Origin: a virus
DNA length: 64,000 nucleotides
Direction: 5' to 3' (one strand)
IMG/VR virus record: IMGVR_UViG_3300017992_000021
Coordinates: 1 to 64,000 of that record
Shown: positions 1 through 64,000 of the stretch, one piece after another
How positions within the stretch are numbered: the first letter of the stretch is position 1
Layout: the number at the start of each line of letters is the position of its first letter
Program-made: the position numbers and the translations under genes
The notes under the pieces: model-generated
Seen by the model: the letters and a program-made list of their open reading frames with translations, nothing else
What the model was told of the DNA's origin: nothing
Databases searched by the model: none

Positions 1-542
1 CATGATTCCGTTAAAGCATCACCATGCTTCGGCCAGTCACCATCCCAGAAGCCGCAACCGTGACCCTGACGTGTCAACCAGAAATCATGACCAGCGGACT
101 CGTAACCGTCCTCCGAGTCATCGATCAGTTCACCATTCTTCTCGACGAACTTCGCACAGTCGCGCTTAATAGCCGCCCACGCTCCTGCTTCAAACGGACA
201 GTCCGCGATTACAAAACCGAGATCCTGATAAGACGCATCAGTATCCTCACCGTTAAACTTGCCCGGACCTTCTGCCCAGAGCAGGCACTCGACGTAACCC
301 CTAACGAACGCATCCATTTGCTGTTCCTCTCTCAACCACTGAGTCATCAGCAGACTGTTGGCCATACGATAATCGAAAAACGCCTCTTCCATCGCATAGT
401 GCGCTTCACGAAGCGGCTTGTAATTGCCGGTCTTTTTGCACTTGCGTGCTATCGGCTTGCAAGCGTCGCGCGCTGCGAGCCATTTCCGCCGGTATTCATT
501 GACGAGTTCTTCAGTCACTTCCTGTCGATATAAGGTCGTCAT
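1..542 (-). CDS. Conserved phage protein, cut by the window edge
   Basis: The frame starts with ATG at 542 and stays open to base 1, giving at least 180 residues; the C-terminus lies outside the window. The start overlaps the end of the upstream gene, as expected in this tightly packed run. Near the visible C-terminal end is the motif HDFWLTRQGHGCGFWDGDW, and around residue 70 is MDAFVRGYVECLLW; this combination is recognisable from many phage and plasmid proteins of unknown function. No catalytic motif is evident. It is probably an early accessory protein. Identity as a coding gene is firm; function is unknown. Confidence 0.85.
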   Translation of the reverse strand, partial: MTTLYRQEVTEELVNEYRRKWLAARDACKPIARKCKKTGNYKPLREAHYAMEEAFFDYRMANSLLMTQWLREEQQMDAFVRGYVECLLWAEGPGKFNGEDTDASYQDLGFVIADCPFEAGAWAAIKRDCAKFVEKNGELIDDSEDGYESAGHDFWLTRQGHGCGFWDGDWPKHGDALTES

Positions 543-933
543 CAGTTTCTTCCTCAGCCGCTTCGGCTTCCTTGGATTCATACCACGAACCCCACGAGCA
601 CACCACGAACTCATCCTCGCCGTGATCGTACAACAACGTCGTGTCGTAAGTATCACCGAGGTTGACATACGACGCCTTGCCGTAAGCGCAGTCATCAACA
701 AACCCAAGACCTTCAACACCGTGCCCGCCTATAATTTCATTAGCAGCTTCCATACGTCGTTCACAGTCCCACGGCTCGTTGTAGCACTGCGCAACCCACT
801 TTTTAACAGACGGGAATCCGTCAGGGTTAAGCTCACCATCTACAAGTAGGGCGAGTATGTACGCCTGCCAAGGCTCGATGCCTTTAATTTCACAAGCACT
901 TTTTTCGAACGCTTCAAATTCTTCGGGTGTCAT
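511..933 (-). CDS. Conserved phage accessory protein (unknown function)
   Basis: A 140-residue acidic protein. I chose the ATG at 933 because AGGGAG lies 7 bases before it; an upstream in-frame start at 981 would run into the previous gene without a ribosome site. The central part, with AYGKASYVNLGDTYDTTLLYD followed by FVVCSWGSWYES, matches a layout common in small phage/plasmid proteins (a short strand-rich domain), but I know no assigned function. The C-terminus is Glu/Asp-rich. The last 32 bases overlap the following gene, implying translational coupling. Confidence 0.8.
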   Translation of the reverse strand: MTPEEFEAFEKSACEIKGIEPWQAYILALLVDGELNPDGFPSVKKWVAQCYNEPWDCERRMEAANEIIGGHGVEGLGFVDDCAYGKASYVNLGDTYDTTLLYDHGEDEFVVCSWGSWYESKEAEAAEEETDDDLISTGSD

Positions 934-974
934 TTTGTTTCTCCCTTCAATGGGTTTGAAAATCGCAACCCCCA

Positions 975-1637
975 CTAGCAAGGGTTATCGATATAACGCT
1001 CATTGAGCGATCCGTTGTCGCTCCACCGTTTTACCTCCGCAGCGTCTGGCCATTCATCTTGCATGAAGAACGCCATCAGCTTCGGAGATTTCTCCAGTGT
1101 GGTCTTAATGTTTTTGAGCGACACGTGCCTGTACATCAGATGACCAAGATTGAAGCCCAACACGTAAACACCGAACATCGGCTCAACGTATTCCTCACCG
1201 ACGCCGTTCTTGAACACGCGAGTCATCACGCGCCCGTACTGTGTTTCCTCACGTTTGTCATCAGTGTAGAATTCAATCAACACATTCGGCTGCACATGCA
1301 TGGTAGCCGCATAAAGGCAGCTATAATCAAACCAAAGGTACTCTTTACCGTCCTCCGAGGTATAGACCTCCCACAATGTGTCGTAGTTCTTACCGCTGGA
1401 ATGCGGTACGAAATACCACTCGCCGTCATCGCAGCCGAGGTAACCTTTAACCCATTCCCCCTTGCAAGAAATTTTCGCCGGTACACTGAAAGCCGTATCT
1501 GGCGCACCAGTCGTATGAGCCGTAAACAACCGCTCACTACCCGGCTTGTCCCGCACGAGCGGGACGTTCGTGACTTTCTGCAAAGTACCCCACGCGCCTA
1601 TCCGCGTGACTACCTGCTCGGATTTATTACTCGTCAT
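975..1637 (-). CDS. Hypothetical protein next to the radical SAM gene
   Basis: A 220-residue protein I do not recognise. The ATG at 1637 is preceded by GAAAGG at good spacing and overlaps the 3' end of the radical SAM gene by 11 bases, so the two are translationally coupled. Composition suggests a soluble beta-rich protein with many aromatic residues (GEWYF, EYLWFDYS) and four scattered cysteines, without a clear metal motif. Because of the coupling it could be a partner or substrate carrier of the radical SAM enzyme, but this is inference from position only. Confidence 0.75.
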   Translation of the reverse strand: MTSNKSEQVVTRIGAWGTLQKVTNVPLVRDKPGSERLFTAHTTGAPDTAFSVPAKISCKGEWVKGYLGCDDGEWYFVPHSSGKNYDTLWEVYTSEDGKEYLWFDYSCLYAATMHVQPNVLIEFYTDDKREETQYGRVMTRVFKNGVGEEYVEPMFGVYVLGFNLGHLMYRHVSLKNIKTTLEKSPKLMAFFMQDEWPDAAEVKRWSDNGSLNERYIDNPC

Positions 1638-2325
1638 CACCAAACCTTTCAATCAACGCTTCCCGCATGTCCTCGGAGGCTTTGCAGAGGATGTTATCCT
1701 CATCCCGCTGCGACTTGTACGACCAGTCACAACCGAGAATCACGTTCCCCTCACAATTAAGGTACACGTCGCCCTCTTCAACACGACCATCGCAGTATTC
1801 AAACGACTCAGGTTCTAATTTCCGATAATCGAAGTGCCCCTCCATACGACCTTCCGCGACCAGATTCTCGGGATACGTAGCCTCCTCGGGGAACCTACGT
1901 TTAAAGAACGCCAAACCATCAAGCAACGTTGTATCGTAAGCACTGTCATCGCTGTGATAGCCGTCATTAGAAACTACTACCTGCGTGACTTCGTTATCAT
2001 CGCAATATGCAAACCAACGCAGGCACGCTATAACGAACTCTTCTGAAATTGCTTTACCGTTGGTAGCAATATAAAAACCACCAACACCGATTTCAAAATC
2101 TTTGCACAATTTCAACGCCTGCTCCATAATCGTCACATTCAACGAGGGCTCGCCGCCGGTAAACGTGAGGTTGGAGATGTAACGCACTTGCGTAAGTAGC
2201 GCACGTAGATCACGGTATTCCAGATCCATATTTTCGGCATCGCCGCGCAGACAATGGCTACACACCATGTTGCAACGTCGAGTAACTTCAATAACAAGGT
2301 TGTATATTTCCAGTTTCTCTTTCAT
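1627..2325 (-). CDS. Radical SAM domain protein
   Basis: A 232-residue enzyme with the canonical iron-sulfur/SAM motif CxxxCxxC at C18, C22 and C25 (RRCNMVCSHC) and the SAM-binding GGEP motif at residues 57 to 60 (FTGGEPSL). Such enzymes cleave S-adenosylmethionine reductively to start radical chemistry in the cytosol. Four more cysteines in the last quarter (C178, C191, C199, C214; YLNCEGNVILGCDWSY) look like a SPASM or twitch-type auxiliary cluster region, which in known families often acts on peptides or proteins. It starts by an ATGA overlap with the gene before it and overlaps the gene after it. The substrate is unknown. It does not resemble the tRNA-modification enzyme QueE, whose cluster loop is spaced differently. 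Confidence 0.85.
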   Translation of the reverse strand: MKEKLEIYNLVIEVTRRCNMVCSHCLRGDAENMDLEYRDLRALLTQVRYISNLTFTGGEPSLNVTIMEQALKLCKDFEIGVGGFYIATNGKAISEEFVIACLRWFAYCDDNEVTQVVVSNDGYHSDDSAYDTTLLDGLAFFKRRFPEEATYPENLVAEGRMEGHFDYRKLEPESFEYCDGRVEEGDVYLNCEGNVILGCDWSYKSQRDEDNILCKASEDMREALIERFGDDE

Positions 2326-2540
2326 CTGATTGGGTCCTCAAATTCATAGACATCGTGCTCAAGCAAGCGACCAAGCGAGCCCACGTTGTCATCACGCACG
2401 TAATGGCACATATAAAACGCGACTGCCGCAGCCTGTCGCGGTGACAAACTATTTATAATTATCCGCACGTGCTCGCGATTCCCATTATAAAAGTCATTCA
2501 ACAAATCCCGCGCTAGCTGCATAGGTGTTGTCTTGTTCAT
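2322..2540 (-). CDS. Small hypothetical protein upstream of the radical SAM gene
   Basis: A 72-residue protein starting at ATG 2540 with GGAGGA 9 bases upstream. It contains a helical segment SPRQAAAVAFYMCHYV and an acidic end. The stop overlaps the radical SAM start (ATGA), so they are one translation unit. It is not recognised. Its size and position upstream of a radical SAM gene would suit a substrate or carrier peptide, but it lacks an obvious leader/core organisation. Confidence 0.7.
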   Translation of the reverse strand: MNKTTPMQLARDLLNDFYNGNREHVRIIINSLSPRQAAAVAFYMCHYVRDDNVGSLGRLLEHDVYEFEDPIR

Positions 2541-2544
2541 ATTT

Positions 2545-2853
2545 TTAATCCTCCGCCAAGCGGGCCATCTCGTAAGACTCTTTCGCCTGCTCAAGTAAAT
2601 CCCGAGCTATGTCGTCGAACTTATTTTCCCTACGACCGATCAAACCGGCACCCCAGAAACCGTGATGATCCTGATCATAACTAGCGTCCCCGGTTCTAAC
2701 CGCCCAGTCACCATCTTCATAGACCTGAAGTCGTACCGGCGCAGACCCGTCATCCCAGCAAAGGGGATCGTCTTTAATAGTCTCCCAGTGCTGCTCGATA
2801 TCCGCAGCCACCTTGGCTATCGCGGGCCACTTCGCTGTCATGTTTAATTTCAC
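2545..2853 (-). CDS. Conserved small phage protein
   Basis: A 102-residue protein beginning at GTG 2853, chosen because GGAG sits 7 bases upstream; an internal ATG at 2841 is too far from it. The segment VRLQVYEDGDWAVRTGDASYDQDHHG with a following FWGAG resembles small phage and plasmid proteins often found in early regions; their function is unknown. It belongs to the leftward accessory operon. Confidence 0.75.
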   Translation of the reverse strand: MKLNMTAKWPAIAKVAADIEQHWETIKDDPLCWDDGSAPVRLQVYEDGDWAVRTGDASYDQDHHGFWGAGLIGRRENKFDDIARDLLEQAKESYEMARLAED

Positions 2854-2947
2854 GTTTGCTCTCCAATTTTAAAAGGCGCCGCCGCATAGCAGCCGCGCGC
2901 TTCCGTTCGAAGCGACGTATTTCACGCCGTAATTGTCGTTTGGTCAT
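2774..2947 (-). CDS. Very basic 57-residue protein in an overlapping frame
   Basis: The ATG at 2947 is preceded by an excellent ribosome site (GGAGGG, 6 bases away). The frame runs 57 codons and overlaps the first 80 bases of the next gene in another frame. The product is dominated by Arg and Lys (MTKRQLRREIRRFERKR), so it could bind nucleic acid. It may be a leader peptide whose translation delivers ribosomes to the downstream GTG start. It is supported by the ribosome site and by filling what would otherwise be a gap, but no homology is recognised. Confidence 0.5.
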   Translation of the reverse strand: MTKRQLRREIRRFERKRAAAMRRRLLKLESKREIKHDSEVARDSQGGCGYRAALGDY

Positions 2948-3223
2948 TTAAGCCCTCCGAGGTAACAGCACGCCGCCATCAACAGCGAGCTTTGCTTGAA
3001 GCTCCTTAACCTGCCTGTTGGCCTTGTTACGCCGGGCAACGGCGTTCTGTACTAGGGCCAGCTTGGAAGCTTCGCGCAACGTCGTATTGCCATTGCTGAA
3101 CATACACTCACCGCGCGCCATCTTGCGGAGCTTGTCATTGCTCACGCGGTTCTTACGCAATAGGCGCGTAGCTTGTACAACGTCGATCGCGTTGTCAGAG
3201 ATAATCCTGAGAACTGTGTTCAT
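2948..3223 (-). CDS. Small basic hypothetical protein
   Basis: A 91-residue protein starting at ATG 3223 with AGGAAGGA upstream. It is helical and basic: the region RLLRKNRVSNDKLRKMARGE resembles a DNA-binding helical segment, followed by a Lys/Arg-rich helix NKANRQVKELQAKL. It is the first sizeable gene of the leftward accessory run, just after a hairpin at 3295 to 3326. A regulatory DNA-binding role is possible but not shown. Confidence 0.65.
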   Translation of the reverse strand: MNTVLRIISDNAIDVVQATRLLRKNRVSNDKLRKMARGECMFSNGNTTLREASKLALVQNAVARRNKANRQVKELQAKLAVDGGVLLPRRA

Positions 3224-3294
3224 GGTAAATCCTTCCTTTAATGGATTCGGAAATGGTTTGATGCCCAATTTTCGTACCTCTCACATGAAAGGCA

Positions 3295-3326
3295 CGAAAG
3301 AAGGGCACCACTGACAAATGGTGCCC
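3295..3326 (-). terminator. Candidate intrinsic terminator
   Basis: Perfect 8-bp stem (GGGCACCA / TGGTGCCC) with an 8-base loop, followed on the minus strand by the pyrimidine-rich TTCTTTCG. It lies between the tiny gene at 3345 to 3455 and the gene at 2948. The U-tract is interrupted, so termination may be partial. Confidence 0.45.
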
Positions 3327-3344
3327 AACCATGACCGTCATCGC

Positions 3345-3455
3345 CTAGTATTTCAAGACGCCCCACCAGTGACGCTTATCCGTTTGATTTCGCGTCCTCA
3401 CTTTTAATATCGACGTGACCCAACTCGCTTGGATAACGTCTCGGGAGTTTTTCAT
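3345..3455 (-). CDS. Possible 36-residue peptide
   Basis: ATG at 3455 is preceded by GAGGCGG 7 bases upstream and opens a 36-codon frame (MKNSRDVIQASW start, HWWGVLKY end). The same frame is open a further 30 codons upstream without a start codon, and that segment also looks protein-like, so the gene might be longer with a rare start, or a decayed longer gene. Function is unknown. Confidence 0.4.
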   Translation of the reverse strand: MKNSRDVIQASWVTSILKVRTRNQTDKRHWWGVLKY

Positions 3456-4009
3456 TTCACCGCCTCGGGCGTACTCCGCACCCTGCACGGTATAAGCTGC
3501 GATTCCTGCCGCCTTACAGGCCAGCTTTTTGCACCAGCTAACTAATTATCATCACGACAATTCGCCGCTAGAGAAATCCGCTTTAAGCAATTTGCAGCGT
3601 CCACACACCTACCTAACCGCGCATCTATCACTAGCATGCGGGATACGGGATTCCCGGCACTAAGCCGAAACAATACGCTTCCGCTTGGCGTTTGTTTAAA
3701 GCGAATTTCTGATTTCAAATAACACACCACAAGCCACCTACCGACACACCTGATAACTCCTAAGCGTACCGTCAGATATGTTTTCGGCTTTTCGCAGCCT
3801 AATTAATGCACCGCATTGAAGCCTAAATTAGTCCACAGGCGAACATCGCTACGCGTAATGGTGGCTACGCGTTAGCGTTGAATTACCTACAGGTAATTGC
3901 GCATTAAATAGTTGTCAATTAACGGGCGACTATTGAAAGCCGCGTACACTGTTGAAAGCGCACAAGGGCACACCCTCAATTGAGGGTGTGCGGCTTCTAC
4001 GTTTTCGCG
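3456..4009. other. Gene-poor region with inverted repeats
   Basis: No convincing gene is seen over about 550 bases. The stretch has an 8-bp inverted repeat AATTACCT-AC-AGGTAATT (3881 to 3898), an imperfect 9-bp inverted repeat with GCTACGCG/CGCGTTAGC cores (3847 to 3877), and a TTGACA hexamer on the minus strand (3913 to 3918). The TTGACA lies 17 bases from TACCTG inside the first repeat, so it could be a repressible promoter for the leftward genes, although the -10 match is poor. A 62-codon frame at 3542 to 3730 is unconvincing. Confidence 0.5.
3969..3990. repeat. 22-bp perfect palindrome
   Basis: CACACCCTC-AATT-GAGGGTGTG is perfectly self-complementary. It lies 20 bases beyond the stop of the Lys/Ala-rich gene on the minus strand. 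It could be a hairpin that protects or ends that transcript, though no U-tract follows on either strand, or a protein-binding site. Confidence 0.6.
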
Positions 4010-4459
4010 TTACTCCACCAATTGAGCCAGCAATTCAGAAACCTTGTCTAGTATTTCCTTTTTGCTCGACTTGGCGGCTTTTGACGGCTTGGCGGCTTTT
4101 GCCTTGCGCTGCTTGGCGGCTTTTGTTGTCGCCTTTGCTTTGCGAGGCTGGAAAGCATTAAGAGTTTTCCGCGTTGAGGCGGCTTTCATCTTGAACGTTC
4201 CCGCTACCGTTTTGGCGGCTTTACGGAAATCCGCAATCAACGTTTTATCGGACTTGGCGGCTTCACCACGTGCCCGCTTGTCGATTCGGCAATCCGCGAA
4301 GAAAGCCAAACGCTTTACGTTTGAACGTTTTTCTGTATACCGAAAACCGTTTACCGACATATTGCGCTTGATTTGCGCTTGGCGGTTTTCGCTTTCGATA
4401 TTATCGAAGAAAACCCAAACATAAGCACGTTCCGTCAGCATCGTGCATTTATTCGACAT
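4010..4459 (-). CDS. Lys/Ala-rich histone-H1-like tail protein
   Basis: A 149-residue protein starting at ATG 4459 (AGAAAGG upstream). The first 70 residues form a small basic domain (YVWVFFDNIESENRQ, FRYTEKRS) that I do not recognise. From about residue 80 the protein is almost entirely Lys, Ala, Thr and Ser with repeated KAAK and KAKAAK units, like the tail of histone H1 and bacterial H1-like proteins. The last 15 residues return to a helical EILDKVSELLAQLVE. Such tails bind DNA non-specifically through charge. Its position beside the repeat array at 4745 suggests DNA packaging or a replication/origin role, which is inference. Confidence 0.75.
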   Translation of the reverse strand: MSNKCTMLTERAYVWVFFDNIESENRQAQIKRNMSVNGFRYTEKRSNVKRLAFFADCRIDKRARGEAAKSDKTLIADFRKAAKTVAGTFKMKAASTRKTLNAFQPRKAKATTKAAKQRKAKAAKPSKAAKSSKKEILDKVSELLAQLVE

Positions 4460-4617
4460 TAGTAAACCTTTCTTTACTATTGCCCGCACGTGCCTTGCTT
4501 GCACAAGACGCGTGCAAGCGAAACGATAAGCTAAGATAAATGACAAATAACTTTCAACCACGCATAACTATAACTTGGTACTAACACCAAGCAAGCAAAA
4601 AACATAATTTATTTCTA

Positions 4618-4639
4618 ATATTGTACAGAAATACAGTAT
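4618..4639. promoter_or_regulatory. 22-bp dyad site, left copy
   Basis: ATATTGTA-CAGAAA-TACAGTAT, an imperfect dyad with 8-base arms. It matches the site at 4853 to 4874 at 19 of 22 positions as a direct repeat. This is the form expected of a dimeric repressor or initiator site. Confidence 0.6.
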
Positions 4640-4744
4640 AAAATTACTCCAAAAAATCAGCTAAAAACCCCTATTTTCTAGGGTTTTCGGGGTATTTTTG
4701 GGTATTTTTTAACGGTATTTTGTAACGCAAAAACGCATAAAATA

Positions 4745-4844
4745 TTTCTGCAAATTCGCTGCAAATCCTCTGCAAAAATCAACGCGAATCCGCTGCAAAT
4801 TCTCTGCAAATGTTCTGCAAATTCTCTGCAGACGTTTTGCAGAA
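4745..4844. repeat. Nine tandem 11-bp repeats (iteron-like)
   Basis: Units of consensus NNNCTGCAAAT follow each other at 11-bp steps from 4745 to 4844. Five copies have CTGCAAAT exactly, one has CTGCAAAA, the last two drift to CTGCAGAC and TTGCAGAA, and the fourth unit is degenerate and one base longer. Eleven bases is one helical turn, so a bound protein would sit on one DNA face. The step is not a multiple of three, so the array is not protein-coding repeat. It is most like iterons of an origin or a partition site. Confidence 0.75.
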
Positions 4845-4852
4845 AACCACGA

Positions 4853-4874
4853 ATACTGTACAAAAATACAATAT
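4853..4874. promoter_or_regulatory. 22-bp dyad site, right copy
   Basis: ATACTGTA-CAAAAA-TACAATAT, the partner of the site at 4618 to 4639. The pair brackets the 11-bp repeat array, 235 bp apart. It lies 56 bases beyond the primase stop. Confidence 0.6.
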
Positions 4875-4929
4875 TTGAAGGCGCCAGAAAATACGCCCTT
4901 AAATGCCGCCAAGGAAATGGGTATTGTTA

Positions 4930-5928
4930 CTACTCGAACAGCCAGTCTGGAACGCTGGCTTCACGAAGGACGTCCTGCCGCTCGCTAACGGCGAGGTCAT
5001 TCCAGTCCTTACCCTTAGGAACGCGCGCTATCACGCAGTCCTTACCAGCGCCGCGCAACGCGCGACACGTCTTGACGGACTCCGCACGGGCATCCTCGTC
5101 ATGCCCGAGTATCAACCGCTTGCAAGGGTGCGATAGCAGCATACCTAACTGTACGCCGTCCGACTTCATAGCCTTGCCGAACGTAGCCACTGCGGCAAAG
5201 CCTGCCTGCTCCACAGACCACGCATTGAACACACCCTCAACAACCACCAGTTCATCAACGTAAGCCCAGCGGTCGTAATTGTAGATCAAGTCCGATCTAC
5301 CGAACGGCACCTCATCGTTGCGCGGGTTCAGGTACTTCAGCTTAGGATCGAACCGCTTGCCGTGATCCCACGCTTGGAAAAACACAAACTTCCCATCACG
5401 AAATACAGGCAGGCAGGTACGGTCGCGGTACTTACCCTCAACAAAGTACCCCACCCGCATGTCCTGAATCATCTCCAGCGAGAAGCGGCGGTCCAACACG
5501 GCGGTCAGGCTTTCCTGCGCGATGTCGTAATACGCCTGACACCAGTAAGTGTCCGCAGACATCACGCCATGCCAGTAAAGTCCCTCCGGATTAATGCTCT
5601 GGATCTCGTTGGCGACGACTTCCCGCTCGGCATTGCGCTGAGCGACTTCAGCGAAGACATCTTCGATTCGCGATGGTGGTGGACGGTACGCGCCTTCCTC
5701 AACGCCCAGCATCTTCCGGGCGGCCTCATAGGTGATGTCTTCTTCTTCCATCACCATTTTGAAACCGCTGCCGGTCTCGCCACACCGGTAACACAAGTAG
5801 ACGTTCTTGTCGTCGTTGTACCACAGCTTTTGTTCTGCCGCGCAGAACGGGCAATCGAACACATGCTCATCACCAGAAGTATACCGGTGGTTCAGGTTCT
5901 CATTTGCCCAGTCCAGTATTTGCTGCAA
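4930..5928 (-). CDS. DNA primase (zinc-ribbon plus TOPRIM)
   Basis: A 332-residue single-subunit primase making RNA primers for lagging-strand synthesis. An N-terminal zinc ribbon has cysteines at 26, 29, 46 and 49 (CPFC and CYRC). The TOPRIM fold shows the catalytic Glu in VVVEGVFNA near residue 230 and the metal-binding DED in ILGHDEDA near residue 275. It lacks a helicase domain; the DnaB-type helicase is a separate gene nearby. The start is TTG at 5928 with GGAGG 5 bases before it. The gene ends against the candidate origin. Confidence 0.92.
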   Translation of the reverse strand: MQQILDWANENLNHRYTSGDEHVFDCPFCAAEQKLWYNDDKNVYLCYRCGETGSGFKMVMEEEDITYEAARKMLGVEEGAYRPPPSRIEDVFAEVAQRNAEREVVANEIQSINPEGLYWHGVMSADTYWCQAYYDIAQESLTAVLDRRFSLEMIQDMRVGYFVEGKYRDRTCLPVFRDGKFVFFQAWDHGKRFDPKLKYLNPRNDEVPFGRSDLIYNYDRWAYVDELVVVEGVFNAWSVEQAGFAAVATFGKAMKSDGVQLGMLLSHPCKRLILGHDEDARAESVKTCRALRGAGKDCVIARVPKGKDWNDLAVSERQDVLREASVPDWLFE

Positions 5929-5939
5929 GATACCTCCAA

Positions 5940-6491
5940 TTAAAAGGGTGGCGGTGTGTCGTAATTCGGCGGTTCAGGAATATCACCCCACGCCCGATGC
6001 GGGACGCACCGGCCAAGCTCGCGGTTCTCTTCGAGGATCGCCTTAGATTTACCAAGGTGCGCTTCGAGCGCCTTCCAACGTACGAAATAATAACTATACA
6101 ACGGCGCGTTATGCCTGCCGCCAACTACTACGCGAAGCTTGAGACCATCTTCCTTGATTACGGTCATGAGATCCTGAGCTTTAATGAAGAAGAACTTCAG
6201 TTGTCGCTCGAATGCCTCAGGGATCGTGTACTTGCAGCCTTTCTTACCGTACTTCTGCCATTTGTGTCGCCGATAAACACAGATGACGTACACCTTGTTC
6301 GGCGGCAGATTACGATCTAACTGCGGCTGCTTAATCACCACGCGGTAATAGTCGTGGCAGGCAGCTTTAATCTCAACGTACGGCTCCTCCAAACCGAACA
6401 GGTATTTCACCATGTCTTCGGCGAGTTTACCCGAGGTATGGGAGCCTTTGGTGGTCTTAGCGTAGTATTCCTGATCCCGCTTGTACGTCAT
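5940..6491 (-). CDS. Hypothetical protein between primase and helicase
   Basis: A 183-residue basic protein starting at ATG 6491 (GGGAGGTAG upstream), three bases from the helicase stop. The segment GKLAEDMVKYLFGLEEPYVEIKAA has an acidic-x-K pattern resembling PD-(D/E)xK nucleases and is followed by basic and aromatic residues (VCVYRRHKWQKYGKK) that could bind DNA. This suggests a small nuclease or resolvase, but the match is weak. The C-terminus ends in a Pro-rich tail. Its place inside the replication operon supports a DNA role. Confidence 0.75.
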   Translation of the reverse strand: MTYKRDQEYYAKTTKGSHTSGKLAEDMVKYLFGLEEPYVEIKAACHDYYRVVIKQPQLDRNLPPNKVYVICVYRRHKWQKYGKKGCKYTIPEAFERQLKFFFIKAQDLMTVIKEDGLKLRVVVGGRHNAPLYSYYFVRWKALEAHLGKSKAILEENRELGRCVPHRAWGDIPEPPNYDTPPPF

Positions 6492-6493
6492 AA

Positions 6494-7891
6494 CTACCTC
6501 CCTAGAAATGCGAGCGGGCCAGTAGCCTGCGTCTGCGGCATCGGGTAAGCACCCCAACCCGCCTGCATCTCTTTCTCTTCGAGGTAGGCCAGCACGTAAT
6601 CAATCGCATACGGGATCTCAATGAACTTCTCACCGATGCGGTTCTTGGCCATGTAGAAACGCATGGCACCGCTGCGATGCTCCTGCTCTGTCTGGCACAA
6701 AGCGATGATCACATCGGCGATAGCCGCCTTCTCAAAACACTCGGCGAGATCAGTGATCGTCACCTTATCCTTGGTCGCACCCTTGCGGTTAGTCTGAGTC
6801 GCGGTGATCAGCGCGAAGTTCATCTCGACGGCCATGCCGCGCAACATCGTGTAAATCTCTGCGAGTTCCTCGTACCGCTTATCCTTAGCTCGGGCGCTAC
6901 GCATCAAATCCGCGTAGTCAAGTACGACCACATCCACCGGCGCACCCCACAGGTGCTCGATGCGTCGCAAGAACATGTAAAGCTCCTCGACGGTTAACCT
7001 ACCTGTCGGGAACTGCTTACACATCAGACGGCAGTCGTTGCCGCCCAAGTAATGAAGCCACTGGTTGAGGTGCGCCCCGTGCGTCAGAAATTCGTGAGGC
7101 TTGATGCCGGTAAGGCACGCCATGATCTTCTGAACGATGAGCTTCTCATCCTGCTCAAGCGTGATGTGGACGACCTTCTTGCCCTGCTTCAACAAGTTAG
7201 CCGTGAACGAAGCCATCACGGTGGTCTTGCCTGTATTCGGCGGGGCCTCAATGACGAGCATTTCCTTGCGACCTACACCGCCGCTGAGCGTCTTGTCGAG
7301 CTTGTCCAGACCGATAGGCAGGCAGTCGCGCTTGACTTCCGTAGTCAGATAGTTGTAAGTCCAGCCAAGATCGTACAACAGATCCACGCCGCCTGCGGTG
7401 AGATCCACGCCGATGCTGGAAATCTCGTTTAACCGCTCGATGTAGGTGGACTCACTTACCGGCTTGTTTTGATCGATGCGTTCCTTGATCTCTACAAGCA
7501 TTGACCTGACAGCCTGCGTCTTTGTCCAGCCGTAAATGTGCTCGCGAACGAAGTCCGCTTCGGGAACATACTCGTTGAAGAGAGTGCTGCGTAGATGCGT
7601 GATGCCTTGGTAAGCGATCTGCTGTTCATTCTCAGGCCGTCTACTAATGTAGTCCTGAGACCAATAATCAAACACGCCGATAGGTATAGCGTAGTTGTAC
7701 TGGTCGTGGAAAGCGTAAGCCCATGAGACGGCTTGTTGCAGGTAGGCGCCGCCTATCTGATCACCGGCGAAGAACTCAGGGGGAAGCGAGTGCCGCACTT
7801 GCGACAAGAAGAACGCATCCTGCAGGATGAGCTTCGCAACCGACAGCGAAAACGTCGGCGGTAGTTGTTCAGGCGCGAGATAGCTCGGCAT
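6494..7891 (-). CDS. Replicative DNA helicase, DnaB type
   Basis: A 465-residue RecA-fold helicase. The N-terminal 150 residues resemble the helical domain of DnaB (dispersed LPPEFFAG, HLRSTLF). The motor domain has Walker A APPNTGKTT near residue 217, a conserved Glu in THITLEQDE-like sequence (HITLEQD), and Walker B VVVLDYADL near 319, followed by a glutamine sensor ATQTNR. It unwinds DNA at the phage fork, acting with the primase downstream. Its start overlaps the previous gene by 23 bases. Confidence 0.92.
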   Translation of the reverse strand: MPSYLAPEQLPPTFSLSVAKLILQDAFFLSQVRHSLPPEFFAGDQIGGAYLQQAVSWAYAFHDQYNYAIPIGVFDYWSQDYISRRPENEQQIAYQGITHLRSTLFNEYVPEADFVREHIYGWTKTQAVRSMLVEIKERIDQNKPVSESTYIERLNEISSIGVDLTAGGVDLLYDLGWTYNYLTTEVKRDCLPIGLDKLDKTLSGGVGRKEMLVIEAPPNTGKTTVMASFTANLLKQGKKVVHITLEQDEKLIVQKIMACLTGIKPHEFLTHGAHLNQWLHYLGGNDCRLMCKQFPTGRLTVEELYMFLRRIEHLWGAPVDVVVLDYADLMRSARAKDKRYEELAEIYTMLRGMAVEMNFALITATQTNRKGATKDKVTITDLAECFEKAAIADVIIALCQTEQEHRSGAMRFYMAKNRIGEKFIEIPYAIDYVLAYLEEKEMQAGWGAYPMPQTQATGPLAFLGR

Positions 7892-8504
7892 CGCGAATCT
7901 TTCTTACCATCTCACGGTACTCAAGATTACGTGCCATCTCATTCAGTACGTCCGCCACAGGACCGCAATACGCGCCATGAACCTTCCGGCTAATGAGCAG
8001 CTTCAGAAAATGCGTATCCGTGGCAAGGAACTCGGGTGAAAGTGACGGCCCCGACATCAGGAGTGCCTGATCATAGTCCTTGAAAATCCGCAAGTGCTGA
8101 CGGAAGGCGTCAATACTTGCGGCCATCTTGGTGCGCAGAACATCTGCACACGTTTGGTTTGTGTGTATGGTGGTCTCGGCTGGCTTCTCTCCACGTATCT
8201 CCAGATACTTTTCCATCGCTGCTACAGAAAGAAGCCAGTTCGGGCCGAGACGCGGACTCTTCTCAGGTACGAGAGTCCGCACGTAGTCTTTGCACCTGAT
8301 GCCGGTCAAGCGACACCAGTCGAACAATCGTTTGAAGACGGTGTAGTGCTTGCGCTTTGTAAGCGGCACCCGCCTGTTGAAGATGTAGTACGGCTTGCCG
8401 CCCCGGATCTCTTTGACGCGATCCTCGTAGGTACGCATCAGTTCATCGATGGCGTGTCCTTCAAGTTCAGATGGGACTTCAGCTAAGGCCACTGCTTGCG
8501 GCAT
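7869..8504 (-). CDS. Hypothetical replication-operon protein
   Basis: A 211-residue protein; the ATG at 8504 is preferred because GAGGGCGAG precedes it, over a GTG at 8528. It is helical and basic and contains a Cys-containing pair (RLTGIRCKDY). It is the first gene of the leftward replication operon and overlaps the helicase start, a place where helicase loaders or accessory primosome proteins are often found. No motif proves this, and there is no Walker motif, so it is not a DnaC-type ATPase. Confidence 0.8.
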   Translation of the reverse strand: MPQAVALAEVPSELEGHAIDELMRTYEDRVKEIRGGKPYYIFNRRVPLTKRKHYTVFKRLFDWCRLTGIRCKDYVRTLVPEKSPRLGPNWLLSVAAMEKYLEIRGEKPAETTIHTNQTCADVLRTKMAASIDAFRQHLRIFKDYDQALLMSGPSLSPEFLATDTHFLKLLISRKVHGAYCGPVADVLNEMARNLEYREMVRKIRDAELSRA

Positions 8505-8588
8505 ACTCGCCCTCGTTCCTGTTCTCACCTTGTGACGGCAGTCCTATCTACGATCAAGCCCAGAATCTTCGATCGCAAGGAATATAAA

Positions 8589-8618
8589 GGCCCCGTAGGC
8601 CGTCACGTCTACGGGGCC
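8589..8618 (-). promoter_or_regulatory. Leader hairpin, possible attenuator
   Basis: Perfect 10-bp GC-rich stem (GGCCCCGTAG / CTACGGGGCC) with a 10-base loop, followed on the minus strand by TTTATATT. It lies about 35 bases downstream of the expected start of the minus promoter at 8659 to 8687 and before the first gene of that unit, so it would form in the mRNA leader. A weak terminator or attenuator is the best guess. Confidence 0.5.
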
Positions 8619-8658
8619 TGTCCCGTACCACACTGGGGAACCCCCGTGCGGTCGTAAG

Positions 8659-8687
8659 AAGATAAGGCTCTGCAGACATGCTGTCAA
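8659..8687 (-). promoter_or_regulatory. Sigma70-type promoter for the replication operon
   Basis: On the minus strand TTGACA (8682 to 8687) is separated by exactly 17 bases from TATCTT (8659 to 8664): a perfect -35 and a 4 of 6 -10. It points at the gene starting at 8504 and is the only good promoter in the divergent gap. Its -35 lies inside the left arm of the 15-bp inverted repeat, so a bound protein should block it. Confidence 0.7.
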
Positions 8688-8715
8688 CTGTTTTATCAGA
8701 AAAACAGTTGACAGC
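8680..8715. promoter_or_regulatory. 15-bp perfect inverted repeat, probable operator
   Basis: GCTGTCAACTGTTTT - ATCAGA - AAAACAGTTGACAGC. Each arm carries a TTGACA, one for each direction. The leftward copy is the -35 of a good promoter; the rightward copy (8708 to 8713) has only a poor -10 (TACCCT at 18 bases). This layout is typical of a shared operator between divergent units. Confidence 0.65.
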
Positions 8716-8820
8716 CCCCGGCTGGCCGGTGTACCCTTCTCCTTGCGACTCCAATCGTGGACATGATGAGTTTGACATAAGGCAGAATTTCGCAGGGACG
8801 CCTCACGGTTTCCCAACGGC

Positions 8821-8891
8821 AACCCGCCTGCCAACGGCCACTCATCGTGTGTAGGAGTCGCAACCTCACCGAACAGGTCGGCAGGCGGGTT
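8821..8891 (+). other. Long-range 12-bp inverted repeat in the leader of the winged-helix gene
   Basis: AACCCGCCTGCC (8821 to 8832) is perfectly complementary to GGCAGGCGGGTT (8880 to 8891), 47 bases apart; the second arm is followed by TGTCATTTTT. In RNA this gives a stem closing a large loop with a short U-run, compatible with an attenuator or a start-site structure just before the ATG at 8910. CCAACGGC also occurs twice here (8813 and 8831). Confidence 0.45.
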
Positions 8892-8909
8892 TGTCATTTT
8901 TGGACTGGC

Positions 8910-9245
8910 ATGCTGAACGAGCACAACATCGTCGTGACAAAAACCGGACAAGGTTCCGCCCCGGCTGAGATTTGGCAGTGCTCCGAACTGACGTGGTTTG
9001 AGAAGGCGCTCTACAATTGTTTACGTGGTTTTCTAGGACGTGATAAACGCTGCTTTCCAAACAACGCGTCATTAGCTCGCAGACTCGGTGTCGAAAAATG
9101 CAGCATTCGACGCAGCATGATTCAATTAGAAATGAAAGAATTCATTTATCGGGTACCGAGGCAAGATGGAAAATCAGGACGAGAGATTATTTTCCGCTGG
9201 CACGCTATTTTTGATTCTGATGGAGATGCTCATGAGACTCGATAA
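8910..9245 (+). CDS. Winged-helix DNA-binding protein (HTH_36-like)
   Basis: A 111-residue protein whose centre reads like a winged helix-turn-helix: WFEKALYNCLRGFLG, then CFPNNASLARRLGVEK, then SIRRSMIQLEMKEFIYRV. This pattern is known from phage replication initiators and regulators. The ATG at 8910 has only a weak GGA upstream; a GTG at 8847 in frame is an alternative. It is the first rightward gene and sits between the operator repeat at 8680 and the three dyads at 9258 to 9320, so it is the prime candidate to bind one of them as regulator or initiator. Confidence 0.75.
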   Translation: MLNEHNIVVTKTGQGSAPAEIWQCSELTWFEKALYNCLRGFLGRDKRCFPNNASLARRLGVEKCSIRRSMIQLEMKEFIYRVPRQDGKSGREIIFRWHAIFDSDGDAHETR

Positions 9246-9246
9246 G

Positions 9247-9331
9247 GGGGTACAACCTGTTACGCCGTTTGTAACAATCTGTTACGCCACCCGTAACAAC
9301 CTGTTACGCCGTTTGTAACAAATTGTACCCC
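9247..9331. promoter_or_regulatory. Array of three 19-bp dyads inside a 9-bp inverted repeat
   Basis: TGTTAC-N7-GTAACA occurs at 9258 to 9276, 9280 to 9298 and 9302 to 9320, an exact 22-bp period (two helical turns). The array is enclosed by GGGGTACAA (9247 to 9255) and TTGTACCCC (9323 to 9331). It follows the winged-helix gene directly and precedes the helicase operon. It is either a cooperative operator or an initiator-binding origin. Confidence 0.75.
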
Positions 9332-9340
9332 AGAGTCTTA

Positions 9341-9362
9341 TACTGAGTATCTACTGAGTATC
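9341..9362. repeat. Two tandem 11-bp repeats
   Basis: TACTGAGTATC occurs twice back to back (9341 to 9351 and 9352 to 9362), directly after the dyad array. It has a TATACT -10-like hexamer at 9339 to 9344 without a good -35, so it may be part of a promoter needing an activator bound to the dyads. Confidence 0.45.
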
Positions 9363-9406
9363 TTGTAATCTGAGAGATTACAAGGGCGACCGCTAACGCG
9401 GTCGCC
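9362..9406 (+). promoter_or_regulatory. Two adjacent perfect hairpins in the leader of the recombination operon
   Basis: CTTGTAATCT-GAG-AGATTACAAG (9362 to 9384) is followed immediately by GGCGACCGC-TAAC-GCGGTCGCC (9385 to 9406). Neither is followed by a U-run. They end 24 bases before the ATG of the helicase gene. Stacked hairpins here could stabilise the mRNA or work as an antitermination or translational control element. Confidence 0.5.
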
Positions 9407-9430
9407 GAAAATGGCTTTGAGGTTTTAATT

Positions 9431-10813
9431 ATGTCGAGACCGGAATTAATTTTCACCGAGCACGGTTTACACACATACGTAGCCGGTTATGAAAATTTAA
9501 ACATGTACGATTTACAAATACTCGTACATCATTTCCGTTCGGCATTATCCGTCTACGATGAAAATGGTAGAGCGGTGGAAAACTTCGATTCGCAACTGAT
9601 GTGTTTCCATCGCGGTCATACTCCTCGGGTAGCCAATTATTTCCATCAGCAAGGTTTCCCAATCCTGTGGCGGGCGAATTACCCTGATCGGTTACACGGC
9701 TTTGACGACACCCCACCTGCCGGTGAACTCCGAGGTTTGCAAGAGTGGGCTGTGCAGGAAATGTGCAAGCACGCTTATGGCATCGTCCGGCTAGCGACGC
9801 GGTTCGGGAAAAGCTACATGTACGCCGGGTGGTACGCTCGCGTAGGCAGACCGCGCACATTGATCTTGGTCCACAAGGAGGGCATCGCAAAGCAGATGCG
9901 CGGGGAGCTTGAGGAGTTCCTTGGCGAGCCTGTGGGAATCATCGCGCGCAGTACCGGCTTGAAAGACAACTGGCAGCGCCTCACCATCGGAATCGATAAG
10001 TCGTTCTTCGATGACGAAGACAAGCTACGTCCAGATCGCGGCGAGCAGTTGTACTACCTCGAAGCCCTCATCCGCGACGAGTGCCACAACTGCGGTGCGC
10101 TTGGTTACGACATCTACAACTACACGCCGAACCTGACGTACTCGTGGGGTGGCTCAGCCACGCCGTTCACGAAGGACGCGGTAAAAAACTTCAAGATCGA
10201 AGGACTTGCAGGACCCATCCGCGCAGAGGCGAAGGCAAAGCTGCTCGCTGAATACGGGCTAGTCGCCTACCTCCACTGCTACTGGATTAGATTCCACCAC
10301 TCGCCACTCGGCGACTGCCCTTGGCATAGTTTGTACCACAACTCGATCGTCAACAACAGCCAACGCAACAAGATCATAGCCGACACGTGCACCTTGCACC
10401 AAGGGCAAGGCTTGCAAGGTATCGTGTTCGTCGATAGAGTCGAGCACGGTAAGATCCTCAACAGCATGATTCCGGGTTCCGTGTTCGTGTCATCACAGAC
10501 GATGACGCCCACGGCTGCAAATAGGGTTAAAGACCAATTTAACGCGAAACAGATTCCTACGGTGATCACGACGAAAAAATGGCGCGAAGGAATCACGTTC
10601 TATGCGGACTACGCTTTCAACGCTGAGGGTATGTCGGCTGATCACGTAACGATTCAAAAAGCGGGCAGGCCGCTGATGCCACGCACCGATGGCAAGGCCG
10701 TGCTCTGGTATGACTTCATCGATTTCGGTGAACCAAGATTACACAACCAGTCACTCAATCGCTGGGAGTGCATGGAAGACGAAGGTTGGACCAACGAGGT
10801 GATAAATGGCTGA
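9431..10813 (+). CDS. SF2 DNA helicase, UvsW-like
   Basis: A 460-residue superfamily 2 helicase. Motif I is ATRFGKSYM near residue 122 (an Arg/Phe form also seen in phage UvsW-type enzymes), motif II is DECH near 216, motif III is GSATP near 241, and motif VI is QKAGRPLMP near 408. Such enzymes branch-migrate recombination intermediates and restart forks. ATG 9431 has GAGG at about 9 bases. It leads the rightward recombination operon and overlaps the next gene by 8 bases. Confidence 0.88.
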   Translation: MSRPELIFTEHGLHTYVAGYENLNMYDLQILVHHFRSALSVYDENGRAVENFDSQLMCFHRGHTPRVANYFHQQGFPILWRANYPDRLHGFDDTPPAGELRGLQEWAVQEMCKHAYGIVRLATRFGKSYMYAGWYARVGRPRTLILVHKEGIAKQMRGELEEFLGEPVGIIARSTGLKDNWQRLTIGIDKSFFDDEDKLRPDRGEQLYYLEALIRDECHNCGALGYDIYNYTPNLTYSWGGSATPFTKDAVKNFKIEGLAGPIRAEAKAKLLAEYGLVAYLHCYWIRFHHSPLGDCPWHSLYHNSIVNNSQRNKIIADTCTLHQGQGLQGIVFVDRVEHGKILNSMIPGSVFVSSQTMTPTAANRVKDQFNAKQIPTVITTKKWREGITFYADYAFNAEGMSADHVTIQKAGRPLMPRTDGKAVLWYDFIDFGEPRLHNQSLNRWECMEDEGWTNEVING

Positions 10814-11006
10814 AGACCTGACTAAAGACCAGCTTGACGAGTTGGCACGGCTGCTGGATGCGCCCGTTTACATACTCGGCGTGCCGCGCGATCAACTCGA
10901 TGTCCTTATCTCAATGGCTCGCAGAACGCTGAAGGCAGAACGTAAGTTGAAGAGGATTGAGGAAGATCAAAGCTGGGAGAAGTACCCAGATAGAATGGGT
11001 AAGTAA
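10806..11006 (+). CDS. Small helical hypothetical protein
   Basis: A 66-residue charged protein (DLTKDQLDELARLL start, KAERKLKRIEEDQSW near the end), almost entirely helical. It begins inside the end of the helicase gene and ends one base before the next ATG. Unknown; perhaps a helicase or recombinase accessory factor. Confidence 0.75.
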   Translation: MAEDLTKDQLDELARLLDAPVYILGVPRDQLDVLISMARRTLKAERKLKRIEEDQSWEKYPDRMGK

Positions 11007-11174
11007 ATGACTAAGAAACCGAGGAAACCTCCGAGAGAGCGATGCTACATCTGCGGGAAACTCCCAAAGCGGGGGCAAGAGTGTAGGTGGTACGATCCGG
11101 GGAGATACGGCGGGGTTGCTTATTGGGTCTGCCCGGACTGTTCGGAAAAGCAGAGAAAGAACCATCATGGCTAA
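11007..11174 (+). CDS. 55-residue zinc-ribbon protein
   Basis: The ATG at 11007 follows the previous stop without a gap, and the TAA at 11172 overlaps the recombinase start. Two Cys pairs, CYICG and CPDCS, about 30 residues apart, should bind one zinc ion; the flanks are rich in Lys and Arg. Likely nucleic-acid- or protein-binding. It was found by reading between larger genes. Confidence 0.75.
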   Translation: MTKKPRKPPRERCYICGKLPKRGQECRWYDPGRYGGVAYWVCPDCSEKQRKNHHG

Positions 11175-12591
11175 GAAATCCAAAGCAATACGCAGCCTTG
11201 AAGCACAACGCGAATACATGGCTGGTATTCAAGAGATCAGCGCGCCGGAATACATCCCGTTCCGCTCTGACCTTCTCAACCTGTTTGTCGGCGGCATCGG
11301 TTTTGGTGGCTTCACCGAAATCTCCGGCGATCCAAATCTATACAAGTCCACGATAGCGGCGGAGGTGATCGGGGCCGCTTTGACGATGGGGGCGCACGTC
11401 ATTGTCCACGACAAGGAGCGGAAGTTGGAGGAGAGCCGCTTCACGACGTTAGGCATTCACGGCGCCAACAAGCAGAACCCCAAGTTCTGGTATTTTCGTC
11501 AAGACTGGCCCCGGTACCGCTTAACGATCGAGCAGTACTTCCGCGACATGCTCGATCTTTTCACGGTGATCCGTAACGATGATCTCCAACGCGTTAAGCG
11601 TGAGTTCGAAGACAACAGCGCCAGCGATGAGGCGTACGAGTACTACCGCCGTTGCTTGCCGGAGAAAGAACGCACTAAAGCGCGCACCGCAGGTAGGGCA
11701 AAAACCGTCGCTAGCAAGCTAGTCATTCCGGCTCTACTGCGTAAACAGGATCGTTCCCGTATCCTGACGGTGCTGGACTCATCTACAGCGACGCCCGCCG
11801 ATGAAGAGGCGCCCGATGAGAACGGTGAGGTTGGCGGCGACGGCAAGGCACTACGGGCACGTGTCTGGTCCAAGGAACTCTGCAACATGATGTGGGCTGA
11901 CGATCGAGTGGCGGGTTTACACCTCGCGCAAAAACGCCTGCATCTGAACTTCGGCGGTCGCAGCTACAAGAAGGCAGCATCAACCACGGCGCAGGAGTTC
12001 TATTACAACTGCAGAATGATGACGATACCAATGGCGGGCGGCAGACTGACGCGTAATCCCGACGACGGCACGATCATCATCGGCAACCCGCAGAACGTCG
12101 CCAAAGAAAAGCAGATCAACCAGATCGGCCAGATAATACTCATGGCGATCCACAAAACGTTGCGAGGTGTAAAGACCGAGATACCGCTGTTCATGCTGGC
12201 CATGACCGGCACTGACGTCGTGAACTCCATGTGGCAATTCCTCGTACAACGCGGGCTGATCACGCACCACCACCAAGGTGCGTACAAGTTCAAGCACGGT
12301 ATGTTCTCACGGATCTGGCCTAACGAAACCTTCAAGCCGGTGGAGTTCATCAATTTCTATCGCAACGAGGGTCAGCGGTTGTGGGGCGTCTTGCAAGACT
12401 ACATGCACGTGATGCTGACCGGTGCTCCGATGGAGCAGCCTGCGGTGGAGGTCGAACTGCCGTCACCGTTCGACGAAGAACCAGAGTCGCCTAAAAAGCC
12501 AGCGAAGAAAAAGACGTCCACCAAGAAAAAGACGTCGAAAAAGAAAACCACCCGCAAGAAAGCGAGTAAGAAAAAGGGTAAGAAGAAATGA
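11167..12591 (+). CDS. RecA/UvsX-like recombinase with Lys-rich tail
   Basis: A 474-residue strand-exchange protein. The P-loop is GDPNLYKST near residue 54, lacking the second glycine of bacterial RecA but matching the GxxxxxKS form of T4 UvsX. It is followed by a strand and Asp/Glu segment (HVIVHDKERKLEESRF) as in RecA proteins. A long insertion at about residues 130 to 250 is rich in charged residues and includes an acidic linker. The final 35 residues are repeated KKKTS units, a positively charged tail unusual for this family. The ATG at 11167 has AGAAAG upstream. It should pair with the UvsW-like helicase and SbcCD in recombination-dependent replication. Confidence 0.82.
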   Translation: MAKKSKAIRSLEAQREYMAGIQEISAPEYIPFRSDLLNLFVGGIGFGGFTEISGDPNLYKSTIAAEVIGAALTMGAHVIVHDKERKLEESRFTTLGIHGANKQNPKFWYFRQDWPRYRLTIEQYFRDMLDLFTVIRNDDLQRVKREFEDNSASDEAYEYYRRCLPEKERTKARTAGRAKTVASKLVIPALLRKQDRSRILTVLDSSTATPADEEAPDENGEVGGDGKALRARVWSKELCNMMWADDRVAGLHLAQKRLHLNFGGRSYKKAASTTAQEFYYNCRMMTIPMAGGRLTRNPDDGTIIIGNPQNVAKEKQINQIGQIILMAIHKTLRGVKTEIPLFMLAMTGTDVVNSMWQFLVQRGLITHHHQGAYKFKHGMFSRIWPNETFKPVEFINFYRNEGQRLWGVLQDYMHVMLTGAPMEQPAVEVELPSPFDEEPESPKKPAKKKTSTKKKTSKKKTTRKKASKKKGKKK

Positions 12592-12776
12592 TCGATACGA
12601 GTTCACACAAAAAGTGCCTGCAGTTGATCGATGAGTGGACCAATGACCTCAAGGAGATGGTGCAGAACCACTTGATACCGGGCAAGGTGCGTTCAGAGGA
12701 ATACCAGAACGGGTTTATGGCTGGCTGTGCGGCAGTCGCAAACATGGCTGAACGTGCATTGGAGAGACTGAAATGA
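12588..12776 (+). CDS. Small hypothetical protein
   Basis: A 62-residue protein translationally coupled to the recombinase (ATGA). Sequence CLQLIDEWTNDLKEMV followed by SEEYQNGFMAGCAAVANMAERALE is helical; the YQNGFxxG element occurs in small phage proteins of unknown role. It ends by ATGA overlap with the next gene. Confidence 0.75.
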   Translation: MIDTSSHKKCLQLIDEWTNDLKEMVQNHLIPGKVRSEEYQNGFMAGCAAVANMAERALERLK

Positions 12777-12994
12777 GTGACCGTTGCTGTAAAAACTGCC
12801 ACTACTGGGTTGAGTTCACAGAATGCGAACTCAACCTAAAACTCGGTAAACAGGACCACGGCGAATGTATGGGCGTACCACCAACTCCCGTACACTTACC
12901 GCCGGATACTCCGTGGGAAGTCAAAAGGATGGTCCAGCCCGTAACGCACGGTGCTAGACCAAGATGCGCGCACTGGGAGGGGAAACGTGAATAA
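12773..12994 (+). CDS. Small cysteine-rich protein
   Basis: A 73-residue protein with CCKNCHYW near the N-terminus, GEC at about residue 33 and CAHWE near the C-terminus, a pattern for one zinc site. It is similar in layout to short phage/plasmid zinc proteins ending in CxxW. It couples by 4 bases to the gene before and overlaps the exonuclease start by 8 bases. Confidence 0.75.
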   Translation: MSDRCCKNCHYWVEFTECELNLKLGKQDHGECMGVPPTPVHLPPDTPWEVKRMVQPVTHGARPRCAHWEGKRE

Positions 12995-13934
12995 CCAGCA
13001 ACCCACGCTGATAATTGACGCCCACAATTTAGCGCACAGGGCAGCGCACGCCTACGACCTTTGGCAAGGTGAGGTGTTCACTGGTCTTTTTCATGGGGTC
13101 TTTAAGATGCTGATGACCTACATCAAGGACATCAAGCCTGCGAAGATCGCTATCGTGTCCGACCCGATGAACCCCGATGAAAAACGATCGTGGCGGCACA
13201 ACTTCTTACCCACGTACAAGAACCGCGCACCTAAACGCGATGAGAAAGCACAGCGGCGGTACACCGCGATCCAACGGCAGCTAATTGAACTCAAGCACGC
13301 GATGCTAATGCTGCCGCTGTACTGGTTCGAGCAAGGCTACAACGAAGCCGACGACGTTATCGGGTCCGTCTGCAAGTACCTATGGCCCGACGAGCAGAAA
13401 GTGATCGTGTCCACGGACAAGGACATGTTCCAGCTTGTTGATAACAACACCAAGGTCTTCTACCCCGGCTACAAGAACCGCATGTGGGTGTCTGCTGCGG
13501 ATTTCTCGAATCAGATGGCCCGCTTCGTGGAGCACAACAAGAAGGTTCCCCTCGAAGAGTGGTGGCACCCGGAAAATACCCGTCAGTGGCTTGAGTACCG
13601 CATCCTGCGCGGCGACACCAGCGACTGCATTCCCGGCCTTAGGGGCGTCGGCGTGAAAAAGGCGTGGGAGATCATGAAGGACGGCGGCTTCGCTGCCCAC
13701 TGTGAGAAAGTCGAAGGCGGTAGTCGGAAAATCGACAAGTACCTCACAAGCGCAGAGGCAGCCAACACCTACAGCACAAATTTGTACTTGATGTCGCTAC
13801 CAAGTCCGATGGCGACTCACATTTTGTTCGACTCAGGGCACCACCAGTACTCGACAGGCAATTTGCAGGGCTTTATCGCTTGGTGCGAGCGGTATGGACT
13901 TAAAGAGATCCAGAAAATAACAACGATGGTCTAA
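12987..13934 (+). CDS. 5'-3' exonuclease / flap endonuclease
   Basis: A 315-residue FEN-family nuclease, like T5 D15 and T4 RNase H. Metal ligands are seen in LIIDAHNLAHR, the EADDVIGS motif, and STDKDMFQLV; the helix-hairpin-helix (H3TH) is GDTSDCIPGLRGVGVKKA. It removes RNA primers and flaps. GTG at 12987 is chosen since GGGAGGGG lies 5 bases upstream; a longer in-frame start lacks one. Confidence 0.9.
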   Translation: MNNQQPTLIIDAHNLAHRAAHAYDLWQGEVFTGLFHGVFKMLMTYIKDIKPAKIAIVSDPMNPDEKRSWRHNFLPTYKNRAPKRDEKAQRRYTAIQRQLIELKHAMLMLPLYWFEQGYNEADDVIGSVCKYLWPDEQKVIVSTDKDMFQLVDNNTKVFYPGYKNRMWVSAADFSNQMARFVEHNKKVPLEEWWHPENTRQWLEYRILRGDTSDCIPGLRGVGVKKAWEIMKDGGFAAHCEKVEGGSRKIDKYLTSAEAANTYSTNLYLMSLPSPMATHILFDSGHHQYSTGNLQGFIAWCERYGLKEIQKITTMV

Positions 13935-13961
13935 CGACCGGCTTTCTTCGATGGAGAGCAG

Positions 13962-15029
13962 ATGAACTTGATCCGCACACCCGACAAGGTTATCGCTGTA
14001 GTAGGCGGTGACCACCATATGCACCCTTGGCCGCAGTACAACGACGTGAGTACCAGCGTATTCGGTTCGCGTATTGATCGCAGCCTAGAGTCGCTCGCAG
14101 AAGGCGCTGAGGCCGCGTGCTTCTACGAAGTTCCATTAATCATCAACGGCGACCTGATGCACACCAAGAACTCCATACCGCCGCACGTGCTTTTAGCACT
14201 ACGAGGGCATTTCCACAGGTACGAGGATGTCTATCACTTCATCAACACCGGCAACCATGAACGCCCTGATAAGTCAGGCATTACTACGCTCGATATCCTG
14301 AACGAATTTAACAACGTACTTGTGTACTCCACTCCAGCGCCAGTCCTCCTACCAATCGATGAAAGCAGACCTGATGTTTACACCAATCAGGTGGCGGTGG
14401 TTATGTTGCCGTGGACGTACGAGCCAGCGGGCTTTATTAAAGACGCCAAAGCTGAAGCACAGGTAGCGCGTGAAACGGGAGTAAAACACGTGGTATTGCT
14501 GGCGCATTACCCGGTGTGTGGTGCCAAGCTAGGTACAGGCACCACCCTCAATGAAGCCCCCGGCTACGAGTCGTTCTTGCCGGAGCACTACGATCTCTTG
14601 CTGTTCAATGATATCCACAAGCAGCAACCCGTCGGCGATAAGGGCTACCACTTAGGCGCCACCCACGCCAACAGCTTCAGTGACGCCGATTATGATTGTC
14701 ATTGGTGGCTTCTCGGCGTGGATGCCAGCGGCCCGTGTATATGGCCTGTAAAAACGAAAATTTCAGGGTTCAAAATTGCGACAACTGAAGATGAAGCTGA
14801 TCAGCTTACTGAGGCAGGTCACTTCACGAAAATAAACATTGAGGCGAGTATACAAAAACAAGTGACACACGCGGAATTACCTCGCATTGCAACAGCAACG
14901 GACAACCTCGCGGATTTAATCGACGGGTACTTCACCGCGAATAACGGCTATAAACTGGATCTGACACCCGAAGAGGTGCAATGTGCAAAGGAGCGTATCA
15001 CGTGGGCGATAAACCAAGCGAAGGTGTGA
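13962..15029 (+). CDS. SbcD/Mre11-like nuclease subunit (gp47-like)
   Basis: A 355-residue metallophosphoesterase. The five family motifs are visible: GGDHHMHPW, NGDLMHT, NTGNHE, LLAHYPV and NDIHKQQP. It should form the nuclease of an SbcCD/Mre11-Rad50 complex with the SbcC protein encoded 2.3 kb downstream. The ATG has GGAGAG upstream. Unusually, seven genes, including thyX, separate it from sbcC. Confidence 0.9.
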   Translation: MNLIRTPDKVIAVVGGDHHMHPWPQYNDVSTSVFGSRIDRSLESLAEGAEAACFYEVPLIINGDLMHTKNSIPPHVLLALRGHFHRYEDVYHFINTGNHERPDKSGITTLDILNEFNNVLVYSTPAPVLLPIDESRPDVYTNQVAVVMLPWTYEPAGFIKDAKAEAQVARETGVKHVVLLAHYPVCGAKLGTGTTLNEAPGYESFLPEHYDLLLFNDIHKQQPVGDKGYHLGATHANSFSDADYDCHWWLLGVDASGPCIWPVKTKISGFKIATTEDEADQLTEAGHFTKINIEASIQKQVTHAELPRIATATDNLADLIDGYFTANNGYKLDLTPEEVQCAKERITWAINQAKV

Positions 15030-15454
15030 AGCGCGTATTTGATGACGACCTAGACAAGATAATCGAAGAACTAGGTAGCGTAGAAGAACGCATGGGTGAC
15101 GGCGATAGGGTCCATGCACGCACGCCACTAAACCGCGAAGCACTGAAGGACCTCGCAAGCATCTGCAGTGAGTTGAAACGTCTGCGGAAAATGGAAAAGC
15201 GGGTGCAGCGCCAGCGATTAAATGAGTCCTACTACGGATACTGCGATAAATGTGCCCATAATCGCGGGGAACGACATGTCTTCATGCGGGGCAGCGAGAC
15301 GTACTGCACCTACTTCGGCTGGCACGACAAATTCGGATGCCCGCACTTCGAGCTAGCCGAAGGGAGAGAACTCAACGAGAGCGAACTAGAAATGAAGTCC
15401 TTGATCGAAGAGGCGAGGAAGGAATCGAACGGTGAAACTGATAACCAAGGTTGA
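15002..15454 (+). CDS. Hypothetical protein with a Cys/His cluster
   Basis: A 150-residue protein. I chose GTG 15002 since AGGAG sits 7 bases upstream; the start overlaps the end of the nuclease gene. The N-terminal half is helical and charged; the second half has CDKCAHNRGERH, YCTYFGWHDKFGCPHF, which could hold one or two zinc ions. It is unknown, probably nucleic-acid-binding. Confidence 0.75.
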   Translation: MGDKPSEGVKRVFDDDLDKIIEELGSVEERMGDGDRVHARTPLNREALKDLASICSELKRLRKMEKRVQRQRLNESYYGYCDKCAHNRGERHVFMRGSETYCTYFGWHDKFGCPHFELAEGRELNESELEMKSLIEEARKESNGETDNQG

Positions 15455-15668
15455 AACAGGTTTTGCAAATTGCGACCACGATGACACGTACGAAATCACC
15501 CGTGAAGAACTATCGCATTGCAAAACCGCTGAAGATGTTGAGAAATACATCGATGAAGCCGTAGCGACCGAGATAGCCAATTACATTAGCGGACACGGCT
15601 GGTTCGTCCACAACGGCAAAGAACTCGATGCGGATGCTGTGCTGGAGTGGGCAAAGGGAGAAGCATGA
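15432..15668 (+). CDS. Small acidic hypothetical protein
   Basis: A 78-residue acidic protein starting with GTG 15432 (GGAAGGAA upstream), overlapping the previous gene. Features: FANCDHDDTYEIT, then a helix with VEKYIDEAVA. Unrecognised. The stop overlaps the next ATG. Confidence 0.7.
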   Translation: MKLITKVETGFANCDHDDTYEITREELSHCKTAEDVEKYIDEAVATEIANYISGHGWFVHNGKELDADAVLEWAKGEA

Positions 15669-15925
15669 AACGACTTAGGCATTTCTTAGCTACGTACTGG
15701 TTCCGATTGTGGGGGCGGTATTGGTGTGAGGCAGCAGAAGCACTAGTCTCGTGGGCGCTCATGGCGTTACTGGTACCGGTGCTCATTTTATTAACGGCGG
15801 TTTGTCCGATACGTGCGCTCATTGACGTGTGTCGCGGACGGCTTTCACGTAAATGCAAGACTACCGGCACATGGCTCCACTACAACCCGAGGGACAAAAC
15901 GTGGCGTGGTGAGATCGAACTATAG
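15665..15925 (+). CDS. Small membrane protein
   Basis: An 86-residue protein from ATG 15665 with GGGAG 6 bases before it. One long hydrophobic stretch (LVSWALMALLVPVLILLTAV, about residues 28 to 47) should span the inner membrane; both flanks are basic. Unknown; the C-terminal part TTGTWLHYNPRDKTWRG is soluble. Confidence 0.72.
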   Translation: MKRLRHFLATYWFRLWGRYWCEAAEALVSWALMALLVPVLILLTAVCPIRALIDVCRGRLSRKCKTTGTWLHYNPRDKTWRGEIEL

Positions 15926-15949
15926 CGCAGGAAAGGTAAGAAAATCACA

Positions 15950-16228
15950 ATGGCTAAGAGACAAGCACGTAAAGTTGATGCGACCAACCCCGGCCACTAC
16001 ATCGATGAGAAAATGGAACCCATCGAGGTTATCGATGCGATGGGTATCAGCGAGGGGTTTTGTGTCGGTAACGCGATTAAGTACCTCATGCGATTCGAGC
16101 ACAAGAACGGCGTGGAGGATCTTCGTAAAGCCCGCTGGTATCTGAACTACGCAATTGCAAAGAAACTAGGCGCAGCATGTGAAGATGCAATCGCATACGC
16201 CCGCGCCAAACATTCGGGAGATAGATAA
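15950..16228 (+). CDS. DUF3310 protein
   Basis: A 92-residue protein of the DUF3310 family, widespread in phages: NPGHYI, PIEVIDAMG, GNAIKYLMRF and EDLRKARWYLNYAI follow the family pattern. Its role is unresolved; it is often found among nucleotide-metabolism genes and here directly precedes thyX with a one-base TAATG overlap. AGGAAAGG lies upstream of the ATG. Confidence 0.88.
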   Translation: MAKRQARKVDATNPGHYIDEKMEPIEVIDAMGISEGFCVGNAIKYLMRFEHKNGVEDLRKARWYLNYAIAKKLGAACEDAIAYARAKHSGDR

Positions 16229-16962
16229 TGAGCACACTGACCGTCGTTGAACCGAAATTCGAATTGATGACCGAACCAGAAGAGTTCAAGTTCATCATGC
16301 GGAAGCTGGAGCGCGCTGGCCGCACCTGCTATAAATCCGAAAAAGCCATGCGTGAGGATTCGGCTGATGACTTCATCAAGAAGATCATCGATAGCGGCCA
16401 TGAGTCCGTCATTGAGCACGCTGTAATTACAGGTCGGTGTATCGGGTCTCGTTCGATGTCACACCAGCTTGTGCGACATCGCATCGCCGCTTACTCACAA
16501 GAGTCGCAGCGGTACTGTGACTACAGCGGCGACGGCGATGAAGGCTTGCGGATTATCGTGCCGCCATCTGTCGGGAAGATCGTTCCGGGTGTGTATCATA
16601 AACCGGGTGATGCGTCGTACTGGCATCCTGTCGAGGGCACGGGTGCTGAGATTCCCGACGGCGGTCTGGTGCCTGATAAGATCACGATGTATATGGACTC
16701 GGTTGCGGCGTCGTATCAGGCGTATCAGGATTTGCGCGAGCATGGTATCAAGCCGGAAGACGCCCGCGAACTATTACCCAACGCCACCAAGACTGAGGTC
16801 GTGACCACCTACAATTTGCGTACGTGGCGACACGTCTTCCGCGAGCGGGCGCTCAATTCACACGCCCAGTGGCAGATCAAGAAAATCATGCGCGAGGCGC
16901 TAGCCATTTTCGCAGAATACCTGCCGGTTATTTTCGGCGACCTACAGGAACAGGTAAAATGA
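16228..16962 (+). CDS. thyX: Flavin-dependent thymidylate synthase ThyX
   Basis: A 244-residue ThyX making dTMP from dUMP with methylene-tetrahydrofolate and FAD. The signature RHRxxxxSxxSxRY is present as RHRIAAYSQESQRY from about residue 82, and the upstream SVIEHAVITG matches the family's ExH region. It ends by ATGA overlap with the next gene. It provides thymidylate for phage replication independently of the host ThyA. Confidence 0.95.
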   Translation: MSTLTVVEPKFELMTEPEEFKFIMRKLERAGRTCYKSEKAMREDSADDFIKKIIDSGHESVIEHAVITGRCIGSRSMSHQLVRHRIAAYSQESQRYCDYSGDGDEGLRIIVPPSVGKIVPGVYHKPGDASYWHPVEGTGAEIPDGGLVPDKITMYMDSVAASYQAYQDLREHGIKPEDARELLPNATKTEVVTTYNLRTWRHVFRERALNSHAQWQIKKIMREALAIFAEYLPVIFGDLQEQVK

Positions 16963-17231
16963 ATAGAACGACTGACATTAAATGGGACGGCTGGCTGAAG
17001 CACGCCGACATCATCAAGAAAATCAAGTATAACATCGCCAAACTGTGGGACGCCGGAGGGGAGCCGAATATCGTCGTTGTTCCAAAACAATTCAGGGCAC
17101 TCGCTGGTAGCGTCATCCTTGGGTGTAAAGTTGTAACAAGCCACGAGTACAACGACCCGGAGCGTATCTACGTCTTCGATACCAACAAGCTCGACCCGAA
17201 GCTGGAATTAACAGCGACACCCAACAAGTAG
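16959..17231 (+). CDS. Hypothetical protein downstream of thyX
   Basis: A 90-residue protein starting by ATGA overlap with thyX. Mixed alpha/beta composition (IKKIKYNIAKLWDAG, NIVVVPKQFRAL, IYVFDTNK). It resembles short virion- or replication-associated phage proteins by size only; not recognised. Confidence 0.7.
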   Translation: MNRTTDIKWDGWLKHADIIKKIKYNIAKLWDAGGEPNIVVVPKQFRALAGSVILGCKVVTSHEYNDPERIYVFDTNKLDPKLELTATPNK

Positions 17232-17285
17232 GTTTCCTAAAATGGGGTGGTTTCCCACGTGGGAAACCACCTGAAAATAGGAAAC
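17232..17285. repeat. Nested palindrome: 26-bp perfect core with outer 8-bp repeat
   Basis: GGTGGTTTCCCAC/GTGGGAAACCACC (17246 to 17271) is perfectly palindromic and lies within an outer GTTTCCTA ... TAGGAAAC pair (17232 to 17239, 17278 to 17285). It starts at the stop of the previous gene and ends 12 bases before the sbcC ATG. As RNA it would form a strong hairpin with no U-run, separating sbcC from the upstream mRNA; as DNA it could be a protein site or cruciform. Confidence 0.7.
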
Positions 17286-17297
17286 TCGGAGACGCTC

Positions 17298-19085
17298 ATG
17301 CGCATCGTAGGTAAGAACTTCAAGTGCTTCAGCCACTTCGACATCAATTTCGAGCCCGGCACGAATAACGTCGTGTTGGGCGACAGCAGCGACACCGACT
17401 ATGCAGACTCCAACGGGGCAGGCAAGACCACCTTGGGCATCCACGCACTATGCTGGGTGCGTTACGGTAAGTACCCCGGAATGAGTAATGTCAACAGCCC
17501 GATAAACCTCGCAGCAGGGAAAGGCTGTGAGGTTTACCATGAGTTTACAGATACTTCGGGCAATCCCTGCATCATCAAACGCAGTCGTAAGCCGACTAAG
17601 CTGGAGTTCTGGCAGAACGGTACTGAAGTCAGCGGCGACAAAGATGTCGTGCAGGAAAAGATCAACGCCGCTATCGGTTGCGATTATGATTTCTACGTTA
17701 GGGTGTTTTTATATACCGGCGCTGATGAGTTCAAGTTCGCCAAGCTTACTGATGCGAAACAGAAAGCGATTCTCGACACCATCCTGCCAATGGACTTCGA
17801 TAAGCCGCGCGAACTGGCGGTGAAGGAGCGGGACAAGATTGCACAAGCCCGCGATAATAACCGGCGCGATGTAGCCAACGTGATCGGCGAAATCAACACC
17901 GTGGGTTCGCAGATCCGTGAAGAAGAACAGCAGATAAACATTTGGGAGACCCAAAAACAGTCTGACTGGGCCGCCATCGAACAGAACGTGAAAGCGTGGG
18001 GTAACGTCCACGCTCAGAAAAAAGTGGAATACGATGATGTATGCGCACAAGCATCCGAGACTCTATCCGCCTACACCAAGCTCCACGATCAAGTCGTGGT
18101 TCTTAGAAAAGATCGAACAGTACTTGAGCAGAAGCTGTTCGATGAAAAGACCCGACTCGCGTCGCTGTCCGGTAACGCTGATAACCGCATCTGCCCTACT
18201 TGCCACCAACGACTCGTGGATGAAACTGCTCTGGGACACGTACAGCAAAGAGTCACCGAAGTCGAAGCCTCTGTGGCACAGTTGGAACAGCAAGTAGCCG
18301 CGCTGCCGGACTCAACTGAGATAGAACAGGAGTTCGCGAAAGCTTCTGCAGAACTGGATCACATAACCGGCGTCAAGGAGCACATCAACAACGAGATGCG
18401 CGAGGCTATGCATCATGTTGAGACTGGCACCGCGCAACTGAACAACAAGCCCGAGGGCGACAATCCACACATCCACGCGTGCAAACTACTCAGCGACACT
18501 TTACAAAGACACCAAGACCGCAAAGCGGAATTAGATGCGGAGTGGAACAAGTGCGAGGACGACCTGAAAATATGGGATGCCGTTGTCGGCGCCTTCGGTG
18601 CGAAGGGTCTAAAGCACTACGCCTTCGAAACGTTATGCCCGGAGCTTACCGCGACAGCGCACACGCTACTGAAGTACCTGTCGCCGGAAGACCTCGATGT
18701 AGAATTCAGATCCCATTCAACGGGTAAGAAGGTCAAGGAGGGTTTCCACATCGCCGCGCGCCGCAAGGGCGGCCCGCAGAATTACAGCGACCTCAGTGGT
18801 GGAGAGCGGGCAAGAATTGACTTGGTGGTCTTCTTAACGCTGTTCTTGACGGCCATGAAGCACGTCAGCAATACAGGCATCGTGGTCTTCGATGAGATCG
18901 CCGATACGCTTGACGATACAGGCAAGCAGATGGTCGTTCAGTTGCTTGATTTCTTCTCTAAAGAGTATGGCGTCACTTGCCTAATGCTGACCAACGACAA
19001 ATCAATCTCTTCATACGTGTCACGAGGCTACTGCTGTAAGCGTACCGGAGACGTAAGCGAGGTGGAAAGGATTTTGGAAGGATGA
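17298..19085 (+). CDS. SbcC/Rad50-like ATPase (gp46-like)
   Basis: A 595-residue SMC-type ATPase. Walker A is NGAGKTT near residue 40; a central coiled coil carries the zinc hook CPTC near residue 299; the ABC signature LSGGERAR is near 499 and Walker B VVFDEIADTLD near 527. It should partner the Mre11-like protein to process ends and hairpins for recombination. ATG 17298 is chosen for GGAG 6 bases upstream. The short coiled coil is typical of phage homologues. Confidence 0.92.
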   Translation: MRIVGKNFKCFSHFDINFEPGTNNVVLGDSSDTDYADSNGAGKTTLGIHALCWVRYGKYPGMSNVNSPINLAAGKGCEVYHEFTDTSGNPCIIKRSRKPTKLEFWQNGTEVSGDKDVVQEKINAAIGCDYDFYVRVFLYTGADEFKFAKLTDAKQKAILDTILPMDFDKPRELAVKERDKIAQARDNNRRDVANVIGEINTVGSQIREEEQQINIWETQKQSDWAAIEQNVKAWGNVHAQKKVEYDDVCAQASETLSAYTKLHDQVVVLRKDRTVLEQKLFDEKTRLASLSGNADNRICPTCHQRLVDETALGHVQQRVTEVEASVAQLEQQVAALPDSTEIEQEFAKASAELDHITGVKEHINNEMREAMHHVETGTAQLNNKPEGDNPHIHACKLLSDTLQRHQDRKAELDAEWNKCEDDLKIWDAVVGAFGAKGLKHYAFETLCPELTATAHTLLKYLSPEDLDVEFRSHSTGKKVKEGFHIAARRKGGPQNYSDLSGGERARIDLVVFLTLFLTAMKHVSNTGIVVFDEIADTLDDTGKQMVVQLLDFFSKEYGVTCLMLTNDKSISSYVSRGYCCKRTGDVSEVERILEG

Positions 19086-19267
19086 AAATCTGGTGGTTCA
19101 TTAAATGCTTCTTCGGTCTCGGCAGCATACACGACGGCTCTATCTGTTGGTTCAGTGAGAGATTCTGGGAGCGTCATGATTACCACGAGGGCCAAGGCGG
19201 CGACGGCGTACCCTCGCACGGCTACAGCTACACCTGCCCTAAATGCGGGAGGAAATTTACGATATGA
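19082..19267 (+). CDS. Small protein with a C-terminal CPKCG knuckle
   Basis: A 61-residue protein coupled to sbcC by ATGA. It begins with an aromatic, hydrophobic stretch (MKIWWFIKCFFGLG) and ends in YTCPKCGRKFTI, half of a zinc site. Such short proteins follow many phage genes; role unknown. Confidence 0.7.
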   Translation: MKIWWFIKCFFGLGSIHDGSICWFSERFWERHDYHEGQGGDGVPSHGYSYTCPKCGRKFTI

Positions 19268-19362
19268 AGGAAGACCTGCACGACCTACTAGTAGCCCTTG
19301 TACTGATGACACTGATAGGCGGCTTCGTGCTGTTCATTAAGATTGTACTGGAACTCATGTGA
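19264..19362 (+). CDS. 32-residue single-pass membrane peptide
   Basis: The ATG at 19264 overlaps the previous stop (ATATGA). The peptide is one transmembrane helix (LLVALVLMTLIGGFVLFIKIVLEL). Its stop abuts the stop of the convergent lipoprotein gene with no base between. Small membrane peptides of this kind can modulate host membrane functions; unknown here. Confidence 0.65.
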   Translation: MKEDLHDLLVALVLMTLIGGFVLFIKIVLELM

Positions 19363-19806
19363 TTAGTACGGGAACGGGAGATCAGCAGTGACCTTGAGAA
19401 CTTCCACCATGACGAAATTGATGAACTCCTCGAAATCCAACAGGTGGGCAACCGACTCCAGCTTGCCGCAGATGAACCGTGCGAGAATCATCCGTTCAAT
19501 CTGGTCGAGCTTCTCCAGTTCACTCGCTATCGCGGGAATATTAGTGGCAATGTCAATCAGCCCGCATTCGCTCTCGATGAACATCAGCCTCGGCTGCTCC
19601 ATCTCAGCGTACACCGCCTCCAGCGATTCCCGAACATGTCGCATGGCTTCGGCGCGCTGCTCGAATTCCATCACAGATTCTTCGGCAACTTCCGGGGCAG
19701 CCTCCGGGGTGACTTCCGGGGTAGAGCCGCATGCGCCGATCAACAAACAGGCGGCAATTGCAAGGATCATGTAGATAGCGAGAATGTATAGACTGAGACG
19801 TAACAT
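19363..19806 (-). CDS. Lipoprotein of the VWA cassette
   Basis: A 147-residue lipoprotein: the signal sequence LYILAIYMILAIAACLLIGAC ends with a lipobox whose Cys is residue 26, followed by a Thr/Pro/Glu linker (STPEVTPEAAPEV) and a helical domain with FIESECGL and FICGKLES cysteines. It should be anchored to a membrane, facing the periplasm. It is on the opposite strand to its surroundings, and its ATG lies 7 bases beyond the VWA gene's stop. Reading of the start: ATG 19806 with GGTAGG upstream. Confidence 0.78.
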   Translation of the reverse strand: MLRLSLYILAIYMILAIAACLLIGACGSTPEVTPEAAPEVAEESVMEFEQRAEAMRHVRESLEAVYAEMEQPRLMFIESECGLIDIATNIPAIASELEKLDQIERMILARFICGKLESVAHLLDFEEFINFVMVEVLKVTADLPFPY

Positions 19807-19813
19807 GGCACAC

Positions 19814-20656
19814 CTACCTAACAATGATGAGCTTACCGCGCGTTGCGGCTACCATTTGTTGCGCTTGAGCAAGACCTCGTTTGGAATCGCCTACAAACAC
19901 ATACACGAATTCGCAGCCGTCAGCGGCTAGCTCCTCCCAGAGCGGAAGGAACAGTTCAAGGGTCCTCGAAGAATAGGTGCCATCGCAAAGGAAGATGAAC
20001 TTGTCTAAGTCTTGGTATTTCGTAGCTGCTATTTCAAGCGCGGTCCACGCAGCAGTGCCGCCCGTAGCCTTTAGTTCGTCTACCAAGTTCTCCGCCATGG
20101 CCTTATTAGAGTCGGTGGCGTCCACCAGAGCCTCGAATGAGGTGACCTCGCTCTCAAAGAACACCAGAGCAAAGTCGTCTTCCTCCTCGTCCAGTTCTCG
20201 GATGCACTTGATGGCCTCTTCCTTCACGAGCGTCATCCGTGAGGGCGGATTAGAGTACACGTTGCCATCGGCGTCTTCCATAAGCGGAGGATTATCCATG
20301 GCACTGCGCATAGAGCCTGAGTGGTCGATAACCAGCACGAAATTACCGTCAACCTCTTCGCCGAAAAAGGTCGGGAGGCCCGTGGGTTCAATCGTGACAA
20401 TTTCAGGCGGCGGTTCGACAGGCGGCGGAGGCGGTGGAGGCGGCGGCGGCGGCGGCGGTACTATCCCTGTGGGCGGTAGACGCGGCGGAATGCCTTCGGT
20501 CTTGGGAAGGATAATACGTAGGGGCGGGGCGGGTTTATCAACCCCCTCGTCGACCTCGCGTAGAATCCGAGGGGTAGACGGCTTCTCACCCGTTACAACT
20601 CCGTGGAGAAGCATAACGCAGACGAGCGCCGCACTTAGTGCCCATGTAGTTTTCAA
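19814..20656 (-). CDS. Membrane-anchored von Willebrand factor A protein
   Basis: A 280-residue protein. I place the start at TTG 20656, because GGGGAGGG lies 5 bases before it and the product then begins directly with a signal anchor (MKTTWALSAALVCVMLLHGVV). A Pro-rich linker includes 13 prolines in a row (residues 67 to 79). The VWA domain from about 105 has a complete metal-ion site: DHSGS (D111, S113, S115), TGGT and CDGTYSS. Such domains bind protein ligands through Mg. The protein should face the periplasm. It shares one transcription unit with the lipoprotein and lies opposite to its neighbours, so it is likely an acquired accessory gene. Confidence 0.85.
   Translation of the reverse strand: MKTTWALSAALVCVMLLHGVVTGEKPSTPRILREVDEGVDKPAPPLRIILPKTEGIPPRLPPTGIVPPPPPPPPPPPPPVEPPPEIVTIEPTGLPTFFGEEVDGNFVLVIDHSGSMRSAMDNPPLMEDADGNVYSNPPSRMTLVKEEAIKCIRELDEEEDDFALVFFESEVTSFEALVDATDSNKAMAENLVDELKATGGTAAWTALEIAATKYQDLDKFIFLCDGTYSSRTLELFLPLWEELAADGCEFVYVFVGDSKRGLAQAQQMVAATRGKLIIVR
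20409..20460. repeat. GGC/GGT/GGA trinucleotide tract
   Basis: A run of 13 proline codons on the minus strand (six CCG in a row, then CCT, CCA, CCG mixes). Triplet tracts can change length by slippage without breaking the frame, altering the linker between membrane anchor and VWA domain. Confidence 0.7.
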
Positions 20657-20692
20657 TTTAGCCCTCCCCTCTCGGATGTGGAGGCTACTCAT

Positions 20693-20721
20693 ATTATACA
20701 CCACCGACCGGCGTGGGACAA
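20693..20721 (-). promoter_or_regulatory. Consensus promoter of the VWA cassette
   Basis: On the minus strand TTGTCC (20716 to 20721) is 17 bases from a perfect TATAAT (20693 to 20698). Transcription would start near 20686 and give a leader of about 30 bases to the TTG start with its ribosome site. It is the best -10 in the window and sits upstream of a two-gene cassette antisense to the surrounding operon. Confidence 0.75.
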
Positions 20722-20767
20722 GCGCGGGTACTGGGCTAGAGACGATCGAGGTATTACAGAAAGTCAA

Positions 20768-21301
20768 ATGATGGAACGCCGCGCTGTAGACCAGCTATTT
20801 AAGACCTCTTATATGGTCGACGTGAAACCGCACAAGATTGAGGTCTTCGAGTCAGACACAGATCCCATCAAGAAGTGGATCTCTCTCGGTTGCGACGTGT
20901 CTGATAATTACGAATACGAGGACAAAAGCTGGCAAGACGGTTTCTTCGTTGATGCTGGCATCAACGTATCGCTGCGACACTTCATGTGGATGCTCCGGCA
21001 GGTAAACGTCAATCACCGACACGCAATACCGTGGCTCCGGAGCGGCGGATGGGAACTCCCGCCTGACTTCCACGCGTGGCTGCACACGATCGTATTCAGC
21101 AACAACATGCAGGTAATCACGGCCTCCCGCCATCGCTTCGAGGAGGCGTGGATGCCTACGATCTATCGCCAACGGTTCATCATCATGGAAGGCGCTGTCG
21201 TGAACGTCGATAAAGTCGTCAACGTCACCAGCGTCTGGAGCAATATTCAGGCTTACGCGCAGCTACTTGAACAACACGAAGAAACAGGAGGGGTGAGGTA
21301 A
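20768..21301 (+). CDS. Hypothetical protein
   Basis: A 177-residue protein rich in Trp, His and Asn (WLRSGGWELPPDFHAWLH, HRFEEAWMPTIYRQRF). No family is recognised. The start is uncertain: ATG 20768 has only AGAAAG upstream, and the frame is open back to a GTG at 20678, within the VWA promoter region. It ends by TAATG overlap with the next gene and resumes the rightward operon after the opposite-strand cassette. Confidence 0.75.
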   Translation: MMERRAVDQLFKTSYMVDVKPHKIEVFESDTDPIKKWISLGCDVSDNYEYEDKSWQDGFFVDAGINVSLRHFMWMLRQVNVNHRHAIPWLRSGGWELPPDFHAWLHTIVFSNNMQVITASRHRFEEAWMPTIYRQRFIIMEGAVVNVDKVVNVTSVWSNIQAYAQLLEQHEETGGVR

Positions 21302-21504
21302 TGTCTTATAGCGATGGGTTAAATTTACTCTCTTTTGTCATCGGCCTCGTTATAGGCGGCATGGTAGCCGCCGTCATTGTGATGGCGGTATGTAATGACG
21401 ATATGAGCGACGTACGTAAAGAAGCTATCGAACGCGACTACGCGCAGTACAACCCAAAGACCAGTGAGTGGGAGTGGATCGAGCCAGAGAAAGGCACAGA
21501 GTAA
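21301..21504 (+). CDS. Small membrane protein
   Basis: A 67-residue protein with one N-terminal transmembrane helix (LLSFVIGLVIGGMVAAVIVMAV) and a cytosolic acidic tail (YNPKTSEWEWIEPEKG). It overlaps both neighbours by one base (TAATG), so it is translationally coupled. Unknown. Confidence 0.75.
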   Translation: MSYSDGLNLLSFVIGLVIGGMVAAVIVMAVCNDDMSDVRKEAIERDYAQYNPKTSEWEWIEPEKGTE

Positions 21505-21773
21505 TGGGAGTTCAACAAGTAACCCGAGTGACATGGCGGCGACCGGTATTTGAGGCGGTCCAATGGGACCCAATAGGTGAGTGGCCCAGTTTCGTGGAGC
21601 AAGCTGAAAAAGTTACCTTTTTAGATGACGAGTACGAACTCACCTGCTCGAACGGAGACTCTTTGTACCCAAAGGCTGGTGATTACATCGTCACTTTCGA
21701 AGACGGTACACGCTGCTCCTACACATGCGACCAATTTTACAAAACCTTTGAAACAATAGTACCCGGTGGGTAA
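21504..21773 (+). CDS. Small conserved phage protein (PGD-type beta domain)
   Basis: An 89-residue protein. VFEAVQWDP at the start and KAGDYIVTFEDG with a closing QFYKTFE resemble a family of short phage proteins in which a 'GD-[WY]-I-V' turn precedes a C-terminal F..TYE motif; function unknown. It is coupled to the genes on both sides. Confidence 0.75.
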   Translation: MGVQQVTRVTWRRPVFEAVQWDPIGEWPSFVEQAEKVTFLDDEYELTCSNGDSLYPKAGDYIVTFEDGTRCSYTCDQFYKTFETIVPGG

Positions 21774-21775
21774 AC

Positions 21776-22483
21776 ATGAACTACGACCACATCATCGGAA
21801 TAGATCCCGGCTACGGAACGCAAGGTATCGCCATCCTCGACTGCCCTGTGGGGTCTAAACCTCAGTTCAGCACCCTGTGCTCATCGATTACCGAGTCCAA
21901 GGTGTTCCCTTCGCACCACGAACGTTGTGATGCGCAGATCGACATCATCGAAGGCGCACTTGGGACAGCACGACACACCATCTCTAACTCGCTTGCGATA
22001 ATCGAGGAGTGGCGTACCAACCCGAAGGCCCGTAATAACGTCACCTCCTATCAGCGTGGATTCTACGACGCGGTTCTGCGTCTACGCATGCAGAGAATTT
22101 GCAGAACCGTCATCACCGTGAATCCTATCTGGGTAAACCAGTACTCAAATCCCAAAGGGAAATTCACCAAAGGCGCCGAAAACCCGTCTGCAATCGAAAT
22201 TCTCACTTACGTGCAGATGTCCTGCCCGTGGCTGAGCGAATTCGAAGCCGCTGAATGGCTTCTCGAACGCGGTACCGTCATTAAGCTGTCTCTTGAGGGC
22301 TACAAGTACTCTCGCAGTGAAAAAAACAAGATCCACTACGCTGATGCTGCTATCATGGCCGTGATGGGCTACATTGCGGCAGCCGATCCGATGCTTGCAG
22401 CGGGCCGACCGCCGCACCAGAAGGATATCACGCAGAAAATGTGTGCTCTCCTGAAGGCAGCGGCAATCAATGATACTCGATGA
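21776..22483 (+). CDS. RuvC-like Holliday junction resolvase
   Basis: A 235-residue RNase H-fold nuclease. The first catalytic Asp is D10 in IIGIDPGYGTQG; the Glu lies in AIIEEW and the last Asp in HYADAAIMA. It should resolve recombination junctions before packaging, complementing the UvsX/UvsW/SbcCD set. The ATG lies two bases after the previous stop. Confidence 0.85.
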   Translation: MNYDHIIGIDPGYGTQGIAILDCPVGSKPQFSTLCSSITESKVFPSHHERCDAQIDIIEGALGTARHTISNSLAIIEEWRTNPKARNNVTSYQRGFYDAVLRLRMQRICRTVITVNPIWVNQYSNPKGKFTKGAENPSAIEILTYVQMSCPWLSEFEAAEWLLERGTVIKLSLEGYKYSRSEKNKIHYADAAIMAVMGYIAAADPMLAAGRPPHQKDITQKMCALLKAAAINDTR

Positions 22484-23288
22484 CGAAAAAGCGAGTGATA
22501 TAGTCCTCCGCATGAAGTCCCGGTTGCTCAAGGTTCGCAAGAACAAGACCGGAGATAATGCGCCGCACATCATTCAGGCGCTCGAAGCCGAGTTCTACGA
22601 CTGCACCCTCGACTTTCTCAAGGCAGCGGTAAACGAGTTCTGTCCGACCGCCAACGAGCACGATCGTAAGGATCTCGTACAGGATGGTTTCCTCCGGATC
22701 AACCGCAAAATCATGACTTTCCACCCGAAGAAGGGCAAGCTTCACTCGTGGATGACCATGATCGTCAAAAACATGTGCATCGACTGGATGCGTAAGAAGC
22801 GCCCCGACGTCGACGTGCCGGAGCAGCTATTCGACCGCGCTGAGGAGCCCTCGATCGAGCAGGAATTCGATCGAGACACCTTTGGTAGCCTGAAGGCGTT
22901 CTTCCCGTTTTTCGTGTCGGACAAGTTCATTTTCAAGCTGCTGGCGATCGTCGAGAAATACCGCTTCAAGGCCACGATGTCATGCGTGAACGAGGTTACG
23001 GAAGCCCTCAAAGAGATCGACGTCGATTACACTGAGTACGGTAAGCCCACGACACTCGTGCAGGCAGTCATCATCGCCTTACGCGGCATGCTGCTCACAC
23101 CCATGACTGACCGTACGGCGATAGTCATGGCGTATCTGGCCAAGAACCCAGAACTCGACGTATTAAAGGTCTTGACCTACTTTTTCGGTGAAAAGATGAC
23201 CGCTCAAATGGTGCTCTTGATGGGCGGCATGCAGATCCAACTACCCTCACCGCAGCAGTTCTTCAAGCCCGTTGAGCGCACCCGTTAG
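22470..23288 (+). CDS. Sigma-factor-like protein (region 2)
   Basis: A 272-residue protein. Residues 40 to 112 match sigma region 2: DRKDLVQDGFLRINR, then KLHSWMTMIVKNMCIDWMRKK, the order seen in sigma70-family and T4 gp55-type late factors. Region 4 is not clear; the C-terminal half is helical but divergent. It is the last gene of the rightward operon, next to the virion block, so it probably redirects host RNA polymerase to late promoters. Its TAG overlaps the stop of the convergent fibre gene. Confidence 0.78.
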   Translation: MILDDEKASDIVLRMKSRLLKVRKNKTGDNAPHIIQALEAEFYDCTLDFLKAAVNEFCPTANEHDRKDLVQDGFLRINRKIMTFHPKKGKLHSWMTMIVKNMCIDWMRKKRPDVDVPEQLFDRAEEPSIEQEFDRDTFGSLKAFFPFFVSDKFIFKLLAIVEKYRFKATMSCVNEVTEALKEIDVDYTEYGKPTTLVQAVIIALRGMLLTPMTDRTAIVMAYLAKNPELDVLKVLTYFFGEKMTAQMVLLMGGMQIQLPSPQQFFKPVERTR

Positions 23289-24607
23289 AACAGCGGCGGA
23301 TACAGCGCGATAACCTCGCCCCACCCCATAATCGGCACCATCGGAATAATACCGGCAGCCATTACGGCGGCGTTCGGAATGTAGAACACTTGGAGATCCG
23401 ATCGGAAGCACCCGACATTGCTGCGCTTATCGGCAGCGAGTGACGGCACGCCCGTATTGACCTCGCGGTAGTGCAAGTCCGGCACAAGATTCACTGTGTC
23501 TAGTACGGAGTCCCACTGAGGGATACCGGCTACACCGCCAACGCTGGCCATTGATTCGCACGCAAACTCGTGGGCGTACAACGTGCCGGTCGGATGACCC
23601 GGATTGTTCGTGGGGTGCTGGAACGGACAGCCCTGCGGCATCGGCAGTGAACCAAGCTGCGACGGTAAGGCGTACGCCGCATAGATGGTCGAAGCAGCGA
23701 TAAGATCGTACGCAAACTGGTCGTGAATGAATTCCCACGTCTGGACGTAGTACCGTTCGGTGAGATCCCGGATGGCTTCGGTGAACTGGTAGCTGTTACT
23801 CGATGCCACCCGTGCGGCGACGTCGCTACAGTAAATCGAATGCACCGTCATTATGAACGAGGACGTGTTCTTGTACAGGACGCCTATCTCGAAATATGTC
23901 GCATCAGCGTCAGGCGTTATCGACATCTGGGCTACTTGATCAGTGCCGGATGAGAGGTCGTTTGTGTCCACCATCTCGACACGCCCGTTAGCGCCGCCGT
24001 CCCACACGGCGTACAGGTTGCCGCTGTTATTGATGTCACAGTCGTACTTGATGGATATCGTCAACGCCTTACCGGCAAAACGATCGACCGGGCAGTGTGC
24101 GCTGATTGGCTGATACAGCGCGGGCCAGTCTTCATTGGCGACGTTCTTGGTACGTGCTGCTGCTGCGAACTGTAATCTCAGAGACTTGTTGCCGAGCAGG
24201 ACGTCCTCGTCACCGAAATCAGAGGTCAGCATCTCGTTAGCGATGAACCACCCCGCCATGATGGTTGGGTGGTACGTGTATGTCGTACCGGCGTACCCGA
24301 GGGAGGTTCCGCTCGGTAAATTGGCGAAATTCGTAGTTGCTGCCCGCACGTTGCCGGGTCCGGGTATCGTGTAAGCAGATGCCTTCAGATGCAGCCAGCG
24401 TGAAATCTGCATGTCGCCGTTGAGTTCAAGCTGGCCATTACCGAACAGCCCGCTGACGGTGTTGGTAATGTTCGTCGTGCGGTTGTGGAGATCGATGATC
24501 TCCTGCTTACACTTGGTGAAATTACCCTCGATCTCCGTAACGTATGCTGCGGGATCGATCGGTAAGTCAAGGTCATTTCCCGACCCAGAAAACGGAGGGT
24601 TCGGCAT
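23285..24607 (-). CDS. Putative tail fibre / receptor-binding protein
   Basis: A 440-residue protein, last of the virion operon. The N-terminus has a short helical/coiled region (EGNFTKCKQEIIDLHNRTTNI), then LNGDMQISRW, a layout seen at the N-terminus of phage fibre proteins that continue into a carbohydrate-binding jelly-roll domain (SLRLQFAAAA, TISIKYDCD, YFEIGVLYKN). The position at the end of the tail genes fits a receptor-binding role. The stop overlaps that of the sigma-like gene. Confidence 0.65.
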   Translation of the reverse strand: MPNPPFSGSGNDLDLPIDPAAYVTEIEGNFTKCKQEIIDLHNRTTNITNTVSGLFGNGQLELNGDMQISRWLHLKASAYTIPGPGNVRAATTNFANLPSGTSLGYAGTTYTYHPTIMAGWFIANEMLTSDFGDEDVLLGNKSLRLQFAAAARTKNVANEDWPALYQPISAHCPVDRFAGKALTISIKYDCDINNSGNLYAVWDGGANGRVEMVDTNDLSSGTDQVAQMSITPDADATYFEIGVLYKNTSSFIMTVHSIYCSDVAARVASSNSYQFTEAIRDLTERYYVQTWEFIHDQFAYDLIAASTIYAAYALPSQLGSLPMPQGCPFQHPTNNPGHPTGTLYAHEFACESMASVGGVAGIPQWDSVLDTVNLVPDLHYREVNTGVPSLAADKRSNVGCFRSDLQVFYIPNAAVMAAGIIPMVPIMGWGEVIALYPPLF

Positions 24608-24855
24608 CAGTCTTTCTCCTGCTCATAGTAGAGCGCGATGTAGGACTTCTCGTGAGCATTCACGACACTGACTAGCAGTTTCGGAGTTCCGTCGGCGATT
24701 TCCCTGACGAACTTCTCCAAGTCAAACTGGTCGTTAAGCCACTTGTATTTCAATTTGGCCGTGACCGCGAATGCGAAGGCCGCACCTGTCGTTAAAGCCT
24801 TCATGCCCGCCATCGCGGCTGATACGTTCTGCGGTACTCCCGGTATATCGGTCAT
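24607..24855 (-). CDS. Small hypothetical protein
   Basis: An 82-residue protein with a hydrophobic helix (AMAGMKALTTGAAFAFAVTAKL) then a mixed domain (LLVSVVNAHEKSYIALYYE). ATG 24855 has GGAGAGGG upstream. It overlaps the fibre gene by one base. Could be a small fibre accessory or membrane protein. Confidence 0.7.
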   Translation of the reverse strand: MTDIPGVPQNVSAAMAGMKALTTGAAFAFAVTAKLKYKWLNDQFDLEKFVREIADGTPKLLVSVVNAHEKSYIALYYEQEKD

Positions 24856-24864
24856 ATCCCTCTC

Positions 24865-25608
24865 CTACGGCGTGCATACCGTCGTTGTTTCTCTCCAACC
24901 CCACGAAGATGTTGAGGCGTCGAAACCGACCGGAGCCAGCCCCCAACGCCATCTCACATCATCCCATGGTACCAACACGGTCTGCTGCGTACAGATTAAT
25001 GACCCGCCAGCAGATCCGCGCACACTGTCTGATACGGGGATATAGCCCTGCACGTAGTTTTCACCGAGTACGTGCAAAACTGGGTCCTTGTAGATCCCGT
25101 CACCAGCCGACAAAGTTGAGAGGCCAAGGCTGGTGCGGTAGTTGTTGATCAAGGTTTGCAAATCGGCACTCAAACTGCCGAATAACAAGTACTCCATCCC
25201 GAATAGAAAAGAGAGGTCGCTACCGTCGATCGAATGGATTGGGTAGAAATCGAGTCGTGCTTCGTCAGAACCGTACCCCGACCTGCCGACTACTGTCAGA
25301 CGGCCCGTTTTGTCCTTTTTCAACTGCACCGGCACGCCGGAGTCATCCGCAATCCACTGGCGGGCTTGATTGGCTACAAGTACATCGCGAGCTACCGGCT
25401 GGCCCGGATGCTCAAGCAGACGTACGTTGACAACGAAAGCAATCTGCGTTGGCTGTCCCGGCAAAGCGTCTTCCGGGAACTGTTTGGTGCGTACAGATTC
25501 AGTAGTAACACCTGTAGTGAATTCCTGCTCGCCACGGATAGCTTTTTGCGCGACACGAGCGATCTTGTCGCGGGACTTCTGCTGTTGTGCTACCTGTGAC
25601 TGAGGCAT
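24865..25608 (-). CDS. Tail-module hypothetical protein
   Basis: A 247-residue beta-rich protein with a basic helical N-terminus (QVAQQQKSRDKIARVAQK). ATG 25608 directly follows the stop of the tail hub gene. Likely a structural tail-tip component by position; family not recognised. Confidence 0.7.
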   Translation of the reverse strand: MPQSQVAQQQKSRDKIARVAQKAIRGEQEFTTGVTTESVRTKQFPEDALPGQPTQIAFVVNVRLLEHPGQPVARDVLVANQARQWIADDSGVPVQLKKDKTGRLTVVGRSGYGSDEARLDFYPIHSIDGSDLSFLFGMEYLLFGSLSADLQTLINNYRTSLGLSTLSAGDGIYKDPVLHVLGENYVQGYIPVSDSVRGSAGGSLICTQQTVLVPWDDVRWRWGLAPVGFDASTSSWGWRETTTVCTP

Positions 25609-27462
25609 CTACGCTATCCTGTAAAGTGACGCTGACATAATGGGTTCTGTCCCGCGTGTGATTTCGCGTGACAACGACTTAATCTTGTACTTGAAACCGG
25701 TGTCGTCGTCTTGAATAACATCGCCCGGCTCTAACAGAATGTCCCGCTTCATTTCCGAATTCCTGACCGCCTGTTCCGCCAGACGTATCGCCAACTCTCG
25801 TTGTGCGAACGTGCGGAGTCCGGGATTCGTGACTTCCGGGTGGGTTGGCGCGATTGCCGGGACCACAGAATCATCTTCAGTAGAGAAAATATAATTCTTG
25901 ATCTCGACATCTCGGCGCTCCCACTGTCTGAAGGGCTCAGTTCCCGGTATTTGGGAACCAAAGTGCTCAAGCATGGCGTCTACCCGGAGTTCCTTGTAGA
26001 CGGTCTCAAACGGAACACCATGCACTTCAAACTCGTAGTTACCGATCATCTGCAGTACTGTCATGGCGCCAAGCAACAAGCCTTGTGCGGCAAAGTCCAA
26101 AGCCGTAGATGTAGACCATTCGGTATCGGAAGACGGCGGCGGCACTATAGGCGTGGGAGGCGTACCTATACCCCCGTGCACGTGGGCGCTAAGCAGGGTC
26201 TGCCACGCCTTGATCTGAATCATGGCGTCATTTTGCGTAGCATTTTTGGCGTCTAGTAAACCAATGTACCCGGCGAAGAAAGCTGCGAGTGCGGCAACAA
26301 CAAGAGCGGTATCGTTCTCAACCGTAATTCCGTATTTGTACTCCGTCTGCCTGTAGAACTTTGGCGGATACACAGCCGTAATGAAGCCCTCTTCGCGGAA
26401 ATTCTCAATCTTTGGAGAGATGACCGTGCGCCCTTCGGCGTCAGTAACGGAACCAATTTTGACTCGATAAGAATCCTGCTCATCACCACCCCACGCACCT
26501 TCGAACTCGGTACTGGGATCAAAGAACCCAAAAGTGCCTTTCACGGCGAATAGGCGTTGCTCTTTTTTAACGACGTCTGTCAGATCCTTATCCAGCCCGA
26601 TGGCCCTAACACAGTTCACGGCGTCAAATGCTCCTGATGTCTGAGGCAGGTTTGCAATTTGAATACCGGAAAGTGATCTTGCAACGGGGTCATTGAGGCG
26701 TCGCGAGATGTAACGCAGTTTACCTTCACCGTTGAACTGCGGTACGAGGTGCAGCATCTCCCCTAATGTCTGTAGCGCCTTCAGAGGGTTTACCTGCACG
26801 AACTGAAGCTGCTTCTCGATACGGTAGGGCAGCGGGCCTATGAGTACCTCGTCGTTTTCGAGACCCATACCCCATTCAGCATCCGTAGCGAATTCCTTAG
26901 CGATCTGACCGATATCATCGTAATTGTTGCGGTACTGATAACGCTCATCCGGGTTCGGCAATTGATTGGGGAACCACACGCCGTCCGAGGTCAATTCCCA
27001 CTCAGTGTACTGTGCGTCACGACTGATAAAGTTGATATCGACCTTACGCTCTACGCCGCGCTCTGAACGTCCAGTAGAGGGCGTAGTAACCGCGTTCTGA
27101 AGATCCTCCGTCGCGCTGGGCTGCCCCACGTGCCAACCTGTGAATGTCGTGGGCCACTCGGTCTGCGGAATGCGCGCATCGCCCTCTTTCAACTGCACGA
27201 TGCAGTTGTAGAACATGCCCAGTGACACCTTCTCCAATGAGACCGTTAAATCGAGCGAACTCGCATCGCTTTTCATATCCAGCGTGACGGAGCCGTTAGT
27301 TACATACGGCGTGATGTCTACGGGCGTCTGTTTGTAGCTGCCGCGCACGATGTCGCTGTCGGAATCCTGCCAACGCGAGAACAGCAATATCTGAAAATCA
27401 GGCACGTGGTCGTGCGCCTGCACTTTCAGATCGAGATCAGTACCTTGGTACGTACTCAGCAT
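25609..27462 (-). CDS. Tail-tip hub-like protein
   Basis: A 617-residue protein with an N-terminal beta domain describing a 'displacement' type fold (ITPYVTNGSVTLDMKSDASSLDL), followed by sections with IGQIAKEF and TLGEMLHLVPQFNGEGKLRYI that resemble the baseplate-hub/gp27-like proteins of long-tailed phages. The C-terminus (DILLEPGDVIQDDD with YKIKSLSREI) fits the same family pattern. It would form the channel end at the tail tip. TAATG couples it to the gene before. Confidence 0.65.
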   Translation of the reverse strand: MLSTYQGTDLDLKVQAHDHVPDFQILLFSRWQDSDSDIVRGSYKQTPVDITPYVTNGSVTLDMKSDASSLDLTVSLEKVSLGMFYNCIVQLKEGDARIPQTEWPTTFTGWHVGQPSATEDLQNAVTTPSTGRSERGVERKVDINFISRDAQYTEWELTSDGVWFPNQLPNPDERYQYRNNYDDIGQIAKEFATDAEWGMGLENDEVLIGPLPYRIEKQLQFVQVNPLKALQTLGEMLHLVPQFNGEGKLRYISRRLNDPVARSLSGIQIANLPQTSGAFDAVNCVRAIGLDKDLTDVVKKEQRLFAVKGTFGFFDPSTEFEGAWGGDEQDSYRVKIGSVTDAEGRTVISPKIENFREEGFITAVYPPKFYRQTEYKYGITVENDTALVVAALAAFFAGYIGLLDAKNATQNDAMIQIKAWQTLLSAHVHGGIGTPPTPIVPPPSSDTEWSTSTALDFAAQGLLLGAMTVLQMIGNYEFEVHGVPFETVYKELRVDAMLEHFGSQIPGTEPFRQWERRDVEIKNYIFSTEDDSVVPAIAPTHPEVTNPGLRTFAQRELAIRLAEQAVRNSEMKRDILLEPGDVIQDDDTGFKYKIKSLSREITRGTEPIMSASLYRIA

Positions 27463-30400
27463 TACAAGTAACCTTCGGGCGACAGTTTCAGCGGGCTCGA
27501 ATAGTCCGCTGTCAGTTTATATCCGACGTACGTAACCTGCCCGTTGAAATGCGCTGCGGCGACAATGACGTAATCATCGATCGCCAGTTCGCGTCCGGCA
27601 TCACCAAGCTGGTACGCGGTGCCGAGTAACAACGCGCCGTTAATCGTACGCTTGCGGAACGTGGACGGGTTACGGATGACGACCTTGGCCATATTGTAGC
27701 TGGTAAAAGAGCCGTCATTTTCAAATTCAACTTCATTGGTCGCCGCAATGAACTTCATGCGCGGCATCGAGAACTGGTACGCGGCAGAAGCTAGTCCGCC
27801 GGACGAAGGTCCGCCACGGTTGGCGATCGCCATCGTCGTATTCGGCTGTTGGAGTTCCTTAAAAGCGTAGAAGGTGTTCGCGATACGCACCGCCGACTTG
27901 TCGGTGGTCCCGTCGAAGTGTAAGTCCACGTGTGCTGTCGCCGGAGAAGCAAATAGCTGAGACCCCTTACCGAACAAACCAAGACGGTACACGACGCTCT
28001 CCGCCACGTTGTACAACGTGATGGTGCCGACATCGCCGACCAACGTGACGTCCTTCTGTCCACCGCTGGCTTGTACCTCGGCCAAACTGTTTGGCGGGAA
28101 CATGATTGTATTACCGTCGAAAAACGCGTCGATCGTGTTACTGCCCTCAAGCTGGAGTTTCTGTACAGTTGATGGCACCGTTACGACAACGACATTGCCG
28201 CCGTTAGTCCACTGCACCTGCACATAATCCGCCTGCCGGGACATCACGGTAGATAGATTGTAATCGACGGTGGTGCCCGGAGCCTGAGCCAGAGTGACCA
28301 AACCCAGCTTGTCACCTGTGAAAATGAACCCGCTACCGTTCCATACAGCGGGCGTCGTGATCGACATGATGCCCCACTGGTTGAACACGAACTGCGGCAT
28401 CTCTTCAATGACGTCAAGGTCTGGACGCTCCCACATCAGAGGTTCGCCATCGACATTAATCGGGAACGTCTCGCGCACTGTGTAATCGAGCAACGTCGTC
28501 GCATCAACGAGAACGTCTGCTTCAATCACGTAGAATGAATCACCCGCGCTTAAAAGAGAGCGTACATCTAAAACGGGAATCGAGGTACCTGCATCGGGTA
28601 GCCGAAGGGACACAAGCGAATTCCATAAATCGGCCTCGTCCGTCCAAGTAGCGACAGTAGTTCCAGATTCGTCGATCAGTTTGATGTTCGACAGGTTCGG
28701 GTACGGTTGCGGGGCAGCCGGTGCTGGGTCGTAAAAGTCCAGATAGTTCGGGAACCCTATGAACGGCCATGTTACCAACCTCGAATTAAGTAGGTACGTA
28801 GGCGGAGCATCGAGATCCGCGATCGCGCGTTGCCCGCCGACGGCATAAAGTGTGAGTAGCTGGTCCCAGAGAGGCACCTGCCTCACCACGACCTGAGTAT
28901 CTGTAACGCCACACAGCAGGATGTACTGGTCTTCGTGGCCTAGCCGGTGTAAGAACCTGTTATTACTGAAATCGACGATCTCGCTGATGTTGACTTTACC
29001 GCCAACAATGACCGCCTTCGGATTGATGTCTTTCATGCCGTTCTTACCGACAGCTATGAGAGACTCGAAGCGAGGGCCAACCGAGTACAGGTTATTGACG
29101 AACTCAAGATACGCGTCTTCACCCGGATTAAAATCGATGTAGTAGAAATTCGGGTTACCGGTGCCGCTTACGGCGAGATACATCCGGTTGAGTTCCACAT
29201 CGTATGCCAGCGCCACGATATTGTTGAGACCGATATTATCTATCAGCACGTTCGCGCCGGTCTCTTTATGAATCCAGTACATGTCGCGCGGATTGGAAAT
29301 ATCGACGCCAATCAGATGGCGGTAGTCCTCACGGGCGGTGACGCCGTACATCCGATTCGCCATTGAATCGCTACTATCGAGACTGAAGTCGTCGTTTGGA
29401 TCGTATCGACGCATTACCCCGACGGCGCTGGGCGTGTACACGATGTACAGGAAATCGGTCTCCTCATCGAAGCAAATATCGCGACACTGCGAAGCAAGCG
29501 TCTCCGTAGAAATTTGCGTCCACGTATTATCGTTGCGGTCGATCTCATACAAGAACGCGCTGCCGGTTGCTGTTGTCGCGCCGTACAATTTGTTACGCAC
29601 CCTATCGAACGCCAAACCCGTCGGATTACCCGTTAAGGTAGCGGGGGTCCCGATGCGTGTTAAAGCGCCGGTAGCGACGTCGACCTCAAGGATGCTCTTA
29701 CCGCCGTCAGCGGTACAGGCGTACAGTTTCTGGTTTACTGAATCCCACGCTAGGCCGGTAATACTGCGCGGTGTGGCGCCTTCGAGAAACTGTCCTATAG
29801 ACGTCGGCCCGGTAAATCCAAGAGGGTCTTCGATCGCCTGCTTGATGGTCGCTTGCGCGATGCCGAGATCCGTACCGCTGTACTGGTCCCAACCGGGGAA
29901 ATCCTTGCGACGGAACTTGGTAAAGCTGTACGACGACCCGCCCCACGTAACGGTATACAACTGCCGCGCTGTGGCTTCTACGGAGCCGTTCTTCATGAAG
30001 TCGATCGCGAATATCGCATCGCGCTGCTTATCCAGCAGTTCCAGCATGTACGTCTGCGCTTCCGTCGGCCAATTAGCCGTGGACGCAGGCAGCACTATAC
30101 CGTCGCCACCGGAGCGCAGGCGGATCTCGGTAGACGGCGGTGTCGCGCCGAAGCGGAAATCGGTACCGCTCAGCAGCACGTTCGGTATATCGCCGTCATC
30201 GTAAAGCGTGAAGTCAATCGGTACTTCAAGCGGCGACACAACGCGGAACGCGATCACGTAGTCTTTATAATTCGGGTCGTTTTGTGCTGATCGCAGTCGC
30301 ACTCGCAAGTTGTACAGGTGCTGGGCATCTGGGTTAGAGAGTTCGAAAGTACCTGTGCTCGATATCGGCTCTTGGTTAATCGCGATAACACGCGCAGTAG

Positions 30401-30614
30401 TCGTTCCTTCAATAACGCCGTCTTCAAAGACGCTGATGTATTGTGCTCCGCCATAACTACGTACCCCTCCGTCGTTGCGCCAGAACGGGAGGACCGCCAA
30501 GGGGATGCTCACGGTACCACTCAACGTCGGGACGTTGATCGTAACCACGTTCGAAGGATCAGTCAGATCGACAAATCCTTCAGGGTTATTTACACCAGTG
30601 CCGGGTTCTGCCAT
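27462..30614 (-). CDS. Large tail protein with beta-propeller-like repeats
   Basis: A 1050-residue protein. Residues 280 to 500 have repeats of the form GLAWDSxxxKLYACT ... GLAFDRVRNKLYGAT ... ALAYDVELNRMYLAV, typical of NHL/YncE-like beta-propeller blades. An N-terminal segment GGVRSYGGAQYI recurs in shorter form in the gene at 34930. The C-terminal third is beta-rich and could be a fibre or spike domain. It is probably a tail-tip or side-fibre protein contacting the host surface. Confidence 0.7.
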   Translation of the reverse strand: MAEPGTGVNNPEGFVDLTDPSNVVTINVPTLSGTVSIPLAVLPFWRNDGGVRSYGGAQYISVFEDGVIEGTTTARVIAINQEPISSTGTFELSNPDAQHLYNLRVRLRSAQNDPNYKDYVIAFRVVSPLEVPIDFTLYDDGDIPNVLLSGTDFRFGATPPSTEIRLRSGGDGIVLPASTANWPTEAQTYMLELLDKQRDAIFAIDFMKNGSVEATARQLYTVTWGGSSYSFTKFRRKDFPGWDQYSGTDLGIAQATIKQAIEDPLGFTGPTSIGQFLEGATPRSITGLAWDSVNQKLYACTADGGKSILEVDVATGALTRIGTPATLTGNPTGLAFDRVRNKLYGATTATGSAFLYEIDRNDNTWTQISTETLASQCRDICFDEETDFLYIVYTPSAVGVMRRYDPNDDFSLDSSDSMANRMYGVTAREDYRHLIGVDISNPRDMYWIHKETGANVLIDNIGLNNIVALAYDVELNRMYLAVSGTGNPNFYYIDFNPGEDAYLEFVNNLYSVGPRFESLIAVGKNGMKDINPKAVIVGGKVNISEIVDFSNNRFLHRLGHEDQYILLCGVTDTQVVVRQVPLWDQLLTLYAVGGQRAIADLDAPPTYLLNSRLVTWPFIGFPNYLDFYDPAPAAPQPYPNLSNIKLIDESGTTVATWTDEADLWNSLVSLRLPDAGTSIPVLDVRSLLSAGDSFYVIEADVLVDATTLLDYTVRETFPINVDGEPLMWERPDLDVIEEMPQFVFNQWGIMSITTPAVWNGSGFIFTGDKLGLVTLAQAPGTTVDYNLSTVMSRQADYVQVQWTNGGNVVVVTVPSTVQKLQLEGSNTIDAFFDGNTIMFPPNSLAEVQASGGQKDVTLVGDVGTITLYNVAESVVYRLGLFGKGSQLFASPATAHVDLHFDGTTDKSAVRIANTFYAFKELQQPNTTMAIANRGGPSSGGLASAAYQFSMPRMKFIAATNEVEFENDGSFTSYNMAKVVIRNPSTFRKRTINGALLLGTAYQLGDAGRELAIDDYVIVAAAHFNGQVTYVGYKLTADYSSPLKLSPEGYL

Positions 30615-32047
30615 TAGAGCATCTCCACTCTCACAACGTTACTCATGCGCGATTCTACAGGAAATCTGAAGCCCCACAAAGGCCCAGCGTGACCCGTGGT
30701 GATTGAACCCGCCGGAGCAATGATTATTTGCACGGCAAGAACGTCACCCGGAACTACTAACGTGAAATTGATCGGCAGCATCAACCACCCCGGCCCGCCG
30801 GGTTGATTCAAGATTACCCCTAGGGGATCTGACTGCCAGATCATGCCGCCGCCCCACGAATATACCAACCCGAAGATATTATCCCGGCGGACTGCCGACT
30901 GATAATCGTTGTACGGGCCGGGCGCAGCATTCTCATACGATAATTCAACGCCGAACGTACCGGGGCCTGTGTACTCGGCAGAATATCCGCCAAAAACCAC
31001 CATGTCGAACGGGGTGCTACCGTAGCTGGCCGGAGGCCAGAAATACATTGGGATCGTGGTCCCCAGCAGCACCTTATCCTGCGTAGGCCACAACAGCGGC
31101 TGGCCGTCAAGGATGGCTAGCCCGTCATTTGGGCTTGGCGTGCTTACTGAAATGATGCTCGGACCGTCTGCGTAATCAGGCGGGATAGTACCGGGAACTC
31201 CCGGCGGTAGTGGCGTCGTAATACCCGGCGTGACCTGCATCATGCGCTCGCGATGCCACCGCTCCCAATCGCCAATCACGTGCGTGTACGCTGTGCCGTA
31301 AGCGTTCAGGAAAAGTTCGTCGTACCACAGTTGTGCTGGCACGCTAGGCTCGGGCAATCTTGTGTATGGGTCTGCGACCGGTACTCGATCACGTACCGGA
31401 TCGAGCAGTGCTTCATCCGGGTCGTACACGCCGTCGGCAGGATCTCGCGTGATATTGTCGTAAAACTCGTCGCCGCATCCTTGATTTCTGGGATCGCCGG
31501 AAAACCGCGATGTCATCGGGTCAGGCAGGCCAAACTGAATGATCGGGGCTATTTCAGGCGGGTCGAACTCTGTCCAGCAGCATGCGAATGCGGCGGTGGC
31601 ACTTGTAATTCTGTCGGAGCATTCGGATACCCAACCTGTCGGACCTTCGGCAACCCAGAAATAGTACGTGCTTTCAATGGTCTTCGAAACGTTCTTAATA
31701 ACAAGATCCAACTTGAAGCACTGTGGCGCGTAGTAATTCACGCCTTGCGGGAAGCCGAGCTTTTCCCCGCCAAGCGCGCCTTCGAGTTCCCATTGATTTT
31801 CCGATGTCTGTGTTGGGTAGCGTGTAGCGACTAGCGTTTCTGCGTCATCGACTACTCGGCTCAACAGGAATTTAACGCTGCCGACGTGTTGGTTGGTCGT
31901 GACCACAAGACGAACGCCGAGCCCGAGCAGCATAGGGTTGTGCGGCGACATGCCCGCATCGGCCTCTCCCAACACCAAAAACAGCCGGTCATTGAAACCG
32001 CGCTTGGTCTTGAGTAGCTCGCCCCTTAATGTGGTCGGACTGGCCAT
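30614..32047 (-). CDS. Tail-module structural protein
   Basis: A 477-residue protein starting at ATG 32047 (GAGGG upstream; overlaps the previous stop). Beta-rich with many Pro and Gly; parts such as TYYFWVAEGPTGWVSE and FTLVVPGDVLAVQI suggest repeated immunoglobulin-like or jelly-roll domains. It is unrecognised, likely a tail-tip component by operon position. Confidence 0.65.
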   Translation of the reverse strand: MASPTTLRGELLKTKRGFNDRLFLVLGEADAGMSPHNPMLLGLGVRLVVTTNQHVGSVKFLLSRVVDDAETLVATRYPTQTSENQWELEGALGGEKLGFPQGVNYYAPQCFKLDLVIKNVSKTIESTYYFWVAEGPTGWVSECSDRITSATAAFACCWTEFDPPEIAPIIQFGLPDPMTSRFSGDPRNQGCGDEFYDNITRDPADGVYDPDEALLDPVRDRVPVADPYTRLPEPSVPAQLWYDELFLNAYGTAYTHVIGDWERWHRERMMQVTPGITTPLPPGVPGTIPPDYADGPSIISVSTPSPNDGLAILDGQPLLWPTQDKVLLGTTIPMYFWPPASYGSTPFDMVVFGGYSAEYTGPGTFGVELSYENAAPGPYNDYQSAVRRDNIFGLVYSWGGGMIWQSDPLGVILNQPGGPGWLMLPINFTLVVPGDVLAVQIIIAPAGSITTGHAGPLWGFRFPVESRMSNVVRVEML

Positions 32048-32856
32048 TAACAACCCTCGTCAATCGTCTCCAGTGTGTCTGAGCAGACGTTGGTGCCGTT
32101 CCAAGCGTTAAATCCGGCGTCAAGATCCTCGATCGTGTAATCCGCGTCGTAATCCTCCGCGCTTATGTCCCTCGTGAGGATGATACCGTTATGGTAGTCG
32201 GTGAAGTAATTGAAGAACGGACACAGTATGCCACTCTCAACGGTCATGAGTAATTCGGACTCATCAAACCAGAATGTTATCTGCTGAGAGCCACTCGGGT
32301 CGTAATCAAGACTTCCGATGTGGCGCCAGATTCGTACCTTGGCCCTTTGGAATTGTTCGAACATCTCGAAGTCACCGACATTTTCAGTGGCGCAACCACG
32401 TACAGGGATTGGCTCGGCAGCGACGTACACAAAATATTCCTGAACAGCCCTGCGTACGATGTTTGTAGTGGTGACTGTGATTTTGAACGTGACTCCGGAC
32501 TCATAGTCGTTCTCCGTAATGCCGCTGAAGCCAAGCGTATCCTCATCGCCTGCTACCGCCATCATCTCGTAACGCTGCGCGGTTATCTGCTTGAACAGGC
32601 TAGTGATGTCCTTACTTACTGACCCAGCTTCGTATTCTAGCGTAACCGTAAAACTACGGGCGTACTGATTAAGGTCGAGCACAACTGTGAGGCCGAGATC
32701 CTTCAAGATGGAATTGTTGATCGCGTCCTGATCGCCATGTCCGGCATCAAATAAGTTGAGGCGTCGCGCTTCCGATCGTGATGCGTTACGGGGCGGGCGC
32801 TCGCCCCAGTAGGCGTCGCTGTAGTTGCTCGAAGTATGGCTAAAACCATACGGCAT
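32047..32856 (-). CDS. Tail-module structural protein
   Basis: A 269-residue protein; ATG 32856 preferred with GAGGG 6 bases upstream, although a GTG at 32868 overlaps the previous stop. N-terminal MPYGFSHTSSNYSDAYWGERP is aromatic and polar; the rest is beta-rich. No family recognised. Confidence 0.65.
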   Translation of the reverse strand: MPYGFSHTSSNYSDAYWGERPPRNASRSEARRLNLFDAGHGDQDAINNSILKDLGLTVVLDLNQYARSFTVTLEYEAGSVSKDITSLFKQITAQRYEMMAVAGDEDTLGFSGITENDYESGVTFKITVTTTNIVRRAVQEYFVYVAAEPIPVRGCATENVGDFEMFEQFQRAKVRIWRHIGSLDYDPSGSQQITFWFDESELLMTVESGILCPFFNYFTDYHNGIILTRDISAEDYDADYTIEDLDAGFNAWNGTNVCSDTLETIDEGC

Positions 32857-32864
32857 CACGTCCC

Positions 32865-33557
32865 TCACTCATTGATATTGAACAACCCAGCTTCTCCGGT
32901 ATCGCTTCCGCCAACCGCGAACAGGTTCGCCTGCGGTAACTCTTCTGCGCGGATGCGTAACCAGATTTGCAATTCATTTACAGCCCAACGTTCCTGACTG
33001 TCTTGCATCGTAATCGTTGGCGTACCATCTGTTTGTCGAACAACATCAATGATATGGCGGGCAGAATACCCGCGATATTCGGGATTCCACTCTTCACCGT
33101 TCACGGTGATCTTCAGGATGTCCACCGCGTACGCTTTATGGTTACGGTCGTAGGGCCGCCAGATGATGAATTCCCCGTTATCCCAGTCAGGATCGTTCAA
33201 CCACATGCGTTCGATTTTATGGATGAACTCCCACGTCGCCGACAGGCCGCCATCGGGGCGGAAAATCTCTTTGACGAGGGCGTCTTCGATAACGCGATCG
33301 TACTTGGCAAAGACGTTCGATTTCAACGTCTTTGAAATCGCTAAATCACGCGTCGCCCGGACATCCCACGTAAAGTCCGTGGTTTCATCAGGCAGCCAAG
33401 GGTAAATCGCCCGGCGTTGCTCCAGCGTATCCAACGCGTTGTGGTACAGCAATCGCGTACCGTTCACGCTGTTGGAGAGCGGGTTATAGTACGCGGCGAT
33501 ATGGGAGCCGTGCATGTACGGCCCATACCGAGGACTGGTTCGGGCGAATGTCAGCAT
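32865..33557 (-). CDS. Tail-module structural protein
   Basis: A 230-residue protein coupled to the previous gene by TGATG. Contains GSHIAAYYNPLSNSVNGTRLLYHN and a WEFIHKIERMWL segment. It is acidic/aromatic and of unknown fold; probable minor tail protein from position. Confidence 0.65.
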   Translation of the reverse strand: MLTFARTSPRYGPYMHGSHIAAYYNPLSNSVNGTRLLYHNALDTLEQRRAIYPWLPDETTDFTWDVRATRDLAISKTLKSNVFAKYDRVIEDALVKEIFRPDGGLSATWEFIHKIERMWLNDPDWDNGEFIIWRPYDRNHKAYAVDILKITVNGEEWNPEYRGYSARHIIDVVRQTDGTPTITMQDSQERWAVNELQIWLRIRAEELPQANLFAVGGSDTGEAGLFNINE

Positions 33558-34918
33558 CAGTCAGTCCCTTCGCTTTCGATGATGTCCCCGTTGGCGTCGA
33601 TCGTGGTCTGAAGCGTCAGCTTGTTAAACTGGTTGGTCTCATCATCAAGATCATCCAGATCCAATGATAGATCCGTAATGCCGGGGTTGTACATGGACAC
33701 TTCGTGCGTGGACGGCTGACCCGTCAACTGCGCAGTCAAACGATATCGGGCGTTATGTCCTGCCAACGACATAGCCTTCTCAAGCGTGGCTAGGTCGATC
33801 TGATCTGATGTGCTATCGAAGACGTCGATATTGGCCTTGGCCTTGTAGACTAGCACAAAGTCCAGAGAGTTCTGCGGCACGGCACCAACAATGCGGTGGA
33901 CGTCTAAGATGTAGAACTCATCCTCGTTCGGGAACGTTGTGCTGTTGACGATCAACGTAGGCACGTTGTTGTTATCGATGAAATTCGGATTGCCATCGAT
34001 AGTGAGCGCAAGGTCGTGCGTAATGTTCCACTCGGCATCCGCTGCCGGGAACGTGAATTTACGCCACGTGCCGCTAGCTACGGCTAACAACTCGTCTGCT
34101 GCGACATCGTATGCCAGTCCTGTTTCAGCAACGGCGGTCGTACCGACGAGCGTTGCAGTGCCCACGGAAAGACTAATCTCGTAGATCCTCGGACCACCAT
34201 CAGTTCCAACACCGAATAGTATTCGCCTCCGTGTGTCAAAGGCAAGACCCGCCATCGCGATAGAACCACCGAAGCCTCCTACCAGCGCCGCAGCGCCCGT
34301 TGCTTTATCAATCGTGTAAAGATTCGTCGCCGTACAACCGTACAGGATATTCGTCAGAGGGTCTTGAGCAAGACCAACAACAGTGCCGGGAATGCCTGTC
34401 GCACCAACCGTTGTGGTAGCACCCGGAGGGCCGCCACCTAGTACCGACGCTGGGAACGTGACGAGATCCTGCGAGCTATCCTCCACGGAGTAGAACAACG
34501 CTGCGGACTCGTCGTACTCAAGCCCGTTCATACCTTTGTCCATGGTGATCTGCAAGATCGTCGCACCAGATGCTTTGTTGATCTCATGGAACTCGCTCGC
34601 GATCGCACTGCCGTCCATACCGTACAACTTATCGTTCGTTGAGTCGTAAGCAGCGTCTTCGGGCGCACCGGGACCACCGGCACCACCAATTAGCGTCTCC
34701 GGCAAATTGGGGTTACCGAGCACAGCCACCTGCGGCATCGTGAACGTGCCGGGAGTACCTGCGGGCGTAGCACCCGGATCAAGACGTGCGATACCTACAC
34801 CATACAGCGCGGGCGGCGCTGGTATGAAATCTGACGCCTGAAATGGCGAGAAAATCCGAATCGCGTCCTGATCTCTCACAGGGATGATCTGAAGGGTTGG
34901 CAATGCGTTCCAAGGCAT
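33557..34918 (-). CDS. Tail protein with beta-propeller-like repeats
   Basis: A 453-residue protein. Residues 85 to 275 show repeats AAYDSTNDKLYGMD, GLEYDESAALFYSV, GLAQDPLTNILYG, GLAFDTRRRILFGVG and GLAYDVAADELLAV, i.e. five visible blades of an NHL/YncE-like propeller. It is related in repeat type to the 1050-residue protein 3 kb downstream. The C-terminal 150 residues form a separate domain. AAAGGA precedes the ATG. Confidence 0.7.
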   Translation of the reverse strand: MPWNALPTLQIIPVRDQDAIRIFSPFQASDFIPAPPALYGVGIARLDPGATPAGTPGTFTMPQVAVLGNPNLPETLIGGAGGPGAPEDAAYDSTNDKLYGMDGSAIASEFHEINKASGATILQITMDKGMNGLEYDESAALFYSVEDSSQDLVTFPASVLGGGPPGATTTVGATGIPGTVVGLAQDPLTNILYGCTATNLYTIDKATGAAALVGGFGGSIAMAGLAFDTRRRILFGVGTDGGPRIYEISLSVGTATLVGTTAVAETGLAYDVAADELLAVASGTWRKFTFPAADAEWNITHDLALTIDGNPNFIDNNNVPTLIVNSTTFPNEDEFYILDVHRIVGAVPQNSLDFVLVYKAKANIDVFDSTSDQIDLATLEKAMSLAGHNARYRLTAQLTGQPSTHEVSMYNPGITDLSLDLDDLDDETNQFNKLTLQTTIDANGDIIESEGTD

Positions 34919-34929
34919 AACAACGTCCT

Positions 34930-35505
34930 TTACTGGTCGCGGGCACTTACCTCACCGATTACCCGGTGAGTTTCATCCACAAATTTCTTCTGCGTGTACT
35001 GGTACTGCAGTACAGCCGTGGGGTCCGAGGGATCTTTATCGTAAATCGAGATGACCGTCGTAGTCGGAATCCCCTTATCGATAGCGGTGTGCTCTATCTT
35101 CGCATACAACCCTAGAAGACCGGCGATGCGTTCGATGTACTCATTGATCGTTGCCGTGTTAGCCGGGCCGACCGTGCCGAAGTTGTTGGAGAACACTGAG
35201 AAGTGCCATTCATCCTTGAGCAACATCGTAGAGTCGAAGGTACGAACGCGGTAAATTTCGCCAGTCGAATAAAGCGACGAAGCAAGGTTTACCTTGATGA
35301 AGTTTCCCTCGGCGGGCCAATTGATTGTACCGGTCGCTTTCACCGTGAGTGTAGAAACCTCGACGATCTCATAATCCCACGTAGTTGCACCACCCGCACC
35401 GAACGTCGGGTCTGGTAGGAAAATCATGACGTCAGTACCAATCTGGTACTTCTGGAGAGTCGTCGTCTCCATGCTTCCGCCGTAACTCCGTGCTCCAGAA
35501 GGCAT
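34930..35505 (-). CDS. Minor tail protein after the tape measure
   Basis: A 191-residue protein starting at ATG 35505 (GGAG upstream), the first gene after the tape measure. Its N-terminal GARSYGGSM recalls the RSYGG element in the large propeller protein. A C-terminal helical/beta part (INEYIERIAGLLGLYAKIE) follows a beta-rich start. Likely a distal-tail protein, by position. Confidence 0.65.
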   Translation of the reverse strand: MPSGARSYGGSMETTTLQKYQIGTDVMIFLPDPTFGAGGATTWDYEIVEVSTLTVKATGTINWPAEGNFIKVNLASSLYSTGEIYRVRTFDSTMLLKDEWHFSVFSNNFGTVGPANTATINEYIERIAGLLGLYAKIEHTAIDKGIPTTTVISIYDKDPSDPTAVLQYQYTQKKFVDETHRVIGEVSARDQ

Positions 35506-35514
35506 AATTTACTC

Positions 35515-38500
35515 CTACGGGATAGCTGTTGCGGGGGCGTTCCCCAATCCTGCTCCTGCCGCCAGCGGCCTGCCTTGGCGCATGAGATCGATTATTACAT
35601 CGAGCCTCAGTTCAATGCCTCGGTTAGACGCCCGGAAAGCCTCTTCGACTTCCTTAATGGCTACAGTCGTCGTGCCTGAAATAACACCGCGTATCGCTTC
35701 GGTAGATTCTACTGCGCTCTCCACCGTATCTTGCACTACGGTAGCGTTTTCTTGTAGTTTTGACAACACGGCGCTGCCGATAAGTAGCGCGCCCTGCACC
35801 GCTAGTGCTGAAGTGGTACCGAGAACCTTGCTCAGCGCACTGGTAAGATTCTCCTGCAGGCCCTTAACAAAACTGGTTGTGACGTCGCCGAGGACCTGAT
35901 CAAATATCCGCTTAGCGAACTGCGCCGTCACGAATATCCAGTCTTGGATATCACGGCCTTGCTTGCGGGCCTCTTCGCGTGCCGTGCGTATCGACTCCTT
36001 CAATGAACCGTCAATAGCACCGCTGAATATCTCGCCGACAGAACTTGCGACCGGCGCGGAAATCTTCTCGTCAACGAATGGCCGTACGAGGATCTCGATT
36101 TCGCGGTCCTTTAATGCTTCCTTGACACGCTCTACAAGCCCCTCGATGTTGTCGAGATCAACACCAAAGTCGACATCGACGCCCTCTTCCTTGAGAGCCT
36201 TCTTGAGTTCGTCCGCTGATAGGGCGGCATCGTTGAGGATCTTCCTGATCGACAAAACCTCATTACGGAAGTCCCGCGCGCCACTGACATCGAAATCCGT
36301 TGTCGGTTCTACGGCGCCTCGCGCTCGGGCGCGTTCACGCTTTGATTCTTCACGAGTGATTTCCCGCTCAGCGGCTGCTCGTGCCTGCGCGACGATCTTC
36401 AGTGTGTTTACACGATCAAGGATGTTCTCCCGCGTTTGCAATTGGCGATCGAGTAAGCCAACCGTCTCGCCAGCAATGCGCAGTGATTCTGCATCGCCTT
36501 CGCCAATCGTAGCTTCGATTCGCTGCTTGAATTCAGCAAACCGCGCCGCGATCTCGCCGCGAGACATGGCGGATTCGAGCGCCTCCGCACCGAGATCGCT
36601 TAGTCCCTCGGACATGAGATTGCGGATCTCTTCGGCCTTCTTGATTACCGGTTGCGTAACATCGAGATTTTCCAGCCAAGTGAACAACACTTCTGGCAGC
36701 GGGTTTTCCAACTTCAGATGCTCGGCAGCGCGCGGCGCCAACGTCTGAAGCGCGTCATTAAACGCATCGGTAGCCATCTGTGCTTGTTCAGCAAACTTCT
36801 TCGCCGACTCTGCGTCGCCAACAAACAGAGCGTTGCGAGCGTTTTTCAGAGACTCCGCTCGGTCTTGTAGCGCCTTGTCGATATCAAACGCCGCCTTCTG
36901 TGCGGACGCGCTGGCGAGATTAGTCTTTTCCGCTTCAGCCGCTTGGAATATCAGGTCGATGCGTGTCTTGAGCAGGCCCGCCTCTTCTTGCTCGCGCTTA
37001 ACGATCTGCGTTAGAACTTGCAGGCGTTCTTTCTCGATATCGTGCATCACTCGGCCAAGACGGTCGATCTTACCGGTAATGTCGACGATGCCTTGATTGA
37101 ATTCAAGCTGCTGCGTTTGAACCGCGATAAACGCCGGAATGAGGTTTTCCAGCTTTACGCGCATCTCGATGAATTCACGTACAACCTCGTGAGCAGCCTC
37201 ACGTACCTCTTCAGTGCTGGCACCAAGATTGGCCATCTCCTGCTCACGTCGTATGACCTGCTCAGCGATTACGTTTTCGATATTCGTGAACAGGTCAGCA
37301 AAAGCCGGTGAAGCATCTTCTGCGGCGCGCAAGCCATTGATTAGCGATTGACCGATGTCTTGTCCGAGCCGATCCGCTACGACTGCCATTTCACCGATGA
37401 TACCTTGTACCGCCTCGGCTTGTCCCGCCGCGATATCTCCCGGTTTAATGAAACCGAGTGCTACAGCGTTTCGCAACGCCTGTTGAAGTTCAACCGCACT
37501 TGCAGTTGCGGAGTCTAGTTCCCGCAGACTAGTCGCTCTAGCGGCCAGCAGCCCCTTTTCGATAACCTTCTGTTGACTGGATAGCAGGACGTTACGGTCG
37601 ATAAGATCGTTCTGTTTCTCTAATTGCGCCGTGATGCGCTCATTTGAAATGAACAAATCATCGAACTGTCGACGTAACAGTTCTGCATCCCCACCCATCG
37701 ATTCAAGGGCTCGCTCAACATCACCCCGAGCTACTAACTGGTCAACAAAATCACCGAAATTGTCGGTCAGACCATCGAGCATTCCGTTGGTTTTATCAAT
37801 AGCATTTGAAGCATTAGAGAGGAACTGCTCAAAACTTACGGTTTCAAAACCGAGATCCTTGCCTATGTCGATCTTGTCGGGAGTACCTACAAGTTCTTCT
37901 GCCGCATCTACAAACGGGATGACGTCGACTTTATCAATTACGAACTTGATCAATTCCACAAAACCCGTCTGCACCGTGTTCAGTATCCAGTTAATGACGC
38001 CGATGCCGACGCCACGGATCTGACTCCACGCAAATGTAGCAAACTCCTTTACCGCCGCACCAGCTACGGCCAGCAGCCGGATTTTGAATAGTATTACCTC
38101 TAGCAACAGCTTGGGTATCGCCGCCTTTAACTTGGAAGGCATCGCTTCAATCGCAAGTTCTATAGTCAGAAGCAGCAGCTTGAAGCCCGACCGGATTAAT
38201 GCGAATAACGCCTGTGTCAAGAACGTCATCAATCCTGTAGCGACGGCAGACACATCCTGTATAAAGTTACTGACACCATTGGTTGCTTCGAACCAACGCA
38301 TGCGGATGAACCTGACAATCTCAGCAATGGTGCCGAACACAACGCGGGCTATAAACCTCACCCAAACTATGATTTTCCCGATAAGGTCGTTGCCGTCGCT
38401 GTCGATTTCCTTGAACAAGTTTTCTAGGAACGGCGCTAGCTCCTCAAAAATGACAAGCTTGATGCGCTCGAACACCTGCTCAATCTGGACGGTTATCTTT

Positions 38501-41500
38501 TGGAACAGTTTCGCGTTCTCAACAGCTTCATCGCCAATCGGTGGAATCTTCGCCGCCGATCGAAGGGCAGAATTGATGTCGGTAGTGGCGTCAAGGATAA
38601 CGCCCTTGAGATCGCCAAACTGTGCGCCTATCAGTTGCAGCACCCGTTGCTGTTCAGTCGCCGTAAACACGCCCGCACGTAGTGCCTCTACGATGCGGAA
38701 GAATATCTCATCGGGACTGAGTTCCTGCAATCGGTCGAAGGTGACCCCCATCTTGGAGAAGATTAGCGACAGGTCGCCGACACCACCCTCTTCAATCATG
38801 CGGTCAACACTCGACCGTAGCTGTATGAACGCCTGCTGCGTTTGTGATGCTTGAACCCCGAGCATTTCAAACGCGCGGGTGATCCGATCAAAATCCGCAA
38901 GGTCGACTTCAGCCGTAACCGCTTGACGCTTGAGTTCCGTGATGCGGGCGGCGGCGTCCTTAACGAAGTTGAATATCGATGTCGTCGCCGACCGTATAAG
39001 AGAAATAGCGCCAGTAATGACCCCCGCTACAGCCTTGGACACAGCAGCCGCTATCTTGAGGGGGATCGTGACTACTTTTGCTGTGAATTTACCTAGCAGT
39101 TTCAGTAGCGCGTTCAGTGCACCGCCGATACGAGGCCCGAGTACTAATGAGAACGCCCCGGCGATCTTGAAGGGCACCTGTACCAGCGACTCGCCTTGCT
39201 TAGCGACCGCTGTAAAAGTACCGGCAACTAGATTGCCGAATCCTTTAACCGTACCTTCCAGCACCTTGAAGCTGTCTTGCCAGACATCGGTAACTCCGCC
39301 ACGGAAGAAATTCGCCGCGAATTGCCTGAGCGCGCCGACACCGCGCATCATGCTCTCACCCATCAGCGGACCCATCTTGGCCATGCTGAGGATTGCTTCA
39401 CGCAGCGGACCGAACTTGGGCAACGAACTCGGCGTCTGATCCTTGACGCCGGTCTTGAAAACGTCCGTAACCGCAGCTTGGATATCAGGCTTGCCTGCGC
39501 GGATACCCTTAGCCACAAGCTGCATCGTCATCAGACCCTTTTGTACAAAGGTCTGCTGCTGGGCGCCGATGGTCTGTGAGATCGAGTCCAACACTCCACG
39601 CACGGATGCAGCAAAATCAGCACGCAGTTTGACGTCCTTGGTCGGTAAACCTTCCTTTAGTCGCTGCTGTACAAGCGCGCGAATTTGTTTCGGATCAAGG
39701 CCGCTACGGATACCTTCGAGGATGCCTTCTGTAGCGATGCGCTTGGCCTTGGTGCGCATTTCAGCGGGCAGCTTGGTGATGTCCTTAATAAGCTGATTTT
39801 TGAGCGCACGACCAATATTGTTTAGACCCTCAGTAACCTTGGCGAGTTCCTGTACGGTCTTAACACTGAATTCCTTGAGCACCTTCTGTGCAAAAACAGG
39901 ATTTCGGCTCAATTCTCGGAAGAACTTCTTGAGACCTGATTCGAGCGCCTCCAGTTGCTGCGGCGCACCCCGGCCAATCTTGGCGATCGACAACCGGAAT
40001 GCTTCAAGGGGCTCGGCGCCCTTCTTAATCTCGTCAGCGAACTTAACAATGGGACTGTTCCGCAAGTTGCGCGCTGAACCGGATACGTCGCGGAATATTT
40101 GGGCAAGCGATTCACGACCTTTACCGGCAGCTACGATAACCGCAAGTAGCTTACGTAAGTCACCACCCTCGATTCCTGCGGTGGCCTTCGCGGTTGTTTC
40201 CGCCACAGCGCCCTTCAGCGAGGCTGCGGTCTTGCGGACCTCGGCGTTATACTCCTTCGTAGTAAGTACTGAGGCATCAATTACCTGCGCCTGCTCACCG
40301 AGAGACTCGATAACCGCCTTCGCATTAACGTCCATCGCGGATGACGTAGCGGGGTCTACAATGCGCGCTGCTGAGACCTTACCCGCAGCAGCACCTGCAA
40401 TATCCTCGCGTACGCGCTGCTGTGTGAATTTCAGATCCGCTTCCAGAGCAGCGATGCTCGCACCCAACGTACCCATCTTGATAGAGCCATCAGCGAGCGA
40501 TTTCTTGAACACCTCGGCTTGCTGGTCTGTCAAACCAAGCTCATTCTGTAGTTCCTTGGTGATCCGCAGTTCGCCTTCTTGGATGGCGTTGAACGCTGAC
40601 ATAATGTTCAACTGCTTTTCGCGCATGGCCGAAGCCTTCTCCTGCGCGACGCGTACATCCTTAACAGTACGGATAGTGGCGGCTTCTTCAGCGGCGCGAT
40701 CGATGATTGCTTGAACTTCTGCAGCTTCAGCACCAAGTAGCTTCTTCGTCATCGCCTCGCGTTGGGCGGTACGAATTACTTCCTGCTGAGTGTTCCTAAC
40801 GATTACTTCGTTGAGCTTCTCGAATACAGCGTCGGTATCGGTCAGTTCATCAGAAGTGATGCCGAACATGTTAAGCAGGTCCTGCATCCGGGAACGCATG
40901 GTGCCCATGATGCGGTTATTCGCGCCCATAGCGTTGGCGTTTTCAAGAACCTCGGCAGTAGCATTTTCAAACTGCTTGGAATTCTCTACGATCTTCCTAC
41001 CGAGATCACGACGCTCATTGGTGAGATCCGTACGTCCTTCGACGGTGTACTTCTCAGTGACATCCGTAATCGATTTTCGCAATGCGTCCGTCACGCCATC
41101 GACTTCACCAAGACTATCGCGCAACGTCTCACTACGCCTGTTGAGTTCTTCGTTACGGCTCGCCAGATCCGAAATGGTCTTCTCGAACAGATCGAGATTC
41201 GCATCGGGCGGCAAATGCGCCTTCATACTCTCAAGCGCCTCAATGGTGTCGTCGAACTCAACAACTAAGCCGCGTATTGAGCCGGGCGTCTTACGTAGCT
41301 CGCCTTGAATCTGCTCAATATTACCAGCATCGAATTTCGAGAACTTGATGAGGCCATCAGCGTACGCCTTTTCGGCGCTGGTCATCAACTTGCGAACCTC
41401 TTCTGCCGAATCAAGTGACTGCTTCGCGCCACGCAGTTCCGCAGCTAGCTCAGCGCCAAGGATATCGAGTTGATCTTGATTGGCGACTAGTTCGGCTTCC

Positions 41501-44397
41501 TCTTCACGCGTCAGGGCCGCCTGACCGCCACGCGCCAGCATGGAACGCAGTTGTCCTTGACGGATATTCAACTGCGTAATCTGCTCATTGAGTTCGTCGA
41601 TCCGCGTTACCGCAGTTCCGAGGCGATCCTTGTATGCCTTAACCGCACCTTGAAGTTCCATCAGGAACTCAGTATTGCCGCCCAGCGCCAGATTGAAATC
41701 CGTCGTTGTCGCCGAGATGATGTTGGCGACCTTTTCCAGACCCATCGCTTTATCGGTGGCGGCATTAAGTGCGCGCTCCTCTTGCTGCAGTTGCTGGAAC
41801 AACCGTACGTTGAGTTTCTCTGCCACCTCCGCACGTTCTGACAGGCTTTGCTGTACCGACTGGAGTTGCTTGCGCTGCTGGAGTTCCTGCTGCAGACGTA
41901 TTTCTCGTGCCTCAGGAGATTCTTCGCCACGCGCTCCTCGACCGGAGAGGAATCCGAATACGCCGCCGAGACCACCGAGCGCCTTGCTCAACAGTCCGCT
42001 GATGGCACCGGCGCCTTTCGTAAGCACTTTGGTGAGTGCCGCTAACGGGCCTTCGGCGAACATGAACTTGAAAGCGTCGCTCTCTTTAACCTTACCGCCG
42101 ATGACGCGTAAGCCGTCCACCATCGCCTTGGCGCCACGCGTTACAAATTCTGCAGCAGTAAATGCGCCGGTGAACGATTGCCCGACAAGAGAACCGAGAC
42201 CCTTTACAGTGGTACGCAGGAGGGCGACCGTAGCCCGGCGACTAAACGGTGCGACAAGAACCGTACCCAGTGCGGCGAGACCAGTTTTAAATGCCGTCAC
42301 GAAAAGATTAGATCCGCGCTTGGCGGTCTTTTCTATGGCGGCTTGGAACTTCTCATCACCTAAAGAAACGACTCTCAGTATGGTCTCGATAATCGGGGCT
42401 GCCGCGCGTTCACCGCGAACGACCGTCTTGACTAGGAACTGACCGAGTTCTTTCAGGGAATCCGATATGCCGGTTTTCACCTTATCGAAAATGAACTTGG
42501 TGAAGCCTCCAGTGCGTGCAAACAGCCCGCCGATTGTCAGGCTGGCTTTGTTAATCTCTTCGCGTGCCACAGTAATTGCTGCAGCAGTGAGGTTCTTCAC
42601 GCCGCGTATCGCCGTCGGTACGAGAACGGCACCGATACCTGCGGCGAGCACCGTATTGCCTTGCGTGATCAGAGCCCCGATAAATCCCACCGGGTCGGCG
42701 GAAGTAATCGCGGTAAACGCAGCCGACATAATATTCGAAACACGCGTAGCGATGCCGCCCGGCGTAACATCACCGAACAAAGCAGAAAGTTGCGGACCTA
42801 CGAGGTTCGTGATTCCCCGGAAGAAATTACTGACTAAGCTGAACACCACACCGAAGGTGCTCTCCACGAGACTGATGGCCCCCGCTTTATCAGATGGTCG
42901 CCCTAAAAGCGCCACACCGAGGAGACCGCCAATGCCGGGGAGAGCGACAGTGGCCAGCATGCCGGATGCAATCTTGGCTGCCTTAATAAGAGAAGACCCC
43001 AGCCTGCGTCCGGTTTCAGCAGTTCTGGGGCCAGCCATTTCGTCGAGATTGGTCTTGGATGCTTCTTCGCGCGCCATACGCAGCGCCTTAGCAGTCCGCT
43101 CGACTACAGCAGCCGGTCCCGCGCGATCTCCCCCACCAGCGGAGACCTTACTGAAGAGACCTGCGAACTTCGCTGTTAAGTCATCGAGAGATCGGCTCAT
43201 TCGAGCGAATCCATCGTCGAGACGTTTGAACAGCATGCGGAAGTTCGCGTCAAGGTTCTTGATTGTTTTGACCACCTCCTTGAAGTCAGTAATTAGATCC
43301 TTGACGCGTTTGTTAAAGCCGCCCTTCGCGAACTGGTTGATCATCTTCGCGATAGGCTTGGCATTCTTTGCAACGGCTTCGAAAATAGGGAACATCTGGC
43401 GCAGCGCGCGCAGGAATAGCGTTGTTGCCGCACGACCATCGCCGAGACTGGCTCGCAAACCTAGCAGGAACCGACTTACCTTCGCAGATAAGAACCGCAC
43501 TCCGGCTATAGCTGTGGTTGCGAGACCAACTATCGGAACGAGCGCACCACTCAATCCTGCCAGACCTGTCTGGATAGCAATGATCGTAGTAGATATGGTA
43601 GTCAGCGCCGACGTGATGAAGAATAGCCGTTCCACAGCAATTCTCGTCTTCGCCAGCAGACCAACTAGACCATCATTCAACGCGGCTACCAACTGGGTGA
43701 ACCGCGCCAGTGAACCCTCAGGTTTCTTCGACAAGAAACCCAAAAACAGTGAGGTGAATGCACGTAGCGTACCTAGCAGAATACCCGTCGCTGAAGCTAA
43801 CCCTAACGCACTTTGTGCGCCTTCAGCCAGCAAGTGCAGCAGCTTAGGAACATTCAGCGTGAACAGCACCCCCATGAATTCCTTCATGCGTGATAACAGT
43901 AAATTGGAACCGTCATCTGCCACCTTGAAAATAGAAGGCAACAGTGCGCGGATATCAAACCCGCTCATGACCAATTTCTGTATCAGCACAGAAAGTCCCA
44001 ATAGCTGGCCGAGCAACAACGGGCTGATGCGTTTTGTGGAGTCAGCCAGTTTAGAGAAGAAATTGGTAACCCCATCAGTAGCGGTTTGCTGGAGATCATC
44101 CACGCTTTTACCAATGGTGTTCTTCATCTGACGTGCGGTATTTCCTAACCGCCCGTCCATCATGTCGAAAACGCGCGTAACGACCTGACCGAACTTTTCT
44201 GCGAGATCCGCCAATTTGGTGGCGCTGGCTTCAATCTTGTCGAGTTTCGATAGCGCGGCGTCATCAATCTGGACCTTGATGGTCGTCTTACCGGTGGTGA
44301 CTTTGTTCAGCTTCTTCTGTAAATCGTCGATCCCCTTGAACACCTTGTCCAAGTTGGATACGAAATTGACAGCAACTTCGCCGATATTCAGAGGCAT
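35515..44397 (-). CDS. Tape measure protein
   Basis: At 2960 residues this is the longest gene. It lies between chaperones and tail-tip genes as tape measures do. It is helical, Ala/Lys/Leu-rich, with long coiled coils (for example QELQQRKQLQSVQQSL) and several hydrophobic stretches, including one near the C-terminus (TSALAVQGALLIGSAVL). Its length sets tail length, about 440 nm at 1.5 Angstrom per residue. No peptidase or lysozyme motif was noticed. The start ATG 44397 follows GGGGGGATAA from the end of the previous gene. Confidence 0.93.
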   Translation of the reverse strand: MPLNIGEVAVNFVSNLDKVFKGIDDLQKKLNKVTTGKTTIKVQIDDAALSKLDKIEASATKLADLAEKFGQVVTRVFDMMDGRLGNTARQMKNTIGKSVDDLQQTATDGVTNFFSKLADSTKRISPLLLGQLLGLSVLIQKLVMSGFDIRALLPSIFKVADDGSNLLLSRMKEFMGVLFTLNVPKLLHLLAEGAQSALGLASATGILLGTLRAFTSLFLGFLSKKPEGSLARFTQLVAALNDGLVGLLAKTRIAVERLFFITSALTTISTTIIAIQTGLAGLSGALVPIVGLATTAIAGVRFLSAKVSRFLLGLRASLGDGRAATTLFLRALRQMFPIFEAVAKNAKPIAKMINQFAKGGFNKRVKDLITDFKEVVKTIKNLDANFRMLFKRLDDGFARMSRSLDDLTAKFAGLFSKVSAGGGDRAGPAAVVERTAKALRMAREEASKTNLDEMAGPRTAETGRRLGSSLIKAAKIASGMLATVALPGIGGLLGVALLGRPSDKAGAISLVESTFGVVFSLVSNFFRGITNLVGPQLSALFGDVTPGGIATRVSNIMSAAFTAITSADPVGFIGALITQGNTVLAAGIGAVLVPTAIRGVKNLTAAAITVAREEINKASLTIGGLFARTGGFTKFIFDKVKTGISDSLKELGQFLVKTVVRGERAAAPIIETILRVVSLGDEKFQAAIEKTAKRGSNLFVTAFKTGLAALGTVLVAPFSRRATVALLRTTVKGLGSLVGQSFTGAFTAAEFVTRGAKAMVDGLRVIGGKVKESDAFKFMFAEGPLAALTKVLTKGAGAISGLLSKALGGLGGVFGFLSGRGARGEESPEAREIRLQQELQQRKQLQSVQQSLSERAEVAEKLNVRLFQQLQQEERALNAATDKAMGLEKVANIISATTTDFNLALGGNTEFLMELQGAVKAYKDRLGTAVTRIDELNEQITQLNIRQGQLRSMLARGGQAALTREEEAELVANQDQLDILGAELAAELRGAKQSLDSAEEVRKLMTSAEKAYADGLIKFSKFDAGNIEQIQGELRKTPGSIRGLVVEFDDTIEALESMKAHLPPDANLDLFEKTISDLASRNEELNRRSETLRDSLGEVDGVTDALRKSITDVTEKYTVEGRTDLTNERRDLGRKIVENSKQFENATAEVLENANAMGANNRIMGTMRSRMQDLLNMFGITSDELTDTDAVFEKLNEVIVRNTQQEVIRTAQREAMTKKLLGAEAAEVQAIIDRAAEEAATIRTVKDVRVAQEKASAMREKQLNIMSAFNAIQEGELRITKELQNELGLTDQQAEVFKKSLADGSIKMGTLGASIAALEADLKFTQQRVREDIAGAAAGKVSAARIVDPATSSAMDVNAKAVIESLGEQAQVIDASVLTTKEYNAEVRKTAASLKGAVAETTAKATAGIEGGDLRKLLAVIVAAGKGRESLAQIFRDVSGSARNLRNSPIVKFADEIKKGAEPLEAFRLSIAKIGRGAPQQLEALESGLKKFFRELSRNPVFAQKVLKEFSVKTVQELAKVTEGLNNIGRALKNQLIKDITKLPAEMRTKAKRIATEGILEGIRSGLDPKQIRALVQQRLKEGLPTKDVKLRADFAASVRGVLDSISQTIGAQQQTFVQKGLMTMQLVAKGIRAGKPDIQAAVTDVFKTGVKDQTPSSLPKFGPLREAILSMAKMGPLMGESMMRGVGALRQFAANFFRGGVTDVWQDSFKVLEGTVKGFGNLVAGTFTAVAKQGESLVQVPFKIAGAFSLVLGPRIGGALNALLKLLGKFTAKVVTIPLKIAAAVSKAVAGVITGAISLIRSATTSIFNFVKDAAARITELKRQAVTAEVDLADFDRITRAFEMLGVQASQTQQAFIQLRSSVDRMIEEGGVGDLSLIFSKMGVTFDRLQELSPDEIFFRIVEALRAGVFTATEQQRVLQLIGAQFGDLKGVILDATTDINSALRSAAKIPPIGDEAVENAKLFQKITVQIEQVFERIKLVIFEELAPFLENLFKEIDSDGNDLIGKIIVWVRFIARVVFGTIAEIVRFIRMRWFEATNGVSNFIQDVSAVATGLMTFLTQALFALIRSGFKLLLLTIELAIEAMPSKLKAAIPKLLLEVILFKIRLLAVAGAAVKEFATFAWSQIRGVGIGVINWILNTVQTGFVELIKFVIDKVDVIPFVDAAEELVGTPDKIDIGKDLGFETVSFEQFLSNASNAIDKTNGMLDGLTDNFGDFVDQLVARGDVERALESMGGDAELLRRQFDDLFISNERITAQLEKQNDLIDRNVLLSSQQKVIEKGLLAARATSLRELDSATASAVELQQALRNAVALGFIKPGDIAAGQAEAVQGIIGEMAVVADRLGQDIGQSLINGLRAAEDASPAFADLFTNIENVIAEQVIRREQEMANLGASTEEVREAAHEVVREFIEMRVKLENLIPAFIAVQTQQLEFNQGIVDITGKIDRLGRVMHDIEKERLQVLTQIVKREQEEAGLLKTRIDLIFQAAEAEKTNLASASAQKAAFDIDKALQDRAESLKNARNALFVGDAESAKKFAEQAQMATDAFNDALQTLAPRAAEHLKLENPLPEVLFTWLENLDVTQPVIKKAEEIRNLMSEGLSDLGAEALESAMSRGEIAARFAEFKQRIEATIGEGDAESLRIAGETVGLLDRQLQTRENILDRVNTLKIVAQARAAAEREITREESKRERARARGAVEPTTDFDVSGARDFRNEVLSIRKILNDAALSADELKKALKEEGVDVDFGVDLDNIEGLVERVKEALKDREIEILVRPFVDEKISAPVASSVGEIFSGAIDGSLKESIRTAREEARKQGRDIQDWIFVTAQFAKRIFDQVLGDVTTSFVKGLQENLTSALSKVLGTTSALAVQGALLIGSAVLSKLQENATVVQDTVESAVESTEAIRGVISGTTTVAIKEVEEAFRASNRGIELRLDVIIDLMRQGRPLAAGAGLGNAPATAIP

Positions 44398-44400
44398 GAA

Positions 44401-44859
44401 TTATCCCCCCGGTCCGACAGGCATACGATTCACCTGAGAAACCAGATCACCTGCACTCGCAGTTTCGAGGTTGGCAGCGTTAACGACAGACCATGGCGCA
44501 CCTGTCGGTACACCGGTTAGCTTGGCCATCGCTATGTCTATTTTTTGTGCCACTTGGAGTCTCTTCTGCGCTTTCTCATCCTCAGATACGGGCCTGCTAC
44601 GTCGTGGCGCAGGCGCATATTCTGCTGGATTATTTACGATTGGCTCCCCGGTAATCATTCCGTGCATTAACTCAAGCTGATATTCCAGATCCTCAGAGTG
44701 AGCTTGTGCTTGTTCGCCTACTCGCTGAGCCTGTTCGCCCACCTCCTTGGATATCAGAGAGCCCATTGTGAGCAGCATCAGCATGCTCTGGGTCCTCTGA
44801 TCGTCAATGGCCTTCTTGATGGAAATAAGCAGGTAGGTTTTAAAGTCCTTCAAGGTCAT
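44401..44859 (-). CDS. Tail assembly chaperone, distal part (gpT-like)
   Basis: 152 residues from ATG 44859, helical (DFKTYLLISIKKAI, VGEQAQRVGEQAQAHSEDLEYQ). In this frame the reading continues open upstream of the ATG (SFAQAEQVLVSNGFSLDDIRLN) back past the stop of the gene before it. The frame is -1 to that gene, so the natural product may be a frameshift fusion like lambda gpGT that loads the tape measure. The stop is three bases before the tape measure ATG. Confidence 0.75.
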   Translation of the reverse strand: MTLKDFKTYLLISIKKAIDDQRTQSMLMLLTMGSLISKEVGEQAQRVGEQAQAHSEDLEYQLELMHGMITGEPIVNNPAEYAPAPRRSRPVSEDEKAQKRLQVAQKIDIAMAKLTGVPTGAPWSVVNAANLETASAGDLVSQVNRMPVGPGG

Positions 44860-44948
44860 GTTCAGCCGAATATCATCGAGACTGAACCCGTTGGAGACCA
44901 GTACCTGCTCAGCTTGAGCGAAACTCAGCCGCTCGCCGCCTAGTCCTT

Positions 44949-45434
44949 CTAGGCGTCCACCGTCGTCAATTGCGCGCTGGAGTCTTCTGCCGGGGTCTCC
45001 GTCTTCTTCGTCAGAAACTCCAGTTTCTGTTTTAGGCTGCCGTCCTCCACGTTGACCTTGTACACGGCCTGCGTTAGCGTTATTACATCGCCCATGGAGA
45101 GGTTCTCGGTGTCTTCCTTCTTGAGACCGTGGTAATTCTTGTCCTCTTCCTCGACGGTAGACGTGCAGATAATATCGACGAGTTCGTCGTAATTATTTTC
45201 CGCAATCTCAAGGATGACGTCGAGCCAGTCCACAGCCTTACCCAGATCAAGCAAACCGTCCTCTGACCGCAGGCTGCCTAAATCGAGCACGTTACGCTCT
45301 CTAAGCACGCTGAGGATCTTTCGGAATTTACCCATCACCGTCACGGCGCGAAACGCCGTGAATTCCTGAATGAGCAAAACCCTCCCGCTGCTCAGTTCGA
45401 CTTCGGTTGAAGCCGCTGTTTCAATCCGCTTCAT
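44949..45434 (-). CDS. Tail assembly chaperone, proximal part (gpG-like)
   Basis: A 161-residue acidic/helical protein; ATG 45434 has GGAGG 5 bases upstream. It lies between the major tail protein and the tape measure, the position of lambda G. Contains FRKILSVLRERNVL and VDWLDVILEIAENN helices and a charged C-terminus. Two TAG stops lie 9 bases apart at its end, while the -1 frame stays open into the next gene. It would keep the tape measure unfolded during tail assembly. Confidence 0.75.
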   Translation of the reverse strand: MKRIETAASTEVELSSGRVLLIQEFTAFRAVTVMGKFRKILSVLRERNVLDLGSLRSEDGLLDLGKAVDWLDVILEIAENNYDELVDIICTSTVEEEDKNYHGLKKEDTENLSMGDVITLTQAVYKVNVEDGSLKQKLEFLTKKTETPAEDSSAQLTTVDA

Positions 45435-45522
45435 TTTTCCTCCAGAAAATCGTTGAAAAAACCGACACAAGAAGTTCCGCAACTTCTAATAGCCATAATA
45501 GCTAATTCGGATAATGAAGTGG

Positions 45523-45552
45523 GAAAGAAAAAGGGCTGCCGAAGCAGCCCTT
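45523..45552 (-). terminator. Intrinsic terminator after the major tail protein
   Basis: Minus strand: AAGGGCTGC-TTCG-GCAGCCCTT followed by TTTCTTT: a 9-bp perfect stem, UUCG tetraloop and U-rich tail, 26 bases after the stop. It should reduce transcription into the chaperone and tape measure genes, which are needed in small amounts. Confidence 0.88.
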
Positions 45553-45577
45553 ATTCCGCAAAGGATTAGAGCATCCT

Positions 45578-46795
45578 TTAGACGCAGGAGCCCTGCGGGG
45601 ATACATAGAAGTCGCGGAAGTCCTTGAACAGCACGAAACGGCCACGACGGCCAATACCGTCGTCGAGGATCGTGCATGTGATCCCGGCTTTCATGAATTC
45701 CTGCGGGTTGACAGTGATGGCGCCATTCAGAGCGATGGAGACATTGTAGAACTCGTAGAACCCTTGCGGGCCGTTGTTCGACAAAATCTGCACACGCAGC
45801 GCACCCTGAAGTGCGATGCCGTCCTGAAGGCTGTAATCACACGCCTCGCGAGTGAAGCTGTACACAATGCGGACCTGACCACCGTCAGGGATGGCACCCG
45901 TGCCAATGCGCTCGATCGTAGCGGCGGAAGTCGCCACTGCAGAAGCGAACGAGAACGGGCCGCCACCGAGATCGGTGTCGAGGTTGCCAGTTGCCGTGAT
46001 GTCATCAGGATCAACGCCGTCGAGGGCGTTGGCATTGATGGTGACCACAGAACCGGCGACAGTCGCATGGAAGTACGTACCGGCGTAGGCATTAACCGCC
46101 TCCGCAAGAGCGGCGGCGAGTTCGCCCGTAGTACCGAGGCTAGCTTCAAAATTTGAGGTAGCGGTAAGAGTGATCGTACCGCCAGTCTCTGGATTCGGAA
46201 GAACAAGCGTATCGGTACCGCCGTACGTAACACCACTAACCGTGATCGCCACGGTCGAGTGCGTACCGGCCACTGCTGCCGTAGGTGTGTAGTCCGTGCC
46301 AGAAACGTACTGTACAGAACCATTGAGGTTTGTGACCTCGATGATTGTGGTCGCACGGTTACTGAGAGCGCCACCAGTGACGCCTTCGACCGCTACCGGT
46401 GCGTAGGCTTCGGCGGTGGTACCGCTCAGGCGGACACGGGCTGCCTCGTACACCGTTGCCGAATTGGCGGCGGTGTCATTACGATCAACGATCGTGGCAG
46501 AGCGGAACATGATTTCGAGGTTACGGCCAACCAACTCTGTCATCGACAGGTTGATTTCACCGGCATTCTCTCCGACCATGCGCCGTACGGTCGAGTAGAT
46601 ACCCAACCGGGCCGACTTCTTTTCAACGAAGTTCTCAGTGATGTTGAGTTCAATGTCCTCAACGTCGCCGAGTTCGAAATACTGCCCTTGGGTGTTGTTA
46701 GCATCGAAGGGAGCAAACCACGCTGAAATGCGAGACGGGAGAGTAAGATTCTGCGGATTGAATGGCCGCACAACTTCGCGTGCTATTGCAGGCAT
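45578..46795 (-). CDS. Major tail tube protein
   Basis: A 405-residue protein with beta-rich sequence: GDVEDIELNITENFVEKKSA near residue 45 and MTELVGRNLEIMF fit tail tube proteins, and the position before the chaperones agrees. Residues 150 to 290 (STVAITVSGV, TGGTITLTATSN, VVTINANALDG) look like an inserted surface beta-domain between the two halves of the tube fold. A strong terminator follows. Confidence 0.8.
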   Translation of the reverse strand: MPAIAREVVRPFNPQNLTLPSRISAWFAPFDANNTQGQYFELGDVEDIELNITENFVEKKSARLGIYSTVRRMVGENAGEINLSMTELVGRNLEIMFRSATIVDRNDTAANSATVYEAARVRLSGTTAEAYAPVAVEGVTGGALSNRATTIIEVTNLNGSVQYVSGTDYTPTAAVAGTHSTVAITVSGVTYGGTDTLVLPNPETGGTITLTATSNFEASLGTTGELAAALAEAVNAYAGTYFHATVAGSVVTINANALDGVDPDDITATGNLDTDLGGGPFSFASAVATSAATIERIGTGAIPDGGQVRIVYSFTREACDYSLQDGIALQGALRVQILSNNGPQGFYEFYNVSIALNGAITVNPQEFMKAGITCTILDDGIGRRGRFVLFKDFRDFYVSPQGSCV

Positions 46796-46810
46796 TTGAT
46801 TCTCCCAATG

Positions 46811-47425
46811 TTACGTAGAACGACTGTACAAAAGCTGGAGCCTAAAAGTTGCTTTCGCAAGGCCGCTCTCTGAGATTTCGAATATCTGGGGTTCTTCGAT
46901 AGGGAAGCAACGATGGACTACCAAATCCGGTTCGCTGACATCAAGCAATTGGCCGTCTTCCCCGTACTTTTTACGTAGAACCTCAAAACTCGCATCATCA
47001 AAGAACAAGCTCCAGAGCCGTTGTGCGACGTCCATCGCACGCTGGGTTGGCGCTGATTCGACAACAACTCGAACCAGACCGGGCGTACCCGACTTGTGAA
47101 GCCGGGAGCCAAAGACATCGGTAGTTACGCCGTCCGACATAAAACTAACCATAGTCTTCTGATAATCATCATCGGTGGTAATTTCATTGGTTGTCAACCA
47201 ATAAAACAGATTTTCCCCAATTACCGCCGGAATATAATCGGTGATCCCGTACTGAGCGCAGACGTCTTCCTCTCGATCGGGAATATCAACGGGCCACTGC
47301 ATTGCCTCCAGATATAACGCAACACCCTGTCCGAGTGTATTTCGCGGGCCTTTTGCGAAATCTGTCGGAAATTTAGACCGAATATAAATCTCGATCTGGT
47401 GTTCTTGTCCGGTAGGTTGCGCCAT
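46811..47425 (-). CDS. Neck protein, possible tail terminator
   Basis: A 204-residue protein starting at ATG 47425 by overlap with the previous stop (TAATG). It contains EIYIRSKFPTDF, LFYWLTTNEI and RVVVESAPTQRAMDVAQRLWSLFF, an alpha/beta composition as in tail terminator proteins, which lie directly before the tube gene in many siphophages. Assignment is by position and size. Confidence 0.6.
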   Translation of the reverse strand: MAQPTGQEHQIEIYIRSKFPTDFAKGPRNTLGQGVALYLEAMQWPVDIPDREEDVCAQYGITDYIPAVIGENLFYWLTTNEITTDDDYQKTMVSFMSDGVTTDVFGSRLHKSGTPGLVRVVVESAPTQRAMDVAQRLWSLFFDDASFEVLRKKYGEDGQLLDVSEPDLVVHRCFPIEEPQIFEISESGLAKATFRLQLLYSRST

Positions 47426-47889
47426 TAGTAACCCCAACGTCTACGCTGCACACCCGGCGGTGGCGGTGGTTCATCACTGACGTCCGTAAGCACATAATCC
47501 TCATCGGGATCGAAGCTAGTGCGCTTCTGGGTCGGCTGTAAAGGCATATCTTGCCGCACCAACCTGAGATCATACGTAGACGAACCGCCTAGCATGCTCT
47601 CACCAACCTTGAAATCATAGACCTTGAAGTAGTGCGTAGGGTCATGCTTAAACCGCAGGTACATCCCGGCGTGTAATTTCTGCACGACGTCAGGAGTCTG
47701 AGGTACCGACATCGTGGCATCGATTTGTATCTTGGTATTTTTTCCGGTTGAGATGAACTTCGTTTCTTCGTGCATGTAGCACGGCCAGTAAACGTCGATC
47801 TCATCATCCTTCAGGACGTTCTTGTGCTTACGCGCACGCACGACGTCCACAGGAACAATTGCTTCAACCGTATGTGGATTCTGAAACAC
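47425..47889 (-). CDS. Head-tail joining protein (putative)
   Basis: A 154-residue protein from GTG 47889, one base after the previous stop. Beta-rich with YLRFKHDPTHYFKVYDF and a C-terminal Pro-rich tail (DEPPPPPGVQRRRW). Probably a head-closure or stopper protein from its place in the connector cluster; not recognised by sequence. Confidence 0.6.
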   Translation of the reverse strand: MFQNPHTVEAIVPVDVVRARKHKNVLKDDEIDVYWPCYMHEETKFISTGKNTKIQIDATMSVPQTPDVVQKLHAGMYLRFKHDPTHYFKVYDFKVGESMLGGSSTYDLRLVRQDMPLQPTQKRTSFDPDEDYVLTDVSDEPPPPPGVQRRRWGY

Positions 47890-47890
47890 G

Positions 47891-48769
47891 TTATTCGCCT
47901 TTCAGTCTCTTAACGACCTGCAGCGTTTTCGACGCCGCAAAGGCTAGTAACGCGGGTAGCGCCAGTACGCCCGCTGCCGTAGATCCGAAAACCAAACCCC
48001 CGGCTAGTGCGAGTAGGGCGCCAGCACCGCCAACCATGAACAGCAGTTCCTGCGCGTCCCGGCGAGTTCCGACACCCTTGCCGATGCGCCGGACTTGCTT
48101 GCTCATTTTCTGGACCTTGATAGCCCTGCGACGTAGTTCCCGCAGTTCCTGTTCGGTATGCGTGGCCTTAGCTGTCCGCTGCCGCACACCACTAAACTCT
48201 TCCGCCGCCTGCTTGCCGCGCGCTGACGGGCTCCGCTGCATGATGTTCTTCAATTCCCGCTCAACGGCGTCGACCACCTTGCGGAAAGATTCGAGAATGT
48301 ATATCTCGGAGGTTAACAGAGCCAGAATTTCTGTGGCTGCCATTTCAATCTGCGTCACAGAGTTCACGATATCCGCTACAGCGCGTTGCTCAGCTACCGT
48401 TAATTCACGTTGTTCAATGACGGCTTTAGGGTCGATCTGCTCCAGAGCGAAATTCACCCCCGCGAATTTCTCCTTGCCGGGGATGTTAAGTACATCTGGA
48501 GCAGGCTTCCCCTCCTTGGCGGCCTTCAGTCGAACATCTTCGAGCTTTTTGAGGGCCTTGGTCAGATTCCTATCAGTGTTGAACAGCGCCCGCACCAATT
48601 TACCGACCTGATTCTTCAACGCGTCCGTGAGAATATCGAGGCGTTTGACGGATTTGTTTTTCGTGCGTTCCGCCTTCTCGATACGAGCATCTAGCTCCTC
48701 GATCGCACGAGTGCCTTTTTCGACAAGCGTAACATCTACAGTCGGCTCAACGCCTCTAATAGTAGGCAT
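47891..48769 (-). CDS. Helical structural protein with a C-terminal membrane-like segment
   Basis: A 292-residue protein; ATG 48769 with GGGGAG upstream overlaps the connector gene's stop. Residues 20 to 230 are helical, coiled-coil-like and highly charged (IEELDARIEKAERTKNKSVKRL). The end has a long hydrophobic stretch, GGAGALLALAGGLVFGSTAAGVLALPALLAFAAS (about residues 247 to 280). This is unusual for a head-tail gene and may be an ejected or membrane-interacting protein. Confidence 0.65.
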   Translation of the reverse strand: MPTIRGVEPTVDVTLVEKGTRAIEELDARIEKAERTKNKSVKRLDILTDALKNQVGKLVRALFNTDRNLTKALKKLEDVRLKAAKEGKPAPDVLNIPGKEKFAGVNFALEQIDPKAVIEQRELTVAEQRAVADIVNSVTQIEMAATEILALLTSEIYILESFRKVVDAVERELKNIMQRSPSARGKQAAEEFSGVRQRTAKATHTEQELRELRRRAIKVQKMSKQVRRIGKGVGTRRDAQELLFMVGGAGALLALAGGLVFGSTAAGVLALPALLAFAASKTLQVVKRLKGE

Positions 48770-49608
48770 TACAGACTCCCCGGATGATCGACGACCGTAG
48801 TCGCCAAATACGGCTTGAGGAAATGGTACGCTTCTTGACACAACCGGTGCTGCCGGGCCTCCTTGAGATCCCATGTCTCGTTGGAGTCCCCCCGAGATAA
48901 TCCAGTAAGGCCCTGAGATTGAAGATCCCGGCGAGCATCGATGTCGTGCGCCCGATCGTCCTGTTGCATGAGATACAACGCCTGCACCGCACACGCGTGC
49001 TTCAGCGAGACCGGCAGGATTTCCGACGTAGTAGAAAATGCCGCGTACACCTCGCTGGCATCGAATATACGCGGGAACTGCCGTGAAGCGCGCTCGGCAT
49101 CAAATGCATAAACACGCAGCTTGCGGCCCTTGTACTTCTCACGGTCAATGTCATCACTGGCCGTGATCAGGTACCGTAACGCTTTACCGGAATCCGGCAC
49201 CGCAAGGCGCTCCCACATCTCCCAGTCACGCCGCGTCTGGAAGAACTGTGTCGCCTCCGCAAGTGTGGCATACGCCTCGCGACCCTCAGGAACTGTCACA
49301 GCAAAATTGGTGTTGAAGAGTTCTTCTTCAACCCAGACGACTGTCTGGCTCCCAACCAGCGACGTGCCTGTATATTCGAAGAACACATACTCACCGGGGA
49401 ACTTCTCGCGATCGCTGACATCGTAATCGGTGATCTTGTAGGCGTAGTCGCTGCCCGTGATCACCTGCGTAATGCCTGCTGGGTAAACCAGCGTGTCCTG
49501 CAGTGCCCAACGCTGATTACGTACCGCGACGCTTAACGCCGAAAGCTGCACACCGTCTCCGGTGGCAGGATTTACCAGACGACTGGTAATCGTTACTTGA
49601 TCAGCCAT
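48769..49608 (-). CDS. Head-tail adaptor with DnaT-like domain
   Basis: A 279-residue protein. The second half, YATLAEATQFFQTRRDWEMW, RYLITASDDIDREKYKGRKL and a C-terminal helix KHACAVQALYLM, follows the pattern of the DnaT-like/gp6 adaptor family that sits below the portal. The first 110 residues form an extra beta domain with GDGVQLSALSVAVRN. It precedes the other connector genes. AGAAAGTAGG lies before the ATG. Confidence 0.68.
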   Translation of the reverse strand: MADQVTITSRLVNPATGDGVQLSALSVAVRNQRWALQDTLVYPAGITQVITGSDYAYKITDYDVSDREKFPGEYVFFEYTGTSLVGSQTVVWVEEELFNTNFAVTVPEGREAYATLAEATQFFQTRRDWEMWERLAVPDSGKALRYLITASDDIDREKYKGRKLRVYAFDAERASRQFPRIFDASEVYAAFSTTSEILPVSLKHACAVQALYLMQQDDRAHDIDARRDLQSQGLTGLSRGDSNETWDLKEARQHRLCQEAYHFLKPYLATTVVDHPGSL

Positions 49609-49621
49609 GACGGCCTACTTT

Positions 49622-50125
49622 CTAGGGCTCGTCGTACACGCCCCGCTTGCGTTCGGTCTTGAATCGCCGCAGGCCCTCCTTCGCGCCTTCCTTGAGAAGT
49701 ACGCGGCTGGGCTTGACTGTGCCTTCGGAAGTCGGGAGGTTGATATCGAGGGGCTCATCGTGGACGTACTTGTCGTGCTCCCAGCCATCCTTTTCTTTGA
49801 TCTTGATGCGGTTGCCCTTCTCATCGACCTCAAAGTGCGTTGAATTAGTCTGCTTCCAACCGCCAATAACACGCGCGGGGATATCCCGGATTTCTCCGAC
49901 AGCCGACTTAGCCGCTTGCTTGAGCGCCTCATCCCAACTTTCGAAATTGCGCTCCAAACCGCGATCGCAGCAGCAGTACCCATCGTTGCGGCCAGTGCGC
50001 GGCACATAGTAATCGGCTTCATAACGATCGAGGCCGGTGCGGTGTACGTGAACTCGGGCAACTCCTACGCCGAAAGAACCCTCGATGCGGAGTTCGAAAG
50101 AAGCATGTTGTAAAATTAGCGGCAT
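49622..50125 (-). CDS. Hypothetical head-module protein
   Basis: A 167-residue basic protein with strong ribosome site GGAGGAA before ATG 50125. Contains GYCCCDRGLERNF (three adjacent cysteines) and a long charged helix (LLKEGAKEGLRRFKTERKRG). Not recognised; possibly a connector or decoration component. Confidence 0.65.
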   Translation of the reverse strand: MPLILQHASFELRIEGSFGVGVARVHVHRTGLDRYEADYYVPRTGRNDGYCCCDRGLERNFESWDEALKQAAKSAVGEIRDIPARVIGGWKQTNSTHFEVDEKGNRIKIKEKDGWEHDKYVHDEPLDINLPTSEGTVKPSRVLLKEGAKEGLRRFKTERKRGVYDEP

Positions 50126-50172
50126 GAATATTCCTCCAGAAAAATCTTCTGTAGTATATACGGTCGGCGAGG

Positions 50173-50574
50173 CTAGTCGTCGAAATCCAAAACGTTGGTC
50201 AATCCCCGTTGCCAGCTACGCATCGCTCTAACAGCACGCTCTACGACGGTCTCTACACGAGTCGTAGCCGCATCAAAATCTTCCGTATCGTGGCGGGTTT
50301 CACTGACAACGACATTTGCGGCTGCGGTAATCGTATTTGCGTGTTTTTCACTGAGAGTTTCGGCTCTCTGGAATTTCGATGCTTGCAGCTTACGCACCTT
50401 GATAAACACATCTTCCACGGCTTCATTCAGTTCGTCTTGGAGATCGTTGGCGTGGCCGAACCACTTATCCCGAGCCTCGTCATCATTGACGGAGCTTGGT
50501 TTCGCGTTCTTGAAGAGGACCAACTTTTTATTGATCCTTGAAATGTTGTCTTCCAGTATTTTCGTGTTAGCCAT
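50173..50574 (-). CDS. Helical head-module protein
   Basis: A 133-residue, almost entirely helical protein (ISRINKKLVLFKN, LQDELNEAVEDVFIKVRKL) starting at ATG 50574 by overlap with the HK97-gp10-like gene. Unknown; its place in the connector cluster suggests a structural or assembly role. Confidence 0.65.
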   Translation of the reverse strand: MANTKILEDNISRINKKLVLFKNAKPSSVNDDEARDKWFGHANDLQDELNEAVEDVFIKVRKLQASKFQRAETLSEKHANTITAAANVVVSETRHDTEDFDAATTRVETVVERAVRAMRSWQRGLTNVLDFDD

Positions 50575-50978
50575 CACAGGTCCCCCTTTAGATCGATGTA
50601 CCGCTGCATTTCGAACGTGAAAAGCCGCTGATAGAAATCCCCGAACATCTCCAGCGGCTTTGTCAGATAGCGCGCCGCTCCGAAAAAGCCGAGGCTCGGA
50701 TGGTTGTACGGGATCTCGTGCTGCCTCTCGGCGTATTCGAGGTCGTACACAACCCTAACCATAGATACGGCTTGCTTCAACGTGGGGAAAATTTCAACTT
50801 TCCCACTATCTTTGAGAGCACCTGTTAAGACGGGAACGAAGGCTTTGCTGTCGGCTAGAAGGCGCCTAGCCACTTGAACGAGGGCGTGTTCGGCTGCATC
50901 AGCTAAACGGTTTTTCAATTCACGCACTTTCACGCGAGAATTAACTGTAACCGCGAACGAGCCCTCGATCGGTGGCAT
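50574..50978 (-). CDS. HK97 gp10-like neck/tail completion protein
   Basis: A 134-residue protein. The pattern KNRLADAAEHALVQVARRL, FVPVLTGALKDSGKV, YAERQHEIPYNHPS and ARYLTKPLE is that of the HK97 gp10-like family (VPV.TG.LRDS ... YA..QHE ... KYLE), which joins head and tail. Position and length agree. Confidence 0.72.
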   Translation of the reverse strand: MPPIEGSFAVTVNSRVKVRELKNRLADAAEHALVQVARRLLADSKAFVPVLTGALKDSGKVEIFPTLKQAVSMVRVVYDLEYAERQHEIPYNHPSLGFFGAARYLTKPLEMFGDFYQRLFTFEMQRYIDLKGDL

Positions 50979-50984
50979 ATCTGT

Positions 50985-51986
50985 CTATCGTCCTTCTGCT
51001 GGGGGTGGCGGTGTCGGCAATCCCGCAGAAGCCGCCTCGGTCTCACCCTTTGCCGCAGCATTTGTTTGCGGCGATACTGTCGCATCCGTCACAGCTTCGT
51101 CAGGCGTAGATGGTGCCTGCTTGAGAGTCTTGTCGGGAGCCATTGACGTCTTTTGTGGGGATTGGCCCTCTACGTGTGATGTTTGCGTGATGGCTGGCGC
51201 CGGGACCTGACCCTGCGGTTGCGGGGTTTGCTGAGGCTGCGCGGGTTGCTGCTGCCTCTGCCCCTTGGGATCGAGGTTCACGAGCACAGGATTTCCGCCG
51301 GTCGGCGACTGTACCGACGTAACCTGCGAGTTGAACCGCGCAGAATGGTCGGTCTTGGAATTCAGTTCTTCCTGTGTCGGATCACGGAACGGCATAAATG
51401 CGATTTGCACGCGCTCCTCAGGTGCAAGCTCCTTGAGCATTACCACCTTGCGGCCCGTGTTCGAATCGATGCTGATATTCGTATCCTCGATCTTTTCGGA
51501 GTAGATGTAGTTCTTGACCTGATTCATCAGTTGCAGAACCAACTTCACAGGCACCTTCCGAATTTCCCAAGGTACGAATTCGTGGCGTGACCGCTCCCAC
51601 AGTACGGTGACGGTCCTACTGGTGCAGACGTCGATCATCTGCTCCTTCATTGCCCGCAGCGAGTGCGTACGCTTTGGTTCACGCGTGAAATTCGCGGCCT
51701 CCATCACAACCAGCAGCATCGGAATATTTTCATGCGGCTGATAGATGGGTGCCTCGCGCTGATCGCCCACAAATGTTTGACGAATGAAATCGTTAATACG
51801 CCTGCGCGCATTATCAACGACCTCTTGTACGACAGGCTTTTTCATCGGATCAAGGTCCTGCTGCGTCTGTCCACCGTATGAAGTAGCGGATGCTGCTCCA
51901 AACGGCAGGATAGCTGGTCCTTGTGCCCTTTGTGGCGCACCTGCTTGCTGAGCAGGGAGTCCGGGTTGCGCCGGTAATCCACTCAT
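50985..51986 (-). CDS. Head-module protein with Pro/Gln-rich tail
   Basis: A 333-residue protein following the capsid gene. N-terminal 50 residues are Gln/Pro/Gly-rich; a folded middle (residues 60 to 220) contains RRRINDFIRQTFV and VTVLWERSRHEFVPWEIRK; the last 100 residues are low-complexity Gln, Pro, Thr. It could be a decoration or minor head protein. ATG has AGGAG upstream. Confidence 0.65.
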   Translation of the reverse strand: MSGLPAQPGLPAQQAGAPQRAQGPAILPFGAASATSYGGQTQQDLDPMKKPVVQEVVDNARRRINDFIRQTFVGDQREAPIYQPHENIPMLLVVMEAANFTREPKRTHSLRAMKEQMIDVCTSRTVTVLWERSRHEFVPWEIRKVPVKLVLQLMNQVKNYIYSEKIEDTNISIDSNTGRKVVMLKELAPEERVQIAFMPFRDPTQEELNSKTDHSARFNSQVTSVQSPTGGNPVLVNLDPKGQRQQQPAQPQQTPQPQGQVPAPAITQTSHVEGQSPQKTSMAPDKTLKQAPSTPDEAVTDATVSPQTNAAAKGETEAASAGLPTPPPPAEGR

Positions 51987-52042
51987 GATTTTCTCCTGTA
52001 CTTTCCAACGAAAAACGAAAAATAGCTGAGATCAGTATAACG

Positions 52043-52070
52043 AAAGGGGGAAGCTCGTGCCTCCCCCTTT
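52043..52070 (-). terminator. Candidate terminator after the major capsid gene
   Basis: 9-bp stem AAAGGGGGA / TCCCCCTTT, 10-base loop, 24 bases past the capsid stop. On the minus strand it is followed by CGTTAT, a poor U-tract, so it may mainly stabilise the capsid mRNA. Confidence 0.5.
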
Positions 52071-52094
52071 CTTCCGTTACCGAAAAACCTCGGA

Positions 52095-53111
52095 TTATGA
52101 GGTCTGGATGTCACGGATAGAACCCGCCATAAACGGATTCTTGTACTGAAGCTGCGAGTACGTCTTCGCGAACATGATGCTCGCGTCCTTGTTACCCGCA
52201 TCGCGCGGCTCGATCTCGAAATCAAGCAGCATCTTGAACTTCAGCAAGTCGATGTCGATGAAGTCCATCCGGCCTTCCTCATACAGAGGAACGCTGATGA
52301 TGGGAACATCATTGAACATCAGGGCTTCGAAGCCGCCAACGTAGCGCAGTGGGCTAGTTGACTGGGCAGGTGCGAACGTGTAACGACGATCAACACCGAG
52401 CAGCAGACCGAACTGAGTGAACACGTTCGGTGAGCAGAAGATATGCGTGATCTTGCCCTGACGGACAGCACGCACTTCATTCAGGATCTGGTGCAGAAGC
52501 AGTTCCGAGATCGGGCGTGGCGTTCCCGGTGAGACCGGGTTACGCAGCACGAAGGACTGCCACCACGTGTCAACGGAGCGGTCGATGGTACCGTAAGTAC
52601 CAACGTCGCCACCGTCGTCAACCATGGCCTGAATGCCGGTGAGGTCGAGGCCAGTCGCATCCAGCGAGGCGTGTACGCCGTTGAGATTACCAGCGCCGTC
52701 CGACAGACTCTGCAGATTCATGTTTGCCTGAAGCTGCTTGAGGGCCTGCTCGGTGTTTTCGGCGAGGGAGTCTATGATCGCGCTACGCGACTTGGTAATC
52801 GCTTGTGCGAGACCTGAGACCTTGATCGGAACACCATTGAGTTTCCAATCCAGACGTGCAGTGTCGAACTGCTCGCCGAGATCGTTGCGGTCAATTCCGA
52901 TGTCTCCGTTTTCGGCGTAGGAGCCCGCTGCTGGATTTCCTGCGTAGTACACCTTCCAAGTGATGTCCTTCTCGACATACGACTCTTCGGTGGGCTTCAG
53001 GAGTTCCATGAACACATTGTTCCGGACGAATGTACGGTAGAAGGTAGGCTCGAACTCCTCCTTCACCATGACAGCCGCATCGGAAAAATTGAAGCCGACT
53101 TCATTCGGCAT
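52095..53111 (-). CDS. Major capsid protein
   Basis: A 338-residue protein from ATG 53111 (GGGAG upstream). It follows the scaffold gene and is bracketed by terminators. Regions ITWKVYYAG, RSAIIDSLAENTEQALKQL (long helix), THIFCSPNVFTQFGLLLG and VGGFEALMFNDVPIISV show the order of spine helix, A-domain and late beta strand of HK97-fold capsid proteins. No long N-terminal delta domain is present, in line with a separate scaffold. Confidence 0.88.
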   Translation of the reverse strand: MPNEVGFNFSDAAVMVKEEFEPTFYRTFVRNNVFMELLKPTEESYVEKDITWKVYYAGNPAAGSYAENGDIGIDRNDLGEQFDTARLDWKLNGVPIKVSGLAQAITKSRSAIIDSLAENTEQALKQLQANMNLQSLSDGAGNLNGVHASLDATGLDLTGIQAMVDDGGDVGTYGTIDRSVDTWWQSFVLRNPVSPGTPRPISELLLHQILNEVRAVRQGKITHIFCSPNVFTQFGLLLGVDRRYTFAPAQSTSPLRYVGGFEALMFNDVPIISVPLYEEGRMDFIDIDLLKFKMLLDFEIEPRDAGNKDASIMFAKTYSQLQYKNPFMAGSIRDIQTS

Positions 53112-53193
53112 GATGCGTCTCCCTACTTGTAAAAACGCGAACCTAATAATGTCTCTGGTAGTCCGTGCGCGAGAAAGCCGTCCGGCCATTGCA

Positions 53194-53227
53194 CAAAAGA
53201 AACAGGTGCGGAATCCACCGCACCTGT
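53194..53227 (-). terminator. Intrinsic terminator between scaffold and capsid
   Basis: Minus strand ACAGGTGCGG-TGGATT-CCGCACCTGT followed by TTTCTTTT: 10-bp perfect stem and U-rich tail. It implies that the capsid gene either has its own promoter in 53112 to 53193 or depends on read-through. Confidence 0.8.
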
Positions 53228-53273
53228 AGGGTAATTGAATATTTCAGGTTTTTTCAACCCCAAAAATCGTTTT

Positions 53274-54374
53274 TTATGTCATACCTTGAACGCGCTTACG
53301 CAGATTTTGCTTGGCTTCACGGAATGACGCGGCTTTTTCACGCGGCTCTGCCGGTGGCGCTTTTGCGGAGCCGCCTCCTTCACCACCTGTGCCGGTAGCT
53401 CCGGGTTTGACTTCGAGTTCCTTATCGTCCTTCACCTTAGCGAAGAATTCAGGCACGTCTTCCTTGAGCTTCTCGAAAATATCCGCGAAGGACATTTCCT
53501 TACCGGCCTCATTTACGATTTCCTGCGCTTTTTGCTGAGCGAACTCATGCAGGTTGGTTGGTATACCGGCATCGTGTGCGGCACTACTGAACTTGTGGAA
53601 GTTGGTTTTCTTTTTCAGGTTGTCGCGATCTTCTTTGATTTCATCACGCACCTCTTCGGCGCGCTTCAGCTTATCCTTGAGATCAGCGTTTTCCTGTTCC
53701 TTTTCCGCGAGCTTGTTCTTGATAGGTTCGAGGCCCTTCTCTACGGCCTCAGTAACCTGCTTGGCGATTGCTTCCTGCGTTATCGCAGGCTGCTGGTCAC
53801 CTTCGGGAGCCTTCGCCGGTTCGCCTTCAGCGGGCTTGGCGGGCTCGCCCGTAGCGGGTTGACCGCCCTCGGCAGGGGTCGTGGTTTCAGCTTCGGCAGA
53901 CTGCGCGGCACCAGCACTGGCAGGCGGCGTGGTTTCAGTTCCGGTAGTTTCCTTGGGTGTAGTTTCGGCACCTTCTCCTGCCACATTTTTCTCCTGTTCT
54001 GCGGTGCGCTTTGAAACACGCTCCTTGATCTCATCGAGCTTGGTCTTCTGCTCGTCGGTCAGCCCCTCCTTACGAATCTGCTCGTATTTCTTGGCGCTGT
54101 CGAGTTCGCTTTCGAACTTTTCAGCTTCCGCATCGAGTTCCTTCATCATGGTGTCGAAATCGAACGCGTCAGCCATTTCCTCGCCACGGATCTCGCCCTC
54201 TTGTGCGGCATCCGCTTTGATTTGATCATGCTTTTCCTCAGTCGCCACCTTCTCATTGATTTTATCCCGCGCTTTGGAAAATCCATCCTGAGCGCGTTCA
54301 TCGGTGAGGAGTTGACGAGACATGCCGCCATCCGGCGGAGTTCCACCCTCGGGTGTGCCTGCTGTGCCTGCCAT
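53274..54374 (-). CDS. Capsid scaffold protein
   Basis: A 366-residue, highly charged, helical protein just upstream of the capsid gene. It has Ala/Pro/Glu/Thr-rich low-complexity (TTPAEGGQPATGEPAKPAEG) around residue 160, a long coiled coil (KLAEKEQENADLKDKLKRAEE) at about 220, and a Lys/Arg-containing C-terminus (FREAKQNLRKRVQ), the usual capsid-binding end. It matches phage scaffolds in length and layout. No protease domain is present. Confidence 0.8.
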   Translation of the reverse strand: MAGTAGTPEGGTPPDGGMSRQLLTDERAQDGFSKARDKINEKVATEEKHDQIKADAAQEGEIRGEEMADAFDFDTMMKELDAEAEKFESELDSAKKYEQIRKEGLTDEQKTKLDEIKERVSKRTAEQEKNVAGEGAETTPKETTGTETTPPASAGAAQSAEAETTTPAEGGQPATGEPAKPAEGEPAKAPEGDQQPAITQEAIAKQVTEAVEKGLEPIKNKLAEKEQENADLKDKLKRAEEVRDEIKEDRDNLKKKTNFHKFSSAAHDAGIPTNLHEFAQQKAQEIVNEAGKEMSFADIFEKLKEDVPEFFAKVKDDKELEVKPGATGTGGEGGGSAKAPPAEPREKAASFREAKQNLRKRVQGMT

Positions 54375-54390
54375 TCATTCTCTCCATCGG

Positions 54391-55284
54391 TTAAACAGAA
54401 ATAGCGTGCGGGTTAGGCCGCGAACGCCTGCGAATCTTTTTATGGGACGTAAAACGCTGAACGTCTTTGAGAGTCAGCACCGGCCCATACCTCCCATCGT
54501 AGGTGTCCAAGGTTTCCTTGAACGACCGTAGTATATGATGGCGGCAATTTGGATGAAACAAATTTGGGCTTAATTCTCTCTGAACAAACATCAATGCATC
54601 CGCTGTCAGCACCTTACCTTGAACGAAAATACACGTCTGAGATGACTCGGGTACCGCCCCCGGATTACTTATCCGGAACAGGCGCTTAGCTCGCGGTACC
54701 TTCCTCAAACGATCCCGCTGCTTGAGCAGGATGCTGTCGGCCTCTCTGAAGAAATTCGAGGGCAGCGTCTTCACCAGCATTTTCACGTGCTGAGTAATGC
54801 CCATCCGAAAAATAGTACGCTGGCCACCTGCGGTCTGTCGAGTACGAACGACGCCGGACATATTGCCCTTCAACTGGCTCTCCGCCAGCCGCTTCGCGCC
54901 CTCATCACGGCCAAACAGCGCGGTGAATATCCGCTGCAAAATGGTGCGGTTGCGATTCAGTTTGTTCTGCGATCCCTCGATTGAATCCGAGGCAGTGGCG
55001 AACGCTTTCGTGATGTTCTGCACCCACAGGCCGAGATAGCGGTCTCGTAGAAGCAGGATGAATTCCTTAATCTTGTCGTCGGTGATTTTGGCGGTCTCGA
55101 TGAAGGCCGCTGCCATAGCGCGGAATTCGTTGCGTCCGATCGCTACGAGTTCGTTCTGTAATCGGGTCAAGGTGCCTTGGTTGAACTTCGTAACATCCTT
55201 CTCTACATCGCGTTGAAACACGGACAACTGCCGCAGGATGATCCTGAACTTGTTGCCACGAAAGAATATGCGCGGTGGTGCCAT
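54391..55284 (-). CDS. Minor head protein, Mu gpF / SPP1 gp7-like
   Basis: A 297-residue basic protein. The C-terminal segment RELSPNLFHPNCRHHILRS carries the HPNCRH motif known from Mu gpF and SPP1 gp7-type head morphogenesis proteins; a matching C.F upstream (SQTCIFVQG) completes the pattern. These proteins are few per capsid and help portal and DNA ejection. It comes after a terminator at 55301. Confidence 0.75.
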   Translation of the reverse strand: MAPPRIFFRGNKFRIILRQLSVFQRDVEKDVTKFNQGTLTRLQNELVAIGRNEFRAMAAAFIETAKITDDKIKEFILLLRDRYLGLWVQNITKAFATASDSIEGSQNKLNRNRTILQRIFTALFGRDEGAKRLAESQLKGNMSGVVRTRQTAGGQRTIFRMGITQHVKMLVKTLPSNFFREADSILLKQRDRLRKVPRAKRLFRISNPGAVPESSQTCIFVQGKVLTADALMFVQRELSPNLFHPNCRHHILRSFKETLDTYDGRYGPVLTLKDVQRFTSHKKIRRRSRPNPHAISV

Positions 55285-55300
55285 AACGCCCCTATATTAA

Positions 55301-55330
55301 CAGAAACCGGACCAGTGGCAACTGGCCCGG
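55301..55330 (-). terminator. Intrinsic terminator
   Basis: Minus strand CCGGGCCAGT-TGCC-ACTGGTCCGG followed by TTTCTGTT: a 10-bp stem with one G-U pair and a U-rich tail. It lies between the acidic gene ending at 55379 and the minor head gene that starts at 55284. Confidence 0.75.
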
Positions 55331-55378
55331 CTCTGCGATGGAAAGTTCAGAGAGACTAGGCTCCCGACTCACCTCTAT

Positions 55379-56134
55379 CTACGATTGAGGCTCGGTGTCC
55401 TCATCCGAAGAGGCGTCTGCGTCTGCGCCCCCGTGAGACTCATCTTCATCAGGTTTTTCGTCCTCTGAGCCAGCGTCAACGACGTCGGAATCGGATTTTT
55501 CATTGCCATCGATTTCCGGCGCTCCAGAGTCTTCGGTCTTTTCGCCGTCGTCCGTACCGCCGTCGGAATCCTTGGGTTCTTCGTCCGTGCCGTCGTTAGG
55601 CTCTCTGGTATCACCCGTGTCGTTGTCTTCCTCGAAGGATACCTCTGGCTCGACAAGCTCGACTACAAGATCGACGGCCTTTTCAACGAGCACATCTGCC
55701 ATGGGAATATTCAAGCCGACCAAAGCGGCTTCGGCAATCGGACCAAGGGCGCGCACCAGCTTGCCCATCAGGTACATCAAGCCCTTCCACGTGTCGTAGG
55801 CATTTCGCACCGTTGCATTTTCAGCAACAAGGCGGTAGCTATGCAGCACCATGTGCACACGAGTCAGCATTTCCTGACCACGCTCTTTTTGTCCGCTCAG
55901 CAGCAACTTCTGCGCTTCTGCGTACACCTGCGCTAGCTGACCCAATCGAGAACCGAGGGTCATCTCTTTGGCGGACCCCTTCACGGAGTCCTTCACCTCG
56001 ACGATGAGGTTTTCGAATGAGGCTTTACAGAGATCGAGCGCCTCCTGCAGCGCGGGGCGCACTTTCTCAGCGATCTGCGGAAACAGGGCCTTGTTGATGC
56101 TCCCGGTTACCTCATTGTGTGAACGTTCTGGCAT
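55379..56134 (-). CDS. Hypothetical protein with acidic tail
   Basis: A 251-residue protein: first 165 residues helical (QIAEKVRPALQEALDLCK, SRLGQLAQVYAEAQKLL), last 85 residues almost only Glu, Asp, Ser, Gly, Thr. Acidic tails of this type occur in phage head-associated or DNA-mimic proteins. It sits between the membrane protein gene and the minor head gene. Function unknown. Confidence 0.7.
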   Translation of the reverse strand: MPERSHNEVTGSINKALFPQIAEKVRPALQEALDLCKASFENLIVEVKDSVKGSAKEMTLGSRLGQLAQVYAEAQKLLLSGQKERGQEMLTRVHMVLHSYRLVAENATVRNAYDTWKGLMYLMGKLVRALGPIAEAALVGLNIPMADVLVEKAVDLVVELVEPEVSFEEDNDTGDTREPNDGTDEEPKDSDGGTDDGEKTEDSGAPEIDGNEKSDSDVVDAGSEDEKPDEDESHGGADADASSDEDTEPQS

Positions 56135-56135
56135 G

Positions 56136-56528
56136 CTACTCCTCCATACGGTTGATAATGCTTGTCACGTTTCTAACAACGTGCTTGTGTGTATCCTTCT
56201 TGAAGGCTAGTGCGCCCTCGATAGCTTTAATCACGGTCTCCGTATCCTTGTACCGTCCGGGCGCCTTCTTGAGTTGCTGCTGCGCGAACTTCACCGCGAT
56301 AGCCAATTTGTCATTCGGACCGGGCTGCATGCCGGATTTCTTCATCACCTTCTGAGCCCACTCATTAGCGGCATCGACGGCCATATCGATAATAGCGTCG
56401 TACTTGTCCGGCCAACGGGACTTCAACCACGTGCGCAGCCAGCCAGCGCCAGCGATAATTAAAGTCGCCACTACAGCGGCGATCGTATGTTCCCAGTTGA
56501 ATGAAGTTTCAGTGAGCAAGGTCAGCAT
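56136..56528 (-). CDS. Holin-like membrane protein (LL-H type, tentative)
   Basis: A 130-residue protein from ATG 56528 (AAGGAG upstream). One transmembrane helix (TIAAVVATLIIAGAGWL, residues 16 to 32) is followed by basic WLKSRWPDKYDAIIDMAVDAANEWAQK and a helical KLAIAVKFAQQQLKK. This single-span-plus-helical-domain layout resembles the LL-H holin family. The terminator at 56541 lies only 13 bases before its ATG. Confidence 0.65.
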   Translation of the reverse strand: MLTLLTETSFNWEHTIAAVVATLIIAGAGWLRTWLKSRWPDKYDAIIDMAVDAANEWAQKVMKKSGMQPGPNDKLAIAVKFAQQQLKKAPGRYKDTETVIKAIEGALAFKKDTHKHVVRNVTSIINRMEE

Positions 56529-56540
56529 ATCTGTCTCCTT

Positions 56541-56572
56541 AAAAAACCACCCGGACATTATGCCGGGTGGTT
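56541..56572 (-). terminator. Intrinsic terminator next to a ribosome site
   Basis: Minus strand AACCACCCGG-CATAATGT-CCGGGTGGTT followed by TTTT, then AAGGAG, the ribosome site of the next gene. A 10-bp perfect stem with U-run makes a strong terminator; the next gene's start lies directly after it. Confidence 0.82.
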
Positions 56573-56634
56573 CATTGGCGGACAAGAGATAATGCGCTAC
56601 TTCTTAGCGACCTCTCTTGAATTCAAGGTTCCGA

Positions 56635-56940
56635 TTACTCGTCCTCCTTGTTCTTTTCCTTGGCATTGGCCAAAGCCTCTTCAGCCAAAGCAAGGTGAGC
56701 CTCAGTTAGCATGGTGCGAGACAGGCCCTCTGCACTGTCCCAGTTACCGTGCCATGAGTTGTCCCCGGCCTTCGCAGCATCGAGCATCAAAGCCGCACTT
56801 TTAGTGTCGGCGTCAATCTGCTTGGCGTTTTCCACAAGCTGTTGAGCTATGCGGACGTCAATGGGTTCCGACGTTTGAAACAGAGCGCACCCACTGAGCA
56901 GTAGGGGCAACACGAGCAAAGCTAAGAACTGCAGTCGCAT
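56635..56940 (-). CDS. Small lipoprotein, possible outer-membrane spanin
   Basis: A 101-residue lipoprotein: signal LALLVLPLLLSGC with lipobox Cys at residue 18, then a helical domain rich in Ala, Glu and Lys (IDADTKSAALMLDAAKAG). It lies between two membrane-protein genes in what looks like the lysis cluster, so an o-spanin-like role is plausible. No matching i-spanin with a coiled coil was identified next to it. Confidence 0.7.
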   Translation of the reverse strand: MRLQFLALLVLPLLLSGCALFQTSEPIDVRIAQQLVENAKQIDADTKSAALMLDAAKAGDNSWHGNWDSAEGLSRTMLTEAHLALAEEALANAKEKNKEDE

Positions 56941-56956
56941 GAGTCTCCTCCATCGT

Positions 56957-57004
56957 TAATGTGGTAATGGTCTGCACTAATGTGGTAATCCGCGCACCAC
57001 ATTA
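56957..57004. promoter_or_regulatory. TAATGTGGT repeats upstream of the lipoprotein gene
   Basis: TAATGTGGT occurs at 56957 to 56965 and 56978 to 56986 as direct repeats (21 bp apart, extended to AATGTGGTAAT), and inverted as ACCACATTA at 56996 to 57004. They lie between a terminator (57028 to 57063) and the lipoprotein ATG, where a promoter for this gene must be, so they may be activator or late-promoter elements. Confidence 0.5.
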
Positions 57005-57027
57005 CCTCGTTCTGTGGTGTTGGCAAG

Positions 57028-57063
57028 ACAAAAGTGAAACCGGCCCACGCGGGCCGGTTTCAC
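57028..57063 (-). terminator. Intrinsic terminator
   Basis: Minus strand GTGAAACCGGCCC-GCGT-GGGCCGGTTTCAC followed by TTTTGTC: 13-bp perfect stem and 4-base loop. It ends the small-gene unit at 57096. Confidence 0.82.
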
Positions 57064-57095
57064 AGGTTTCGGAGATGCAATGTCTACGAGCATCG

Positions 57096-57302
57096 TCAGT
57101 CAGTATACGATTCGCCGGTCAAACGGGCAAGCTGTATCCGTAGCTCCTCGCGGGTCATGGCGCTCATGCGGATCGTGGCCAAGAAGGCTTTCTCGCGCCA
57201 GTTCTCCACGCACGCCTCCCTGTAGAACTTGCGCAAGTACCTGCCAATGTACGACGGCTCGAAGTGTTCGGACTGGCTGGTCTTAGTGTGGAATCTCCCC
57301 AT
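57096..57302 (-). CDS. Small basic hypothetical protein
   Basis: A 68-residue protein, helical and basic (IGRYLRKFYREACVENWREKAF). A GAGAGC motif precedes ATG 57302, a weak ribosome site. It is followed by a strong terminator. Unknown. Confidence 0.65.
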   Translation of the reverse strand: MGRFHTKTSQSEHFEPSYIGRYLRKFYREACVENWREKAFLATIRMSAMTREELRIQLARLTGESYTD

Positions 57303-57319
57303 GCTCTCTGGTGGGCGCT

Positions 57320-57463
57320 CTAGTCCTTCTTCTTTTTCTTACGACCCTTACCAGCCTTGTCCATGGCGATCGCAACGGCCTGCTTTTTCGGCTTACCGGA
57401 ACGGATGAGTTCCGCCACGTTGTCGCTGATGGTCTTCTTGGACTTACCTTTCTTAAGCGGCAT
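57320..57463 (-). CDS. Small Lys-rich conserved phage protein
   Basis: A 47-residue protein: ATG 57463 with GGAGGA upstream, overlapping the holin gene's end. The pattern KGKSKKTISDNVAELIRSGKPKKQAVAIAM is the well-known short phage protein 'SxKTxSxNxxxxIxxGKPxKQAxAIA' of unknown function, here with a Lys-rich tail. It is often found near portal and lysis genes. Confidence 0.85.
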   Translation of the reverse strand: MPLKKGKSKKTISDNVAELIRSGKPKKQAVAIAMDKAGKGRKKKKKD

Positions 57464-58070
57464 CGTCTTCCTCCGCATCAAGTTCTCGCAGTAGCGTGCG
57501 TAGCTCAGACCGTTTCTCCGTCGGCAGCTTCTTGACGATCTTGCGGGTCTGCCTAAAATCCTCCGGCTTGTCTTCCTTCTTGAAGAGGGCCTTCAGTGCT
57601 GCCTCAAGCCCGTGCGGCTGATCTCTGTCGGAGAGATTACGCCGGGCAAGGAAACGGTAAAGCAGATGCATAAGCGGAACACGCAGGCCGAGGTCCTCCA
57701 TGTTCTCTATCACGCTGGTGAGTTCAGTCAAGGCAATGTACGCATAAACCGCTGACGGGATCATGCTCAAGAGCGGCACCGCGATCTGCGTTTGTTGGGC
57801 TACAAGGATTAACGCGCAGTACAGCAGCAGTTTTCCGATGCCACTCACGAAAGCCCGGCTTGACAGATTTCGATTCTTGATAGCGCGTGAAATTCCAAGC
57901 AACCAATCAAGAGCCCACACAATACCAAGCGCAATGAGCGGTGCGGTGTCATCCACCATCACGTGCCCGTAGACAACTATCGGTGAGGATACGAGTAATT
58001 TCGGTAAAGCTCCTGCAGCTAGCTGACCTGCGCTGCCGAGAAGACCGGAAAATACGCCATCCATGCGCAT
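57453..58070 (-). CDS. Phage holin family 4 type membrane protein
   Basis: A 205-residue protein with three to four transmembrane helices between residues 38 and 115: ALGIVWALDWLLGISRAIKNRNLSSRAFVSGIGKLLLYCALILVA matches the class II holin_4 pattern (D.LLG...AIKN..LSS ... G...K). The remaining 90 residues are a charged cytosolic tail, longer than usual. It probably forms membrane holes at lysis. GGAGGG precedes the ATG. Confidence 0.75.
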   Translation of the reverse strand: MRMDGVFSGLLGSAGQLAAGALPKLLVSSPIVVYGHVMVDDTAPLIALGIVWALDWLLGISRAIKNRNLSSRAFVSGIGKLLLYCALILVAQQTQIAVPLLSMIPSAVYAYIALTELTSVIENMEDLGLRVPLMHLLYRFLARRNLSDRDQPHGLEAALKALFKKEDKPEDFRQTRKIVKKLPTEKRSELRTLLRELDAEEDDAA

Positions 58071-58112
58071 GCTCCATCCCTCCTTGCCCTTCTAGGACAA
58101 AGAGCCTCGCTG

Positions 58113-59468
58113 TTACTGCTTGCGAGTGCCGTCGTCACGCCATACCGGAAGCACGCGGTCGATCTGGACATCTTCCACTGCCGCGCGATAGCGGAACGGT
58201 ACACCGGTGAAGAGACCGGTTTTGTCCGCACCAGCGGCGAGGCTGATGACAACAGGTGTCACGACCAAACGCTTATCCAGAGGTGTGGCGTTTAATGGCG
58301 CATCGTCAAGGTTGATTGTGCAAAGATCATGGGTGCCAAGGACAAGCGGGCCGCCGGTCATTTCAATCGTCATGAGGCCCGCCCCATCCAGTGAGAGCGT
58401 GTTGACTGTCAGAGCACCATCCACCTTGGTAACAGTAGCCGAGGCGTATTCGGGCGCGAACCCGCTGATGGTCAAGTCCACAGTATCAATCGACATCACC
58501 TCACCTATCACAAGTTGCACCTTGAACTTGGCAGGTACCGCATCGAGAGTGACTGGGACAATCTGGAGCTTGTTTGCGTAGACGCTGTAATCACCGTAGT
58601 CATCCTGCATGTCGGTGAGCACAAGTGACGGTTCGTAACCATGACCCAGCATCCACGCCTGCCATAGATTGGCCTCTAACGAAACCTTGCCGATGTTGCG
58701 ATCGTACAGGTTTTGCAGAGCATTCCACGCAGGCTCGACGCCGGTCGTGTCTTGGTTGAGAACTTCCATGGCCGCAGCGAACGGCTTGGAGATGCCTTCC
58801 GCCTCAGCCAGCCATGAGCGTATTTCGATTTCCGTAACGAAACCCGGCTGGTGCTTGAGGTCGCGAAGGTTGTTCGCGGTGATCCGCAAGCCAGCGTCAC
58901 TGGGGTCGTTGACGCCGTTCCAGTTGTCGCTCTGGTACATACGTACGATGGCGACAGCGAGACGAGCGCGATCAGAAGAAGCATCGTAAACCTCGCGGGC
59001 GGTTGAGGGTAGACCGAGCCCTTGCAGGTACGTGCGAATATCGGCGGCAGTCTTACTGTAGGACTGCACTTGGTTCTGCATCTCAACGAAGAACTCGAAC
59101 GCGCGGATACCGTTTTCATGCTGGAGCTTCAAGCTCGCAAGCGGCACCTGCGCAAAGTCCGTAGCGAGATCCGCGTGCGGGAATGAAGCAGCCGCTTGCA
59201 GCGTGATCGAACGGATCAGGCCGTAGCGTGCTACGAGTCCGTAGATGCGCTTCATGCCGTGGCTCAGACCATTGAACTGGTCGAACTTAATCGCGCCGAA
59301 AGTCGTATTGAGGTCGTCCTCAATGTGGCCTTCTGCCGTCGCCGGGGTAGCAGTGAACTGGGCTGCGCCATAGACCGCCAGCATTTTCAGATACTCAGCA
59401 CTGGACTTGTCGTGCTGTACAGTTAATAGCCCGCCTTTAAACAGTACGGTGTCTGGCGTAGTCGGCAT
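58113..59468 (-). CDS. Hypothetical protein downstream of portal
   Basis: A 451-residue protein. The first 290 residues are helical (LKMLAVYGAAQF, HGMKRIYGLVARYGLIRSI, ANNLRDLKHQPGFVTEI); the last 150 are beta-rich (VDLTISGFAPEYASATVTKV, GLMTIEMTGGPLVLG), similar to a surface or immunoglobulin-like domain. It could be a head decoration or a cell-wall-active protein. GAGGGAG lies before the ATG. No catalytic pattern is evident. Confidence 0.68.
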   Translation of the reverse strand: MPTTPDTVLFKGGLLTVQHDKSSAEYLKMLAVYGAAQFTATPATAEGHIEDDLNTTFGAIKFDQFNGLSHGMKRIYGLVARYGLIRSITLQAAASFPHADLATDFAQVPLASLKLQHENGIRAFEFFVEMQNQVQSYSKTAADIRTYLQGLGLPSTAREVYDASSDRARLAVAIVRMYQSDNWNGVNDPSDAGLRITANNLRDLKHQPGFVTEIEIRSWLAEAEGISKPFAAAMEVLNQDTTGVEPAWNALQNLYDRNIGKVSLEANLWQAWMLGHGYEPSLVLTDMQDDYGDYSVYANKLQIVPVTLDAVPAKFKVQLVIGEVMSIDTVDLTISGFAPEYASATVTKVDGALTVNTLSLDGAGLMTIEMTGGPLVLGTHDLCTINLDDAPLNATPLDKRLVVTPVVISLAAGADKTGLFTGVPFRYRAAVEDVQIDRVLPVWRDDGTRKQ

Positions 59469-59479
59469 TTTTTACTCCC

Positions 59480-61450
59480 TCAAAAAGACGCGAGTTCGTT
59501 ATTTCGTGTGGACATTTCCGCAACCTGATCGCTCATATCTCCGGTCGCTACATCCTGCGGCGGGGTTTCATCTCCGGGTAGCGCCACTCCTCCTAAACCA
59601 AATGGGGTGGCGTCCTGAAACAATTCCCCCTCCTCTTGTATACGTTTAATCTCCGCGATTGCTTCTTCTTCACTTCTGCCGTCCACTTCTGTGAGGAATG
59701 TGTACAGCGAGAGGCTTGATTTACCGCCTAAACGGTCGATTGACTGAGAGACGTCCTGCGGAAGCGCGGGCATCATCTGAATATCAATGTCATTTTCCCG
59801 AATTACCGCTTGAACCGCGACGTGGCGGTTTTCGATCTCCTGCAGCTGGTTCTGGGTAACCAGATAATCGAGTTCCTCAGTATTTCCAGCCTTTGTCGGG
59901 TCTTCGATAAACAGCCCGAGCGGAGCGTCCTTCAAGACCTCCACTTTCTGGAATACTTCGTTGAAACTCTTCAAAGAGATCCGCACAGCGTTGCTCTCTA
60001 TGAATTTCTGGATCAGGCGAGCCTTTTCCTTGATCTCTTCGGCGGCGCCTTCCATCTGCGCCCGCTCCATAACGCTTTCGGCCACCTTGAAGTCACTGTA
60101 ATAATCGATCGCGCTGATTATCACGAAAATCAAGCGTTGCAGGGAAGACTTGATATTCCCCCTACGCCGGTTGACCTTGTTCAGCGTTGGTGTCAGCTTC
60201 AATTTGTAGGCGACACCAGTCTCTACGGCGTCGGCCTTCTTGGAGCTTAGCAGGACAGGAGCGGTCTGACTCTCCGTAGCAATCATGTCGAGAATGAATT
60301 CCCGGTTGCTCTCCGAGCCCGCAATATCCGCCTGCGGTTGCAGGTAATCCGGTGTGAACTTATCTTGAGGCCGCACGAGAATGACGCCCTCTCGCGGTAC
60401 ACGATAGAACGTCTTGCCGGTAGACGGGTCGAAGGTGACCGCCGTTTCACTGACCATCATTTGCGGACCAGCGTATTTGTTGAGGAGTTCGCCCTCTCGC
60501 GATGCACGATCGTTAAACGAGAGGTTGTGGTCGATGACGCCATCCCACTCACTCTGGAAGGTACCGAGCGTGATCTTGTTTGGCAGGATGACGATCGCGA
60601 AGTCTTGCAGGCCGGTCACTACGACGCGCTTGAGATCCGGCTTGTAGTACTCAAGCGGGACCTCCGCTACGATTTCGCGGCCCTTCACGGCCCACAGGTA
60701 ATTCTCGTAGTATCCCTTGAAGTGGCGTTCCTCGAAGATGAACTTATCAAAGCCGCCGCTTCCGTGAGACTCGTGCGGGATGCCCTTGATTTTCTGCCAA
60801 TCCCGAATGTCCTTCTTGGGGATTGGGATCTTCTTGGATATGCAGGTCCAGTCGTTGTCCTTGTTCTTCGGGAACGACACCCACAGGAACTGAGGCAGGA
60901 CTCGCTGTAATTCCAGCGTGCCGGAATCCTTGTCAACGATCACCTGCACGCCAATATAGCTGAGGGCGCTGGCTTCGAACAACCACTCGTAGATGCTCTC
61001 ACCAATTTGCATGTCATCGTTGAGCAGCGTATCGATCTCGTCGATGCCGGTCTTGATCTTTACACCGCCACCGGCAATCAGGTCTGTCTGGGCCTGCGAT
61101 ATCAGCTTGAGGAAGTTGTAGGCTTGGTACTTGGTCTGCTGATCGACCATGCCGCCTACGCGTTGCTTGTACCACTCCGGTTGGAGGAATTTCACACCCT
61201 CCATCAGAATGCGGGAATATTGAGCTAGCTTCTTGCGTTGCGCTTCGTCCTCTTTCGTACACCAGTACCGCTTGACTTTTCCATCCTTGTTACGGGTGAT
61301 GTACGTTGGATCACGCTGCGTGAGATGGGATCTCTCGAACACGGCGTCGTCACGGATCGCCTCAGCGATCTGATCGATGTAACGCGAGAACCGGATGGAG
61401 ATCCTCAGCGTGTTTGCAAATGCGTTAGCTACGTTGAGAGTTCCCGGCAT
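59480..61450 (-). CDS. Portal protein
   Basis: A 656-residue protein with the features of long-form portals: N-terminal helical part, a wing with LYTFLTEVDGRSEEE, crown/stem-like region with LEYYKPDLKRVVVTGLQDFAI, and the Mu/SPP1-type segment TESQTAPVLLSSKKADAVETGVAYKLKLTP that matches the conserved 'SG.A' loop and long helix. It is followed in transcription order by small genes and is next to terminase, as expected. No fused head protein is present. Confidence 0.85.
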   Translation of the reverse strand: MPGTLNVANAFANTLRISIRFSRYIDQIAEAIRDDAVFERSHLTQRDPTYITRNKDGKVKRYWCTKEDEAQRKKLAQYSRILMEGVKFLQPEWYKQRVGGMVDQQTKYQAYNFLKLISQAQTDLIAGGGVKIKTGIDEIDTLLNDDMQIGESIYEWLFEASALSYIGVQVIVDKDSGTLELQRVLPQFLWVSFPKNKDNDWTCISKKIPIPKKDIRDWQKIKGIPHESHGSGGFDKFIFEERHFKGYYENYLWAVKGREIVAEVPLEYYKPDLKRVVVTGLQDFAIVILPNKITLGTFQSEWDGVIDHNLSFNDRASREGELLNKYAGPQMMVSETAVTFDPSTGKTFYRVPREGVILVRPQDKFTPDYLQPQADIAGSESNREFILDMIATESQTAPVLLSSKKADAVETGVAYKLKLTPTLNKVNRRRGNIKSSLQRLIFVIISAIDYYSDFKVAESVMERAQMEGAAEEIKEKARLIQKFIESNAVRISLKSFNEVFQKVEVLKDAPLGLFIEDPTKAGNTEELDYLVTQNQLQEIENRHVAVQAVIRENDIDIQMMPALPQDVSQSIDRLGGKSSLSLYTFLTEVDGRSEEEAIAEIKRIQEEGELFQDATPFGLGGVALPGDETPPQDVATGDMSDQVAEMSTRNNELASF

Positions 61451-61459
61451 GATTTACCT

Positions 61460-61642
61460 CTACGGTACGGCAGGCTTCTGGATGACGAATACCAACTCTT
61501 TCTCAGTCGGTAGGTACGTGGTCGAGACCACGATAGCATCCTGATCCACTGCTGCAACTGCCGCATCCAAAGCCGTCTTCATGGCGGCCTCCGCAACGTG
61601 AGCGTTTATGCGGAAAATCGTGTAGGTGGCAGGTGTCGCCAT
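61460..61642 (-). CDS. Small protein before portal
   Basis: A 60-residue protein with AAGGA upstream of ATG 61642. Alpha/beta sequence TYTIFRINAHVAEAAMKTALDAAVAAV, then ELVFVIQKP. Located between the small Ala/Glu-rich gene and the portal; unknown. Confidence 0.7.
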   Translation of the reverse strand: MATPATYTIFRINAHVAEAAMKTALDAAVAAVDQDAIVVSTTYLPTEKELVFVIQKPAVP

Positions 61643-61656
61643 GGCTGTTTTCCTTC

Positions 61657-61690
61657 AATATTGAAAGCGGGGACGGCGAACGCCCCCGCT
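61657..61690 (-). terminator. Candidate terminator before the 60-residue gene
   Basis: Minus strand AGCGGGGGCG-TTCGC-CGTCCCCGCT followed by TTCAATATTGAA; a 10-bp stem with one G-U pair and a weak U-tail. The following TTCAATATTGAA is a 12-bp palindrome. Partial termination is likely. Confidence 0.5.
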
Positions 61691-61724
61691 CGGTCATTTG
61701 ACAAGAACCAGCGGGGTCAGGAAA

Positions 61725-62045
61725 TTATCCTTCGCCTCCGCTCGGTACAAGGTCGCGCTGCTGTTCCGCACCGGGAGCAGTTGCGGCGATTTCTTGCTTG
61801 GCCTCATCCAAAAGGATAACAGCGTTTTCGATCTTGGCTTCAGTCTCTTCACCGACCTGTGGGGCGGCCTGCGCAGCTTCAAGCGCCTCCATGGCGCCAG
61901 CCTCTGCAACATTCAGACTTTCAACAGCCTTTTGCTCGACCTCTGCTTCCGCTGGCTGGGCGGGTACGCTCGGGGCCATCTTACCGGCCAAGTTTCCTGT
62001 CGGATTACCGGGGTTTGGCGTCATTCCGCCTTGGTCCATCGGCAT
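61725..62045 (-). CDS. Small Ala/Glu-rich protein
   Basis: A 106-residue helical, acidic protein with Pro/Gly-rich N-terminus (GGMTPNPGNPTGNLAG) and an Ala/Glu helix (ESLNVAEAGAMEALEAAQAA). GAGGAGAG precedes ATG 62045. Between terminase and portal; unknown, possibly a head assembly factor. Confidence 0.72.
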   Translation of the reverse strand: MPMDQGGMTPNPGNPTGNLAGKMAPSVPAQPAEAEVEQKAVESLNVAEAGAMEALEAAQAAPQVGEETEAKIENAVILLDEAKQEIAATAPGAEQQRDLVPSGGEG

Positions 62046-62115
62046 TTTTCTCTCCTCTTGTCAAAGTTAAAACGGTCCTGCACATTATCTACGACCAGAG
62101 GCATTATGAAGTATT

Positions 62116-64000
62116 TTACGGTTGTCCGTCAATGGCGTAGAAAGGCATCTTTGGAGGTGCGCCCTGCTGTTCCTTCGCTGTGCGCCAGTTCTGCATGGCG
62201 ATGTGCTCGTCCACACCCTCTTCCCGCGTCTGCTGGGTGACGAAAGAATACATGTCCGGATTACGCTTCAAAAGGTGTTTAATAGCCATTTGCGCGGCGA
62301 TACCACGATTGAGATCCAGCGAGAGGCGCTGTAAAAAGGCAAGACAGTCCACCGTACCATCCACGGTATCGTCGTGTGCCGCCTGCGGGAATTTCGTGAG
62401 TTCCTCAAAACATTCATCGATGTCTTTTTTCGCTAAAGACGGATGCGAGGTGAGCGGGATATAGAATTGACCACGTTCTACGAGCGGGGACACTCCCAGA
62501 GCACGCGTGGTCTTGTCAGTCTTGCCACGCTTAACCTCGAACACTGGTGCGAAAAATCCAAACATGACGGATAATTCGTTGAGCGTGTCAGCAAGTACCT
62601 TCTGGTATGCCACACTCTCCACGAGGAAACCCATGTGCCGGAAGGGTCTCGTACCTTCGACAACCGGATCGCCTTCGCCTACCTTCCCCGACGGCCAGTA
62701 CCGCCCACCGAATTGATGGTTGTACGCAACGAAGTGCTTGAACATCAAGCGCATCTGCGTAGCAAAGCTGGCCCGCACACGATCGACGTCCACCAGATAA
62801 TACCGACGCTGGTTGGGGGAATACCCCGCCGTAACGATCGCTGTGTAATCCCGGTCAGATTTCTCTGCGGATTTTCCACGTGAACCGGCAGGATCGATCG
62901 CAGTAACAACGATGAGGTCATCAGGCAGAATCTCGTAATGCATGCCCACCGAACGCAAGTACTCCTCTTGCATGGGCGTGAAGAACGTAGCATCCGAAAT
63001 CCAGTATCGGAACCAATCGGGGTGGAAATACCTTGTGCTGTCGTCCAGCGGATTAAGTAAGAACTCCTTCGAGAACGCCAGCGAGCCAATGTCGTTCTTT
63101 TTCCAGTACAGATACGAGAGATAATAAATCTCATCCGGATCTGCGGTGCGGAGTTCCTCATCCGTGTACGGCCTGCCGGTACGGTCTACCGGGCGGTTCA
63201 TATCAGGCTGCGACCAGTATTCCGGCCACAATGGGTTGACTGGGTTCAATTGCTCATCGAACCCATCACACGCAGGCATCTTGACCTTCATCCACAACGC
63301 CGTGCGGGTGGTGTCTTTCCACAACCGCATAACGAGGTCGTCGTCATGAACGGTCGTGCCTACGATAATGATGTTGCCGACGCCAGTCTCGGGCACGTTG
63401 TAGGCTGCACTGAAGAACCAGTTCCACAGCTTGTCACGCACCTCCTGCGTTTTGACGTCCTTGTCTTCGATGACGTCATCGAAGATCAGCAGGTCGGGGC
63501 GGTACGATTTCAGCGTACGGTACCTAACTCGACCTCGCCGGTCACGCTTGATGAAATCCCGAGCTAGATCCTCGGGCAGCGATTCGTTGGTACCACGGAC
63601 AGACCCGCCGACACCTGCGGTGAACACAACGACCTGATTGGTTGTCTTGATGTAGCGGGTACGCCACGTCTCTTTCTGGTTGATCCTGTCAAATCCAACC
63701 AAGTCACCGAAGCACGCCCGAATGCGATGATTGTGCTCCAGTTCAGTCCTGATTTTGTTGAGGAACTTCTCAGCGTTGGGTGCCGTAGTGGAAACGATGC
63801 CAATGTGGCGCTTGCGCCGGTAGCAGATATTCCACAGGACGTAGGCGAAATTGAATAGCGTTGATTTTCCATGCTCACGTGGGAGTAAGAACAGCGCGTG
63901 TCTGCCGGGCCTCAGGTTCTGCAGGTCCTTCTGTATTTTCCTGTGGAAATTACCGAAGTCCCGCGTGAAGTGCTCTCTCAGAAAATACCGGCAGAAAAAT
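62116..64000 (-). CDS. Terminase large subunit, start beyond window
   Basis: The frame remains open from the stop at 62116 to base 64000, so at least 628 residues are present and the N-terminus is outside. Walker A LPREHGKST is near 63880, Walker B DLLIFDDVIED near 63490, and the nuclease domain begins AIDPAGSRGKSAEK (first Asp) with HDDTVDGTVDCLAFL near the C-terminus. It packages DNA through the portal and cuts concatemers. Methionine-like codons inside (for example TTG 63702) are not starts. Confidence 0.93.
   Translation of the reverse strand, partial: FFCRYFLREHFTRDFGNFHRKIQKDLQNLRPGRHALFLLPREHGKSTLFNFAYVLWNICYRRKRHIGIVSTTAPNAEKFLNKIRTELEHNHRIRACFGDLVGFDRINQKETWRTRYIKTTNQVVVFTAGVGGSVRGTNESLPEDLARDFIKRDRRGRVRYRTLKSYRPDLLIFDDVIEDKDVKTQEVRDKLWNWFFSAAYNVPETGVGNIIIVGTTVHDDDLVMRLWKDTTRTALWMKVKMPACDGFDEQLNPVNPLWPEYWSQPDMNRPVDRTGRPYTDEELRTADPDEIYYLSYLYWKKNDIGSLAFSKEFLLNPLDDSTRYFHPDWFRYWISDATFFTPMQEEYLRSVGMHYEILPDDLIVVTAIDPAGSRGKSAEKSDRDYTAIVTAGYSPNQRRYYLVDVDRVRASFATQMRLMFKHFVAYNHQFGGRYWPSGKVGEGDPVVEGTRPFRHMGFLVESVAYQKVLADTLNELSVMFGFFAPVFEVKRGKTDKTTRALGVSPLVERGQFYIPLTSHPSLAKKDIDECFEELTKFPQAAHDDTVDGTVDCLAFLQRLSLDLNRGIAAQMAIKHLLKRNPDMYSFVTQQTREEGVDEHIAMQNWRTAKEQQGAPPKMPFYAIDGQP

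What the first reader, a model, noticed from the sequence alone, without database searches (positions are those of the whole stretch)
4745..4844. Nine helically phased 11-bp repeats beside the primase gene
Seen: units with core CTGCAAAT recur every 11 bp (starts 4745, 4756, 4767, then after one degenerate 12-bp unit 4790, 4801, 4812, 4823, 4834). Eleven bases is about one turn, so binding sites align on one face. Inference: an iteron-type replication origin or a partition site, next to primase and a histone-like protein. Known iterons are usually longer (17 to 22 bp), so this short tight form is unusual.
Basis: partly seen in the sequence, partly recalled or inferred. Interest (0 to 1): 0.78.

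Follow-up and report, generated by a model that had tools for sequence, protein, structure and literature searches.

The report
Strongly curved phage DNA control element
The repeats are the far end of a roughly 280-base stretch in which short A/T runs recur once per turn of the helix about 25 times, making it by prediction the most bent DNA in this phage genome; a distant relative has the same property at the same place with unrelated letters, so DNA shape, probably for gene control rather than replication, seems to be what is kept.

Summary
In detail: nine 11-bp units lie at the stated coordinates, with 5 exact CTGCAAAT cores and 64% lag-11 identity; the best of 2,000 shuffles at any lag was 49%. 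But the array is only the distal third of a larger feature. From about 4604 to 4880, A/T tracts recur every 11.2 bp in one unbroken phase (22 of 25 tract centres fall within a 3.3-bp slot). This is by far the strongest AA/TT periodicity (36 against a next best of 13) and the strongest predicted curvature (0.50 against 0.18) in the 77-kb phage. The only relative found keeps gene order and has at the same place the strongest periodicity (11.2 bp) and curvature of the 21 kb examined. Its repeat has unrelated sequence and is 33 bp long (3 x 11). Shape and phasing are therefore conserved, not a binding sequence. The element ends about 150 bp upstream of the next gene's start codon in both phages, beside a promoter-like site. 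I favour a curved or wrapping control region for that gene (a basic protein) and a structured noncoding stretch behind it. An origin fits better at 9246-9331, where palindromic 22-bp repeats follow an initiator-like gene and GC skew changes sign. Function is inferred, not shown.

The parts
4604..4880 (.). Phased A/T-tract (curved DNA) element, about 25 helical turns at 11.2 bp; predicted curvature peaks at 4668
   Evidence: 280-bp AA/TT power 36.4 at 11.2 bp, next best in 77 kb 13.3. Curvature index 0.50, genome 99th percentile 0.11, next best 0.18; 0 of 300 shuffles reach it. Tract centres 22 of 25 in one 3.3-bp slot.
4745..4844 (+).
   Evidence: in the same phase as the rest
4619..4638 (-). 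Dyad box TACTGT-N8-ACAATA (LexA-box-like), promoter-proximal copy
   Evidence: One of only two exact matches in the 64-kb window
4854..4873 (+). Second dyad box TACTGT-N8-ACAATA, inverted relative to the first; centres 235 bp apart (21.0 turns of 11.17 bp)
4663..4688 (-). CCCC...GGGG hairpin with T-rich tail, probable terminator of the primase operon; counterpart in the relative at L008 2866-2887
4567..4594 (-). Candidate promoter TTGCTT-16-TATAGT (8 of 12), at the edge of the curved element; counterpart TTTACA-16-TATATT (10 of 12) in the relative at L008 2781-2808
   Evidence: Weak consensus match in this phage; below the scan threshold.
4482..4519 (-). Hairpin in the mRNA leader of the basic-protein gene; a leader hairpin lies at L008 2717-2739 in the relative
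   Evidence: z -3.3 here, -1.2 in the relative
4010..4456 (-). Gene for a basic 148-aa protein (pI 10.5) with Lys/Ala-rich C-terminal part; 30-32% identical homologue in the relative
   Evidence: no PHROG, Pfam or confident fold match
3968..3991 (.). Perfect palindrome GCACACCCTCAATTGAGGGTGTGC just after the stop codon of that gene; the relative has a 44-bp perfect palindrome in the same position
3300..3965 (-). Noncoding, strongly folding stretch, candidate large structured RNA; counterpart L008 1345-2090
   Evidence: no Rfam family
8910..9245 (+). Winged-helix protein with a replication-initiation match (context; better origin candidate)
   Evidence: PHROG_270 E 9.7e-7, Pfam HTH_36 below its cut-off, winged-helix model
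9246..9331 (.). Three palindromic 22-bp-spaced units GTTAC-N7-GTAAC bracketed by GGGGTACAA/TTGTACCCC; best origin candidate
   Evidence: counterpart at L008 7439-7573 with GGTGCC-N5-GGCACC-type units

Best explanation
The array is part of an intrinsically curved DNA element: about 25 consecutive helical turns, each with an A/T tract on the same face. Shown by sequence and calculation: the phasing, the genome-leading predicted curvature, and conservation of phasing and position, but not of sequence, in a relative. Inferred: it is the upstream control region of the minus-strand unit that starts with the basic-protein gene 4010-4456 and runs towards the structured noncoding stretch 3300-3965. DNA leaving the promoter-like site at 4567-4594 would curve back and wrap on a protein core (RNA polymerase plus a host nucleoid protein, or the phage's own basic protein), raising or gating promoter activity. 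The two inverted dyad boxes in the flanks would let a regulator close or stabilise the loop. The CTGCAAAT units matter for their CAAAT tracts in phase more than as a recognition sequence.
For: Phase-coherent 11.2-bp AA/TT signal over the whole intergenic region, strongest in the genome. Highest predicted curvature under two wedge models. Same place, period and rank in the relative with unrelated repeat sequence. The promoter-proximal edge of the element lies about 150 bp from the start codon in both phages (about 148 and 149 bp), while its distance to the primase stop differs (about 50 and 135 bp). A promoter-like site with a 16-bp spacer sits at that edge in both. The same calculation recovers known functional bends: IS5's bent end (0.16), which activates a downstream promoter (PMC2753651), and a peak beside the annotated p4 site of phi29 (0.18). 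Two exact dyad boxes flank the region and occur nowhere else in the window.
Against: No transcription data. The promoter match in this phage is weak (8 of 12) and the scan found no more promoter-like sites than shuffles give. Curvature in the relative is modest against its own shuffles (14 of 300 reach it). Only one relative is known. Some 280 bp is more than RNA polymerase alone contacts. Lambda's origin is also curved in this calculation (0.29), so curvature does not separate promoter from origin. Wedge parameters were entered from memory.
Confidence: 0.45

Rival explanations
1. Nucleation and wrapping site for a phage genome-organising protein: the basic protein 4010 (or another phage protein) binds the phased minor grooves every 11 bp and wraps the DNA, as p6 of phi29 does, autoregulating its own gene and organising the genome.
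For: The adjacent gene encodes a small basic protein (pI 10.5 and 10.0 in the two phages). p6 recognises a bendability pattern, not a sequence; p6 of phage GA-1 binds every 11 bp (PMC10899789). Length and phase coherence exceed what a promoter needs.
Against: No sequence or fold relation of 4010 to a known wrapping protein (model confidence low, pLDDT 60). The phi29 record shows no comparable periodicity. The KEAT-repeat tail in the relative is close to neutral.
Confidence: 0.22
2. Replication origin (or second origin): an initiator binds the 11-bp units and opens the adjacent A+T-rich stretch; the bend helps, as at lambda ori.
For: Repeats next to A+T-rich DNA (4570-4750 is 29% GC) and next to primase and helicase genes. 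Lambda's origin iterons also score as curved in the same calculation.
Against: Unit sequence not conserved. The initiator-like gene carries its own palindromic repeats at 9246-9331, an arrangement repeated in the relative. No GC-skew switch at 4.8 kb. 11-bp units are shorter than known iterons.
Confidence: 0.15
3. Strong gyrase site that wraps DNA, as in phage Mu, here at the end of the replication operon.
For: E. coli gyrase prefers 47-bp arms with 10.75-bp GC periodicity (PMC6379681). The element lies downstream of an operon and its probable terminator.
Against: The Mu site shows neither AA/TT periodicity (3.8) nor predicted curvature (0.01-0.05) in the same test. The gyrase motif is 130 bp with a non-periodic 36-bp centre; this element is about 280 bp with no break in phase.
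Confidence: 0.08
4. Partition (centromere-like) site of a plasmid-like phage.
For: Direct repeats beside a small basic protein gene.
Against: No ParA/ParB or lysogeny gene found among the proteins scanned; not all genes were scanned. Repeat sequence not conserved.
Confidence: 0.04

Closest known systems
Permanent bend in the 3' end of IS5 that activates glpFK in E. coli (PMC2753651)
   Same: In-phase A-tracts upstream of a weak promoter; phasing matters; the same calculation finds its bend.
   Different: IS5 has about 10 A-tracts in 177 bp plus an IHF site and a predicted index of 0.16; here about 25 tracts in 280 bp with index 0.50, and activation is not shown.
pLS20 conjugation switch: two operators separated by a statically bent spacer, closed into a loop (PMC4207663)
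   Same: Operators flank a spacer with periodic A/T tracts in a control region.
   Different: 75-bp spacer and a known repressor there; 235 bp between box centres here and no repressor identified.
Phage phi29 p6 nucleoprotein complex (PMC10899789)
   Same: Recognition of periodic bendability instead of sequence (12 bp; 11 bp in phage GA-1); small abundant phage protein; control of transcription and replication.
   Different: No homologue of p6 found here; phi29 itself shows no such AA/TT periodicity.
Phage lambda origin (iterons within gene O)
   Same: Curved repeat array beside replication genes (curvature 0.29).
   Different: Palindromic 18-bp iterons inside the initiator gene; in this phage the lambda-like arrangement is at 8910-9331, not at 4745.
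Clusters of ~11-bp phased A/T tracts in bacterial genomes (discussed in PMC4132750)
   Same: Same period and tract type.
   Different: Those clusters are about 100 bp and spread along the genome; here there is a single 280-bp cluster, the only one in 77 kb.

Membership tests
Intrinsically curved (phased A-tract) DNA | Several A/T tracts repeated in phase with the helix | tested here: met
   22 of 25 tract centres in one 3.3-bp slot at 11.17 bp; power 36.4
Intrinsically curved (phased A-tract) DNA | Predicted curvature well above background | tested here: met
   0.50 against 99th percentile 0.11; 0 of 300 shuffles
Intrinsically curved (phased A-tract) DNA | Anomalous migration in polyacrylamide gels | not testable with these tools
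   Needs an experiment
Iteron replication origin | Tandem sites bound by an initiator encoded nearby | tested here: inconclusive
   Tandem sites present, but the initiator-like gene is 4 kb away with its own palindromic array; binding not testable
Iteron replication origin | Unit length about 17-22 bp | tested here: not met
   11 bp
Iteron replication origin | Adjacent A+T-rich region | tested here: met
   4570-4750 is 29% GC
Iteron replication origin | Strand-composition switch at the site | tested here: not met
   Skew stays negative through 4-6 kb and reaches zero or positive values only from about 7-9 kb
Strong gyrase site (Mu type) | Two 47-bp arms with ~10.75-bp GC periodicity around a 36-bp centre | tested here: inconclusive
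   SS dinucleotide power 9.5 at 11.4 bp; no position matrix available; the Mu site itself is negative in the AA/TT test
parS-type partition site | ParA/ParB genes in the genome | tested here: inconclusive
   None among the proteins scanned; not all genes scanned
phi29 p6-type nucleoprotein | p6-family protein encoded | tested here: not met
   The 4010 product has no PHROG or Pfam match and no confident fold match; other genes not all tested

The most novel reading that the evidence does not exclude
A conserved phage cassette made of a 25-turn DNA wrapping element, a basic protein and a large structured RNA (about 660-750 nt), in which the element drives or gates very high expression of an RNA-protein particle. 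Neither the RNA nor the protein belongs to a described family in the libraries searched.
Probability: 0.15. Interest if true: 0.78.

Novelty: new variant of a known kind. Interest (0 to 1): 0.52.

Why it matters
Curved DNA is usually seen as a handful of A-tracts. About 25 turns in unbroken phase, kept in position and period by a relative while the letters have changed, is a clean natural case of selection on DNA shape rather than sequence, and it is testable with simple gel, phasing and reporter experiments. It also warns that tandem repeats next to replication genes should not be read as iterons before phasing is checked, and it points to a possible undescribed large phage RNA next door.

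Tried and rejected
Nucleotide search for the replication region, the element and the noncoding stretch in 50,697 phage records: no significant match (a 39-nt Yersinia phage match at E 0.3 was discarded). Scans of viral contigs with primase, DnaB, terminase and helicase gave only one close relative. Genome contigs gave nothing with the terminase alignment or with the conserved noncoding motif. Fold search for the 4010 protein: no confident match. Reading the flanking inverted repeat as a transposon (MITE): set aside, because the terminator-like hairpin with a counterpart in the relative lies inside it. Coding repeat: set aside, since an 11-bp unit shifts frame and the open frames there are not conserved. 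Weak Rfam matches to eukaryotic miRNA and snoRNA families in the noncoding stretch: chance matches to palindromes. Nested inverted repeats around the relative's array: noted, too short to weigh.

Full report
SETTING. The window is the first 64 kb of a 77,059-bp virus record encoding primase, DnaB-type helicase, terminase, major head protein and a sigma-factor-like protein. It has no close relative in 50,697 phage records. Exactly one close relative was found in viral contigs: IMGVR_UViG_3300017991_000075, 99 kb, called G001 here, with terminase 64-66% identical. Gene order around the finding is the same in both: a small gene, a 700-900-bp noncoding stretch, the 4010-type gene, an intergenic region, primase (52% identical) and DnaB (48%), all on the minus strand, then an initiator-like gene (28%) and a helicase (53%) on the plus strand.

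THE OBSERVATION. All nine units are at the stated positions. Lag-11 identity is 0.64, against at most 0.49 at any lag in 2,000 dinucleotide shuffles. The core does not cluster elsewhere.

THE LARGER FEATURE. A scan of AA/TT periodicity over the whole genome showed that the array belongs to a longer element. In 280-bp windows the power is 36.4 at 11.2 bp here; the next best place in 77 kb has 13.3. The stretch left of the array alone gives 26.3 (0 of 1,000 shuffles reach it), the array alone only 8.3 (69 of 1,000). The phase is the same in every 50-bp step from 4615 to 4815. Laid out in lines of 11.17 bp, each turn from 4602 to about 4870 shows an A or T tract in the same column, with one weak unit near 4780. 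Of 25 tract centres, 22 fall between 4.6 and 7.9 modulo 11.17.

CURVATURE. With the wedge parameters of Bolshoy and co-workers (entered from memory) and with a simple AA-wedge model, the curvature index (1 minus end-to-end over contour, 125 bp) peaks at 4668 with 0.50; the genome 99th percentile is 0.11 and the next peak 0.18. None of 300 shuffles reaches it. The bend is concentrated at 4600-4740; over the array itself the index is only about 0.08-0.11. Yardsticks with the same code: lambda origin iterons 0.29, a phi29 peak beside the annotated p4 site 0.18, Mu gyrase site 0.01-0.05, and the bent end of IS5 0.16, reported as one of the largest bends in the E. coli chromosome (PMC2753651). The calculation therefore finds known functional bends, and this element exceeds them.

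THE RELATIVE. The syntenic intergenic region of G001 has no CTGCAAAT array but an exact 33-bp repeat, 3.2 copies, which is 3 x 11 with an A-tract in each 11. Its 280-bp AA/TT power is 23.7 at 11.2 bp, again the strongest of the 21 kb examined (next 12.2), and its curvature is the highest there (0.21 against a 99th percentile of 0.10). Against its own shuffles this curvature is modest (14 of 300). With one relative, conservation of phasing and position without sequence is well supported for the period and moderately for the curvature.

ANATOMY, minus-strand order: primase stop (4930); dyad box 4854-4873; array; A/T-rich curved part; terminator-like hairpin 4688-4663; second dyad box 4638-4619; promoter-like TTGCTT-16-TATAGT 4594-4567; leader hairpin 4519-4482; start codon at 4456. 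In G001: primase stop; 33-bp array; A/T-rich part; hairpin 2887-2866; TTTACA-16-TATATT 2808-2781; leader hairpin 2739-2717; start codon at 2675 (L008 coordinates). The element's promoter-proximal edge is about 150 bp from the start codon in both; its distance to primase differs (about 50 and 135 bp). The two boxes TACTGT-N8-ACAATA are the only exact matches in the window, are inverted to each other, and lie 235 bp apart, 21.0 turns of 11.17 bp. They resemble LexA boxes of gammaproteobacteria (own knowledge; the host is unknown), and they are themselves in phase with the tracts, so they may be partly a by-product of phasing.

MECHANISM. I commit to a curved or wrapping control region for the 4010 unit (0.45). 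Shown: phasing, predicted curvature, conserved layout. Inferred: promoter position, wrapping core, loop closing by a regulator. A protein of the p6 kind that wraps DNA by bendability (0.22) could be the wrapping agent, so the two readings overlap.

WHY NOT THE ORIGIN. The initiator-like gene (8910-9245) is followed at once by three palindromes GTTAC-N7-GTAAC spaced 22 bp and bracketed by GGGGTACAA/TTGTACCCC. In G001 the homologous gene is followed by about five GGTGCC-N5-GGCACC-type palindromes about 22-23 bp apart (with one larger gap), unrelated in sequence. This resembles lambda O and its iterons. GC skew turns from negative to near zero or positive around there in both phages and not at the curved element, although gene direction changes at the same point and explains the skew equally well.

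LIMITS. One relative; no expression data; curvature is modelled, not measured; the host is unknown; the 4010 model has low confidence. Two viral proteins' functions rest on profile matches only.

Noticed in passing
window 3300-3965 (minus strand) and L008 1345-2090: About 660-750 nt without conserved reading frame directly downstream of the 4010 gene, folding well below shuffles in both phages on either strand (z -2.7/-3.0 and -4.6/-5.8). They share the block AGGGTNCRGAGTACGCCCNAGG, enclosed by a stem with three consecutive compensatory pairs. No Rfam family. Candidate new large structured phage RNA in the size range of ROOL and GOLLD; only two sequences known.
   Followed up: partly
window 9246-9331; L008 7439-7573: Palindromic repeats with about 22-23-bp spacing directly after an initiator-like winged-helix gene in both phages, with unrelated unit sequences: likely replication origins in which the initiator and its sites have diverged together.
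   Followed up: partly
window 3968-3991; L008 2094-2137: Perfect palindromes (24 bp and 44 bp) just after the stop codon of the 4010-type gene in both phages.
   Followed up: no
L008 2009-2051 and 2167-2186: In the relative, pieces of the 33-bp repeat (CACAACCCG and its reverse complement) also occur downstream of the 4010-type gene.
   Followed up: no
L008 2287-2351: The relative's 4010-type protein has a KEAT tail encoded by a near-perfect 12-bp tandem repeat (5.4 copies), replacing the Lys/Ala-rich tail of the window protein.
   Followed up: no
window 22470-23288: Phage-encoded protein with a sigma-70 region 2 match (Pfam E 1.9e-13), so promoters of this phage may not all follow the host consensus.
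   Followed up: no
window 1627-2325: Radical SAM protein encoded by the phage (PHROG_1802).
   Followed up: no
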